From Ophiosphaerella korrae (Eukaryota; Ascomycota; Dothideomycetes; Pleosporales; Phaeosphaeriaceae): a stretch of 64,000 nt of DNA. Made by a program: the position numbers and the translations under genes. The notes beneath the pieces are model-generated. The model was not told where the DNA came from and did not search any database. It was given only the letters and a program-made list of their open reading frames with translations. Positions 1-64,000 of the stretch are shown here, piece by piece; within the stretch, counting starts at the first letter, position 1, and every line of letters begins with the position of its first letter. The stretch covers positions 62,001 through 126,000 of the forward strand of contig JALNQF010000070.1 of the NCBI GenBank assembly GCA_028456385.1, written 5' to 3'.

Positions 1-3000
1 TAGGAACTGGGTACGCTCAGGCTCTGCGGTATCTGCCGTACTAGAGACTACTGATGTAGTAATAGCGATAGAACCAATCTCAGTGTAAAGACAGGAGCCA
101 GTAGAATCGAATGATAACTTAGACAGTATCTTGCCAACTTCGAGGGTCTGCAGGCACGCTCCGCTGCTCGCATCCCACACCTTGACCGTCTCGTCGTACG
201 ACGCGGACGCCAGCCGCGTCAAGTCTGGCGAGAAGGCGACTGACCTGACATAGTACCTATGGCCCTCGAGGGTCTGCAGGCACGCTCCGCTGCTCGCATC
301 CCACACCTTGACCGTCTTGTCGTCCGACGCGGACGCCAACCGCATCGAGTCTGGCGAGAAGGCGACTGACCTGACACTGCCGCTATGGCCCTCGAGGGTC
401 TGCAGGCACGCTCCGCTGCTCGCATCCCACACTTTGACCGTGTTGTTGTCCGACGCGGACGCCAGCCGCGTCGAGTCTGGCGAGAAGGCGACTGAGCTGA
501 CACCGCGGCTATGGCCCTCGAGGGTCTGCAGGCACGCTCCGCTGCTCGCATCCCACACCTTGACCGTCTTGTCGTCTGACGCGGACGCCAGCCGCGTCGA
601 GTCTGGCGAGAAGGCGACTGAGTTAACACCGCCGCTATGGCCCTCGAGGGTCTGTAGGCACGCGCTCCAATTCTCTGCCATAGTCGGCCTGATAGCAATT
701 TCTCCCGGCTCTTCGTGCCGATACAGCTTCCTCACTAAGCTTTTTACTGGGCTAAACAACAGCGCAGATGTATATATCTAGAGAGGGCTTCTCTCAATTG
801 CCACTTTGTGATACATAATAAACCGTCGAGCATCTTGAACTAAGCGCATCAACGCAGTTGTATCCGCTCTTCCCTAGGGCCCGTCAGCATGTACGCCACG
901 TATGAGCATTTTTATCACGGGGAATACCTTGATAAGAGCTTCCATCTTCGCCATCGATATTACTCCTGCTGACACGTTCCTGCAAAGACTGAGAGCTTCT
1001 AGCTAGTAGAGATACTGCGAATTGAGAAATGCATGGACGGCGCCGCTATCCTTAAGACTTTCAATGTTTCTCGAGCTGCTGCTGATAAAGGAGGCGCAGA
1101 GGTGATCGACCTAGTGGATACACGAGTATCGCGTTGCTGCTAGCGAGTCATGGGCTGACACTTGGACCTTGTCAATCGGAAACCCTAGAGCGACCAAACC
1201 GTACATGTCCCGTTTCAATGTAGCAGACATAAGCGTAAGCGATCGAGAGAATATGTCGAAGTGAGTCTTGCTATAGGATGGGAAGACTGTAGCCCTCGCC
1301 TCGTCGCTCAAGTAGTCCTTAGCTGACTGGTGGATGAGGTAGACCTGGTCATCTTGGATGGTGAGGAACGAGCCACACATGCCTATAATCTTTTCAACTT
1401 TACCCGTTACTGCTGCAACCTGTCCAGCTAATCCACACAAACGGCCCATCTCAGCTAGGTAAAGTGGCCGGTATGCGATAGTTGCCGTAGAAAGGAGAAG
1501 CCGGCAGATCTCCGAGTTCCTCTCCGTCAGCTGCTGGATACGATCAACCATGCGATCGTACAGTTGATGCAAGCCTGCTGGCGCTTCTTGCACTACCTGC
1601 AAGGGGTCCCAACACTTGGGCTTCTCGAGCTCCTGCACTACAAGAGCAACCTAAAGAAACGTACTGTTCGCCTTCTGCCTCAGGACGTCTCGCACTTGAG
1701 CCCTTAGGCTGTCGTCTTCGATCGACTTAAGGATAGATAACTTGTGGTTAATGTACGCCTTAATAGCTAGGGACACCTGCTCCGCATTTTGCTTCAGCTC
1801 TAGACTCAGCCTCGCCTTAGTATTGACGCTCCTTAGCTTGTGTTCGATCTGAACCTCGTTTCGACTTGACACCAGCTACTTGACGCGGCTTGATAATGTT
1901 GATGTGTAGATAATCAAGTCTAGGAGCTTCGGCAAGTCGCCAACGCATTCATCTAGAGCGTCGACGACTAGATAGTTTGTCTTTAGATCTAGATTTTGTA
2001 TCATGTTTACAAACATGTCTGAGAGCGCAACCTAAGCATTAGCGCCTTCGAAACTAGATTGGCCTGCCTGATCATACTTCTTCCGCAGATGTAAGACCAA
2101 CGACGGCTGCTGGCTGACTAGCGAGTAGATCAAGCCGCGTAGCACGGCAGTGGCATTGTTAATGCGCGAGTCCGTACCCTGACAGAAGAAGAAGGAGAGA
2201 GGACCGCACGATACTTTCTTCAGTTCGTTGATGATGCCGCAAAGAAGCATCGTCTTGCCCTTGCCAGGGTCACCTTTGATCCACAGCAGCCGTGCTTGTG
2301 GGTCACCGTGCCATCGCTGGAAGCTGGGGTTGTTCAGCACCTAGCGGTACGAGCCTTCTAGCAGGCCTCCCTTTGTGTCCTCGATGCGCTTCTTGTCTTC
2401 GTGAGGGTTGGTAAGGTGCAAGTCCTGGAGACACTTGCTCAGCTTGTCAACCTCGTCCATGAGTCGCTTGAACGCTCCACCCGCCCCTTTGCCATAGAAC
2501 GGAGACACGTCGACGCTGAAAATGCTAGTAAGGCAGTACGCTCTATCTTCCTCAAGTTTAGTCTGCCGGTGTTCGATCCAAGACAATCGCTCGTTAACGG
2601 TGAATTGTGACAGCGGCGCTCCACGAAGCGCTGATTCCGGGATGCCTGTAATTTCGTGGATCTGTTGTTGGAGCGAGCTCTTGTCGCCAAGTCGCCCCCG
2701 TTCCCGAGAGAAGAACTCCACCGATCTCGGGGCAAGAAGTTCTTGGAGTGTCCAGCCCCGAGTGAACCATCTACTTTCCCGAAAAGCTGTCTCCCAAGTG
2801 AAATGAAAATGCTCGCTGCCCGTTGTTCTCTCAGCGGCTGAGACATCGGATAGAAATACATAACAGCGACTTGCGTTGCTGTACCAGCGGAACATAGACT
2901 TAATAGCGTGCGACAGTTCAGCCTTATTCGTCTTCTTGATGCAGCAAGTATCGATCCAGAAATAGTGCAGGCCGTCTTGCCTTGCCTGCTCTGCACAGAA

Positions 3001-3180
3001 CTGGATTTTCTTGTAGCCGAGCTTGTCCTTGCCTACGCCACTTGTCATGTCCTCAAAGGTGACCTCCTCTGTATCCGCTCCCTAGGTGTGAGAGAGTATC
3101 GCGTAGGGCGGGAGTGCGTCTCCGACAGCCAAGTCGGTGAGACTGACCTCGCCTTTAACGTTGCATTACAAGAGCCGCAT
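1..3180 (-). pseudogene. HET-NACHT-WD40 NLR (HNWD type), frame open but with ten internal stops; 3' end off the window
   Basis: This would be a fungal STAND/NLR protein of the heterokaryon-incompatibility class. One minus-strand frame from an ATG at 3180 runs to the window edge. A HET domain comes first (IDTCC, GWTLQELLAP), then a NACHT domain with P-loop GDPGKGKT (about 2255-2280) and a Walker-B-like VVDALDE, a helical linker, and four WD40 repeats. There are no frameshifts. The stops are TAA near 3166 and TAG at 3082, 2341, 2032, 1876, 1651, 1111, 1013, 874 and 778. Several TAGs sit where the family has a conserved Trp, for example in SHT-W-G of the HET domain and just before the NACHT domain. 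TGG to TAG is what RIP at CpA on the opposite strand gives. Other Trp codons and the WD repeats are untouched. The simplest reading is a RIP-inactivated gene; UAG-to-UGG RNA editing is the alternative. Confidence 0.85.
157..660 (-). repeat. Four near-identical 126-bp WD40 repeats
   Basis: Four in-frame 42-codon units (660-535, 534-409, 408-283, 282-157) each start CLQTLEGH and end KVWDASSGA. They differ mainly right after the GH dipeptide (SGGVN, SRGVS, SGSVR, RYYVR) and in the turn before TVKVW (DDK, DNN, YDE). High identity with changes confined to a few surface positions is typical of HNWD-family repeats that evolve by shuffling. A diverged C-terminal stretch follows at 156-1. Confidence 0.9.
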
Positions 3181-4218
3181 CGTTCCGCATAAAGCTATGA
3201 GAGGCTGGTCGGTCAGTACTAAAGTATGCCTACCAGAGCACGATGTTAGCGAACACAGAAAACGGAATATAGGGCCTTACTAGATAGAGTACTGCATTAA
3301 TAGTGGCACATGGTAGGTCCCTAAGCAACTCACTTTGCTATTCTTCGTTATATCCTGGGGTGTTGTGAAGGTAGCCAGACAGGCTTTGCGAGGGGCAGGT
3401 GCGGCTGAACACGCAGCCTTGCCATGTGTGCAAGGCTAAGGCAGCCATCAGACTTCCGCAGGTTGCATTTGGAGGAAGCGGTAATCTCGGTCGCAATAGG
3501 AGAGCGCTCACCTCAGAAACGATTGTAGCCGACAGATGCGGAAGTGCGCAATGCTAGGAACATAAGATCGTTCGGTGCGGTTAAGCCTCGCCAAAGGTGC
3601 AACAGCGAGTACCAGCCACCCGCGACAGGCTCGCCTTCCTTCCTAGAGAAAAGACCCGGCGCACAGGTAAGGCTAACGCTACAGGGAGTAGCATAGCCAC
3701 AAGATTGTTAGCCACAGGATTGGCTTCTGGATAATCTACGTAAGTTACGCTACAATGATGACATGATTGGGGTTAGCTATTGTAAGCTAGCCAGATTTGG
3801 CGCTCACGTCGGTTAGAAGTACCTGCTAGGATTAGTGGGGTTGCATGAATTTGCGCGCTACAGTGCATAAACACAAGGCTACAGTAACTTGTTGCGAGAT
3901 GCGAGCTCAGGAATGAGTGGGAGATGATCATTGATTGAAGAGCTATCCGAGCTGAGCTACTTATATACACAGTGGAGCAGCGAGCTTACTGCTGCGAGCT
4001 TACCTGAATTGTATGGAGCAGAGCTCTAACTTGCGACACACCCCCCAGGTAAGCTGCGTAGTAGAGCTTTTCAGTAGATCTCGTAGCAGTTATCTAAGCT
4101 TAGTTGGAACTACCTTTACCTGCGATTCTATTTGTTTTAAGCTCGTGCGAGCGCTAAGCACTTGTATACTACGCGTAGTATACTTAGAGTTTTCTAGCCT
4201 CGTTGTAAGGTAGACTTC
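3181..4218. other. Intergenic, no gene recognised
   Basis: This is the upstream side of the NLR gene. Only short frames without recognisable motifs are present, and I see nothing assignable. Confidence 0.5.
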
Positions 4219-4884
4219 TGTCAGATTACGAGCTACTGCCAGAGCGCGATACTAGCTTGCCTCTAACTCAACCACATAACACCGGCTCCGATATTGCCAG
4301 CTGAGACGCGGTGAGCCGCGCCAGCTGTGACGTCGCTAGAACTGACGTTGAGCACCTGAGCGAGCATGTGAGATTCAGATGAGAATCGAGACTGCGCATC
4401 ACCTCAGCTACTGCGCATCATCTCAACCACTACGTATCAACTCAACCACCGCGCATCAACTCAACCACTGCGCATCTCCGCACCAGCGCCAGCTAGAGAA
4501 TCAAGGTCTGGCCCAGTCCAGATATCATCGGCACGATAGCTCATCACGTCATGAACTGACTGCGTAGAGCTGATACACTAGTCAACCACGAAATTCGAGA
4601 TAGCAGCTCTCCCACCACCGAGTTATAACTACAGGGGAAGGGGATATATAGACTGGCAGACAGGGCCGAGAAGTAGAGATCATAGATTTCAATCAGTTAC
4701 TCAAATCAATCAAATCAATCATTCTATTCAATTAAGCTTCACCCAAGTTTACTCAGGTCATACGTGATCAATCTGAAATAAGGCTTTTCTGAAAGCTGCA
4801 GTATCCACCTCCAACAAGGCCCTCACATGGCCGTTACGAAAAAGCCTTTTTATCAACCTGCAATAACCCCCTCAAAATCTGACA
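4219..4884. repeat. Inverted-repeat element, copy 1 (TGTCAGATT ends)
   Basis: The copy begins TGTCAGATTACGAG and its far end, reverse-complemented, begins TGTCAGATTTTGAG. It is nearly the same by eye as 40078-40891 over several hundred bases, apart from the length of an internal 19-bp minisatellite (about five units here, 4389-4475). It has no transposase frame, so it is best called a non-autonomous element. No target duplication is obvious. Confidence 0.75.
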
Positions 4885-5992
4885 CGGGTGCAATTCAACG
4901 AACCCTTGATGCGCATATTTGGTTATCGCAGGGCTTGAACTAGTGTAGGATAGTTGGCTAGAAATTTTCGCTTTTTTTGGGTTTTAGCTATATTCGTTGT
5001 CGATGATCCATGACGCACATCTGTTGCCAACGGACGCGGAGTTGTTCGAACCTTGACGCGGGCCCAACCGAGAAGTATGCACACCTGTGCGCAGCACCTG
5101 CACAGAGCCTTAGGTCCTAGAACGCTCCATTCGGCCAAGCTTGCAAGCACGCGTTGGCACGAAGTGTAAGTCAACGGGAACCCTGCTGATTTTGAATTTT
5201 ACTTTGGTACGAGTCAATCCTTTGCCAGCGCTTTCTGCGACAAGTCGTATGCGGTCGGTATCTCCTTGCCGTTATAAGTGCTGTTTCGAGCTCAGAAGGC
5301 CGTTGATATCTACAATATCAGGCTCTGATTCTCTCCCCAATTTCCACAGTCTGGGATCACACGTGGAAGAAGTGTACCCAGCACACCTAATTAGAGTCTA
5401 CCACAAACTCCGACTCCAAAATTCCAAGACCGCGATTCTTAAATTACAAGTATCTATCTATCCTATTCGTTCAAAGTCATGCGCGACAGATATTACCACC
5501 TTTTCTAGTGTGGGTGCAGGACTTTGCTGAGGGAATCCAGTTGTGGGAAGGGCGACAAGTGCGAAGGGATCAAGAACCATGATGAATTGTATTCATCTGG
5601 ACCTTGTCCCAATTGCGCGACAAGTCAGTGAGTTTTGCCTGTCCTTGAACTGAATGAGGCTTTAAGTAACGGACAGAAGCAAAGTAACCAGCTCCTAAAC
5701 TTATTCGGGGGAAGAAAAAGAAATATGTCACGGTGCTGCTAGACGCGGTGACACCTGCTATTGCTCTCAGCACTGGCCTTCAGCTGAGAGAACCTTTTAA
5801 ATAGGGCCTACTTCCTGCATCGTAGCTCAAGGAGTTACGTCTTGTCATTTAGTCCGCCTGCGTGCCGCTTATCTGTTTTATCAATAATACATCTACTATT
5901 ACCTCTTGCTCTTTATTCTGCAGCCCTTCTGTTCGCCCTCCGCTGCTCAACGCCTGCCTACTAATACCCCCGCCAGCACTTTGACAAGACGT
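4885..5992. other. Intergenic, no gene recognised
   Basis: The longest frames, 5141-5530 (+) and 4923-5174 (-), have no recognisable motif and no ATG-intron context. I see nothing assignable. Confidence 0.45.
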
Positions 5993-6625
5993 ACTCAATG
6001 AACTAGAAACATCCCTTTCGAGCATATATGTCTGTTAGGTCAGCTAAAGGGATATATGCTCAATAGGTTGACATGCCAAGAAGTCTTTTCAAAGCATTCA
6101 TGTCATGCTCCACAGAGTACCTATCGTTGTTTGAATGTGGTGCTCGCTTGTTGGGAGGGATCTAGTCTCCAAGGTAGCTAGCATAACCAAAGTTGATTAA
6201 GGTTACACGACCTTCTTTGTTCTTTATAAGATTACTAGGGGAGAGGTCGTTATGGATAACCCCTTTTTAGTGTATTTGCTTGATAGAGCTAGTAATTTTT
6301 GCAGCGTAGATCTATCCGCTAGCGACTTTAATTTCGAACAGTTCCTCTATATAAAGCCGAAGATGCCTTTATTATCAACAAGAGGCTTAGGGTGTACACG
6401 GACGATAGGACAGCTGTGAGATGCCAAGTAACAAAGAATAGAAAACTCGTCACGAATTAGGCGTCTTCGGCGATCGTCTAAGCCAACTTTCAAAATAGGA
6501 AATACATCCTCCTTGTTGTTCAGCGTTCTAATATAAGAGTCGGCTCCACACCTTAAGACATAAGACTTTGCCCAAAGCTCTTCAACTTCCCGGCGATGTA
6601 TTATAGGAGTTACGGAAGCATGCAC
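5993..6625 (-). pseudogene. Protein-kinase-like gene relic
   Basis: A first segment (6625-6347) has a kinase N-lobe-like stretch ending GIFGF. A one-base shift leads into a second frame with the catalytic loop HNDLSPSN (HxDxxxxN type) and, where DFG is expected, NFG. Stops interrupt it at positions compatible with Trp or Gln codons (SG-stop-IYAA, IH-stop-KGV, GD-stop-IPP). The asparagine in place of the DFG aspartate is a G-to-A change. Frameshift, stops and lost metal-binding residue together make it a dead gene. It resembles the many short fungal kinase-like genes of unknown role. Confidence 0.65.
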
Positions 6626-7531
6626 CTAGGGAAAGTAACTAAGATCCAGAGTGTCTCACCAGTTGCCACTCCAGCAAACGCGATATTCGTGTCCCTCGTG
6701 TTCAATATTCATGGCATATCTATCTTCAAATCGATATGTGAAAGATATGGGCTTCGATAACATTTTGTAGTATGGATCAGACTGGGTGAAGGCGGAGCCG
6801 GCGCAGACTGAGAGGAAATCAAAATGGTAAGGCCAGCTTCCGAAGCAGTCAAGTCGGACCTCTGACGTGCTCGAACCGGTGTTGGATGAGCGAACCGATG
6901 ATGTTGACCTTGCCTTGCTAGCTTTGTGTCATCAAAGTGATTATTAAGCCTCGGTCGCACAGCAACATCGACCTTCTCCTCTCCTGTTGTTGGATTAGCA
7001 ATGAATCCGGATATTAACCTCTGCGCGAATGGGTACCGCGCTGTGGTTAGCACCAGTCCGCTCCCGCACCCTCTATCATCCGCCTGCACATCCGTTCCAT
7101 CTCTTCATCCATGCCCCACGACAATAGACGACTGAGAGTGTCCAGCGTTGCTGAGTGCACGGGCGGCGAGGTGCTCGTCGCGGGTTGTCTGGCGAAGTGG
7201 AGATGGTGTCGATGGACGTTGAAGCCATGGGTACGTACTGTGGGTGAACAACGATTCAAAGTAACGAAAAAATAAGCATGGCGACCAGGAGGCAGAGCTG
7301 TAGATGGGCCTGCAGCCGCGGCCGCTCAGTCGGGCTCGGGTTCCTCGACCGCGAGTGCGAAACTGCTTGAGCATCTCGGCGCCATCTCCTTCAGCTCGCC
7401 GCCCTTCGTCTGAGGGCCGTTTATGAAGTCAGTGGTGGAGCTTCTGAGGATAGTAGAAGGGAAGGCAAAGTCCGAGTAGTTGAATGTCTAGTGTTGGATG
7501 GTTTTTTGGTAGTTCCTATTAACTTGATTGT
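6626..7531. other. Intergenic, no gene recognised
   Basis: Several overlapping minus-strand frames exist (6709-7374), but none shows a family motif. They look like chance frames in GC-rich sequence. Confidence 0.4.
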
Positions 7532-7920
7532 TGTCAGATTTAACGTCACTGAGTTACTGGTGCGAATTGAGTGGAGAATGGAGCTGATTGATCGCCCTGT
7601 CTATCATCTGCCTTCTGGCTGCTATTGATATAATCCGTGATCTTAGATGTTCTTTGATTACTCTCGTGCCTCAGAGTTGCCCTTTTGCGCGCGTCACCTG
7701 ATGGCTCCTCTCCTGTCAAAGGGATGCGCCACGGCTGAGTCGGTGCATCGCAGCTGCGTCGGTGCATTACAGCTGAGTTGATGCATGGCAGTTGAGTTGG
7801 TGCGCCGTGGTTTGAGTTGATGTGGTTGAGTTAGAGACGAGCTAGCATCGCACACTAGCATCTCGCACTAGCATCGCCAGATCGATCGCTGTGATCAACG
7901 TCACCTCATCTTATCTGACA
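7532..7920. repeat. Inverted-repeat element, copy 3 (reverse orientation)
   Basis: It starts TGTCAGATTTAACG and ends TTATCTGACA. Read on the minus strand, its end shares the subterminal block CTCTAACTCAACCACAT with copies 1 and 2, and it carries about five diverged 19-bp units of the same minisatellite (about 7725-7830). It is shorter than copies 1 and 2 and has no coding capacity. Confidence 0.65.
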
Positions 7921-8029
7921 AGAGTCAAGTGCAATACGTCGTGGGGTTAGGAATAGAACACAGCACACTTGACAGAACAATACAGTAACTGACAAAAGGC
8001 TGACACGCCTGCATAGCGACAATCACACT

Positions 8030-9589
8030 TCATTTCCCTACATCCTCACCTAAGCACTCGCTCACAAACCACGACACCCACACCTCCCTCACCCACTCGC
8101 CTACCCTCCTCAACCCGGTAAGAACCTGGTAACACCCCTCCAAGCTTGCACAATCCCCAAACGCCGTCTCTCCACCGACAACACGAATCCCTTGCCCCGC
8201 CGACCCGTCAATGGCGAAGAGCAAACTGTACCGTCCACCCACGGCCATAATGAGCGGCAACGGCATGGCCACGACGTCGCGCTTGCCGGGTGGGAGGAGG
8301 GTGCGCAGACGGTTGAAGTGGGTGGCGGCCCAGAGGGAGAGCTGGGTCAGAGCTTCAGACTCGCTCCCGTTGGGTGTTTTTGTTTCAAAGGAGACGGCGA
8401 TTGGGTTTCGGCGTAGGCTCTGGACGCTGTCGCGCGTGTGATTAATGCTGTCAATGCCGTTGCAGGTGTCTGCGAGGATGCGCTCGACGAGATGGGGCGG
8501 GATGAGGGTCTTGTCGCAGACCAGAGCGTAGTCGACGAGTTTGGACTCGGTGTGAGTGAGGCCTGTCTTTGGGACGAGGCGGGGGTCTGGCCGGGCGGTG
8601 GTGATGTTCTGGTACTCGATACCAGTGAGATGCATGCACACCTGGCGTAGTATCAGGGAGTGCACTTTGTCGTTCCAACCTGGCTCTGCGGCGGCTTCAT
8701 CGTGCTGCTTGTGCGTCTCACAGAGGACCTCATCCATCATGTCAAGTTCAACGAGCAGTTTGCTCGTGGAGAGTGAGCTGGAAGTCGTGCTCCACCACCA
8801 TTCCTCTGCCTCGACGTCTTCACGTCTCTCCACGGCAGACCTGATTTCGTGGGGCATGATACCCTTTCCGCGTTGGATGTCTCGTATGTTGCGCATCAAC
8901 TGGCGTATCGTGTCTGGGTAGTCTTTAATCGTCACGTGGACCCTCTCGACCTTTCGATCCAGTAGGGCGAGGTCGACCATGCTCTTGACGGGGCTCTTTG
9001 ACCGGCCATGGCCCCTCTTGCTCGAGCTGAAAGTGGCAGTGGTGTTTGTGACGACGCTGTCGGTGTCTGTAGGTGTGTGGGCGGACCAGGAGCTCTGTGA
9101 TTGTGTGTCGGCAGACATCCAGTTGTTTGCAGACGAGGATGGTGGCAGGGCGACGAGGTCGGGCTGTCGGAGTGAGGACCGTTGTGCGATGCGCGTGTTG
9201 TTTGCCGCTTCATGGTCCCTGCCTTCCTCGCCGATGCGCAGGGCTGCGACGCTGGCCTCGACAGGCTCATCTCGGTCCGTCGTCTGCAGCTGTCTGCTCT
9301 TTGAGCGTGTCAATCGTCGTTCCACTGGCTGTCTGCTGCGAGGTGGCATCTGTCGTCTACGCGTACGTGTGGCAATCGAGGGTCGCGGATTGGCGGCATA
9401 GGCGGGGCGCCGGCTTGACTGGCCGCGGGCTGCGAAGACCATGTCTAGCCAGCTGTCGACACTGCGCGTGTCTGAGCACCACCAAGACAGCGCTGCATCG
9501 TGTGGGGGAGTGTCTGATGGCGATAAAGTAATATTGCGAGTGGGTATGGCCTCCATAACACGTGTGCAAGAGGATGGCGACGATTTCAA
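8030..9589 (-). CDS. PD-(D/E)XK nuclease-like domain protein (fungal PDDEXK_12-like family)
   Basis: This is an intronless 519-residue frame. Residues 1-200 are Ser/Arg-rich and probably disordered. The conserved part (about 300-510) has WNDKVH (305-310), the NITTAR motif, D353 in KLVDYAL, and E402-x-K404 in SFETK, giving the D...ExK arrangement of the PD-(D/E)XK fold. The family is abundant in ascomycete accessory regions; its function is unknown, and nuclease activity is inferred from the fold only. Met12 is an alternative start. A decayed relative lies at 33494-34448 on the other strand. This copy has no internal stops, unlike most neighbours. Confidence 0.8.
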   Translation of the reverse strand: MKSSPSSCTRVMEAIPTRNITLSPSDTPPHDAALSWWCSDTRSVDSWLDMVFAARGQSSRRPAYAANPRPSIATRTRRRQMPPRSRQPVERRLTRSKSRQLQTTDRDEPVEASVAALRIGEEGRDHEAANNTRIAQRSSLRQPDLVALPPSSSANNWMSADTQSQSSWSAHTPTDTDSVVTNTTATFSSSKRGHGRSKSPVKSMVDLALLDRKVERVHVTIKDYPDTIRQLMRNIRDIQRGKGIMPHEIRSAVERREDVEAEEWWWSTTSSSLSTSKLLVELDMMDEVLCETHKQHDEAAAEPGWNDKVHSLILRQVCMHLTGIEYQNITTARPDPRLVPKTGLTHTESKLVDYALVCDKTLIPPHLVERILADTCNGIDSINHTRDSVQSLRRNPIAVSFETKTPNGSESEALTQLSLWAATHFNRLRTLLPPGKRDVVAMPLPLIMAVGGRYSLLFAIDGSAGQGIRVVGGETAFGDCASLEGCYQVLTGLRRVGEWVREVWVSWFVSECLGEDVGK

Positions 9590-11230
9590 GTGTCGCGTTG
9601 AACAATTCGATAGGCCGTTGGCTTCTTACTGCTCGTTCTAAGCTATTGCGCTCGTTGTCGGGGCAGCAGTGCACGGGACGCCATCATCATACCATGACAA
9701 GTCGTACATATTCACAGCTTGTCTGCATCACAACGGCACACGCAAAATAGAAAGAGATGCACAGAAAATAGATAATTAGTTAGATACCACGGTCCTTAGT
9801 TGAAGTATACTGTGGAAGCTATCTATAACCTATTAACACTATTCGGCCTATTCCTACCTAGTACGAAAACAAGTAGAAGAGCCTTCAGCACATCACAACA
9901 TTTATCTAGTTATTAGTCTTACTGTACAGAACTTCAAGGTATTGCAATCTAGATTGCGGAACGCGACATGCCTGATCTTTTCACGAGTTGTTCTTTGGAA
10001 CACGAACTTGAGAAAGTGCTTGACTCTGGTCGCCTTCTGATTTGGGAACGAGGGATGCCGCAGTAAGTCCGCTGTGGCGTGTAGCTTTTTCTGTACTTTA
10101 GTCTGGATTTGAAGTTGTGACAACGTCTGGAGAATGGCATCGTAATCAAGGCCGAAACCATCATAGCGCCATATTTCCCCTCGACCATGTCCAGCTTCTC
10201 TTTCAGGGATGAGGGTGACATATGGGTGTTCGCGGGGCTTTAGGGAAGGGTTCAAAATTACCAGTACACTCGTAGAGAGATGCAACGTATGAAAAGTCAA
10301 GAGAGTAGGAACTGTGCTTCTTTGAATTGCGACAGGTGTGGGATGGGATAACTACGAGCGGTGCGACGTGCGATCGTCTCACCAGGGCTGAACAGGTGCC
10401 CTTTTCCTGGCAAGGGGATACGATTACCCTAACGATGATTGGTGTGCATCGCGTGGCAGTAAGAAGCTGCATTTCACTAGGTACGTCTGCGGCTTGACCT
10501 CACGCATTGGCCTTCCCAATCACGAATCACGAGTTTGCAGATGGCCCCTGCGCTTCTAAGCGCAATGACGATAAGGAAAGCGAAAGAAAGCGAAAGTGCG
10601 ATGTGCATACGTTCCTCTCAGGGTAGCCGGTGGGATCGCAAGCTGTGGCAGGCACTGCGCCCCTGGAGGTGTGTTTTGGATCTGTTAGCGTGGGTGTGGT
10701 GGGAGCAGCCGAATTGAGAGGGCGTTCCTTGTCCCGAGCATATTGCAGTCTCAGTTGGACCCATGTTCAATAATAATTGCGACGACTCTACAGGCTGTGC
10801 GATTCTTCCATGACGTGGGAAAGTGGGTAACGCTGGGTCTCGCCTTGCGCAATTGGTTACCCCACTTGCGGAAATGCTTCGCCTGCTCACCTTGAGTCTG
10901 CGCAACAGCTCACCCAATGGACTCGCACGTACAGCAGCTAAGGTGAACACTGCGATGCGGCCGCCCTCTTGTGAATGCGAGCCTACGTCTCGCCAATAGT
11001 AATTAGCTCTGCCGCCAATCTCGTGATGGCACACAGCACGATCGAAGCATCTCGACCTCCCATCTTGATACGGCAAATGCCTCTATATTTGATGCTCTGT
11101 CCCAGATCAGCATATAACGCGAGCAACGGGTTCAGTGCCATTTTCTTATAACGGGTCCATTTCCTTACGCCCATTGTTTCTATGGTTATCCTTTGACTAC
11201 GGAACCTCGACCTCAAATTCCACACGGACG
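9590..11230. other. Intergenic; one small unassigned frame
   Basis: The only frame worth naming is 9902-10300 (-), 132 residues, with a plausible hydrophilic middle (about 40-120) but no motif I recognise. Frames at 10203-10472 and 10618-11076 look like chance. The stretch also holds the upstream regions of its neighbours. Confidence 0.35.
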
Positions 11231-12032
11231 ATGGCCGAGGTTTACGACACTACCCGATTCGGCCAGCTCTACTATGCTTCCAGACAGCCTACGAGCGATC
11301 ACCTTGGATTAGCTACCAAACATGTGACTGCATTGCTTGACCGATATCAGCTGCCATATGCAATCATGGGTGGTTGGGCAATGTTCCTGAGAGGAGGCGG
11401 ACGGCAAACTCTGGACGTGGACATTACTGTTGCAACGACGATGCCTTATCTCAAGCAAATCTTGCTTGCAGACCGCCGGTAAGTCATCATACTCGCTTGT
11501 TGATGGGCGTTTAAGAAATGTTTAGCATTTGTTTTCCGGCAATACATGGAACAACCTCTGTACAGATCTTCATCTGGACTGGTCGAACTTATGATACGGA
11601 CGCCTCCAACACGGTAGATTATACAGTGAGCATGGACCTTGTCATTAGTGGTATGCGCCCATTGTCATTCGGTGACAAATGATAATTGTGTACTCAATGC
11701 TTGCAGGAAATCTTAGTACACTATCCGACCTTACTCATGCACGTGAACAGATCTGCCTAAGTGTATCTACACTACTTGGGATTTCTGCTACGGTATTGAG
11801 CGTCCCTTATCAGCTGAGCGCAAAATTGAGCGCCTTCGTCGATCGTGGCGCTTCAAGCGACAATGATTTTCAAGACCTGGTTTTTCTTCTCAACACGCAC
11901 AGCGCCTCAGTTCCAAATGTCAAAGATTGGCTGAACATTGATCATCGTAGAGCCTTTGCTCGGGCCTACGAGAACAGATATGTAGGATATACCGACGCTA
12001 TCAATAAAATGAAGCAAATACTTGGAGTTTAG
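11231..12032 (+). CDS. Minimal nucleotidyltransferase-like protein, three exons
   Basis: The model is join(11231..11478, 11526..11650, 11707..12032), giving 232 residues. Introns of 47 and 56 nt have GTAAGT/TAG and GTATGC/CAG borders and keep the frame. The N-terminal half has the nucleotidyltransferase-superfamily signature: GG at 47-48 followed by D62-x-D64 (LDVDI). A third acidic residue is possible in exon 2 (SMDLV). The C-terminal half is helical and unassigned. Stand-alone proteins of this kind are common and uncharacterised in filamentous fungi; substrates are unknown. A decayed protein of similar type follows directly downstream on the same strand. Confidence 0.7.
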
Positions 12033-12504
12033 CTAGATGCTCTTCGATCAGGATTGATATTCCAGGTTCCTCGTCTGGTTGAGATTATGTAATGAAGTCA
12101 TGTGTTTCCTACCTGACATTCCCCACCCTAGCGCTAGTGACAGAGCTTTCCTCGTACGCTACATAATAGGCGTCCCAGCGTGCTTGCAGAACGTCGAGGC
12201 TCCGTGGCCTATGGGATGCCGGGTCTATTTTTAACTGATTTTTTGTGTGACTTGCCCAATAATCTTCTATGAATTTCGCACAAAGCTGGAAGTCGGCGGT
12301 TCGCAACTACGCAGACCTTCTATTTCACCTTCGAGGGCGGATTCGTGCACTTCAGCGCTGCCTCTGCCAACTCCGTATTGTCGACGCTGTAGAGTTACGC
12401 CAGGGGCCAAGCGTCAAAAGCGGGGAAAAACTATGAGTAAAATTATTATATAAGCAAGCAGTTCTCGCTTGCCTCCCCTTTATCTTGCTCGAGCTCATTC
12501 ACCA

Positions 12505-13134
12505 ATGCCGATGCTTCAGTTCAAGCCATCATGCCCACTCAGAAACGAGCCAAATGAGGTCAAGGGACTTACTGAAATGTTTGAAGAGCATGGAATACGT
12601 TGCTTCTTGGTGGGGATTTCAGCGCTTGTATTTTACGGAGCCCAACGCATACAACACGTTTTTCAACCATAGATACAACATGCTCCTAAGACTAACCTAT
12701 ACTAGGATTAGGAGATATGTATTCCTTCAGATCAGCTTAAGTGCGCTATCAAATTGCTCTGCTCAGAAGACCTCGCTTCTACATACCTCCCTGTTCAGAA
12801 AAGGCCCTTGCCTCAGCCTACTTCTCTAGCACACACGTATTATCGATTTAAGAGAAATAGCATCGAATTCGTTCTAGTACCTTCGTGTGACGTCCACCTT
12901 CAATGCGGAGCGTCTGAAATCGTCCGTAGCTCGAACGGGATACCATATCCTACCTTGCCTATCTTAGTCCAAAGCTTCATAGACACCAATAACGTTATAG
13001 CACTTTGCAATATCATCAATAGGACCAATGTATCTAAAGAATAGGGGGAAAGGTTCCTGGACCTAGAAGGAACCAACGACGTAGAGTAGGCTAAAGGAAT
13101 AAACAAGGCCTTGTTCGGATTGATTGACGAATAA
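12505..13134 (+). pseudogene. Decayed nucleotidyltransferase-like gene
   Basis: The frame starts with an N-terminal part (HGIRCFLVGISAL) resembling fungal nucleotidyltransferase-fold proteins, shifts frame around 12660-12750, and continues with EICIPSDQLK, VLVPSCDVHL and GIPYPTLPILVQSF. Stops fall at D-stop-EIC, KE-stop-GERF and VE-stop-AKG. All three are TAG and all are plausible former TGG codons. It ends LFGLIDE before a TAA at 13132. The family guess rests on overall pattern, not on a complete active site. Confidence 0.5.
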
Positions 13135-13868
13135 AAATGCAAAAGCTATCCTCTCCCTATTTCCTAGAGCAAAGGTAGACAGATGTACCATGTAGCAATC
13201 TCGAGTGCGAGGTAAAAAGGCAAGACTAGGGTAGACGCATCCTAAACATTTATTTAATACGCGATTCCAACTAAAGGGTACGCCGTGCAGTTATCGGGGC
13301 TCGAAGAATAGTGAGATTTAATACTTCTTTAAAAGTTATATTAGAGTAAGCGTAAATCTATAGGCTATCGCAGGAGAATAGCCTACGTGCTAAAATGCCA
13401 CAAAGTGTGCGTAGACTGGGCGTCTGCTTTACGTTGATCGTGCAAATTTAGTCCGCTAAGGAGGCGCTGCAGTTGTGCCGGCATCGTCTCTGGCGCGTTA
13501 TCGTGCCTCTAGCCGTCCTCCTCCTGCCCCGAAGATTTAGCGCTAAGCAGTCTTGGTAGCAGAGCAGAAGATCTACGGAGCCAGATCATGTGCCTAGGGC
13601 CTAGTGTTGTTTACAGCGGCTTTCAAAGGCGGGCGACAAGAATGGAAGAGATCCAAAAATAGACCAACTATGCACGTTGTTTAGTACCTCGTACTAAATC
13701 GCGACCCATTGTGGGAGCTAGAACAGGTATACATACTGACCAACGTGCGAAATGTAGAACTAGGAGACATAACAGCCCATATGCATGCAGTGGCCCAAAA
13801 GCTGTCGCTAGGTATCGATACCGTTTTCGGGCCCGGGAGCTATCCATTCCCTGGTTCCTGTTTCTTCG
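13135..13868. other. Intergenic, partly AT-rich, no gene recognised
   Basis: No frame has a recognisable motif. Part of it may be the eroded 5' end of the next gene, whose start I could not locate. Confidence 0.4.
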
Positions 13869-15795
13869 GCTAGATCTAAATATCCGCACCGAAACTGTTC
13901 GCTCGCGACATCGCCGCTTACAGCGATGCGGAACTGGACCGATATCTGGCAGAGAACGGAAGGTGAGGGCTAGTCCTCTTGCATGCCATTGCCCTCCTAC
14001 CGCCTTGCTAACCCAAGGTGTAGGATCGTCGAGGTTGAGGATCCAGACGACCTTCCGGATGATTTCATTCAGAGATTAAGGGACTCGCCTCCCTAGCCTG
14101 CTCGTCCACCGTCTTCTAATAACTATGGACAGAGACCGGACACGCCGCCTGGGCGAAACAGCCGAGCCCCGCCCCATCGATCTTGATCAAGTTGCCGCCC
14201 GGCTTCAAGAGCAATCGCGTAGATCGCCCTCCATCGCAACAACGGCATCAAAATCTCCCGATCCAGAGGAACAACATCGCGAGGATCTGCGACGCCAAAC
14301 CGGGTACTACAAGATGCTTGTTGGCCATGACGGCCGGCCTTCACATCCACCGAGTATGCTTGAGAATATTGTCGAGAATCCTAGAGAATACCGCGAAATT
14401 TTGTCCTTCTGGCAAAGTAAATACTCGAACGAGGGTAAATGGAGGGTGTTTGACACCCAATTATTGAGATGGCGAGCATTCCGTAGACTCCAACGATTCG
14501 CAAGGGGACAAAGAGGCTATGATTATTGGCGAAGTCTTTGGGACGAGGAACGTACGATGTGGGGTTTCCACTCCCCTTGGATGCCAGAGCTAGGATCTTC
14601 CGAAGAGGACTGGCAAAATGAATGGCGGCTGGATCAGAAATATGACAATTATGTGCGGCTCGGCAAATCGTACATGCCATGGCAACTATTCATCAAGCGC
14701 AAAGGGCAAACAATAGGCCAGCAGGGCTTTCCCGAGTATGCCAAAGCGCTGAAAGAACGACTGGCGAGGCATAGATTCGAGCGGCCATTCCAGCTCGACA
14801 AAGATGCTACCCGGCAGGACAAGATGACGACCTGGATCGAATACCTTGGTATGAGCACTGGTGGTACGACTACTATGCAGGGATTGCCAGGAGTTACCAG
14901 AAATGGCACGACAATACTTGGAAAAAGCTCGTTGACTCGAAGGTGCTGAGGCCCGGGGAGACGGAGGAGTTCATGTGCAATATCGATACTACCTTTCGGG
15001 ATGCGAGTGAAGAAGAGACGGCTAAGAGGGCTATGCAATCCGCGAAGTCAGTTGTGGCCTTGGCGGAGACAACCATCGCCAAATGGCGACAGTCCAAGCT
15101 CTCCCTACAGACACTTCGACAACGGCTGTTGGCAGCGCGATCCAAGCTGGAGACGATACAGGCCGAATACGCGTCGCTTAAGAGACGCAGTGATTGCATT
15201 ACCGAATTCATTCAGCGGACAAGGGATTACCGGATTGCCAAGAGGAATGCTGAGCGCCACGGAGTACTACTGCGATGGATGCTTCAGCAAGTTCTCTTGA
15301 TTGAGGCCGAGCTGAATCCGCCGAATGCACGTGTATCGGACAAGAGAGATAGAAACAACCTACTCAAACGCAACCGCAATCGATCAGAAGAGCTCGATGA
15401 AAATTCCCAAAAGCAGAGCCGCGGTGAGGGTGTAAGCGGCCCCAAGGCGCACTGCGAGTCTCTCAAATAACGCAATATCCAATCCAGCAGATCCAAATTT
15501 ATCAAGCCGAACACTTACCCTAAAGCGAGAATGCGAACCTCGGAAGATGAATGGCCAAGCTTCTTCAGATCAGTCGCGAACATTTAAACCTTTACGCCGC
15601 AGTGCCAGGATCGCGGACAGAGCAGAGAGATTGGATGCCGCAATTACAGCCACCACGCTGGTAGAGACACCTACAACTTCGCTATCAAAACTGTCAAAAA
15701 AGCGGAAAGGGAAGCGAGGCCGCACTGAAATGGCTAGTCGACGTCGCACCTCGAAGCCGCGGGGTACATCGAAGAAGGGCCGAACCTATTCGTGA
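13869..15795 (+). pseudogene. Hypothetical gene of a fungal-specific family, frameshifted
   Basis: Pieces in all three frames read as one protein. The order is DIAAYSDAELDRYL, a 61-nt intron (13963-14023), a Pro-rich segment, a long frame 14125-14949 rich in Trp/Arg (YREILSFW, WRAFRRLQRF), then after a one-base shift near 14850 a coiled-coil-like segment 14943-15470 (KLVDSKVLRP, LIEAELNPP), then a basic C-terminus 15547-15795 (PLRRSARIA). I know the pattern as a widespread, uncharacterised family in ascomycete accessory regions. No N-terminal ATG was found. Frameshifts near 14170 and 14850 and a TAG near 14090 argue for a dead gene; sequence error at one of them is possible. Confidence 0.6.
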
Positions 15796-16042
15796 CGACA
15801 GCACCATATCTGCTGCCGTCTTTGATATGATTCGGGGTGCTTTCCTCGGCTTGAGGGCCGTTTTGGAAGAGAGATTTCTAGGAGAGCAGCACCCCCTGAT
15901 GTCGTCCTTCGCGTGGTGTGCCGTATGCTCAGCTGGTTCATACTGGATATTATCGAACTTTAAATCAACTAAGCAATGTATTCGTGATGCTGTTAGGCTT
16001 TGCTTACTTTGGTAATTCGAAAAATGGGCATTTCGAATAAGT

Positions 16043-17399
16043 TTACTTATATGCTATACCACTAGAGTAATTGCCAAACCGAATATGCGACTCCACAGGA
16101 GTAAAAGGCGTCCTATTTCTACGGCCTTCTTCTCTTTCTATGTCTCGGTCACCGCACTTCCATGTGAAAACTGATCCAATATTGAGCATGCAGCCAACTT
16201 TAGCGCTCTCAATTGGTCCCGCAGATACCTTGTTAAGGATCATATCCTGCAGCTCAATAGGGAGCTTGTGCACGAGAGTTGTAGGGGGACGGGTCTGTGT
16301 AGCTTCAAGGAGGTCGATAGCTTCATTGGAAGGAGGCTGTGTACCATCAAATAGACGCTTGGGTTTTGTGTATCTTTCAGAATCGCTATTGATCCGATAC
16401 AGAATGATCTCCCGCACTGAGAGTATGAGGTAAATGAGACTTTCGTCGGATGTTTCAGAAGGACCGTGTTTTAGTCTCGATAGGTTCTGTTTCGCGAAAT
16501 CCTCTCGAATTAGAGTAATAGCGTGTGGAATATGCTGGCATATAACAATAGATGTCCCGCCAACCCGGACAATATGCCCGCTCAATAGGTCCCACTCCGG
16601 AAGATTATGTATCCAGACCAGAAAACCGCCGGTGCCCTGACGTGGGAGAGTTACTTCTACGACAGTAAAGTCCAGAGTAACAATCTTAATAATTGCACAT
16701 GCAAGCCTTCGAAACGTGGAGTTATTATAACGACCGCAAAGGATGTGCCTCCACTGGAACGCAAAGTCGGCGAGTACTCTAGAAACGAAAGCCTTATGCC
16801 GCTCTAGATGCTGCAGGTCTATTACCTTACGTCTAATTGTCTAGCATGGCAGTGGGAAGATAGATTGCAAGGTATGTTCGGGGGTTGTCAGTGGTTCGTA
16901 AGGCTCGAAATCAGAAATGGTTATAGAACGTTGGCGAACAAGGTTGAGAGGGAGCCAAAGATTGCGATCTTTCTTGTCGAATCGCAGAATATCGGCATCA
17001 AGGTCAAATGTCCAGACTGATTCAATATGAACGCATCGGCGGTCATGAAAGGGATTGACGATGTCGTCTTGTTGATGCCATTCTCTGGCCACTTGCGAGT
17101 ACAAGGCATCAAAGGTAGATTCTAAGTCCATGAGCACTTTTGTTGTCCGTACAAGCGGCAATATTACTTACCTCTTGCTATGCCTACAAGCTTGCTTGAA
17201 TACAATCGAAGCATGTCGTCGTCTTCGGCACTACGACGCCCAGTAAAGTAGACAGTCCCTGGTATTAAGTAAGGATCAAACCAAGACTATTATGTGTACC
17301 AAACGCAACATACCCTGTAGGCTAATATTGATATACGCTGCCATATTGAGACTTGAAACGCCGAACGTCGGAACGGTTAAGCTTGGCGGGGAAGCGCAT
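16043..17399 (-). pseudogene. Hypothetical protein gene, nearly intact, with an in-frame TAG
   Basis: The main exon (17121-16043) is open for about 360 codons except for one TAG after PLPC (near 16840). Upstream, an exon ending KLVGIAR is joined by an intron with a GTAAGT donor at 17171. A possible first exon from an ATG at 17399 also ends close to a TAG (VYQY-stop). Its junction to the next exon is not clean. The protein has no catalytic motif I recognise; HDRRCVHIESVWTFDLDAD and VRVGGTSIVICQHIPHA are its most conserved-looking parts. It belongs to an uncharacterised ascomycete family. With so little damage it could be a recent pseudogene or a gene read through or edited at UAG. Confidence 0.5.
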
Positions 17400-17793
17400 C
17401 GATGAAAAATGTGGCGCTGTCGCTTCAAGTTGACTCAGCAACGCCACACACGTAGGTGTCGGAGGTGGTGAGAAGGTCAGGATGCAGGGAGGTGAGAAGG
17501 ACGGAGGAGGGACTAGGTCCTTAGGGGACAATTCCGTTCCCCCTTCTAAAAGCGCCCTCGAACCCAAAACCTGCCTGCAGGCATCTTATTCGTCTAGACT
17601 TGAAGAAATTGTAAGGGTATGTCCAACTTATAAATAAGCACAATTGGCTGCTAAGGACAACGTGACTAAGCAGCGGGTGAGCAACCTGAGGGGTGGGTGA
17701 GCTAAGGGTAATTAGCACCTAAGCAATGCAGCACCTCCCTCGCATCCTCATCATTCTCAAACTTTATGTCTCCTTTCTCGAGTACTGCTCCCA
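17400..17793. other. Short intergenic region
   Basis: It separates the divergent gene at 16043-17399 and the kinase at 17794, so it likely holds both upstream regions. No motif is distinctive enough to call. Confidence 0.4.
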
Positions 17794-18078
17794 ATGGCGC
17801 ACACAGCCCGAGATCGTAACTTGAACGCCACGCAAGATTGGACACCAGTCAGCCTACCTTTTCTGAAACCGCCCGACCAGCTCCCCTGTCCGCTTCCCGA
17901 TGAGAGAGAAATTGCGCAAGGGACAATTCTCTGCGGAGATGCATCCAATCACTGCCTTGTTACTGTCGGCGAAGACTTTGTTGTCAAATATGGTAGTCAC
18001 ATATCTGAAGTTGAAGGACAGAATCTGCTTTTCCTTGAGCGGTACATGGGCGCCTGTTTGACTGTACTAAAACTTTAC
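17794..18078 (+). pseudogene. Phosphotransferase-like kinase gene, 5' part (interrupted)
   Basis: From an ATG at 17794 the frame shows the start of an aminoglycoside-phosphotransferase/choline-kinase-like fold: TILC, then VGEDFVVKYG (the ATP-anchoring Lys region) and EGQNLLFLERYMG. It breaks off at VLKLY, whose last codon TAC lies in a TTAC tetranucleotide (18075-18078). The continuation (AMWRM...) is found in phase 11.6 kb away at 29688. So this is the front third of one kinase gene split by the mobile element 18079-29683. Confidence 0.8.
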
Positions 18079-18599
18079 TAGAGTAACTGTATGTCCGGGG
18101 ACTTTTGACTCCTTTTTTGGAGGTCTTCTGTCGTCGCTTTTGGGGTCACTTGCACCCAAAATGCCAAGCCCAACCCCTGCAACATCGTCAGCTTTTATTG
18201 GCCAAGCTCCCGCACCGCCCCATACTGTCTCGTTTCATCCTTCTGGATTCTAAAATTCACAACAACTGAACGAGCCCTAAAATAGACCCATATCCATCCT
18301 GTCGATATATTTGTCGACGCTTCCTCCGCCATGCCCACCTCGCTGGAATATCGCCTTGTCTACACCCAGAGAAACCTGACGCGCCTGTTCGCGCCCTCCA
18401 TAAACCTGCCGTCCTTGCTCGCACCCCATCAAACTATACAGCTCCCCCTTCCCGCTCTCATTTGATGCGGGCTCCTATTACATTTAGCAGCCCGTTCTAT
18501 GTGGTCTGTCGGTCTATCCTATTGATCTGTTATCGACATTACCCTGGTAGCTGTCAAGCGCCTCTCCACCTTCCTCCTGGCCCGCCGGTATACGTGTAA

Positions 18600-18830
18600 C
18601 CGTCTACAATTAAGGAAGCGTATAGATACACGCCTGCTCAACGGCGCAGACCAACTAAATTAAGATGCCGGACTATTCAGCGACAGAAACCACAACCTAA
18701 ACCTAAATTTTTAGCCAAGCATTATCAAAAACTCCGCGAAGATCTTAGAAAGATAGGGATAGTGAAGAATAACTATTCACCGTCAACAATGAATAACATA
18801 AATAAGATCTCAGATAGATAGATAAGGTAA
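18600..18830 (+). pseudogene. Possible DUF3435-type tyrosine-recombinase (captain) N-terminal relic
   Basis: A plus-strand frame about 0.5 kb inside the left end of the 11.6-kb insertion reads KHYQKLREDLRKIGIV and then KNNYSPSTMNNINKIS before stops at codons where Trp would be expected. The basic stretch followed by an 'NYSPxTxNNI' segment resembles, from memory, the N-terminal DNA-binding part of DUF3435 recombinases. No catalytic R...H-R...Y region is visible; sequence beyond is cut off by the pogo-like element at 18921. Position and orientation fit a captain, but the similarity is short. Any other decayed transposase N-terminus could look alike. Confidence 0.35.
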
Positions 18831-18920
18831 AGAATTTCATGCTTTAGGTTATAGCTCATAATATTAGGTCTCTCTAGATACTGCTAGAATATCAAAGCGG
18901 ACCTAATTTCGCTAATTATA

Positions 18921-20370
18921 ACGTGTTTACAAGCGAGCGGGCCACCCCACCAACTTTTCACGACGCGTCACATACAAACTACTATGGCTCCACCAATTCT
19001 TGTTCAACCAGCCTATAATAAAGCTGATATATTTCTTGCTCTCTCAGCTATTAATAGCGGCCAGATTAATAGCGAGCGACAGGCTGCATTAATATTTAAC
19101 GTCCCTCGAACAACACTCCAAAGGCGACGCGCCGGAATCGCGTCAAAACGCGATTACCAGCCGAAATCGAAAAAGCTTACCAAGCTAGAAGAGGAGGTGA
19201 TTATACAGTATATACTCGACCTAGATTCGCGAGGGTTTGCGCCCTCTCTAGGCGCTGTACGAGATATGGCGGAAAAACTACTCGCTCAGCGCGACGGCGG
19301 CCAGGTTGGCCAATACTGGGTTAGAAACTTTGTCAAGCGAACAGATAGCCTCACGACGCGATTTAATCGACCGTACGATCGACAGCGAGCTCTATGTGAG
19401 GATCCTGAGGCTATACGCGCCTGGTTTGAGCTTGTAGCGCGCGTCAGCTACTCATACTTGATGGCCATGAGAGCCACAACTCGCTCGAATTTCAAGAGAT
19501 CTGTGAGGAGAGTAATATATATACTCTCTGTATGCCGTCACATTCGTCGCACCTCCTACAGCCGCTAGATGTTGGCTGCTTCTCGCCGTTGAAGCGGGCG
19601 TACGGGCGTCAGGTCGAGGGCCTGATACGCGACCACATCAACCATATCACTAAGCTTGAGTTCCTACCAGCGTTCCGCGCCGCCTACGACCAGTCAATTA
19701 CAAAGGATAATATCCGCGCAAGCTTTCGAGGTGCTGGGCTAGTCCCACACAATCCAGAGGTGGTGATATCAAAGCTTGATGTGAAGCTTCGTACGCCGTC
19801 GCCAGCGCTCCTACCAGAGCCTATATGGGAAGCCAAAACACCAAGCAACCAGCGCGAATTAGAGGCTCAATCAATGCTAATTCGCGAGCGGATCCGCGCG
19901 CATAAGAGCTCGTCACCTAGTTCTACTATTGAGAGGCTTGATCAGCTAGAGAGAGGCTCTTCTAGAGCGATGCATCAGATGGCGCTTATGCGCGAGCGAA
20001 TCTTGAGCCTTGAGAGAGCAAATGAGGCCGCAACAGCACGTAAACAGCGCAAAAGGAAGCGAATCCAAAAGAAAGGGACCCTATCAAAGGCAGAGGGAGA
20101 GGATATTATTGCTCAAAAAGCTGTTGAGCAGCAACTAGAGGGAGAAACGCGGCAAGGTAAGGCGCGATCAGGTGCGAGCCGGCAGGCTTCAGCGCGCTGC
20201 ACACGCTGCAGAGAGCCTGGGCACAACTCGCGTACGTGTAAAAAAGTTTCTATAGACTCTACTTAATTTAGTATAGCTATCGTATTAATAGATTTTTTGT
20301 GCGTTGTTGATATATAGGCTGTAAAAGGCTAAGAGAGTTGGTGGGGTGGCCCGCTCGCTTGTAAACACGT
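18921..20370 (+). mobile_element. Fot1/pogo-like DNA transposon, internally deleted
   Basis: A perfect 35-bp inverted repeat (18921-18955 and 20336-20370, starting ACGTGTTTAC) bounds the element, with TA on both sides (18919-18920, 20371-20372), the target duplication of Tc1/mariner/pogo elements. The length of 1450 bp is short for an autonomous copy because the middle of the transposase is missing. Its repeat ends resemble those of the element at 51307-53088, so both belong to one family. Confidence 0.9.
18984..20266 (+). pseudogene. Pogo-type transposase with deleted catalytic core
   Basis: The first frame (from 18984) has the psq-type helix-turn-helix and CENP-B-like DNA-binding segments, up to AWFELVA. 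Near 19437-19445 it jumps directly to LLILDGHESHNS, the second catalytic Asp region of the DDE domain, in another frame, followed by MPSHSSHLLQPLDVGCF, a coiled coil, and a C-terminal zinc knuckle CTRCREPGHNSRTC. Roughly the first half of the DDE domain, including the first catalytic Asp, is gone, and the joint shifts frame. The protein cannot be active. Confidence 0.85.
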
Positions 20371-20372
20371 TA

Positions 20373-20630
20373 TGCATAGCACACTGACGACTCCTGGTAC
20401 CAGCTGAACATGGAGTTGATGGCCTCGGAAAGTTCTGAGTCGCTATTTTTGTTGATGCAGCAGGTGTCGATCCAGATGTATTCGTGGCCTTCTTCCCTGG
20501 CTTTGGCACACGCGCCTCGGACTTTCGAGAAGCCAGTCTTCTTTGTGCTATTGGCGTCACCAACATCATCGAAGATGAATTCAGAACCATCGGGGCCCCA
20601 TGTATGGGAAAGAATAGCCAACAATCTCAT
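20373..20630 (-). pseudogene. HET-domain gene fragment cut by the pogo-like element
   Basis: The frame reads AILSHTWGPDGSEF, WIDTCCINKNSDSELSEAI and FSWYQESSVCYA, the start of a HET domain. It stops exactly at the transposon's TA site (20371-20372). On the far side of the transposon no HET continuation is recognisable. The N-terminus before LSHTW is shortened compared with usual HET proteins. Confidence 0.8.
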
Positions 20631-21586
20631 ATTGCATGAATCCGGTCGAATGAGCCGATGAGGGAGATCGCCAGTACCGTATATGGCTTACTACCTCCTT
20701 TGTGGCTGGCCGAATAAAGGGCAGCCGAGCTGATGAGATAGCAAGGGTGTTAATGATTTAACTGGAGACGCAACAGATGTTTGAGTTTCAGAAGCATAAA
20801 GAGTCAATGGGAAAGAGGGACTGGAGCGCATCGTAAAATTAAGAAAGGTGACGAGAATGGCTTATATGCTTACGTACAGCTGCATGTGACTCTCGTCGGC
20901 CCGGCCATTGGCTGGCTAGACGAAGGGCAAGCGCACAGAGGTACTGTGGCAGCCGCATCTCCGTAGGATACACTATTCAAAGGTCGGTAATATAGACGTC
21001 AAGTCAGCTCAGGGACTCTGAGCATTAAATCTATTCGATGGCCGAAAGGTAGTATAGTTCCCCCGTGACATCGGCCCTAAACCTCTGCATGCCGTTTCTA
21101 ACCATTAAGCCGAACCCACAATACCCTAGCCTAAAATTGGCCTGAACCCTCCCTTGCTACCCCAGTACTCATTTCTAATTCCGGTATCTAAGCTCAATAT
21201 ATATGTCTGCTCTAAATAAAGGGTCCTATATTCTACTAATAAGGTAGTTCATGGTCTGAAGTTCGGCGTCGATTGATAAACGTGTACCTCTCGGATTTGT
21301 TCTGGGGTTTAGGTATTCTGCAACATGACATCACCGCATCAGTTACATCAAAATCGCGGAGCACAAATCACCACCGAAACGTATGCATAATAATGCAAAT
21401 CCATTTCTTTGTCCCATAGTGAGAGAGGGTGAGATCTTGTTTAAAAGATTTCTGGTTGAACACCGTAACCGCGATAGCCCGATTACGAAGATCGTATTTC
21501 CCCACCTACCCCGCATGCTTGAACTTGAGTAACTTCTTGTGTTCTTCGAGTTCAGCAGTACAGAGCAACGTCGCAAGAACAGAGTA
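20631..21586. other. Intergenic, no gene recognised
   Basis: It lies between the HET fragment and the LACC1-like gene, which are divergent. It holds the latter's upstream region. No coding motif was seen. Confidence 0.45.
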
Positions 21587-22588
21587 ATGGCTTCCGAACA
21601 GCTTGAAAATTGGGCGACCTCGCCGATTTATCGTGCTGCGCTTCGCTCCGAATGCGCGAATGCCGCATACACTGGAAAGGGAACGTCACCCATCAATGAT
21701 TTCTTCTCATTCCATAGACCAAACACCGAAGAACAAGGGACTTCCGATAATTTTCGTCAGAACCTGCAGACTCTCGCAAAAAATCTCGAATTCGATCCAT
21801 CCCAACTGACGTGGCCAAACGGGGCCTGGCCCCATTCCGGAGAGGTTATCACGGCCGAATGCTGCAACTGGGTCCGCAACCCGCTCACTAAAGGAATCAT
21901 GCCAACGACTCGAGACAATAAACCATTGGCGTATGACGGCATTGTTACAAAGAGTCCACAGTTTGTGCTTGGCGTGCAAGGTGCCGATTGCCCGTCAATC
22001 TTCCTTTGTGATTCTGAAACGGAGGTCATCGGTCTGCTTCATGCAGGTTGGAAACCTGTTGTCAGGGGAGTCATCCCAAGTGGCATAAGAGCTATGCTCC
22101 AGCTTGGGGCAAGCATGAAGAGCATCGCGGCGTATATCTCTCCTGGAGCAGGTGACTCTTACTGCGAGTTTCGTTGGGACGAACACATGGAACCCGGAGT
22201 TAAAGCTGTCTTCGTGGATGCTGGCCGTGAAGATCTTCTGGAAAACCAGAACATTCGGCATAAAATGACTGAGGAAGAAATGTCAAAATTGGCCCCAACC
22301 CTAACGGAAGAGCGTAGGGCGGGGGCTACCTTACGACTCACACATCTTGCAGTAGAAGAATTAGAAAGTTGTGGTGTGCCTCCTGCTCAAATCGTCGCTA
22401 ACTACGACTCGACGACAGTCGATCGATATCCTCCCGCTAATGCTACCTCCTCCGAATACCGCTACCATTCCTATCGCCGCGAGCATCCAGATCATGGTCT
22501 TGCAATGAGTGTACTCTTCCTCAACTCGGGCAGCCCGTCGAGGGGGCAGTGTCGAAAGAGATGCTCGAGCTTCGAAAACCTTCTATAA
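21587..22588 (+). CDS. LACC1/YfiH-family protein (multicopper-oxidoreductase-like, purine nucleoside enzyme fold)
   Basis: An intronless frame of 333 residues from the ATG at 21587; the upstream extension has only a GTG. Signature motifs are GADC (C135), HAGW (H152), SPGAGDSYCEF (185-195) and a C-terminal YHSYRRE. These are the YfiH/YlmD/LACC1 hallmarks, where Cys and His residues bind zinc. Family members catalyse purine nucleoside phosphorolysis and adenosine deamination; the older 'laccase' label is doubtful. Fungal versions like this one are longer than bacterial ones at the N-terminus. It lies 78 bp from the convergent membrane-protein gene, and both sit inside the 11.6-kb insertion, so they are likely cargo. 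No disabling mutation is seen. Confidence 0.85.
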   Translation: MASEQLENWATSPIYRAALRSECANAAYTGKGTSPINDFFSFHRPNTEEQGTSDNFRQNLQTLAKNLEFDPSQLTWPNGAWPHSGEVITAECCNWVRNPLTKGIMPTTRDNKPLAYDGIVTKSPQFVLGVQGADCPSIFLCDSETEVIGLLHAGWKPVVRGVIPSGIRAMLQLGASMKSIAAYISPGAGDSYCEFRWDEHMEPGVKAVFVDAGREDLLENQNIRHKMTEEEMSKLAPTLTEERRAGATLRLTHLAVEELESCGVPPAQIVANYDSTTVDRYPPANATSSEYRYHSYRREHPDHGLAMSVLFLNSGSPSRGQCRKRCSSFENLL

Positions 22589-22665
22589 TCATCACCCAGA
22601 GCTACCGGCAACAAGTTTTTGGACTACTACCCTCTTTCTCGGTCGTGTTGAAATGTCCAAATGTC

Positions 22666-24258
22666 TTACTCGTCACGTAGGTAGCATACATTTATAGATT
22701 CAATGGTTCCCCCGTCAGCCACCGCTCGATGTCTTCCAGTGTCCGTGGTAGTCAAAAGCACATCTTGGTCCCGCACATTTACCAAGAACTCATACTCCGC
22801 TCCAGCGGCTTGACGCGAGTGGTCCTCCTTGCTCGGGAGGAAAGCATAGGCAGGTCCAAACAGTGCAAGTCCCCACAATCTGCTTGATTTGAAAAAATCG
22901 CGGAACTTTATAGAGCTCACGTCGACTGATCCTTGAGTGAAGCCGATAGAAATCTTGTTCGAGCGTCTTTTTTGAACGTGGGCCATAGCTTGCCCATTGA
23001 TCATGACTTCCTTCAGAAAGAGGAGATTCCTAAACGAAGAGAACATTACACTCATGTCTATAGCGCTACTAAACATCGCGCCGGCACCCAAAGTTAACGA
23101 GGCTAGAAGCGCGAGAGACCCCAGCTGGGTGGTGCTGTCCAGCGTACTGGTAACTGACGTCCAGGCTGAAAATCCAGTGGTGATGGTGATACCGAGCATG
23201 GTCATAACGTTGGTTACGACCTTTTCTAGAGCGGCATTCCCAGCTTCGACTGTACCGTTCGTCTCCCTTGTTTGCCAGTTGTTCAACGTGGTCGCGGCTC
23301 CTTTGTCCTCTTCATCATGGTCTGTTCGTTCTGGCGGGATTGGCACATCTTTCAGCTGGCAACGCTCGACAACGGGAAAAGTGAGGCTTCCAGCAGGTTT
23401 CCCAACTTGCTTAAATACTGGCGCCTGTATACTGTGAAGAGCAGCGTCGAGATGGGTCAGGTCTACAGACGCGAACGCTGCTCTATTCAGCAAGCTCCAG
23501 CTAGCGCCGGCAGCTACTAGTTCGAAAAATGCTTTACAGGTCTTCCCAACATACCAGGCGTGAGCGATAAATCCAGATAGGTAGATTGTGACGACAACTA
23601 AACGAGGATAGCTGTCCGGCCGTTTATCGTTAGTAAAGAACCCGTTGAACAGCAGCGTCGAAATCACCATGGCAAGAATCATCCAGATGCTCACCCACTC
23701 CCATACTGCTAATTGCACTATGCTCTTCGTCAAGGAAGACCCGGTTGTGAGCCACATGGGTGGAGTATGGGTTCTTCTATTCGGAATGTCGACGCATTGC
23801 TGAACTCCTCGGGCCCATCTATCGGGCTCGTCATCTAGCTTTCCCACGTACATCAATCTAATTGCATCTTGAGTGGCTCCAAGGGTGTCCGTTGTTGTTA
23901 CCACAGATGACGTTCTGTCGGGCCAGGCGCGGGACAACAACGCTCCTATGTTGCCCTCTATTGTTGAAAGAGGTAGTTTGCTTGTACTAGCAAGCCGAGT
24001 GCCAGGGCCGATTAGCACGGCGTACGTTGCGGAAACGAGCAGCGCGCAGCAGATAGCAAGAGCCGTATCAACACTTCGGATGCTATTGCGAAATGGTTGC
24101 GGAACGGTTGTATTCGAAGATCCTCCGCTTCCTATTGGAATTGTACCTTGTGATTGTCCTGGCGAGTTTCCAAGAGGGCTGCTTGCGACCGGCCTTGCTA
24201 CTGCAATCCTTAAAGTGTAGAGCGAAAGGGTGAGTATGCTCAATGAACAATGGGACAT
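22666..24258 (-). CDS. Uncharacterised multi-pass membrane protein
   Basis: An intronless 530-residue frame from the ATG at 24258. The N-terminus looks like a signal peptide (SLSILTLSLYTLRIAVARP). Hydrophobic segments follow near residues 65-85, 190-215, 225-245, 255-270, 375-395 and 405-425. A charged loop (PPERTDHDEEDKG) separates two halves. No enzymatic motif is visible. I do not recognise the family; the layout is that of fungal hypothetical membrane proteins. It converges on the LACC1-like gene, suggesting the two travel together as cargo, but no functional link can be shown. Confidence 0.65.
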   Translation of the reverse strand: MSHCSLSILTLSLYTLRIAVARPVASSPLGNSPGQSQGTIPIGSGGSSNTTVPQPFRNSIRSVDTALAICCALLVSATYAVLIGPGTRLASTSKLPLSTIEGNIGALLSRAWPDRTSSVVTTTDTLGATQDAIRLMYVGKLDDEPDRWARGVQQCVDIPNRRTHTPPMWLTTGSSLTKSIVQLAVWEWVSIWMILAMVISTLLFNGFFTNDKRPDSYPRLVVVTIYLSGFIAHAWYVGKTCKAFFELVAAGASWSLLNRAAFASVDLTHLDAALHSIQAPVFKQVGKPAGSLTFPVVERCQLKDVPIPPERTDHDEEDKGAATTLNNWQTRETNGTVEAGNAALEKVVTNVMTMLGITITTGFSAWTSVTSTLDSTTQLGSLALLASLTLGAGAMFSSAIDMSVMFSSFRNLLFLKEVMINGQAMAHVQKRRSNKISIGFTQGSVDVSSIKFRDFFKSSRLWGLALFGPAYAFLPSKEDHSRQAAGAEYEFLVNVRDQDVLLTTTDTGRHRAVADGGTIESINVCYLRDE

Positions 24259-25414
24259 TTTGTAGTCGCTATTGAGTGGATTTGCGCTTTTGACTGAGCC
24301 CGGTGGACACGCGTATGCGTGTACAAGGCTGATAGCGTATGACCCGAGACACGCAACAGCAAATGCCTAGCGGGGCTGGGCGATCTTTTCACACTGCAAA
24401 AAAAATTGTGGAGGACCCTTTTGCAGCCGTAGCAAGTGTGGCTTTGACGAGTTCCGCCTCGATCCATGACTCTTATATGCCGGCGCTCATGTCTGTCCTG
24501 GATTCGACTCGGCCTCAATACGCTTAAATCCAGAACGCCCTTTGCTATGCCACTAAGGTTCTTCAGCCATTCAGACTCTTGATTTCGATCACATGGGCTG
24601 AATATTGACCGAAATTTGAGGCCATAATTTTAAGTTAGGGTGACACAACGGAAGAAGACAACAAGCTTTTCAGCTTGCCTGAGAATAAGATGCGGTGAGT
24701 CCCAGCTCTATAGATCATTCGCTGATGGTGTCTGGCGCTCGCAAGGTTGAGAGACACTAACACGCACCTGACGCCATTAACACGCCGGAATAGGAAATAT
24801 CTCACTGCATGCATAGTCCTTCACTCAACACGCATTTATTTTTCAGAGCCTCGACTCAACCTCCCATGGTAGACATTGATGGAGTGAAGTGCCCTCGGCA
24901 TAGCGTCGCACCCTCGCTGATTAAGATGCAATTAAGCCGTCGATTGGGCGCGCAGCTTAGAGTTGGCAATAGGCAGTCCAATCTGAAGATTGCTAATAAG
25001 GTGGACGAGCAATCTGGGAGGGCTCGGATTTTTCGAATTGAATTGACACAGTAAAACCTCGATGGAGCGATATAATCCGGGCATGCAAATCCTATCGTTG
25101 TATTGAAATATCTTACCTCAGAAGCTCAGGCCTTCTGCGTCACGTGAGGCACTAAATAGGCCCGTTCCGGAGGAACGACTCCGCAGGAGGCCTGAGCGCG
25201 ATGCCGAGATTTGGGAGAAGTGTGCGGGGGGAAAATCACGAAACTCACCAACTTTAAGAACTCATAACTTTAGTACAACAACATACTTTTATACTATTCA
25301 ACGTGGTAAAATATTCCAAAACATCTGAAAAATTCGCCCCTGGAAGCAGTAAAAAATTGAAGTACGTTTATTTAAGGTACCGCGTAAAATGGTTAATTGA
25401 TATAACGCTACTAT

Positions 25415-25545
25415 TGAAACACGTTAGGAACACATTAGGAACATGTTGCTAACATGTTTTCATACAACAGTTGTGGCCATGATTGGCGGTTGTAAAACAC
25501 GTTTGAAACATGTTTAAAACATGTTTTAAACGTGCCTAAAGTTTT
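25415..25545. repeat. Cluster of ACATGT/ACACGT-centred palindromic repeats
   Basis: Repeated AACATGTT, ACACGTT and related motifs alternate on both strands (for example AACATGTTGCTAACATGTT), making a self-complementary block in AT-rich sequence. It could be a decayed inverted repeat. Confidence 0.5.
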
Positions 25546-25600
25546 GTTCATTACTTTTATATTATATTAACGTTGTATAATAATAAAAATGGGCCGAAAA

Positions 25601-25653
25601 GATTTAAATTAAAATTATATAGGTTACCTAAGGCTTTAATTTTAATTTAAATC
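25601..25653. repeat. Perfect 17-bp inverted repeat with 19-bp spacer
   Basis: GATTTAAATTAAAATTA (25601-25617) pairs exactly with 25637-25653. No T-tract or gene lies beside it, so I do not call it a terminator. Confidence 0.7.
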
Positions 25654-25819
25654 GTAAGACGTTAAGAAATAGAGCAAACTACTTAAGAGACAGTTAGATA
25701 AATAGCCACGAGCGCTTCCGCGGGGATGAGGGGGGGTTTAAGGCAGTCACATTATCGAATGCCTTGCTGTTTATCTGGGTAATCGGCACGGATTTTGCGT
25801 GTTTTGCCGCCCTAACATG

Positions 25820-25843
25820 CTGCTGCTGCTGCTGCTGCTGCTG
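25820..25843. repeat. (CTG)8 microsatellite
   Basis: Eight CTG units; on the minus strand they code eight glutamines in a short decayed frame. Confidence 0.85.
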
Positions 25844-27029
25844 AGGAGTCTGCTTTTGTATTGTATTTTTTATACGCTGTCGTTGCCAGGGAGCCTGCTA
25901 TTTTCCACGACATTTGCGAGGCATTGGTGTCGTGTGAGGGGGGACTGAAGGCAGGAGGACTGAGGCACTAAGGAAGCGGCGAAGAGGTATATTGAGAGAG
26001 GAGACGAATCCTTGAGGAGGCTCAGGACTCGATGGGCGGAACTATATAAGGTCCATCACGTGTCCGTGAACGGGCCGTCTATGAACCAAGGGCCTCCAGC
26101 AGGATGGGCGTGACACTTATATAGTAGAGATCTCCTTTACTCTTTACTGCCATTTTTACCATCCCATAACAGTACTATAAGGGATTGGGACTTGGCCTTA
26201 GGTATAAATTATGCGCAAACGACGTTAGGTTACAGCATATCCGTTTTACTTATCACACATCCCTTAAGAGATGAGTCGTATAATAAAGTAGTTAATAGTC
26301 GATCCCGGCACTTAATGGGCTGCGCACGCTCAGGGCATCCGTTGATTCCTATTCCAACTACTAATAGCATCTGAACCAGTACACATACGGACTAGGAGAT
26401 AGTCAGGGGGAGCAAATCCAACAATTTTACTAAAGCAGACTAAAGGGATCTATTACGGCCATGCCGAAGGAGCATAAGAATAAGATCCATAGACCCATTA
26501 CTCTTACACTATAGATTCGTACCTAGCACGGAACATGCCCGTCTAGAGGAACCGGCATTAAAGATGCTTACCCATCTTATGGAGGAAGTCAGTAGAGTAA
26601 TTACCGGTATAGTATCTACCAGGGCGCAGCAAGGTGGAGGCGGTGGAGACAATAGCGAGGCACTTCCTTGATTAGATACGTCGCTCGTCAGAGGGCATAG
26701 CCTTCCTCATGTCGCATGAATTTTGCTCCATCCTGCTACAGAGTTGACACTACGCACTCCCACTACAGCGGTCCTCGACGCTTAACTGAAGGGTTGCGCC
26801 TCCACTAACTAAGGGGTAGTCCAATGCGTCGCTCCAGTTTCTGTCCTCTTTTTCCATGTAAATTAGATTAGGCCGTTGCTCGAACTCAATCTTGTTTAGG
26901 GGGGGATGCTAGCCGCAGAATGTAACGTGTTAGACCGAATTATAAGGCGTAGCTGGTAGGACAACGGCCGGATTTCGGACCTAGTAACAGCGGTGAGGAT
27001 GAATCCATCTTCTCTCGTTTCTCTCCATA

Positions 27030-28940
27030 CTCGCGCCACGCACCCCCTCGCTTCGCTCTTGAGTGCTCCCGGGCTCAATGTACCCAACAAGCTCAGTATA
27101 CCTAATGCCAAGGCCCGTAACAAATAGGTGCGGGCACCACCTACGACGCACGGAATTAACCTATCTAATTATCTAGGAAGGTACTCTTAGGTCTGAATTA
27201 TTATTACATGTATAGATTTAGTGCGGGTAGTAATCGATTATTTTAGCAATCAGGCTCTTAGGCCTTTGGCTCGCCCCCAGCAGCCGCCCTATCCTTCTTC
27301 CTCGCATCTTCCTCCTGTTCGGCCATCCGAAGCCTCGCATCATGTACGTAGATGGTACCACCCTTCTGTATATGCCGTCGATCGCCTTTTTGACGCTTTT
27401 TACGAGCGTTCGTGGCAACGTTAACCTGCACAAGCTCCTCACTAGCTTTCTCTCCATGGAGCGCTGCAGCAACGGCACCCTTTTGAAACTTAGAGAAGCG
27501 GCCAGGCAGTATTCCCCATTGACCTGTCTCAGGATCAACACCATACATGTGCTTCCTCGCGAACTCATCTAATTGCCAAGCCTTGCAGGGTGTTGGTGGT
27601 GAGAGAACTACCTCTGGGGGTGGAGGAGGTAGGGGCGTTTGAGGCCGATCGACAGTCTTTAACTTTGATAGCACAATACTAGGATCGTATGGCCAGAGGC
27701 CTGCCTGTTTAAAGGCTGATTGGATAGTGCTTGGCTTGTAAGCCTTCTTACGTACATCTTGAATTACGTGTAGAAACTCGACCTTATTGAAGTTATCGCA
27801 GCCAAGCCGAGTCTCTATTTCAACGCGCTTCTTGTGGTAGTACTTGAATGGCTGAAAGACTGCAACGTCGAGCGGCTGTAGTATATGCGTCGTATGAGAT
27901 GGTAGAAGGAAAGGCCATATCTTTCGACCCCAGCAGAAGTGGATGAAGTCGTAGGTGAACCTTGAGGGGTGGCCATTAAATATTAACATTCTCCACCTAT
28001 TACGTCATCTCCCAAGCTTTGTATACTTGTCAAAGTGGTAGATATAGTCCATACCGAGTCGATCATTTATATAACCAGAGCTTGACACCCCAAGTAGAAG
28101 GTTAGGGTCAAGGTCAAGCTCTTTAGAAACATGCTGGTGCATGATCACCGCCCCACGTATTATACAAAGAGGTGGGATACTCTGTCCAATCGCGTTAACA
28201 GCTTCTACGAGAGTAACAAGTTCTCGCTCTGTATCAGATGGAGACTCTGCAGCGCGATAGACCTCTAGAGTAACGACCTCTTGATTGCCACCAACACCAA
28301 TTCGCGTCCCGCACTCGTTCATGTTCCATATATCCTCTGGGCCTAGCCCCAGCTTATCTACCACGTACTTGAACTCGTAGAAGTAATCCTCAATTACGTG
28401 TCGTTCCTGAGAGATGACCCTCGAGAGTTCTTGAGGCTTTTGTTTGACGCGTCGAACGCGTGGGTTGGCTGCTTGGTAGCGCTTGAAGAAGTCGCGGCCG
28501 AGAGGCTTGAGGACAGTACCAGGTGCGGATGAGAGAATTCGAATACGTTCTGCAGCAGCGCGCCACATCTCTACAAGAGGAGCTGCCCCAGTTCGTCGAG
28601 GCGTTTAATATAGAGCTCAAGAGCTTTTAGTTGAGCCGAAGTTAGCCTTTGGTTGGTCTTCTGTCGCGTTGACTTGCTGCTGGGGTTCTTGGAGCGTCGC
28701 AACAGCCGCCGGTAATCCACGTCGAACATCTTCGCCACGTCCTTGATGACGTAGGAATTTTTTGTGGACATCCATCGTAGGGCCAGCACAATCTGCGCCT
28801 CTTCTTTGAGATAATTAGACATTGTTCTGGGGTGTAGATGGTAGAATTAAGTAGGATCTTGGCATTAGGTACACTGAGCTTGGTGGGTACATTGAGCCCG
28901 GGAGCACCCAAGAGCGAAGCGAGGGGGTGCGTGGCGCGAG
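27030..28940 (-). mobile_element. Pogo-like DNA transposon with about 85-bp inverted repeats
   Basis: The ends 27030-27114 and 28859-28940 are long, slightly diverged inverted repeats starting CTCGCGCCACGC, flanked by TA (27028-27029 and 28941-28942). The total is 1911 bp. The transposase lies on the minus strand. The repeats are unrelated to those of the 18.9-kb and 51.3-kb elements, so this is a second family, nested in the 11.6-kb insertion. Confidence 0.85.
27258..28822 (-). pseudogene. Pogo-type transposase, inactivated
   Basis: The frames in order are 28822-28571 (helix-turn-helix, YRRLLRRSKNP), 28568-28005 (after a one-base shift) and, past an in-frame TGA (GR-stop-RN), 27989-27258 with LPSHTTHILQPLDVAVF and a Lys-rich C-terminus. 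Where the family has catalytic aspartates, the sequence shows NMNECG (normally NMDE) and IFNGHPS (normally DGH). Both are Asp-to-Asn, as G-to-A changes give. It is dead by frameshift, nonsense and loss of two active-site residues. Confidence 0.8.
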
Positions 28941-28942
28941 TA

Positions 28943-29683
28943 GTCCACATGCTGCTCCACCTGGAGCCATGATTCTCCACTCGCTAGGAGATGAGGCATT
29001 TTTATGATTGGCGCAGGCATATAGGTCCAGGGGCAGGGTAGGCTCAGCTCTGGTCCGGTCCGGTTGCGGCGGTGGCGGTCGGAGCAGGAAAGAAGAAAGA
29101 TGGGGAATCAGCGTCATGGCCGGATTGGGTTACCGTCACCGGAAGATCATAACAGACACTAGAGAGGTGTAAAGGTGGGATCGTAGATAGCGAAAGCATA
29201 TGCGAAGGGCCCTGGAAAAGCGCACTGGAAAAGAACCCGAACGAAGTAGAGGGAGGATACTTTAAAAATGAGAGTCGAAAGCCGTCTGAATCAAACCTAA
29301 CTGAAGCTGGCGGGATCGTCAGGTCCACACTAAGTCATACCAACAGCATCACAGCCTGCCGCGGTAAAAAAGAACGATAAGGCGGAAACTGGGAAGGCAG
29401 CGCAGCATGTTGGCTGGTCGGAGAGCGAGTTTTGATTGGTGAACGGAGATGAGATGGGGGAGCTGGCAGGTGAGGCGTAGAAAAGGCGTGGGCCGCTTGG
29501 CAGCAGAGGTGCCGGGGTCGAGTTAGAGAATTAAGGGAAAGAGACGAGGAGGAAGCCTGGCGACGGAAGAGCGAGCAATTTATAGACGTCAAAAGCAGCG
29601 GGTTGATGGGGCGAGGAGCGATTCCAGATAGGGATAAGCGCAGGGACTACACTAAACCCAAAGAGGGAGTCCCTGGACAGACA
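28943..29683. other. Right end of the 11.6-kb insertion, no gene recognised
   Basis: Two minus-strand frames (29592-29335 and 29328-29044) are Ser/Pro-rich and lack motifs. They are probably not genes. The stretch ends in the inverted repeat at 29668-29683. Confidence 0.4.
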
Positions 29684-30265
29684 TTACGCCATGTGGCGCA
29701 TGACATCTACGGGACATATCTGCCTTGTCATGCAACGACTGCCTAGAGAAAGTCTTGAGACACTCTGACCCCAGCTTACGAAAGAGGAGAAATCGGCTGT
29801 CTGCGCAAGGCTAAAGAAAGCTTTTAACTTTCTGCGACAGCTTCCCTCTCCTGGCTTCTACGGTGGCATCGGCAACACTCCACTTCCCCACCACTTTTTC
29901 TGGGATTCGGCCAAAAGTCCAGCAATTTGCGGACCTTTCAGTTCAGAGGCTGAACTTAATATTGGAATTGTTCGAAAACTGAGACAGCAGTCTAAAGAGA
30001 ACGGAGGATACATGGACCAAAAGATAGAGTTCTATGGAAGGCACCTGAATACTGCGTTAAGTGGGCATCATGCCGTCTTTCGCATTCGGATCTACAACGA
30101 AAGAACATCCTGGTACATCGGCACGCAAGGACTATTATTAGTGTAGCCATCGTAGACTGGGACGCAGGGTGGTGCCCGGGCTACTGGGAATACTGTCTTG
30201 AGTTCGCTACAGCATTATGGGTAGACGACTGGCCGGAGCGACTAGAAGACATAATCGCCCCTTAG
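29684..30265 (+). pseudogene. Phosphotransferase-like kinase gene, 3' part
   Basis: Starting in phase after TTAC, the sequence reads AMWRM, HICLVMQRLP, a TGA where the family has Trp (ETL-stop-PQL), then FNFLRQLPSPGFYGG. A one-base loss near 30077 shifts the frame before the catalytic loop HSDLQRKNIL and the metal-binding VAIVDWD, followed by YWEYC. The end is a TAG at 30263. This is the C-lobe matching the front part at 17794-18078. The gene is therefore broken by insertion, nonsense and frameshift; which came first cannot be told. Confidence 0.8.
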
Positions 30266-30880
30266 CCGCGTGAGGCTGCGGTCTTCAGGATGCTGTACCA
30301 GGAATTGTACTTTTAGAGAATCTAAGGTTTCTTTAACCACAGCCCCAGCTATCTTTTCTAATTAAGCCTAGTTCAAGCACATGTAGGGCAGGACAACTAA
30401 CTTGCTTCTAGCATGTGACCCGAACGTGACGCATAACTAGCCACGATTAGTCATCAGCCTGGACCGTTGCGTGGCGCTGTTGCATGGCGTCATTGCTGAG
30501 TCAGCCAAAGCGCCCAGCATCTAAACCGCGAGGAGTCTCGCGGCCATGTGTCACAGCGATCAAAGCAACGATTTAGGGATAGTATGACCAAATTGATTGA
30601 GCTATTGGAGATTGCGAAAGATAGGCCTGGCAAAGCTCTTGAGGATGCAAAAGATCAGGAAACGTTATGGAAATTAAAGCAAAAGGTTGAAATTACCCTG
30701 TCATATGAGATGGCGCGAATCGGTCGGATACTCTTAAACATGAACTGCTATCAGAGCAAAATTCAAATGGGGTTGATGGCCTTGCAACTGGAAGAGAATC
30801 GTCACGGCATCCAGCAGGCTGTTGGTGTGGGACGTTTGACGAAGCTGGCGAAAAAGGATTACCCACGTCACAATAACGGA
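30266..30880. other. Intergenic with one doubtful plus-strand frame
   Basis: A frame from an ATG at 30583 to 30916 (about 110 residues, Lys/Glu-rich, helical, KALEDAKDQETLWKLKQKVE) overlaps the 3' end of the Myb-like gene on the other strand. It has no motif I know. It may be a gene fragment. Confidence 0.3.
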
Positions 30881-32914
30881 TCATTTCCCATGCAGCATAT
30901 GCCAGCGCGTTCGTAGTGCGCCCGGAGTCCGATCTGGGAAGAGTTCGAAGATATCCTTCCATTCCATATCCATGCTGTTCTTGTACGCGAGTAACCGTAG
31001 GTCGTCTGACATCAACCACAGTACACGTGTTCGCTGGTGGGAGCGCATGTCACCTTCCTCTCCATTCCCATACTCTTTGTCCGTGCCATCGTCTAGGTAG
31101 TTAGTGCCATCACCAGCAGCATTGCTGGGGAGACTGCTCGTCCAATCCGCATTAATCAACGTCGGGCTTTCGCGGTTATGCACGCCGGAAGCACTATTGC
31201 CATATCGGTATCCCAGTAGCGTCCATGAATATGATTATAGCTGCATCATTCTGACGACTTTTCCTTCACCACCGAGGAGCTTGTGACCGAGGGCTATCGG
31301 GTCGAGAGACAAATTCGACTCGCTGAAACGCACAGTTACTGTCACAATCGACGAGCCCTTTGGTACAGGCCAATGTGTGAGGTCGGTTATTTGGTAAGCC
31401 ACGTCGGCACTGGGTCCATGGTTTTTGTTGATTCTGCCTCTAGGCTTCGTTCCGGAGAGGATGTTTGCAGGGAGCAAGAACGAGTCGCGCTGCCGTTATC
31501 CGTTTTGGGGCTAGACGGTTGTCGGGGTTGGGATAACGTTGCAATTCGCAATGCCCTCATAGGCATCGTGCTCCAGCCTCGTCGTCCACTGCGTCCCCTC
31601 TCTCTGAACGGACGATTGCTGCGTTTACGCCGTTGAGAAGCTTTCGCCGAAGGTCTGCGGGACACCTCATCGACCTGATTGAGTCAGTCCTCGAGACTTT
31701 CCCCAACTTTCCCCAACTTTACCGCTGCTGCCTTTTCTGTTCTTTTCACGCCCGTCTGAGTTTATATTAACATCCCGTTCGTCCTCTATTCCTTTGAAAG
31801 GAGAGGTGGACTGTCTTCGAGAGTGCAGAAGCTCCTCGACTGTCCTTCGAACATATACACCATCGTCGCCATCCTCTTCATTGAAGGGGTCGTTTGGGGG
31901 CGGGCTTGAGGTGCCAGCACCATCGTCTTTGCGGCCGCTGTCCGGAAGACCAGGGCTAGGACCGTTGATGGCTCTAAAAAGGGAAACTTGGCCGCCGGGG
32001 GTGGGCGGAGGCGTTGATTTAGGCGTGGAAACAGGATCGAGCACGAGGCTCTCTGCCTGTCCCTCAGCCAACCTTCGCCGCTTCACCGAACGGGGGTCTT
32101 CCAGCCCCGTTTCTGTTGGAAGGCCCGGCGTTGCTGCCGGGGAGATTATCGGACCAACAGATGAAGGGCGCGTTCGTTTGCGTGTTGCTGACAGTCCGTC
32201 TGTTACGCCAACGTCGATAAGGGATAGTTTGTTCTCCGCTGGCGGTCTCTCTTCGAAGACGTTAAAGTGGGCTGCTCAACTCTGCTAGAACTACTCACCA
32301 TAACGAATACCTTCGATACCCTCTACAGTTGCATCGAGATCGTCGTACTGTTCGACAGGGCATCCTTCCTTGCCGGCGCTGTGGCTTTCTTCGGCCACGT
32401 CACTCTCTACAATTAAAGGTAACTCTATTCCTAATTAGTGAAATCAGCACCGCAATCCACTCACATACTTACCTCGACTACTTCTATCAAGTAATTCGTT
32501 CATAGCCAAATGTATATCCGCGACGCTTGTGGCGTGGTCCGTCCCAACATCGGCGAGCAATTCCCGGCTAAACCGGTAATGCTCTAGTTTCCCTGGAAGG
32601 GATGTGGGCTCAAGGCTACCGACTACACCTCCACACGTGTCTTAGTTAGGTACTATTAGCTTGTAACGACCAGCGAGCGGGTGATACCATGGTCTAGCGA
32701 ACCAGGAGCGGCTACAGCTCGAACAGAGCAGGTACCCACCGGTCGAGAGAGCGCGATGCGCTTGAGTCCGGCTTTGGGAAATCGTCAATATGGAACCAGT
32801 CTCCATCATCTTTGGAGGAGCCGCTTTGAGACAATAGATCTTCGAACAGTAAATTTTTTTTCTTTGCGACGGGATTTCGTGTCGCAGAGGGGATGTTAGG
32901 GGACAGAGCAATCA
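30881..32914 (-). pseudogene. Myb/SANT-like DNA-binding protein gene, decayed
   Basis: A mostly single minus frame runs from about 32914 to 30881. N-terminal part: DDGDWFHIDDFPKP, then (one frame change near 32712) CSSCSRSWFARPWY, which looks zinc-ribbon-like, then LEHYRFSRELLADVG, a probable short intron after LLDRSSR (GTAAGT), a long Ser/Pro-rich middle, and a C-terminal Myb-like unit with RTPGALRTRWHMLHGK. Stops: TAA before DTCGG; TAG, TAG and TGA around 32290; TGA near 31665; TAA near 31630; TAG and TAA near 31515; and TAA near 31210. All can be explained by C-to-T or G-to-A from Trp, Gln or Arg codons. It resembles fungal Myb-like regulators of unknown target. Confidence 0.6.
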
Positions 32915-33493
32915 ATTAATAAATCTCAACTCACCTCAATTCACTTGCAATCAATCAATGACTCAGTTATCACGAGCAATTATCAATCAGTCCACGGCCC
33001 ACATCCATCACAAAGTGACCCTCAAATCTGACAAGATTACAGTATACTAGAGCTTATTAGCACTTCCGTCTTCGAGGCAAAATGTCAGGCTAAGAAGGAG
33101 ACTATACAGGTTCAAGGCTGAACAGCGTTGCTACAGGCAGTCCGCCTCACGCTACCCCGCACCTTCTCGATAATTAATGGCAAGCAGCAGCAACTACTCC
33201 GTAACAAGCTTCCTGTTGCATGTCCTTGCGACAAATTGCATAAGTTCACTTACCAGACAACAATTGTGTATCAGGGAAAATATGTGAGAGATGGAAAGAA
33301 TAGAGAATGCACAGTGGCGGCTTGGGGGGGTATGGTTTAGTTGCAATTCTGTCTTGATGCGATAGAAGAGTGCGATGTGGTACTGTAGTTGCAACAAGTT
33401 GCCACGCGCATATTACTCCCCACACATCCACACCCGTCGCTCGGTCTGCCGAACCAAAAACGACAGCGAGCACTCAACGCACTAGTGCACGCA
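32915..33493. other. Intergenic, no gene recognised
   Basis: No recognisable coding motif. It separates the divergent Myb-like and nuclease-like pseudogenes. Confidence 0.4.
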
Positions 33494-34448
33494 ATGTCGC
33501 AGGACTTGTCGTCGCCAACGAGGAAGTCGGGCAGACAGATTGGGACGGTGGGCAAGGCGCAGACTACAACGCAGCATGTCGTGGACCCTAATGTGACGCC
33601 GCGACCGACTCCAGCGCGGCCAATCCCGGACCTGCATACAAGGCCAGCGCCGGTCCTAACCAACAACTTCGAGGCGGTCGCGCAGCCCAACGCGCCGCAT
33701 GGTTGATCTTCCAATCGCCAAGAAGCCCGTGGTCTCCAAGACGGCGACATCAAGTACCGACGTCCCGCACGGCATGAGAACACTGTACAAGGCGATCCAA
33801 GCGCTAGCTCGGCGGTCGAAAGGCGTCATTCCGCTAGACATTGAGGTGTGGCTCTGAAGCACGCTTCTTACAGTCTCCTAGCTAACAATTTACCAGGCTG
33901 AGGTGAAGCACGACGCCAACGGTGATCTTGACGACCTGGACGACTACGTGGCAAATCCGCCAAATGGCAAGACCCACGAGCAATTGAAGGACGAATTTAA
34001 AGCCATGCGGGACATTCGGAACGAGACTCTGGCGTGCAAAACGAAGCACCTCCACGAACCGAGCTGGAACGAACTTGTGCACAGCCAGATGCTGAAGCAA
34101 GCCGTGCTTGGTCGCCCTGGCTTCTCGTACTACAATATCACCACTGCGCGGGTCATCAAGGAGGTTCAGCTCTCCGTCTGGGCAATGGCCTACTTCAACC
34201 GCCCGCGCCAGCTCATCTAGGATCCTGTGCTTATGACCCTCCCTCTGCTCTTAATTACCTATGCCCGCTGGAAGTTGTATCTTGCCAGCGACTTAGCCCA
34301 TAAGATTCATCTCATTGATGCTGTCGATGTCGGCACTACCGCCGATATTATTGCATGTTATACTATCTTGGAGGCGTTGAGGGTCATTTTTAAATTGCTC
34401 GAGGACACATTTGCATACTGGTTTTTAGAGGGAGTGAAGCCTGAATGA
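33494..34448 (+). pseudogene. PD-(D/E)XK nuclease-like gene, catalytic centre deleted
   Basis: An N-terminal Pro-rich frame from 33494 shifts frame near 33690 into VDLPIAKKPVV and YKAIQALARRSKGVIPLDIE, then a 51-nt intron (33846-33896, GTGTGG/CAG), then WNELVHSQML and NITTARV. At that point the sequence jumps straight to VQLSVWAMAYFNR, which in the intact relative (8030-9589) comes after the catalytic D and ExK block. A TAG follows (LI-stop-DP), then a C-terminus like that of the intact copy (LPLLLITYARW). So roughly 70-80 codons holding D353, E402 and K404 equivalents are missing. Confidence 0.75.
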
Positions 34449-34713
34449 ATATTGTTCTGGCGGAAGAATCTGCTAACAAATCAATAGAGTTGGTTGGGAT
34501 TTTCAGCTACTGAACAAGCTCTAAGCTCGCTTCCGCCACAATCCGTCCGCCGAGCTACCTCGCTTCCCCGGCCGTGCTAGTAGATTTGATTCCCGCTCTC
34601 AATATATACAAATATCAACGCTTGCCACCAGCAGACAGGAGTTCGTGTCTCTTCCCAATACCCCATCCATTGCACTTTTGCTACCACCCCTCGAATTCTC
34701 TGCTACCTTCAAA
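34449..34713. other. Short spacer
   Basis: Nothing recognised except the likely upstream region of the epoxide-hydrolase pseudogene. Confidence 0.4.
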
Positions 34714-35998
34714 ATGTCGTATTCTCCTCCAAGCTCAGCAGTTCCCTTCACCCTCAATGTCTCCGATAGAGACTTCTCCGAATTCAGACAGCTCCTCCAG
34801 CTCTCCAAAATCGGCCTCTTAACCTGGGAAGGAAAACAAGATGATGGCCGTTTCGGAGTCACACACTAATAGCTGACCGAAGCCAAAGACTACTGGCTAA
34901 ATAAATACGATTGGCGAGCTCAAGAGACGCACATCAACTCATTCCCCAGCTACAAAATGGCAATCCAGGACGAGGTTGGCGGAGACTTAAGTGTGCACTT
35001 TGTGGGCATATTCTCAGAAGAAGAACGCGATCCCGATTGTGCTCATGCATGGCTAGCCTGGAAGCTTTCTGGAATTTGTGCCCATGTTAAGACTCGTCAG
35101 AAAGAAGTACTCTCCAAGCAATTTACCCTATTACCTCGTCATTCCATCGCTACCAGGGTACACGCTCAGCTCCGGCGGTCCCTTAGACAAGGACCGGAGC
35201 ACGGACGATACCGCTCGCGTCATCGACAAGGTCATGAGGAACCTTAGCTTCAATGAGTATATTGCACAGGGTGGAGATGTCGGCAGCTTTGTTGGAAGGC
35301 TACTCGCTACGGATTACGATTCGTGCGCGGCGCTACACCGTAAGCCTCCTGTCGCCGTAACAGTTTCGGGATGACGTTCAAGACTGAATTAATAGTCAAC
35401 TTTACGCGCCTTGTTGAGCTGCCCGATGTCAATGAGCCCGGGTTGAGTGAGGCGCAGAGGAAGGGAGTAGCTCGAGCAAAGCATTGGACCGAGACAGGAA
35501 TGGCATATGCAATGGAGCATGGCTCGCGTCCTTCCACCATTGGCCTCGTTCTCTCTTCAAACCCGCTTGCACTTCTGGCATGGTAAGTAGGCATCCCCTC
35601 ATTCCTCTTCGCTTGTTCCACCAAACAACACTGACATTTACAACCCTAGGATCGGCGAAAAAATGCTCGAATGGACAGACGACGATCCATCCCTCGATAC
35701 CATACTGACCAATGTCTCCCTCTACTGGTTCACCCAAAGCTTTCCACGATCCATCTACCCGTACCGGAACCTCTTCTACGGCCCTCCTCGTACAGAACCT
35801 CCCTATCTTCAAAAGCCCCTTGGTTTCTCATGGTTTCCGATGGAATTAAGGCCCCTGATCAAGAGCGCGGTGGAAAAGCAGGGAAATGTGGTGTTTTATC
35901 GGAAGCACGAGAAGGGCGGACATTTCGCCGCGTTGGAGCAGCCTAGGGAGTTTTTGGAGGATGTCGAGGATTTTGTGAAGGCGGCGTGGAAGGTATAA
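34714..35998 (+). pseudogene. Epoxide hydrolase-like gene, decayed paralogue
   Basis: From an ATG at 34714 it has the same N-terminal domain as the intact gene at 49380 (FTLNVSD, RFGVTH). TAA-TAG stand where the intact copy has Lys-Trp, a frame change follows near 35030, and the oxyanion motif reads HG-stop-PGS instead of HGWPGS. The nucleophile region GGDVGSF and the GGHFAALE histidine region survive. Two introns are visible: one after ALHR (GTAAGC) and one at 35583-35648 (GTAAGT/TAG). The second is absent from the intact copy, so the two genes are not a recent duplicate. It is dead. Confidence 0.85.
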
Positions 35999-36557
35999 AT
36001 TGATGTACCCATGGAACAGTTTTCAAGTCTTCAAGCCGGCATGCTTGGCGTGCGAATATCCGGCGTCTACCCGATGTGGGCCAATGGCTGTGTGCAGGGC
36101 GAGCCACCAATAACAAGTGCAAGTTACTGTAATGGTGGCGGTGGCCAGATAGGGGTGAGGCATCACCTTCTAGGACAGAGCCCGCACCCGTGCCGTGCAC
36201 AAAAAGGGTAGCCAAGACAAGAACAAAGAGCCACACTTGTTCTTAGCGTTATATCCGTGTTGGGCATAGTCTGTGGCACAGCGCCGATTATGTAAATGCG
36301 CCAACGCCTCATAAAATAACAGCCAAATCCTCCCATGGCAACCGTGAGCACGGAGAAAATCACGGAATGTTACGTCTCTGGTCCGGAACTGGCGTGATGA
36401 TACGCTGGGGCAATCAAGTCGTGCCCTAGAACAATGTTGCTAGGCATCCGAAGCCTCGGTTGAGCTTCTTATAGATGCTGATGCAGGGGGGCGGGGTTGG
36501 CAAGTACATGCTTTACCATTGATGGCGTGGACGGGAACGATCGACAGGGCCATCAAC
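35999..36557. other. Intergenic, no gene recognised
   Basis: Only short chance frames are seen. Confidence 0.4.
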
Positions 36558-36741
36558 TGTCGGATTTGATGGTCACTCAGATACTCTCCTACCTCAGGGT
36601 TGCCATTTTGCTGGGAGTGCGCATTGCCCGATAGCTTCCCTCCTGTCAAAAAGATGCGCCGCCGTTGAGCTGATGCTTTGTGGGTGAGTTGGTGGCGCAC
36701 TAGCATCGCGCATGGCATCGCAGATCGATCGCATTGTGACA
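36558..36741. repeat. Inverted-repeat element, copy 4 (short)
   Basis: It starts TGTCGGATTTGATGGTCAC, like the start of copy 3 (TGTCAGATTTAACGTCAC), shares the CTCCTGTCAAA...GATGCGCC and ACTAGCATCGC blocks with copy 3, and ends near TTGTGACA. Only traces of the 19-bp minisatellite remain. Confidence 0.55.
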
Positions 36742-39700
36742 TGTATAGTATACGCAGGGAGTATAAATACAGCACCCAGTGATTCCGCGGGTTTAGGCAC
36801 GGTTTGGTTCAAGGTTTTGCGCCATTTGCCATTTGCCACCGGCCCGGCCCGTCCGTGCACGGGCTTTTACCGTTGTCCGTTCCTCGTGCCTGTTCCCAGT
36901 GGCTGTTCTCCCGCAAAGCGTTCTCCCGCAACCAACGAGCAAATGTTAGCCCACAACCAATTCGCGGAAACGTTGGTCTATGCTATGCTTTTACCAGTGG
37001 ATCGGGCCAATACACGGCCAACTCACTTTCATGCCCGCAGCGAACAGGTAACGTGACTGGGCTACCTATTGCCATGCCCGACTAGCGTGCGTTATTGCAG
37101 GGCGCAGACGAGCGTGCATGCGGGAGCTAGAGAACAGCGTTTAATATCCATATGCAGTGTAGAGCGTTCGCCCTCTCGTATGCTCTCTGCAAGGGGCTGG
37201 ACCTACCCGATCCGATTTTCGCCGAGAAGCCCCCGCCCGAGTAATTAGTGGGACCAAAACAAAGGCCTGATCCTAGCAACTACTCCTTTATTTATACTTA
37301 TAGCAGACACAAACGCAAATTCTATCTACCTCGCATTGTTCAGCCTATTGTAAAACGTTATCTGATGGATAAAAGACCGGCCTTAGTTCCTACAGCATTC
37401 TGTTTTCAACGCCTAACGCAACAACTGTCAACAAACCCCTCCATCCTCCTGTTGCGATAACATGGCTTTCTGATAGTTTACCGACGGGTCTGGGGCCGAT
37501 AGCCACTGGTGTATCTTGCTAAGCCGTGCATCTCGGGTCGGGTTGTGACAGGCATCGCTTTGGAGGGGGGGGGGGGTTGCACGGGCCAAGTAACTGAGAT
37601 TCGCCGACGATAAATGCACAAGGGCACGAATTTGAGTGAACGAGCTGGATATAGCAAAACCGGCTCGCTAAACTATGAGTTAGCCTCATACAGCTGAGCG
37701 CATCTACCTAGTCGTGGTACGTGAAAAGTGGCGAATGCGATTCAATTACTTGGTGTTGCCACTTTCCATGACCTTGTTGTGGTGTGTGCATGTGCTTGGT
37801 GCGAAATGTTCCATGAAGCAGTGTCGGCTGTCGGAGGCTTGGCGCGAAGTTGTTGCCGAGTCAGCACTTCCCAAACAAGCTGTGCGGACTCAAGCCCACC
37901 GCCACGGCATACTTCTCCTACTCAATTTATCAAAGCGCGTTGCTGTCATGGCTTCCAATATGCTATGGCCCGCAATGCGAGAAATACTTGAAGGAGGCGA
38001 GGTCAGAGCTTGGAGGCACTATCTTGAGGAGACAATGGCAAATGAAACGTAAACCACAAAGCCCCAACTGTTCTTGTAGCCGTCTTAACCCCCCATGCCT
38101 TCCAGAAGTGCCCCGTTCCTGAATCCGGGCGCACTTCTCCGTCCATTATCCTGGTGTCAGATGAGATGCGGTGAGGCGGATCTCGGCGAAGACAGGGGCC
38201 AAGCCGGCCAAGCCCCGGCATTAGTTACCCCAGCTAGCTCTAGCACTTTGCCAAGATCGCGCACCGTCACTCGCGCCATGGTTGGTTCCCTTGAAAGCGT
38301 TTCTGACGCGGAACAACTGACCAAGAACACTTCAGCGCCCTCGACACATGCAGCCGGCCCGGCCTGTAGGCAAGGTTGGCTGTCTTGGATGTCCATAACC
38401 TTTGCCCACTAAGAGTGAGTGTGCCTGCTCCAAAGTCTACCACGAATACCCTTATCGACGTTATCATCGCCATCTGCGCCATCTGCGCCATATACTTTGG
38501 CCCCATTTGTCAACCAACCAGAAGCACTCTGCGCAAGCCCGCACCCCCGCTAGCGCCCTTACCCAACGATAGCCCTACTTCGACGTCGATTCGACCCGGT
38601 GCCGCATGGCGTCCATCCTTCTCTCCCCCTCTACACTCTTCGCCTCTCGATGGTCATGTACTTCAACCCAACCTCCACAGCTTTTCACATTGAACTCAGC
38701 TTCCCAGGAAAGAGTTTCATTACGAACTTAGACAACGAAGCATGTCGACCCTTTCCGCGTAGGGTTCCTGGTTCAACAACTCGGCCATCCTTCGAACTCT
38801 AGAGAAGAAATGTCGCAGCAAGGCTCCATTCTGCAAGGGCTCGTCGAAAATGGGCGTTGGGGGTCGGTCTGCTGGAGCCTTTGGTGATCTCAATGTCGAT
38901 GAGCCGGTAATTGTCTGTTTCTGTTGGCGGCAGTCCGACAGCATCATCTGGGTTTTCCGAGAAGAAGGCAACTAGATTGCTCGTTTTCTTGCTCAATGCC
39001 GTGGCAAGTTAGAGGGCTGGATCTGCCTTCACGCCTGAGTTCTGCACTTTTCGGAATTTTCGGAATTTTCCGATCAGTGCGCCGAGTTTCTTCTAGTTCG
39101 ACGCCGGTGAGAACCTGATCAGAAGCGCCACGTAGAGTCGCTATTGCAGAGGCTACGGCGGGGTCCATGTGAAAGGCGGTATCTCGTCAATGTTTGTGCA
39201 GATAGGTTTTTGGGGACAGAACTCGCGGTGGGCACGGAGTATGCCGTACAGCCAGCCAATCGCATTTAAAGGTGAAATGGCACAGCTTGGAATCATGTCT
39301 TCGAATCGGATCCGGACGTTCAGCACCGAATCCGACGGCGTCAGAATGAATCCTGGCCATTCGTCTGTTGTTGCAGTACAAATACTGTTCAAGTGAGTAG
39401 AACCTTAGAGTTCGGGCTCTAAGTTTTGCTCCGCAACAGTTATGAGCCCATTGCGCACAAGCATCAAATGAATGGTTGAGTACTAGGTGGTTGACCATAA
39501 GTGAGTTGCGCCACTGCGTGCGCAACTCGGTAAAAAGTCTCAAGGTGCTGTAAACCGTTGACGTAGAGCTGTGCTAGAGAGCCGTACCAGAGAGCCGTGC
39601 CAAAGAGCCGTGCCAAAGAGCCGTAAAATTTAGCATCCCAATCTTTGTGTCTTCAGCGCAGGCTACAGACCTTCTTCGGGGTTATCGGGAGCGTTTTCAA

Positions 39701-40077
39701 CATCCTGAATTAAGGATGAAGCAGCTACTCACATCCACGTTGCCCCGCAGGATAGGGAGTGGTCACTGATTGAGCTCAAATTGATCACCAAAAAGTCTTG
39801 TTGCTTGGATGGATCATCTTCGCCATCTGCTACCGCGGGAACGCGACGTCTATGATACCTATGCCAAGTGGAATAACGAGCAGTGGGACGACCAGGGAGT
39901 TGATGATTCCATCGTTGATGCACTCGGCAAAGACGGCCTTGTCTTATGATGCCTATGCTAGGTGATCTCAGATGGCGCCAAACCAAAACTGGCATACTAG
40001 CCGCTTTCAGCTGAATTTCTTTTTTCTCATCCTAGCTGAACTGGACTCCTGGTCAGATGAACTTATCTGTCAGGCTG
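36742..40077. other. Long region without a recognisable gene
   Basis: Many overlapping frames exist on both strands, none convincing. The most protein-like bits are minus-strand pieces near 39392-39153 and 38996-38800 (IDIEITKG) and a plus-strand piece at 39808-39951 (YDTYAKWNNEQWDD). They may be remnants of one or more dead genes. A G12 run lies near 37565. Confidence 0.35.
39577..39628. repeat. 13-bp tandem repeat, four units
   Basis: Units of GAGAGCCGTGCCA with small variations. Confidence 0.8.
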
Positions 40078-40891
40078 CAGGCCAGGCTAGAGCCGCGATG
40101 CTGGCTCGCCTCTTACTCAACCACATATTGTAGCACCGGCTCCGATATTGTCAGCTGAGACGCGGCGAGTCACGCCAGCTGTGACGTCGCTAGAACTGAC
40201 GTTGAGCATCTGAGCGAGCATGTGGGATTCAGATGAGAATCGAGACTACGCATCATCTCGACTACTGCGCATCATCTCGACTACTGCGCATCACTCAACC
40301 ACTGCGCATCAACTCAACTACTGCGCATCAACTCAACCACTGCGCATCAACTCAACTACTGCGCATCAACTCAACCACTGCGCATCAACTCAACTACTGC
40401 GCATCAACTCAACCACTGCGCATCAACTCAACTACTGCGCATCAACTCAACCACTGCGCATCAACTCAACCACTGCGCATCTCCGCACCAGCACCAGCTA
40501 GAGAATCAGGGTCTGGCCCAGTCCAGATATCATCGGCACGATAGCTCATCACGTCATGAACTGACTGCGTAGAGCTGATACACTAGTCAACCACGAAATT
40601 CGAGATAGCAGCTCTCCACCACCGAGTTGTAACTGCGGAGGAAGGGGATATATAAACTGGCAGATAAGGCCGAGAAGGGGAGATCAGAGATTTCAATCAG
40701 TTACTCAAATCAATCAAATCAATCACTTTATTCAATCAATCTTCACCCAAGTTTACTCAGGTCATACGTGATCAATCTGAAATAAGGCTTTTCTGAAAGC
40801 TGCAATATCCACCTCCAACAAGGCCCTTACATGGCCGTTACGAAAAAAAGTCTTTTTATCAACTTGCTATAACCCCCTTCAAAATCTGACA
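40078..40891. repeat. Inverted-repeat element, copy 2, with expanded 19-bp minisatellite
   Basis: It starts TGTCAGGCTG and ends AAAATCTGACA, like copy 1, and is closely similar to it throughout. The internal array of the 19-bp unit ACTGCGCATCAACTCAACY has about thirteen units (40245-40483) against five in copy 1. Because 19 is not a multiple of three, all frames stay open across the array and give a repeating 19-residue translation that is not a gene. Confidence 0.8.
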
Positions 40892-41626
40892 ACTACACAG
40901 AATACCATACCGCTTTCAGATCCCATCACACCGCCTATTCGCGTCTCGCAGGTACGGAAGGAAGGAAGATAGAGCTTTATAAAGGCCACTTGACGCCACA
41001 AGAGATCTAGAACAGGTTTCCTAATCTCTTTCGACTTAGCTAATCCACTTGGGAGACCCAGCTCAGAACGTTCAACGACCTTATCCCTTACTCCACAGGT
41101 CGTTCTTCCTGCACTCGTCATGCATCACTCCATCAATCCTTATCGGACTCGGTAGTCTCGCTGCTGCAGCGCCAATGAACATGCAGATGGCTAGCGACGA
41201 GAAGTCTACTGGCTACGGGCGGTATGTCTATACTATGATCCGTATCCAGCGTCCGTGGAGAGAGTCAAGCCGCAAATATGGGTAAGGGTAAGCTTCTATT
41301 ACTTCTTCATAAGGCTGGATGGGCTTAATCATTGTGAATATCGGAACCGATCGATGTAGCTGCTGACAATATGAAACTCGACATGATGCAATTCCACCAA
41401 GAATGACCCCAATTCCGTATATATCATACAAGTAAGGCAATCGGATCTCTGAAATGTCAAAAAAAGTAAGCTAATTTTATGAAGGCCCTATACAAGATAT
41501 GGGCTGGGCAATACGCGGCCGAGGTCGAGAAAGGGGGGGGCAAAGGACATGATGGACGAGGCAAAAGGCTGTGTGATGGAGTCAAAGTAGAGACGGTGGT
41601 ATATCTAACATTGTATGCATCCGGTT
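40892..41626. other. Intergenic, possible signal-peptide-like fragment
   Basis: A plus frame near 41110-41285 reads ITPSILIGLGSLAAAAPMNM, like the start of a small secreted protein, but there is no ATG in a sensible position and it stops soon. I would not call it a gene. Confidence 0.3.
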
Positions 41627-43165
41627 CTATACCGAGCATACTACAGATATGGGAGATAAATATGCCGTTCCTTTACAGTAATCCTCTATATCTTTCTTCA
41701 ACGTGAGCCTTTCCAGTTCCTCCTCCAATTTCTGCGCAGCTTTCGAGCTATCCCATGGGCCCTCCCTTCTATGTGATTCACGGAATAGACTTATGACCCG
41801 CTGCATAAGCTCAGTGTCTTCGCTGAACTCCGCTACATGGTATAATCCGGATACGCTGTTGCTGCCGAGCGAAATTATCGGCCTCTTCAACAGCGATGCC
41901 TCCAGACTGTATAAGCTATGCGCAACATCGGTTAACTCCTGGTATAGTGCTAATACATTTGGGCTTTTCTCATCGCTCTCTGGGAGAAGCAGGATGTCCC
42001 AAATGTGGTGTTGTAAAGTGAGACACAGTATCTCTCGTTGGATATTGAGAGGAAGTGGGAGACCATATGTATCTGGAAGAGTGGAAACAAATAGGTTGAA
42101 CTTGGTTTTCCATCGTGCTAGTGGCTCACCAAATTTTTCTCTCAGCTCTGGTGCGTCGCACCGTGAATTATTTTCTTCTTCACAATTATACGGCTTGTCC
42201 TCTTCACAACAAGACGGATCGCCCATGAATGACATCTTGATATCTAGGCACCACATGGCATCGCTTGCCTCGGCGAAACTTTTAAAAGGTTTTTCTTCGT
42301 CCTCAATGTCCATAAGAGGTGTAGCGTACGGTGTCATATCGGGAATAACCTCATCCCAGACAAGATAAGATGCATCAACACCCCAGCGAAGGAACACAGT
42401 TGCGAATTCCTGCATCAATCGTTGCGAATCCTCGGGGGCACTTGGACGATGATAAGCTCTGATGAGATTACACCCGGCTTGCATATGACGAACCGCTTCG
42501 TCGAAACGTCCAAGCATATGTTCGAGACAGACGAACAGCGTACAGCAAATCAGAATCTTGACCTGGTCGTTCCATGGCGTCCCGAACTCTGGGTATTTAC
42601 AATTGACTAATCCTCCAATAGCCTCGTTGTAGTGTTTCATGGCTATTCTTTCGGACCGCGAAATTGAGGGGTTTCCATTAACTGAACAGGAGGAATCTGA
42701 CGGACTTTGGAGGTACGAGTGGTGGGCTGCACCGATTGCGACAAGAGCTTGTCGTATGACGGGTTCCTCATGACACATTGGAAGAACTCGACGAAACCAA
42801 AAGTCGGTAGGATCGGCTAACCTTACGAAATCTGAGATGGTGATGGTGCGAAAATGGTGAAAGAAGAACATGTCAGATGAGCTTTTGTTGAGGTCAGGAT
42901 CAAGCTCGAGTCCAGGAAACAATCTGTTACTTTTGTGGAAAATCCCATGTATTGCTTTTGGAGTCCTCCTTGTGCAAATCCCATTAACAGAGGCGTTATT
43001 TGAGGGTGAGGCCACTTTGAAATTATGGTATTTTGGGTCGGCGTATCCATCGCACTTGATTCCGAAGTCTCTACATCGTCGACAGGATGGACGCTCTTCA
43101 TCACATTTCTTCCTCTTTTGTCTGTTCAACGATAGTGTCAGTCCTTTTTTCCTAGTGAAGAACAT
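41627..43165 (-). CDS. Zn2Cys6 fungal transcription factor (N-terminus uncertain)
   Basis: The long exon codes for about 510 residues. Near its start it has KKCDEERPSCRRCRDFGIKC, the last four cysteines of a Zn2Cys6 binuclear cluster. The first CxxC is not in this frame; an acceptor-like CAG just before QKRKKCDEE suggests it lies on an upstream exon, which I could not place with confidence. The rest matches the fungal-specific regulator middle region (DFWFRRVLPMCHEEPVIRQALVAIGA, then LFVCLEHMLGRFDEAVRHM). It would be a nuclear DNA-binding regulator with unknown targets. It has no internal stops. If the missing exon is really lost, DNA binding would fail. Confidence 0.7.
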   Translation of the reverse strand: MFFTRKKGLTLSLNRQKRKKCDEERPSCRRCRDFGIKCDGYADPKYHNFKVASPSNNASVNGICTRRTPKAIHGIFHKSNRLFPGLELDPDLNKSSSDMFFFHHFRTITISDFVRLADPTDFWFRRVLPMCHEEPVIRQALVAIGAAHHSYLQSPSDSSCSVNGNPSISRSERIAMKHYNEAIGGLVNCKYPEFGTPWNDQVKILICCTLFVCLEHMLGRFDEAVRHMQAGCNLIRAYHRPSAPEDSQRLMQEFATVFLRWGVDASYLVWDEVIPDMTPYATPLMDIEDEEKPFKSFAEASDAMWCLDIKMSFMGDPSCCEEDKPYNCEEENNSRCDAPELREKFGEPLARWKTKFNLFVSTLPDTYGLPLPLNIQREILCLTLQHHIWDILLLPESDEKSPNVLALYQELTDVAHSLYSLEASLLKRPIISLGSNSVSGLYHVAEFSEDTELMQRVISLFRESHRREGPWDSSKAAQKLEEELERLTLKKDIEDYCKGTAYLSPISVVCSV

Positions 43166-44625
43166 AGTTCTGTCACGCTGATTGATTGGAAAGAGGCTCC
43201 TTTAGCGCTCTTGCTCAACATAGAACACTTACTTGCTAGTGAAGAAGTTAGCATTGTAGAATCAATCAGTTTCAAAACTGTCGTAAATACAAGCAAACCA
43301 TACAACAACTACGTGTCTTTTATGCAATGCAACTCAAATCGACTCAGGGTGTACCACCAGTCGTTGAAGCACAGACGAGTGAGGCGAGCACATTGGTCTT
43401 GGATAAACATACCAGGTAATGCATCCTGTTCGGACTTTGGGCGAGAAAGCTCGCACTCGGGTCGAATTCTTTGGTGGCATCGTGCTTTAATTGGCTGTGG
43501 CGTAAGGAAGCCAGCTAAATTATGGGTCCAAGGTTACAGGCCGTGATTTTCATAGGACACGGCGTACACATTGGCATTTATAGAAGATTTTCTCCTGATG
43601 AAGATACGCATGCCGGCAGCAGGAGGCACAGCAGAGTGGCTCGAGGTAAAGCCCCTGCAATTAAGGCGCACGTATCATCGCTGTGATTGGCCGTGGCGTA
43701 TAGAACCCCAATTTGTCGTTCGACAGATCCGTGCTCATGAATGGCACCTTGCCTATATGGGGTATGCACGGTCGGACTTCGGAGGTAACTCATGTCCTAG
43801 CCCTGATTTCCTTACCTTTGACGAAATGATTGTTAGAGCTATGAGATAAGTAAATGTGTGACTTCACAGTGACGATTGTGGGTTATTGAAATCTGCGTGA
43901 GGATATTCAGCCATGTTAACTTGAAGAGCATTACGCAAACGAAGATTCCGTAACCACTTGACTGAGTCTCGCCCCCTAAAAGCGCGCCGTCGTTTCGAGC
44001 CTTCGTATTTATATCAACCACCGAACCCAAAGTTCTAGATTTCAAAGCTTCACACAAGCATTAACGCACCTAAGCACTGTAAGCTTCTTTTACTCTATTT
44101 TCGGCGACAAGCACGAGTATTAGGGCAATTTGGGGGGAAAAAAAAAATCAGTTATCCATGCGGGGACAAAACCGTGGTGAGTCTCTCATTGCCAGGATGT
44201 AAGGCACAGGACAAACTAAAGGATCGGCCGGAGACAAGTCTCGGGCCCGAGTATACGGACTTAAGCAGGAGTGAGTTGATATCGGGCCAACGGTCGTAGA
44301 GTAGTACGCCGTCCTTCACCAACCAAACGTGTCGGCAGCCGATCTAAAACTTGCTAAGGCTTATTTCCCCAAACAAAATATACCGTTACATTAAGCTGGC
44401 CCATATAGTTAGTTTCCGGCCACATAGGGTTTCCGGCCACCCTACTTAAAACTCATATGCGTATACCTGGGCCTTATCTCCGATCCGAATTAGTAATCAC
44501 CGACCGTGCCTAATATATCGCCCTAGCTCTAATGCGATCGGCCGAAACTCGTCTCTCTCGCTGTCCCCAACTAAAGAGCAACAGCATACCACAACGAGTC
44601 TTCTGATCTGTCTTGTGTGTGTGTC
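43166..44625. other. Divergent intergenic region between two Zn2Cys6 genes
   Basis: It probably contains the missing first exon(s) of the minus-strand regulator near 43170-43350 and both upstream regions. A 92-residue plus frame at 43571-43849 has no motif. A direct repeat of TTTCCGGCCAC lies near 44410-44440. Confidence 0.4.
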
Positions 44626-46959
44626 ATGGACCTTGGGCAATCGAAACAGGTCGGCGAAAAAAGACGGCGGCCAGCCCTGGCCTGCGTGCTATGTCGTAAG
44701 AGGAAGTTACGCTGCGACCGCACGACGCCTTGCAGCAACTGCGTCCGATCGAAGGGCGCCGTGTGCTCATACGGCCATTCTTTTTCGAGAGTGGGTTCGC
44801 CGGGCCGGGTCCGGGGATCACCGTTTGTGCCGCCCTCGGCCACGAATGAAACAACAGCATTACAACGGCCATTCCCTCCGCCAACCGTGTCTCGATTAGA
44901 AGCGTCTCGGTCACACGGTACGGCAGTTTCAGATCCGCCAAATTTCAACTTTTTGGGAACTGCAGCAACTTCCAAGAGCGCCGCTACCTGTTCAAATACA
45001 GGTCTACTTGTACCCAGACTAGTTGAAGACCCACCAGCAGAAGATCCGTCTTCAAGCATTATCAGAGGAAATCTTACTAACGACTCCACTAATGAACCAG
45101 TGCTACCTACCATTACATCAGTCCAAAGAGCTGCAGTGACCAAGACAAGGTACTTTGGACCAAGCCATTGGATGAATAGTTCTGTAGTGGTAAGTAAGCC
45201 TCGTTTTCTAATTAAAGTTAAAAAAAAAAAAATAGGCTATGGAATAAGTGTAAGAATCCTCACAAAGACTACCAATATGCTAATCAGTCTTGCGTAGTTT
45301 CCTAGACTTTTCCGGACACTAGAGAAGTACGCTACGCCTAGACACACCGAGATTCACGGGTTGCTCGCCAATGCTAAGCGCCTTGCCCGAAAAATCAAGC
45401 ACAGTAGAACGATAGCATTTCACAGTTCGCTCGGACTGCAACTGCCTTTGAAGGATATTGCAGATAAGCTTGTCAATGCATACTTGCGAACATTCGAAAG
45501 GGTCTATCGGATCCTCCATGTTCCTTCTTTTCAGAAGGACTATGACCGTTTCTGGGATTTAGGCAAAAAGGCCGATGAGGTATTCATCATCAAGCTCCAG
45601 CTATGCCTAGCTGTTGGGGCTTGTTTCTATGATGAGACATTCTCACTCCGACCTTTTGCCATGCAATGGATCCATGAAGCCCAGCTCTGGCTTGCCGCTC
45701 CCATCTCGGAAAAATCCAATATGACTATCTCCGGGCTCCAGATTATGTGCTTATTACACCTGGCACGAGAAACAACGGGTGTTAACGCAGATCTGGTCTG
45801 GATTTCCTCTGGGGCCCTTTTACGGACTGCTATGTACATGGGCCTTCATCGGGATCCCACAAACCTGCCACCCATGTCGGTCTTCCAAGCCGAGCTACGA
45901 CGCCGACTTTGGGGAACCATTCTGGAGCTCGTCCTCCAGTCCAGTATTGCATCAGGCGGTCGGCCACTGTTTTCGATGGATGACTTCGACACAGAACCAC
46001 CAGCCAACCTTGACGACGAGCAACTCGTGGAACTGGAAAATGTTGCTCCCGTGCCTAAGCCTTTAGAGACCTTTACCGATGCTTCATTCTTGATTATTCT
46101 TCGCAATGTTTTGGCTGCAAGGTTGGACATAGCCAACTTGGTTAACAATTTTCGAAGGCCGCCGTTATACGAAGATACGTTACGACACAATGCAGAGCTT
46201 GCAGCTGCTTGTCGCGACTTGACCCGGACTGTACACTTGTACCACAAAACTAATTCACGTCCTTCAACTTTTCAGATAAAGCTTCTAGAGCTCCTAACCC
46301 GTCCATTCTTTATCGCGCTTCACATGCCGTTCATGGAGAGGGCGTTGGAAAACCCGGCGTACTACTTCTCTAGAAAAACAGTCGTCGAAACGTCGCTAAA
46401 GCTCTTTCGCTCATGTTGCCCAGCAGCCGTGCTCCTCACAGGTCCTTTGTTGGACCATCCTGATCAGCCGGGCCAGGACGACTATGTTAGGCTATGTATA
46501 TGCGGCTCTGGTCCATTCAGGAACAGTATAACACAGGCACAGATGATGATTGCAATTGAGATTATCAGCCAGCTGGAAGAGGACGCAGGTATGGGTGATT
46601 CTAGCCCGAGTATGGACCTTCTCCATGCTCTTCGCCATATGAGGGGTTGGACCAAGCAGCGTTTGTACGCGGGTGAGACAAATATCAAAGGTCATATGGG
46701 TGTCGCTGCGCTTGAATCAAACGTCAATGCCTTGCTGCAAGGCCTGGAGGATAATGAGGTAGAGCAATTAATGGCTCGAAGTATCTTGGAATCTGTACGC
46801 GAAGGGAACGGTATACTAGAAAGTTTTGCAGGACGGATTTCATCAGACATTGATTTTAACCAACCCGGCGAAATGGACATGGATGACATGCCCGATGGGG
46901 TCTGGGTATGGGATAATCTTCTAATTGGGGATACGGGGTCGTTTCTAGGAGCTGGATAG
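44626..46959 (+). CDS. Zn2Cys6 fungal transcription factor
   Basis: The model is join(44626..45189, 45298..46959), 741 residues. The 108-nt intron has GTAAGT and TAG borders and phase 0. The zinc cluster is C20-C23-C30-C36-C39-C47 with a basic loop (RKRKLR). A Ser/Pro-rich linker follows. Residues about 210-500 fit the fungal-specific transcription-factor domain (LVNAYLRTFERVYRILHVPSF, LLRTAMYMGLHRDP, ELRRRLWGTI). It ends in an acidic tail. It is probably a nuclear activator. The upstream GTG in the same frame is not used here because an ATG follows nine bases later. Confidence 0.85.
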
Positions 46960-47829
46960 ACATTCAATCAAACGTTTGGTCGGCCGTATTAAGTGCTCGT
47001 AAATAAGAGATGATATCTAGCATATAGCTCCGAGAAGGGCCATCCCATCATCTAATCTTAGTGGACTAGAGTAGAGGCAGCTCGGTCGTCCATTGATACA
47101 CTTTTTTCCGATATTATTCTTCGTCTTTCGGACCTATTTAAGTAATCTGCTAATAATTCTTTAGATACAAAGGCGCAAAACGCGTATAGGGTGAGAAAAA
47201 AAGTTATAAGCTTTTATACTTATGTTAAGATAGTAACTGGAAGGCAATAGTGCTTGCCGTAGGTCACAAATAATAGTGAAGGGACGACAGGTACTTTTGA
47301 GAAGCGAGAGAATAATACTTGTTGTTCTACCTTTACTTAGGAACACTCTTTATACGCGGGTTCAGCGCAGCCTTAGCTCTAACATAGGGCGTAAGGGGCC
47401 CCTTATGCGAGAGGGGGGGTACTGTTTGATATTGACTTTGTATGGTAGAGACCCCCATTACAATTTTATGGGGCAATTAGGCTCAACTGTCGTTTAGACC
47501 GAAGGTAGGGTGTCCTGGTGCGAAGCAGCAGGTGTAGGTGAGGGCCTCAAGGTAAGCTTTAGAAGCTTGAAGTAAGATTGTGAAACAAATAATGTATTGC
47601 TATACCTGATTCCAATGGCTAGATTCACGACTGGAATATAACTACGAAGGAGTGTAATCTATGAACACAACGCCTAGTTTAAATACACAGCCTTCTTGAT
47701 GACAACAACCTACTCATGATCCGACCGATTGTCGTCTCTTAGCAACGATACACGCGATCACATGGTTATCGGTCTGATCGTTACTCCTTAGCAACGACCA
47801 AAGCAATCCGTTACGTGACGCCTTACTTT
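46960..47829. other. Intergenic, no gene recognised
   Basis: AT-rich with short chance frames only. Confidence 0.4.
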
Positions 47830-48775
47830 CCTAAGGTCATTACATCGCCCGATATAACCCGCTCGTGCTATCTTTGGTCCACCAGACGGCTGCAACGCCA
47901 CCAGCGGCAAAGATGTTCGGAAACTGCTCATCGGCGATCTGCAGTGTTGGTCTAACAAGAATGTGAGAAGGCTCTCTTGATATTGACTGACTCCAATGAA
48001 AAGTTGGATACGACTGAGCCGTTTGGCCGCTGACCAGTACATGGGATCTTGCGCTGGGTGAGTTGACTAATATAAAGAACTTCCGATACCAAAGGGTCGA
48101 CTTACGATGAGATCAAAGGTCTCTTCTTTGCCTCGCTTCAATTTGAGGGTTTGACTTCCCTCCACGATCTGTGGCCGCTCATTGAGCCAGACCTCGACGC
48201 CCATTTTCACCGAGCTTTTTCGTTACGTACTGATGTAACCGTTCCCCGAAATTCTGCAGCAGCCTATCTCTTGAATGTAACAACACGACGCTTTTCTCTG
48301 GATAAAAGTCCTTGATATCGCTCGCGAGCTCGACACCTACTGCGCGTCCACCAATAATCGCGATTCGTGCCGCCTTCTCTCGATTGTACTCTGCAGCCCT
48401 CTCAACTCTCACTGCGCATCAAGACTTTCCGTCGCTGCAACTTTACTGGGAAGTGTTGATGACGTGCCCGTGGCAATGACTAGGTATTCATATTCCAGTT
48501 CCTTTCCATCCTCCAGCCTAATAACGTGCTCATCCACTTTATCGACCTTTCCCTACACAAACTCAAACATACCCTTCGATAACTCCTTTTCCCAGCCCTC
48601 TATATTGAATGAAGGCATATTTCTCGTAACCCTTAATCACGCTGAATCCCGGAAAGCAGAACACGTAACTAATGTGTGAATTCTTCTCGATGACAATGCG
48701 ATATCCTGTGGGTAGCGATTCGGTCAGGTGTTTTGCTGTGTAATAGACCGTGAAGGAGCCGCCGACTACGACCAC
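47830..48775 (-). pseudogene. AIF-type FAD-dependent oxidoreductase, decayed
   Basis: Pieces in several frames read as one flavoprotein: VVVGGSFTVYYTAKHL (first Rossmann motif), VDKVDEHVIRLEDGKELEYEYLVIATGTS (ATG motif) after a TAG in V-stop-GKV, IAIIGGRAVGVELASDI (NAD-binding motif, GGRAVG where GGGAVG is usual), an intron after KEETFDLI (GTAAGT), CTGQRPNGSVVSNF, and LVRPTLQIADEQFPNIFAAG. At least three frame changes separate them. It resembles AIF/AMID-like NADH oxidoreductases common near fungal clusters. Confidence 0.7.
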
Positions 48776-49379
48776 ATTATTTCTTTGGGGGAGACGGCAG
48801 GGATTTGTAGGTGTAATGGGTGGACTATAGCCGCGATTTTGCGGGTTGAGGCCGATAGGACGAATAAGGGCAAGTCACGTAGAAGGAGAAAAGGCAGATT
48901 GAGGATATCAGAGAGCATCTTTGATGAACATTGGTATTGGGAAGTGATACTTCGAAACCTAGGTTGAACCCACCAATGATTGGGGGGGGGGGGGGGGCGT
49001 GCATATCCTGCCAATTCCCGACTCTCTCTTGTTGAATTAGTCGGAGCGGAGATTTCGGAGCAACGTTAGGATCCGAACTCGCATACGCCCCCTAAGGATG
49101 GACGACAAATACGAAGTCACAGTCAAGTCTGCCGGCTCCTGATTGACACGAACGAACATCGGAGATTACGTAATCTTATCTGATTAAACCCTCGACAACC
49201 TTGTCTAAACGCTAGCTAAGTACAAGTGCCCCACACCAACCCGAAGGCCGAAAGCCAAAGGCGAATGACCGAAAGGCAAAGACCGAAGAGCATATAAGAA
49301 GTGATCCCACGGCCTCTCGCCCGACCATTTACATCTTCTTTTCCTAAACTTATGACTTGGGATTCAAAACGCCATAACG
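48776..49379. other. Intergenic; contains a G16 tract
   Basis: A run of 16 G lies at 48982-48997. The rest is the upstream region of the epoxide hydrolase with a degenerate GCCGAAAG-type simple repeat near 49240-49290. Confidence 0.45.
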
Positions 49380-50590
49380 ATGCCGTTCCCCCTTCCTGCT
49401 TTGGTTAAGCCCTTCACTCTGAATGTTTCCGATAAAGACCTTGCGGAGTTTAAACAGCTCCTTCAACTTTCCAAGATCTCACCGGTAACCTGGGAGAGCC
49501 TCCAGGAGGACCGCCGTTTTGGGGTCACACACAAATGGATCACGGAAACTAGAGATTACTGGCTGAACGAGTACGACTGGCGTGCGAAGGAGAAGCACAT
49601 CAACAGACTCCCTAACTATACTATGGAAATTGAAGGCGTTGATGTTCACTTCATAGGCTTATTCTCCGACAAGGTAGATGCAGCTCCAATTATCTTGATG
49701 CACGGCTGGCCTGGGAGCTTTATCGAGTTCCTCCCCATGATCGAATTGGTGCAGAGCAAGTATAAGCCAGCCGATCAGCCCTACCATTTCATCATTGTTT
49801 CCCTGCCAGGTTATCCTCTCAGTGAAGGTCTTCCCACAGATAAGGACTGGAATATGGAGGACTCGGCTCGCCTGATCGACAGACTCATGACCAATCTCGG
49901 TTTTGAGAAGTACATTGCTCATGGTGGGGATGTCGGGTCGTTCGTTGCCGGGCTGCTTTCTAGAAACCATGATAAGTGCATAGGAAGTCACCGTAAGCTC
50001 ACGAGTGCATACAACCCCCGTTGTGCACATTGACTGACTGTACTACAGAGAACTTGATGGTGCACGCTCCTCAGCCCGCCCTTGAAAATTTGAGTAGCTC
50101 TCATCAAAAAGCCGTTCTGAGGGCTACTCAATGGCGCAAGACTGGCCTTGCCTACGCCATAGAACAGGGAACACGTCCTTCTACCATCGGCTATGTTCTG
50201 TCGTCGAACCCACTGGCCGAACTTGCCTGGATCGGCGAGAAGTTCCTCGAATGGTCTGACCAAGATCCACCTCTCGATGATATCTTGACCAACGTGTCGC
50301 TGTATTGGTTTACGCAGGCCTATCCCCGCTCTCTCTATCCGTACCGTGCGTATGATACATTCATGGAGCAACAGCCGTACTTGAGTAAGCCGACTGGATA
50401 TTCATGGTTCGCATACGAGTTGTCTCCCGGTATCAAGGCAGAAGTGGAGAAGGTTTGCAACCTGGTGGCCTATAAGGAGCACGAGCGTGGAGGTCATTTT
50501 GCAGCCCTGGAGTGTCCAAAGGCGCTGTTGGAGGATTTGGAGGAGTACGTTCAGGCTGTCTGGAAGACGGACAGTAGAGCTAGTTGCTGA
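49380..50590 (+). CDS. Epoxide hydrolase (microsomal/juvenile-hormone type, alpha/beta hydrolase)
   Basis: The model is join(49380..49992, 50049..50590), 384 residues, with a 56-nt intron (GTAAGC/CAG). The N-terminal epoxide-hydrolase domain (residues 1-95) precedes the alpha/beta hydrolase core: HGWPGS at 108-113 (oxyanion hole), nucleophile D184 in HGGDVGSF, and catalytic H354 in RGGHFAALE. The acid is probably in the 270-300 segment. It opens epoxides to diols by an Asp-ester intermediate. No signal peptide or membrane anchor is seen. Such enzymes serve detoxification or secondary metabolism; the neighbouring P450 could supply an epoxide, but that is inference. Confidence 0.9.
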
Positions 50591-51306
50591 GCGTGATTTC
50601 AACTGAAATGACTGCAGTAGGTTCCAGTAGGATTGGGATCAAGGTTATGAGGCTACCTTGCGTCAGACCTTATTCCTATATATACCTCGAAACAAGCAGT
50701 ATCAAAACAATGCGAGCAATTTAGTGAGTTGTGCAAGCTTCGTTCTCCTCAAACAGGGAATGCATCATTTTGGCCTCCCTACGTCCTACCTGTCTATTAG
50801 AGAGCTGCCATATTCTGAGCTCTCTTAAATGCGGGTATGTCTTCACTGCTTCTTAGCTACGTACAACTTCTCTGCCTCGTAAACCCGCTATAGGCCATTA
50901 AAGCTGGAATAGTGGTGTCGATCTGTCTTTGTCACTAGGATTAGGGTAGGCCTCGCAGACCTGGTAGCTAACGGGCACCGCAGGAAAAAGAAGGGTGGGA
51001 GGTTCAGAGGGTCTCCCCATGGTTCGACTACAAGTAGGTCTCTTAGTTGATAGTGTTTTATCACTAGCTCGACGTAAGTACTTGATAGCGCTCAGTATAG
51101 ATACACATTATGTAGTAATCTCACAGTGATTAACAAAGCAACGATTTGGCTGTGAAAATGATATATTCTGAAACTCTGCTCTACGGTGGCAATGCTCGCT
51201 CAGCGGTCACACTGTCATGTCCTGCTGAGGAGGTACAATTCCCGTGTCTGTTGGTTTACTCTCTGGCATATCATCTCACAGCGTTAAGACTCCTACCTAC
51301 TGTATA
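50591..51306. other. Intergenic, no gene recognised
   Basis: Downstream of the epoxide hydrolase; no motif seen. Confidence 0.45.
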
Positions 51307-53088
51307 ACGTGCTTACTCACGACCCGGGCCACCCCACCACTCAGGCCACCCCACCCAACCTGACTGATCTATCTGATCAATTGCGCCACAACCACATACT
51401 CAAAGCAGCTGGAATTCAAGAAGTAGATAGATTAGATTGATTTGCATTGGCGCTTGTTGTGGCCAAGTATATGACACTTGCTACAAGTTGGTGGTGCACG
51501 TTGGCGCACTCGGGATGCATCTGCCTGACGGCTCCTCTCAGCTTCTTCAATCAATCTCTGTCCTTCTTCAACTTGAATCGTGCCTCCAGAAGCTATATAA
51601 CGTCTGTGCTTGTCTTTCCTCTGTATCTTGCGATGATTTTCAGCTTTCAGCTGAGCATTTTCATGAGCCAAAATTGTAGCTGAGTGCATAGCTAACTCGC
51701 AGCCTTTAACAAGCTAAGACAGCGCTTGACTTGAGGGACTTTGAGATTGACGCTGAAGAAGATTCTTTAGCATCTAAGTCTGCCTGTAGAGCTGATCAAT
51801 ATTGTGAGGTGTTTGTGCAACTAGTAGGCTTATATAGCCATCAATCTGCGATAGTGCCGGCGGCGGTGTGTGCGCGACGGTGAGGTTAGATAGGACTCTA
51901 TCTGGATTAGATAGAACCAGACCTACTGCCCGGAATCCACTCTGAATTGAGCTCTTGGAGAAGACTAATAGGCGTATGCGCGTGTATACCTTAAGGAAGA
52001 GATCTTTGACAATATGAAAGACTTCTTGGCGCGCAAGGCGTCTCATTTCATCACCGTACGCTGTCTTAAGAGGACTAAAGCAGCTTACATCAAGCGGCTA
52101 GAGAAGATGTAACGTATAGGCTGGCATATAGAGGCTGATAATCTTGTGCTCTGTACAGTACTAATCAAACTTAGGCGTTGCATGGCTGCCGTGTCTATCC
52201 AAGATGAGCAGTCTATACGCTCTACTTGTACGAGGCTCTATATATCAGCTGAAGTGTATAAGCTAGTCCAAACCTAGTTGATTAGTTGTCTATCTAGTGT
52301 CACTAACAGCGATAGACCAGCTAGCTGGAGCGTTGCGATACTAGCTATAATCCACCCAGACGCGTTGATACACTCAATTGCTGTAACCTATTCGTGATTG
52401 TTAGGCTATACGTCGATTGCGCGTCCTTCTGTGTCTAAGCTAGTAACTACCTTAGACGTAGCAGCCACTCTTATTATAAAGCCAGTCTTATCAAAGTTGT
52501 ACATATCTTTATCTAAGATCTTATGCTCGTTGCGCGTATCGTTAACAAGCTTGAACCACGCTCTAATTGTAACTAGGTCTTTACATCTAGCTCTCTCTGA
52601 ATTAAACTTTTAATTCTACTTAGTCTTGAGTTTAGGCTAGCTCTTGATCTATCGTGACGCCTAATTGTGTCTAACTGGTTTGGGAGGTGGATCCTGTCCG
52701 CGTGCAGAGAGGAGAACGTCAGCTATACGACGTACGTGAATAACCTAAGGCGGAAAGCCACGTCGATTAAAGTCTAAGATCTAATCTACAAGGGACTCCT
52801 CTTTAGATAATGATAGCTTTCGAAATCTGAGGTGGGCATCGCGCACAGACTGACACCCTGTAAGCCGGCGCTGAATTGTTCTACGAGAGACATTGTAGAG
52901 CGTCGCAGCGCGACGCTGGCTTTTTATACGATGAATTTGTATAGCTTAGGCTGCAAGAAATACTCTCTTCTTTTTGAGGTGATTAGGCACGTTTTGTAGG
53001 CGCCATGGTAGATGGGATAGAGGAGAGATTTGTTAAATTAGGTGGGTGGCCCGAGTGGTGGGGTGGCCCGGGTCGTGAGTAAGCACGT
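51307..53088 (-). mobile_element. Fot1/pogo-like DNA transposon, decayed
   Basis: Inverted repeats start ACGTGCTTACTCACGACCCG at 51307 and end at 53088, with TA on both sides (51305-51306, 53089-53090). The length is 1782 bp. The repeats share ACGTG-TTAC and GGGCCACCCCACCA with the element at 18921, so they are related families. Confidence 0.85.
51432..52900 (-). pseudogene. Pogo-type transposase relic
   Basis: Readable parts are HLL-stop-PLDVSCFSPLKTAYG (TAG where Gln is expected), RLARQEVFHIVKDLF, GFRAVGLVLSNPDRVLSNL, and a C-terminal zinc knuckle CSKCHILGHNKRQC. Further upstream the catalytic region is broken by many stops. The stops fit RIP-type changes. Confidence 0.7.
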
Positions 53089-53183
53089 TAGATAAGACTG
53101 CCCTTTTACTTAGCGAGTTAAGTCGCGCTGAAATAGAGTCTCTATCTCATCTCAACCAAACAGGCACTTAATTAGTGCAACCC

Positions 53184-54857
53184 TCATTTCACAATCACGC
53201 GCACTCCCTTGCTGCTCTTCTTGGGAAGAGGCACGAAGTAACTGCCTGCCATATCCACGTCGCTTCTATCCGTTTCATACAGCTCAAAATGAATCCTCCT
53301 GAACACCCCTGCCAGGCCTAGATACAACTCTGCCTGCGCAAAATTCATGCCCAGACACATACGCGGGCCCTTGCCGAAGACGGTTAGATACTTACTTAGC
53401 GGATGTCCACTGGGTGATACGGGGTCATTCAGCCAGCGCTCAGGTAGGAAGTCATCTGGATTAGGGAATATCTCTGGATCGCGAACCTGCAGGTAGTTTG
53501 ACATACTGAATCGTGTGCCAGGAGGTAGGGTGTATTTGCCATACTGAATGACGCCCGTAGGATTTGAACGTGCCAGTCGTTCAGACAACCCATACGACAT
53601 GCGCAGAGCTGTGGCGGTCAGCTGGGAGCGTTTGAATCTCCGTAAATCGCTTACATTCTTGCACAACCGCGGACAAGTACGGCAACTTTTCAAGTTCTGT
53701 GAGAGGTGGCAGATCTTCGGGGTTAGGGATAGCTCTCTCAAGCTCCTGTACCAAGCGCGCTTTGACATCCGGTTTACGCAGAATCCAAAAGCTTGCAACG
53801 GTGAGCGCTGTCTTTGTCGTGTCAATGCCTGCACCCGTAAAACTCAACCCTTCGTGCTGCATCACCTCCTCGGTCAATTCGCTCTTTTTAATGCTAGAGT
53901 TGAGGAGCTCGTGGAAGACAGTGCGGTGTTCGACATACTTATGGGCATCGTTTTCGCCAGCCACGATTCGTCGGACCTGGGTTCTCACCTCCTGTATCAG
54001 GTTAACGGAGTGTATATTGCTAGAGATGAGCAACCTACATGGCGAAATTCAAACACCGGTTTCATCTTAGGATCTAGCATAACAAGGACCCATTCCGGCA
54101 GCCTTTGGAGGCACTTTACTAGGGTTGGAAAACTTGTTGCAAAGGGGATTGAGTATAAGAAGTTGTGGATAGCTGTTGTAAATGGCGCCTTGAACTCTGG
54201 ATAGTCTAAGAAATCGTAGGATAAAGCATAGATGTACCAGGTGAGCACGTCAGTCACGTAGGCACCCCAAGCCTCGTTCAGACAAACTACCTTTCCGGTC
54301 CCCATATACTGCGTCTCGAGAATAGTGCATAGCTTCTTGATTCGAGAGCTGGTGTAAGGGCTGAAGTCTATGATCTTCTGCCTAGTAAAGAAAGGAGCAA
54401 CAGCTGCTCTGCGGCGGCGATGATGATCGTGCTCGATTGCATCGACTGTGGCTTTTGGGTGTGCAAGGCGATGGGACAGATGTGGCATTTTGTTGAACTT
54501 TGACTTGGCGGTGAAAAGCTCATTGTAGAACTCTGCATCGCGAATGTGTACCTCCCATGGACTGATACGAATGATTGGGCCTTCCAATTGAGCATCAACA
54601 TGGATATCCCCAGGTCACTAGTGTCACCACTTACCATATTTCTCATGCCACTCTTCAATCTTGAAGACAAATTTTCCACCCTTTACCAGATCCCAATATA
54701 TCTCAACCCAAGAGGTAATAGCAGCAAGCTTAGGACCTGGTATGTTTGCAATGGGGCTGAGGAAGGCACGATACGCAATCAAACCAATGAAATAAACGCA
54801 TGCGCTCACTAGGGTGAGAATGATTGTGCTTTGGGAGAAAAAGAATAGTAGAGCCAT
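53184..54857 (-). CDS. Cytochrome P450 monooxygenase
   Basis: The exons are 54857-54635, 54580-54039, 53991-53655 and 53608-53184. The three introns (54, 47 and 46 nt) have GTAAGT or GTAGG donors and AG acceptors and keep the frame, giving 508 residues. An N-terminal membrane anchor (about 5-30) is followed by the Pro-rich hinge (IPGPKL), the I-helix AGIDTT, the ExxR motif in QESLR, PERW, and the heme-binding FGKGPRMCLG with the cysteine ligand at 452. All P450 hallmarks are present and no mutation is visible. It should be an ER-bound monooxygenase; its substrate is unknown. Its 5' end faces the MFS gene at 56002 across 1.1 kb. Confidence 0.9.
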
Positions 54858-56001
54858 AATGACTAGGACAATTGCCGATACAGAATGGCAGCTGTTGCTA
54901 TTTTATATTAGAGTATTCGTGATTGCACTGAACCCACTCTCGGACATCTGCAGCCTCATAGGAAAGGCTAGATGGCATGTGCCGCAGGTTGCGGTCCGAT
55001 CTGACTACGCGGAGAACAAACTACCTTGTCTACGATTTCTCCACAAATTTATGTCGGCCGAATCGGTCATACCCAAATAGGATTGCAAAACAGCTTCGCA
55101 TTGTTGGAAAAGCCATGAACTGGCGAGACTCTGACATCCTGAAATTAGGGAAGTCCGCTGCTCTGACTTTGCACAGCTTCCGCCTTCACCCTTGTGTATT
55201 GCGCAATGTCATATAAAGGTTACTCCCTACCGTGTCCAGTCGACGGATCAGACGAGCCCCGTTCAGGTCTATTCATTGGATCTATGTTTCTTGGCTCTAA
55301 CAAATGCCTAGCTTGACCCGCGACATGTGTGCCCCTCCAAAGCATAGAAGAACTCACCATATCGGCCATAACTACCCAGGCCTTGGAAATCCGAAGGCCG
55401 ATGGCCGAAGCGCACGGTTTCTCTCCTACATACCGAATTATGCCTAAGATTATTAGACTAGCACCAAATATTGTCCGACGGTCTGGAATACTAGACGTTC
55501 TATCGCAACGTGTCCCACTTTTGTGTCTAGGCACCAATAACCGCCATGCCGGACTCGGGGATATCATTCGGCTCGGAGATACCGCTCTTATCCAAGCAAC
55601 TGTGATCCGATCGGAACCCTCGGTTTTTTGGAAGACCGAAGAGCGCGCTCACAATCTCCACGGGTAGAGGCGGATAATACATTTTCCTTTTAATAGCGTT
55701 CCACTCATGGTTTCGCTCTGAATCGCTGCACTGAACTATATACTCTATAGCAGATCCAAGTACTGTTTCAAATATCTCGTCTTCACTACTTCAATTTTTT
55801 CCTCACCATACATTGAGCTCCCCCACCGTAATTTTTGCACTCGTAGCCTGTCATTCAGTCTTTACTTTTTCGGAGTTGATTCGTATAGAGAAGTAAGTTT
55901 TCTATGCCTTTGAGCTGGAAAGTTGCATCACACTGTTGTTTGCAAAACCTCGGACCTTGAACACTAAACTAAAGTTTGACAGTCTCTGTAACACACCAAA
56001 C
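54858..56001. other. Divergent upstream region of the P450 and MFS genes
   Basis: No convincing gene. It is likely to hold both promoters; no specific site is called. Confidence 0.45.
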
Positions 56002-57516
56002 ATGGCTTCGGCACGTCCTTTGATGGCTTTAGGCGAGAAACCAAATCAGGAGCCGTACACCCCTTCTTCTTCTTCTTCTTCTTCAGATAAGGTGCAGAAT
56101 GTTCATGATCCTTCAGCGAAAAAGCAAGAGGCTGGTGAGGATGTGACTGCAGCCGATGAGAATGGAGTGGCGCTGGAGCATGTGCAGTCGAGGCACCCTG
56201 ACGTAAAAGACACTTCTAAGGTACCCAATGGGGGTACTTTGGCTTGGTTGCAGGTGTTTGGAGCATTTTTCCTCACATTCAATTCATGGCATGACACCCT
56301 GCTCTTCGACTATAAGCTTTTCCTAACTCCATATAGGGGTGTTACCAACACATTTGGATCATATCAGGCATTTTACGAAACGAATCTACTACGGCATTCT
56401 ACTCCATCAGCTATCGCCTGGATTGGATCTATTCAAGCCTACCTTATGATGGTTACAGGCATGCTAGCCGGACCCATCTATGATGCTGGATACTTTCGCG
56501 CACTTTTACTTGTTGGATCATTTATGCTGGTCTTCGGTCATATGATGCTGTCAATTTGCCATATGTACTGGCAAGTTCTGCTGGCTCAAGCCTTCTGCGT
56601 TGGTATCGGTGCCGGCTTAATATACGTCCCAAGTGTCGCTATCCTTTCAACCTACTTCTCCACTAAGATTGGAACTGCTATCGGCGTTGCGGCTTCGGGG
56701 TCATCATTAGGAGGCGTTATCTACCCAATCGTCTTCCACAAGCTCCTACCAAAGATCGGATTCGGATGGACCACCCGCGTGCTTGGCTTCATTATGCTAG
56801 CTACAATGTTTGTCCCTAACATCTTCATGCGTGTCCGCGCGCTTCCTGCCAAGTCACGGACTCTATTTGATCTAAAGGCATTTTTTATTCCCGCATATTC
56901 CTTGATAACCGTAGGCTTCTTCTTCGGCTTCATGGGACTTAATATGCCCTTTTTCTATGCCCAAGTGTACGCCATTAAGCGACACATCACGAATGAGGAT
57001 CTGGCTTTTTATCTCCTTGCTATTTTGAACAGCACTTCAACTTTCGGCCGTTAGTAAACCCTCCTAACTACTTATATCATTTGACTCACGAGATCATCAG
57101 GTATCCTGCCGAATATCCTGTCGGATAAAATTGGTCCGTTCAATGTCGTTATACCATGCATCCTAATGTCTGCGATTCTCTGCCTACTATTTATCACCGT
57201 CACAGCCCCAGCCGGCATCATCACCCTTATGGCGTTCTATGGCTTCTTTTCCGGAACCTTCGTCTCTTTGCCTTCGACTATTGTCATCTACTTAAGCAGC
57301 AATGCTAGAGACAAGATCGGTACACGGCTGGGTCAGGCGTTCTCACTCATTGCATTTGGCGTACTGATTGGTGCGCCTATTGGCGGCTCAATCGAAAGTA
57401 ATAAAGGCTTTGATGCGCTGTGGATCTATGGAGGGTGCATGTTATTTGGAAGCTCGGCGCTAGTGCTTGCAGCGAAGTTCAGTTGGGAGGGAATCGCAAT
57501 GAAGAAGGGAACTTAA
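56002..57516 (+). CDS. MFS monocarboxylate-type transporter
   Basis: The preferred model is join(56002..56288, 56337..57049, 57101..57516), 471 residues. The last intron (57050-57100) has GT-AG borders and restores the frame at FGR-ILPNILSD. The first, 48 nt, starts with GC and has a CTAAC branch site; reading it as coding would insert 16 residues into the usual W-G-V-x-N-T-F-G motif. A Ser-rich cytoplasmic N-terminus (1-80) precedes about twelve hydrophobic segments with GGTLAWLQVFGAFF as the first. The family imports or exports monocarboxylates or related small acids across the plasma membrane; the substrate is not predictable. Confidence 0.8.
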
Positions 57517-58014
57517 GCTTTTGAGTAATAAGTGTTCTTTCAGTGCACACGGAGTATATAACTATAGCCGCCTAGTTGGCTACCACTTTACCATTATAGC
57601 AGCTAGATATAACTATCTATAAAGTTGTCAACAAGGACTGGGCAAATGGTTATAGACTTGAACGATGCTAGGATCTGCTTGCTAACTAAATAGTCTGGAC
57701 AGAGCGCGGTCGTGCAACCAAACCCTGAAGAGGCCTACATGATGTGCTAATATTGTGACATTATTCTAAAGCCAGGAGGTGGCATCAAGGGAGCAGTGCA
57801 GTGAAAGCGATCAATACCGCATTGACATTGCTCCCTCTTTTACGGAGGGCTAACCGATTCTTGGGTCCGAAGTTTTTACTTGATAATAAAGTCAATATCT
57901 GCAACTGGCTGAAACGATAGGTGGAATTAAAGCGAGCGATATCGGACAGCCACAGCTCTCGCCATTCGTCAGGATCTTGCGACTGACACTGTGACTCTAG
58001 CTTCACTTTCGAGT
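57517..58014. other. Intergenic between two co-directional transporter genes
   Basis: No gene recognised; a short minus frame at 57785-58027 has no motif. Confidence 0.5.
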
Positions 58015-58095
58015 GCAGAGTTTTCATCTGATAATAGATAAGCGCAGAGTTTTCATCTGATAATAGATAAGATCAGAGTTTTCATCTGATAATTG
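58015..58095 (+). promoter_or_regulatory. Three tandem ATCTGATAA sites in a 29-bp repeat (iron GATA-factor type)
   Basis: A 29-bp unit (GCAGAGTTTTCATCTGATAA then TAGATAAG) is repeated almost three times. It puts ATCTGATAA at 58026-58034, 58055-58063 and 58084-58092. This equals the published consensus ATCWGATAA of the fungal iron regulators SreA/Sre1/URBS1. The sites lie some 300-600 bp upstream of the siderophore-type transporter, so iron repression of that gene is likely. Confidence 0.75.
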
Positions 58096-58507
58096 GAATA
58101 CAACTCCCACCGCTCGATTGGCTGGGCCCCGAGCGAAGTGGGGGCGTACCGTCGAGGCGGGCTTGACTTGGCTGGATTTGTACCGGGGCGTGCTCGAAAC
58201 TGGCTCGTCTGCCGTCGACGGCGCGTCGATGTTGCACCCCATTTACCTGTAATGGCAGGAAGGTTGCGAGATCCATATTGGGGAGATGGGTCGGGACGGG
58301 GCAGGCCATTTCATGCGAGCAATTTCACCCAACACTTATATATTGCCAGTGTCGCGGCGACTGGATCTTGTCCAGTATTCATTAGTATTTTCTGCAGACA
58401 GCCGCATTATACAATGAGTTTCAGTTTCAAGTGAGCGAAGTCAAGAGTCTTCTAGGCGCCATTGCTGACCACAATTACACCGATGTAGAAGTCCTACCTC
58501 TGGAGCG

Positions 58508-60363
58508 TTGTTCGTCGAAGGCAAGTATTCTGTACAGGCTGGGGACCGTGGCATCGCCTCTGTTTCTGCCCCAGCTGATGCCAACACAAAGCTCGATGAG
58601 CCTCATGTCGACGACAAATCAGGTGCCCCCAGGCCAATTGAGTCAACAGATTCCGAGCATAAGTTGGCCAAGGTCGACACCTCCGCCCCAAAAGGAGTCC
58701 AAGATGTACAAGCCATGACCCACGCATGGTCTAGGAGGGACCTCATCGCTGCTTATATCATGTATGTCTTGCTCTAGTTGGATGCTGACTCTAGCTAACC
58801 TTTGCCAGGGTGTGGCTTATCGAATTTATGCTCACATGGGCTTCGGGTATCGTAGGCACGCTGACCCCATACGTTACCAGCTCCTTCCGGGAGCACTCGC
58901 TCACAGCGCTTACCGGTGTTATCTCATCCCTTGTTGGAGGTATCTGGAAGCTGCCGTACGCAAAGATTATGAACGTCTGGGGCCGTCCTCCTGCTCTCTG
59001 CCTCGGAGTGGCCTTTGCAACCCTTGGGCTGATTATGATGGCTGGCTGTAACAATGTTCAGACATATTGCGCTGCGCAGGTGTTTTTCACGATGGGTTAC
59101 CGGTCTGTTGACTTTTCGTTGACAGTCTTCATCGCCGATACGTCCAAGCTCAAGAACCGAGGGTTCTTCATCGCATATGCTGGTTCACCTTGGTTGATCA
59201 CGACCTTTGCCTACGGATTTGCAGTGGACCGGATTGTCAGCCCTGGTGGAATAGGCCTAAGATGGGGCTTTGGTATCCTCGCTATCTTTACCCCTATTGT
59301 CTGCTTGCCGCTGATCGCCCTCTTCTATATCAACCAGGCAAAGGCACAAAGACAAGGCCTGATTGAACCCCGTCCTAATTACGGCACTTTCCTCCAGAAG
59401 CTTATCCATTATGGCAAGGAACTCGACGTTGTTGGATTGCTCATTCTCGCCACAGGACTCGCGCTATTCTTGCTCAGCTTCAACCTCTACTCGTACCAAG
59501 CCGACCAATGGAAGTCTCCCACGATCATTTGCTTTATCGTCTTTGGTGCCTTTCTCATTATTGCCTTTGGGCTATGGGAGAAGTACTTTGCATCAATTCC
59601 ATTTATTCCCTGGCATCTCCTCAAGGATCGCACTGTCATCTTTACATATACTATGGCTGCATTTCTCTATGTTGCTTCGCAATGTTGGAGCCCATACTTT
59701 TACTCTTCGCTGATCGTCCTTTACGATCAAACTATTGTTCATGCTACCTACGTCAACAATGTATATGCCATGGGCTCCTGTTTCATATGCTTGGTATATG
59801 GTGTCTGTCTACGGTATTATGGACGCGTAAAGGTGTACTCCTTCTTTTGGGGAGTACCACTTACCATTCTAGGCATTGGCTTGATGATCAACTTCCTTCA
59901 CTCTGATGGCAACATTGGATATGTAGTTATGTGCTATCTCTTAATCGCGCTAGGGGGCGGAGTTTTGGTTATCTCAGAGCAAACTACCCTCATGGCTGTT
60001 TCTAAACAGGAGGATTTTCCCACTCTTCTGGCATGTGAGTCCATGATCGTCGCCATAGGAAGCGCTATTGGATCAACAATTGCGGGAGCGATCTGGACTG
60101 GCGTTTTTCCAAAGAGGCTCTTGGCCAACCTGCCAGCAGATGCTTTGCCTGACTTTGCAAAAATTTACGGAAGCCTTGAGACACAGGCGCGGTACCCGAT
60201 TGGATCTCCTACGCGCGATGCGATAAACCTGAGCTATGCTCAAACCCAAAGGTACCTGCTCATCACGGCAACGTGCATTAACAGCCTCTCATGGGTCAGC
60301 GTTGCATTTTGGCAAGATGTCGATGTGAAGAACCAAAAGCAACGTACATTTGGTCTTTTGTAA
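58508..60363 (+). CDS. MFS siderophore-iron transporter (SIT/ARN-like)
   Basis: The main exon is 58809..60363. The preceding exon ends at 58761 (intron 58762-58808, GTATGT/CAG) with the joint at AAYIM-VWLIEF. The true start is unresolved: the frame is open from about 58508 but the first in-frame ATG is at 58714. An ATG at 58413 would need another intron. About fourteen hydrophobic segments follow a soluble acidic N-terminus (PIESTDSEHKLAK). NVWGRPPALCLG is the loop 2-3 motif, and NLYSYQADQWKSP and LISEQTTLMAVSKQEDFP-like stretches fit siderophore transporters. It would import ferric siderophores by proton symport. Three iron-GATA sites upstream support the call. Confidence 0.85.
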
Positions 60364-60649
60364 AGAACTCATCGACTACATCAGAAACATGTTGTTCACG
60401 TAGGGACTACGATCGCGCAAGTATTGATAAAGCAATGGAATCTTTGCCATGTACAAATATGGTTCTACAAAGTGAATTTAATTTTAGTGCATTAAGCATA
60501 GAAGGTAGGCGCTTAGGAATCAGCCTGGCCCCATTGTTCGGAGGGAATGACGAACTTACGCACGAAATAACCAATAATCGTCTACAAACAAACCTGCTAG
60601 TGATAATAAAACATAATAGTGAACTTGTAGCTTTGCTTAATAGCTGCAA

Positions 60650-60960
60650 TAGTGAATATTGTGTGGAATTACAGGATCCGGCTATACGACTAAGAAATGT
60701 ATACAACATGGACGAAATGGGCATCATGCTAAGCATGCTCGGCTCCGTTAAGGTCCTTATAGGTAGAGACGATTTACGAGACTATAGAGCCGCGGGCGTC
60801 AGATCGACTATGATTACCGCTATAGAGTGTTACTTGTTTAGAAGAGACGGACGTATGTATACCATAAAAGCTCAGGACTCAAGAATTTCTCCTAGACAGT
60901 CAATGATGCTTATACTACGAAGAAAGACTATATCCCTTCATATTATATCGATGTCCACCT
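60650..60960 (+). pseudogene. Pogo/Fot-type transposase fragment
   Basis: The frame contains LQDPAIRLRNVYNMDEMGIM and LSMLGSVKVLIG, the first catalytic Asp region of DDE_1 transposases, then DYRAAGVRSTMITAIEC. It breaks down after that. No DNA-binding domain and no inverted repeats are seen nearby, so it is an old fragment between the transporter and the acyltransferase. Confidence 0.7.
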
Positions 60961-62749
60961 TACTCGACCTCCTTTACTAGCAGATCCTCCTTGCAATGCA
61001 TCACCTTGCCCACGGTCTTCCGACGCGACTGCGACTCATTAAATACTGAGTAATTTTCTTCAAAGACACACCGCCTTCCCTTCTTGGCTCCTCCGAGAGA
61101 AAGGTCATCTTCTTTACGACCGTCTTCACTATGAATCTGCTTCCGTTTCTTGTTCTCTGATGTTACCGTAGTCGTGACCGTGGTTTTGTGGATAGCGGCG
61201 TTACTACAGAGTCCTAGACCTCCACAGACCTTATCGATGATGTTTACTAGGAATCTCTCTATATAGTCTGCGTCATGGTATCGTGTATTGTATACTCCAG
61301 AAAGTCCGATCTCGCCACCCCAGGACCCAACGAAAAGTGCTACGCCTGCGCCGATAGGCTCGCTAGCTGCCCAGACATTTGTGAGCTCGAATGGACCGTG
61401 TTTTGATGCCACAAATGAGTCAATGTTCCCTATAGAGGAGAGCCCGACCGAACAGAAGAATGGCTTAGACACAGAGTGTGGATCGGTACCAGCAGGCGAC
61501 ATAATTGACTTAAACATCATCAGAGCAAGCATAACTTGCTCATGAACCTCTGCAGCGGCGACGGGACGAATGGCTTTGTAGAAATCGCGTACGCTCGCTG
61601 CAAGCTGGGAAAGTTGCAAGTGTTCAATCTCACTGTTTCTGCCTGGTGAAGAGCTTGGAACCTCGAGGTCTAGACCCAGTGCTTGGGCAGAAACAGTGTG
61701 GTACGCTGCAGCCGCATGATCAGCGCTTCTGTAAGGTTGGCCACATAAGGACGTAGGTTGATCATGCTGTGATTGACGTAGCGAACAGGATACGGCTCGT
61801 CTCTCCGCGGCTGCAGGTCCCGAAGCGCAAGTGCTAGAGCTGACATGAACACGTGTGTCAAGCTTACACCTGGAGCTATATCTTTGCAACTGCGAAAAAT
61901 TGCCTTCGAATCCGTCTTCGAAAGTGAAAGAGAAGTGCGCCGAATAGTCCCGTAATCCGAGTCAACAGTATTAGAGCTCGGGGGGATACCAAGGAGCCCA
62001 CTGTGTGTATACAGAGCCTGATTCTGAGCTTGAATGTCCTTGAATAGCTTGCCATGAATGTCCTCGGTCGTATCGGATATTGAGGCAGCGATGCGCAAGC
62101 ATGGTGACAGTCTTGCATAGACATCACCCAATCCTGCCGGCACATACTTAGGCCCCTGCTTGAAAGCCTGAGCAGCCTGGTTGAACAATTGATCGAGAAG
62201 CTGAAGAATTCCGACACCATCGGTGATGTCGTGAGGGTATTGGATGAAGACTGTTTTCTGTGCCGGATCACCCCGGGTAGAATCCACGAGAAAGACAGTA
62301 GAGGCGTCCACAAAAGGCATACCATCATTATACCATTCGATGGTGTCCAGGTCGGTGTTGACAATCTTGAAAGTTGACGCAAGCCAACGCTCCTCCTCAT
62401 GTTCATCTTGGAGCGCCCGATAGACTCTTTTCCAACGACCTGTGGCTTTCTCATGCTCCACCTGAGAGACCAGAGTAGGATGACTGTGACTGAGCATAAG
62501 CCAGGCCTTCCGAAGAGCATCTTCGACGTTGTGAGTGGCGACGCTAGCTCTCGTGGTGGATGGTGGATGTGTCTTGAACGAAGCGTATCCAGTGACCGGG
62601 AAATATCTTCTACCCTTTCTCGCGGAATGTACGTAGAACATTTCGCACTCGTCAATGTCTCGCTCCCAGAAGCCTTGCTCTACCTCTTGCCACTCGAACC
62701 GAGATCGTTGGCCTTCGTGGCCAATGGTAAGAACAGATTTGGAAGACAT
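60960..62749 (-). pseudogene. Acyltransferase (alcohol acetyltransferase/condensation-like), one frameshift
   Basis: The first frame (ATG at 62749; an upstream ATG at 62821 is possible) runs through a CoA-dependent acyltransferase fold with HDITDG (H173, D177), the HxxxD catalytic motif, and ends its good part at MINLRPY. A one-base loss near 61747 moves to the next frame, which continues GQPYRSADHAAAAYHTVSAQALG and later VGLSSIGNIDSF and WGGEIGLSGVYNTRYHD, where the family has its C-terminal half. A Lys/Arg-rich tail follows. It resembles O-acetyltransferases found in fungal secondary-metabolite clusters. Otherwise the gene looks intact, so sequencing error is possible. It converges on the transporter gene. 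Confidence 0.7.
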
Positions 62750-62821
62750 CGTGGTGAGGCGGAAAGGCGGCACTATGTCTAGGGCAGTTTGCTTGAGACT
62801 GATTGAGTGCGTTGAAATCAA

Positions 62822-64000
62822 GATGTCAGGTCGATACTGGAGCTCGTAACCCAGGGTCTACGCGATTCGATAACAATAAACAGGAGACGCGTCCAGCAAG
62901 CGCGCTGATCACCGCGTGGTCACGTGCAGCACAACCAATCATATCACTTTGTCTTACGAGCTGCACAGCCACAGTCCGGCGAGTCATACGATTACCTAAA
63001 CACTTGAATAATCACACGATCATAATTTCCATGCAAGCAGTACCGCGCCAGCCGAGATTAGAAACTGCTTGAGGCGGAAGTACCGACAGAGGTGGCGGCG
63101 CTGCGAAGACTTGCGCACGAATATCAACACACAGCCAATAACAGCTTGTAAATAACTCTGTAAGACTCTACGGTTTAGATAACCCTCCCATAAGTATTCT
63201 AGGGAAGCCAGGGCTTGGTGGTGGCGATATAGTGAAGAGACAATGTTTCGCCACAGAAGAAGGCTCTTGGCGCATCAGGCTAGAACGCGACAGTAAAAAC
63301 GTAATTTAGGGAAGTAAAGGGCTCTTAATGTTAAGAGCAGCCTACATGATATTATTTATATATATTTCTTACAAAGCTTAATATGCTCGACAGTTGTAGC
63401 TCTGTAAAGTCTAAGTACCCCTCTAATTTTTCGGTACGGGTGGTTTTTCGCTACGCACGGAGGAACATTTCTAAAAAACAAGCGCGCCTGTCTAAACAAG
63501 ACTCGCAAGCTCTAATGCTAGCCCCTCAAATACTGATTTGTGTAGGATCGAGACCTTTAGAGAGCAAGGCTGACACTATCCATTAGGCAGAAGGAACATG
63601 AGCAAGCAAGTGCGATAAGCGATTTGTGTCCTAGGCGCCTCGTATCGATTGCAGAGTGGGATTGGACGCGGATAACGAATGACCTCCGTTGTAGAAGCAC
63701 TGGGTTGCAGCTATTTCAACCTTATCGATAGGATGGAATGTGGCGCAGAGAGGTGCGGTGCATCCATACCTTCAGCCTGACCATTGCCTAGGAAATTCTT
63801 CCTCACCATGCTACTATGTCCTCTCCCCACATTTACGGGAACAGCTCTCTACTGCCTAGCCTGATTTCTGTTTCTCGCTTGATTCGCGCGATACGTCCGT
63901 CAAATCAAGCACATATAGAGGTAGCCTAGCCCATCAAGGAAGAAAATCTAAATAAGGAGGCGCAAAAGAAGTTAAGCTAGGCAAGGCGAAAACTAAGCTA
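62822..64000. other. Right edge of the window, no gene recognised
   Basis: Contains the upstream side of the acyltransferase gene. The frames seen are short and have no motif. Confidence 0.45.

Follow-up and report, generated by a model that had tools for sequence, protein, structure and literature searches.

A kinase gene interrupted at TTAC

The window, a 64,000-nucleotide stretch of an Ophiosphaerella korrae contig (C668), carries an APH-like kinase gene that is broken after one TTAC and continues at a second (Table 1). The insert between the two TTACs occupies positions 18079-29683 (11,605 bp, plus one TTAC). The left part of the kinase terminates with ...KLY at CTTTAC, and the right part restarts within the second TTAC, where TAC GCC ATG TGG reads YAMW. 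A protein search returned five relatives with 67-82% identity. Four of them (P0001-P0004), from other fungi, span the joint and read [K/T]LYAMW there without a gap, which implies a single TTAC in the intact gene; P0005 begins downstream of the joint. The two named relatives come from Byssothecium circinans and Trematosphaeria pertusa, which we take to be Pleosporales. No kinase relative was confirmed in IMG/VR.

The uninterrupted relatives confirm what a first-pass annotation had read from the locus: a precise 11.6-kb insertion into a kinase gene, with TTAC on both sides. The annotated front and rear halves do meet at the joint, but the rear contains premature stops and a frameshift, and the kinase is therefore a pseudogene.

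Table 1. Features of the insert and of the interrupted kinase gene (window positions; C numbers, contigs; P numbers, protein relatives).
Feature	Position	Strand	Evidence or remark
Front part of APH-like kinase pseudogene	17794..18078	+	P0001-P0004 aligned gap-free across joint; P0001 with PF01636
Left TTAC direct repeat	18075..18078	+	Sequence
TAGAGTAAC, element-derived spacer from TTAC to left inverted repeat	18079..18087	+	Missing in kinase relatives; TAGAGCAAC at same place in C208; decayed in C318
Left end region, partly related to C208, C318, C590, C523	18079..18910	+	5 matches including self; 77-80% identity besides self
Left 16-bp inverted repeat TGTATGTCCGGGGACT	18088..18103	+	Sequence
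Nested pogo-like transposon 1, broken transposase (HTH_Tnp_Tc5, DDE_1), TA both sides	18921..20370	+	Pfam, sequence
HET-domain gene, first part, cut at pogo 1 edge	20373..20687	-	PF06985, 44 bits
Captain resemblance of 13 residues, unproven trace	21380..21418	+	10/13 identical to C912 captain locus; no Pfam match
Intact cargo gene 1, Cu-oxidase_4 (YfiH/LACC1-type) protein, 333 aa	21587..22588	+	PF02578, 102 bits; one genome match
Intact cargo gene 2, helical membrane protein, 530 aa	22666..24258	-	83 relatives; one genome match; model pLDDT 74.5
Nested pogo-like transposon 2, TA both sides	27030..28940	-	Pfam, sequence
Right end region, partly related to C366, C590, C523, C127, C29	28943..29687	+	6 matches including self; 76-85% identity besides self
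Right 16-bp inverted repeat, TGTCTGTCCAGGGACT on minus strand	29668..29683	-	Sequence
Right TTAC direct repeat	29684..29687	+	Sequence; C366 right end also finishes in TTAC
Rear part of kinase pseudogene, start YAMW, premature stops and frameshift	29685..30316	+	Sequence, alignment to relatives

Termini and contents of the insert

The imperfect 16-bp inverted repeats annotated at both ends are identical at 14 of 16 positions, a score attained by 2 of 2000 shuffles (terminal 60 bases, any offset 0-24). Their placement needs a qualification: the right repeat, which starts with TGT, abuts TTAC (offset zero), whereas the left one does not touch it and sits 9 bp inside, behind TAGAGTAAC. These nine bases recur beside TTAC in C208, and we therefore count them as part of the element. 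Compared beyond the 16 bp, the left and right ends showed no likeness above noise. When the two ends are joined as a circle, they form a near-palindrome around TTAC, as would be expected of a tyrosine-recombinase site and not of a cut-and-paste transposon.

The left flank reads TTTACT and the right flank ATTAC, with TTAC common to both. Hephaestus-family Starships have the target TTAC(N7)A. The insert shares TTAC with them, and TTAC(N7)A is found at its own left end as well as at C208, C261 and C364. The target side differs, being TTACGCCATGTG, i.e., TTAC(N7)G, at the kinase and TTACCGAAAGAT, i.e., TTAC(N7)T, at C366.

The annotated contents, two intact genes and several nested elements, correspond to a Cu-oxidase_4 gene, a membrane-protein gene and two pogo-like transposons. 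For neither gene was a second copy found in the genome, and in several distant fungi the relatives of the two lie next to each other; for these two reasons they look like cargo. Of the 171 PDB fold matches listed for the membrane protein (E up to 10), none reached E <= 0.001. Pfam transposase domains (10 pieces scanned) were confined to the two nested elements, which have their own ends. These resemble fungal pogo/Fot1-like transposons with TA on both sides, and the outer TTAC ends are not explained by them. Subtracting both pogo elements leaves ~8.2 kb of insert.

The HET gene breaks off next to pogo 1, which points to a deletion; the remaining HET domain was not found within the insert.

Copies of the ends and the search for a captain

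The 63-Mb genome was scanned for both termini at <=3 mismatches, with the reversed sequence as control. Each terminus was found at two places, the left one in the insert and on C208, the right one in the insert and on C366, with 0 control matches in each scan. The degenerate patterns of the termini are TTACTAGAG[T/C]AACT at the start and GTCCCTGG[A/G]CAGA[C/G]ATTAC at the end. The check proposed in the first-pass annotation, a search for other copies with the same repeats, thus yielded one further site for each terminus, but no complete copy with both ends elsewhere in the genome. By eye, the interiors of the end copies are unlike, holding HET, kinase, nucleoside-phosphorylase-like or NLR-like pieces. 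The partial copy on C29 is without pogo-like transposon 2.

A Pfam search of the genome for the captain domain DUF3435 (PF11917) gave 45 matches on 28 contigs, none of them on the contig of the window or on any of the contigs that yielded end copies. From each of 12 captain loci, up to 4 of the longest frames were compared by tblastn with the insert and the window, and a wider frame set from 20 captain loci was compared with positions 20681-21600. Pfam DUF3435, tblastn and six-frame reading beside the right end revealed no convincing captain in the insert. The best tblastn match covered 13 residues (E 6.5e-4; ten shuffles gave 0.001-0.099). Its neighbours do not extend the likeness, and the score of the next-best match, on the opposite strand, is almost as good. 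We kept this trace out of the evidence.

In two captain elements of the genome, those of C261 and C364, homology sets in at TTACTA, which forms the start of the element. Of the 28 captain contigs, 8 have the TTACTA motif upstream of a captain, a count to be read against the high background of the scan (60 matches vs. 25 in the control) and the fact that six of the eight contigs represent one family. The ends of the insert and of the captain loci show no resemblance beyond TTACTA.

Two candidate links were discarded. An occurrence of TTACTAGAGAAAC near the C16 captain lies downstream and in a different frame, and was set aside as chance. The best fuzzy matches to the termini at 30 captain loci, slightly better than in shuffled sequence (14 mismatches vs. 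15-17, and 8 vs. 10-11, in three shuffles each), fell at places judged to be inside or behind the captains.

Relation to Starships and origin of the insert

Starships are described as having direct repeats and asymmetric terminal inverted repeats (PMC12257634). TTAC-type targets, named in the first-pass annotation, are indeed on record: direct repeats of the Phoenix family are given as TTTAC, TTTACT and ATTAC (PMC12257634), and the Janus target is given as containing TTACTA (PMC12153272). The insert has TTAC on both sides of its target site, terminal inverted repeats offset by nine bases on the left and zero on the right, and two single-copy cargo genes. Its flanks, TTTACT on the left and ATTAC on the right, are of the Phoenix type. 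It thus shares direct repeats, a TTACTA target, asymmetric repeats and cargo with the published accounts of Phoenix-family elements (Horizon, Limos, Thetis; Janus). It differs from them in having no detected captain and in measuring 11.6 kb, against tens to hundreds of kb; the size range given in PMC12153272 is 20-700 kb. Assignment to the Phoenix family would need a captain. We stop short of formal Starship membership because the insert yielded no captain and its size falls below the published range.

Loss of the captain is reported for Starships (PMC12134995; PMC11623301; PMC9594970). Derelict, captain-less elements such as Icarus of Pyrenophora tritici-repentis are described with end repeats and an insertion site as here. 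Icarus measures 294 kb, whereas the boundary of the much smaller insert is fixed to the base by the broken gene.

We consider the insert to be probably the remnant, without a captain, of a Starship-like (tyrosine-recombinase) element. The suggestion of an eroded Starship thereby stands as the best reading, on the strength of the TTAC repeats, the asymmetric inverted repeats and the captain elements starting at TTACTA, although the captain and the size do not bear it out. Such an origin is supported by (i) termini that recur elsewhere together with TTAC; (ii) the nine-base spacer, which C208 retains and C318 has in decayed form; (iii) the uninterrupted kinase relatives and the near-palindromic circle joint; (iv) the C261 and C364 captain elements; (v) the reported features of Starships, captain loss included; and (vi) the HET gene cut at the pogo 1 edge and the single-copy cargo genes. 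Counting against it are the missing captain, the small size, the lack of a complete copy, the target-side mismatch to TTAC(N7)A, ends unlike the captain loci beyond TTACTA, and the high background and one-family bias of the captain motif scan.

Both ends would have been joined as a circle, with a joint reading arm - TTAC - TAGA - GTAA - inverted arm, by a captain that either belonged to the element and was later lost or acted from a different element. Strand exchange at TTAC between circle and kinase would leave a TTAC at either end of the insert, with TAGAGTAAC, which belongs to the element, at the left end alone. Two pogo-like transposons would afterwards have inserted inside the element, and a deletion beside pogo 1 may have taken most of the HET gene and perhaps the captain too. 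The kinase would have decayed while the two cargo genes retained open frames.

Of the suggestion of an undescribed element type, what is left is mainly a non-autonomous relative: a family never with its own captain, having recombination ends only, moved in trans by TTAC-specific captains and varying in content per copy. We regard this as unlikely. It is consistent with the absence of captain matches from every contig on which an end copy was found, the differing interiors, the ~8.2 kb left without the pogo elements and the resident captain-bearing elements starting at TTACTA. However, the other copies are all incomplete, and their interiors may be later neighbours; the cut HET gene points to a deletion, and captain loss from a larger element accounts for the same facts. 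It is similarly doubtful that small captain-free shuttle elements, which would retain only a Starship-type recombination site and depend on resident TTAC-specific captains for movement in trans, ferry single cargo cassettes. The cassette here would be the gene pair encoding the Cu-oxidase_4 enzyme and a member of a new family of membrane proteins.

Inverted ends, a four-base duplication and a right repeat that starts with TGT and adjoins TTAC would fit a DDE transposon of the cut-and-paste kind. In such a transposon the inverted repeat should adjoin the duplication on both sides, but nine element-derived bases part the left repeat from TTAC here, in C208 and in C318, and the only Pfam transposase domains belong to the nested pogo-like elements; we judge this origin improbable. 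An assembly join or rearrangement coinciding with TTAC might be suspected in an assembly of 974 contigs, but the two parts of the kinase fit together to the codon, and such an origin is very improbable because either terminus, along with its TTAC, turns up again at an independent site.

A captain-less relic of this kind would be missed by captain-based Starship searches, yet can be delimited to the base through the broken host gene. Its ends point to a concrete model that can be tested, in which the recombination site has inverted arms around TTAC-N4-GTAA. The two-gene cassette, present in distant fungi, may travel as cargo.

The insert in the kinase gene

The first-pass annotation had proposed that an APH-like kinase gene is split by an insertion, and this finding proved real: the two halves meet at TTAC. 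When the halves were joined and used as the query, five relatives of the kinase were found, the named ones being from Byssothecium circinans and Trematosphaeria pertusa, which suggests that the host probably belongs to the Pleosporales. [K/T]LYAMW was uninterrupted in the four relatives that cross the joint, and the fifth begins behind it. The rear part of the gene carries premature stops and a frameshift; the kinase gene is therefore dead and the insertion is probably not recent.

Features of the split kinase gene and of the insert (window positions)
Feature	Position	Remarks
APH-like kinase, front part	start 17794; KLY at 18078	final bases CTTTAC
APH-like kinase, rear part	begins within TTAC 29684-29687	YAMW
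Insert	18079-29683	11,605 bp and one TTAC
Pogo-like transposon 1	18921-20370	behind left end; TA on both sides
Cargo gene 1	21587-22588	Cu-oxidase_4 protein, 102 bits (cut-off 22.9)
Cargo gene 2	22666-24258	helical membrane protein, 530 aa
Pogo-like transposon 2	27030-28940	

Ends of the insert

Inverted repeats, TGTATGTCCGGGGACT near the left end and TGTCTGTCCAGGGACT (inverted) at the right end, are alike in 14 of 16 positions; when the terminal 60 bases were shuffled 2000 times and offsets were left free, 14 matches were reached twice. The right repeat abuts TTAC directly, and the left one is set off from TTAC by nine bases, TAGAGTAAC, for which there is no room in the kinase relatives.

The assembly (63 Mb, 974 contigs) holds relatives of both ends. 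The nine-base spacer is found again beside TTAC on contig C208 (TTACTAGAGCAACTTTGTATCCGGAGAC) and, decayed and adjoining ATAC, on C318; the right end has a counterpart on C366, GTCCCTGGGCAGAGATTAC. A scan of the termini at ≤3 mismatches yielded two places per terminus and none with reversed controls. A wider search gave five matches for the left 846 bases and six for the right 756 bases, self included in each case. Besides self these were 76–85% identical and every one was partial, and no complete second copy of the insert was found in these end searches of the genome. The left-end reading TTAC(N7)A is common to the insert, C208 and two captain-bearing contigs, C261 and C364, and the target side differs from it (TTAC(N7)G at the insert, TTAC(N7)T at C366). 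By eye, a HET–NB-ARC-like–TPR-like receptor gene (L060 on C29, 3472-6323) adjoins a fragment of the right end. A short coding-like stretch, itself present several times over, lies beside a right-end fragment on the minus strand of L058 (C523, ~3000-4000).

Joined as an excised circle, the ends of the insert read AGTCCCTGGACAGACA-TTAC-TAGA-GTAAC-TGTATGTCCGGGGACT, and the arms of this joint are mutual inverted repeats, extended to take in TTAC and GTAA(C). Such a layout would be that of a tyrosine-recombinase site. If strands were exchanged at TTAC, exactly the asymmetry seen at the insert ends would result. Judged from the sequence, this asymmetry would not be expected from a DDE transposon.

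Captains in the genome and in the insert

In a genome-wide profile search, the captain domain DUF3435 (PF11917) gave at least 45 matches on at least 28 contigs, and none on the contig of the window. Homology between C261 and C364 starts at TTACTA[C/T]CTTAAACAATC, preceded by AT-rich DNA with no evident homology; captain elements of this genome can therefore begin at TTACTA, like the insert. A motif scan for this type of start returned 60 matches vs. 25 for the reversed control. On 8 of 28 captain contigs (C261, C364, C298, C882, C241, C138, C402 and C656) the motif precedes the matched captain part by 1.2–1.6 kb on the same strand; among the first six, whose letters were read, the variants are ATAC on C138 and TTACTT on C241. 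The last six are not independent, because they belong to one family (90–95% alike) of at least seven copies: L024 (C656), L027 (C402), L028 (C241), L029 (C138), L044 (C298), L034 (C882) and L045 (C95). TAG and TAA codons abound in this family, a pattern like that left by repeat-induced point mutation. At the C5 captain, which is related to that of C261, the motif was absent from the stretch examined. Upstream of two captains, TTACTAGAGATAGCTGTA (L020 on C5, near 281) and TTACTAGCGTTGAGGCAGCTGTA (L031 on C912) have first bases similar to the left end of the insert.

No convincing captain was detected in the insert with captain pieces from 12 loci or with Pfam. The best captain-like stretch (21380-21418, E 6.5e-4) has 10 of 13 residues identical to C912 and goes slightly beyond chance as tested, ten shuffled inserts giving best E values of 0.001 to 0.099. 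The resemblance ends on either side, the next-best match is on the opposite strand, and Pfam gave no match in this frame; the stretch is possibly an isolated trace of a lost captain, or chance. A HET gene breaks off at the far edge of pogo-like transposon 1. Its match to two HET proteins covers 75–82 residues only, and the rest of the gene was not found in the insert, save one match at E 0.76. DNA next to this transposon was probably deleted, perhaps together with the captain. The partial C29 copy lacks pogo-like transposon 2. Elsewhere in the window, outside the insert, lies another HET-like gene fragment (2341-3081, minus strand).

Comparison with Starships

Starships are described with direct repeats and asymmetric terminal inverted repeats, the direct repeats of the Phoenix family being TTTAC, TTTACT and ATTAC (PMC12257634). 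The target of Janus, of this family, is given as A(N3)TTACTA(N2)A(N15)CT, and TTAC(N7)A as the canonical Hephaestus target (PMC12153272). Set against these accounts the ends of the insert fit. The Hephaestus target is matched at the left end and not on the target side. Captain and size do not fit, Starships being reported at ~20–700 kb (PMC12153272), and the insert was not filed as a Starship because of these two points. In Sanctuary, the captain and the 5′ edge are ~350 bp apart (PMC12506042). Captain loss is described as possible in Starships (PMC12134995, PMC11623301), and Icarus of Pyrenophora as having no captain (PMC9594970). An eroded Starship, as suggested at first pass, is the best reading by its ends, with the undetected captain and the small size against it; we consider it fairly probable that the insert is a captain-less remnant that functioned like a Starship. 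What makes it interesting is the combination of exact boundaries, recombination-site model and cargo pair.

Cargo gene pair

The two cargo genes are intact and convergent, and the single match of each in the genome is the insert itself. Cargo protein 1 is YfiH/LACC1-like, judged by its solved relatives, and falls under the NCBIfam equivalog cut-offs. Its residues H83, C135 and H152, presumably metal ligands, are the same in all 13 sequences aligned. For the membrane protein, 83 relatives were found among 7998 candidates scored. Pfam recognized no family in it or in three of four relatives, the fourth having one match far under cut-off, and no solved fold matched its model (pLDDT 74.5) at E ≤ 0.001.

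No Pleosporales were seen among the cargo-protein matches bearing organism names, a minority of all matches, and horizontal transfer of the pair is only a possibility. Of 61 Cu-oxidase_4 relatives, 17 sit on a contig equal in length to one with a membrane-protein relative, an indirect sign that the two share a contig; all 17 are among the 31 whose contigs measure 3.5 kb or more. Consecutive locus tags are found in Exophiala spinifera, Emydomyces testavorans, Rhinocladiella mackenziei and Monosporascus sp. GIB2. The pair are neighbors in several distant fungi, and this is therefore an old neighborhood, carried by the element.
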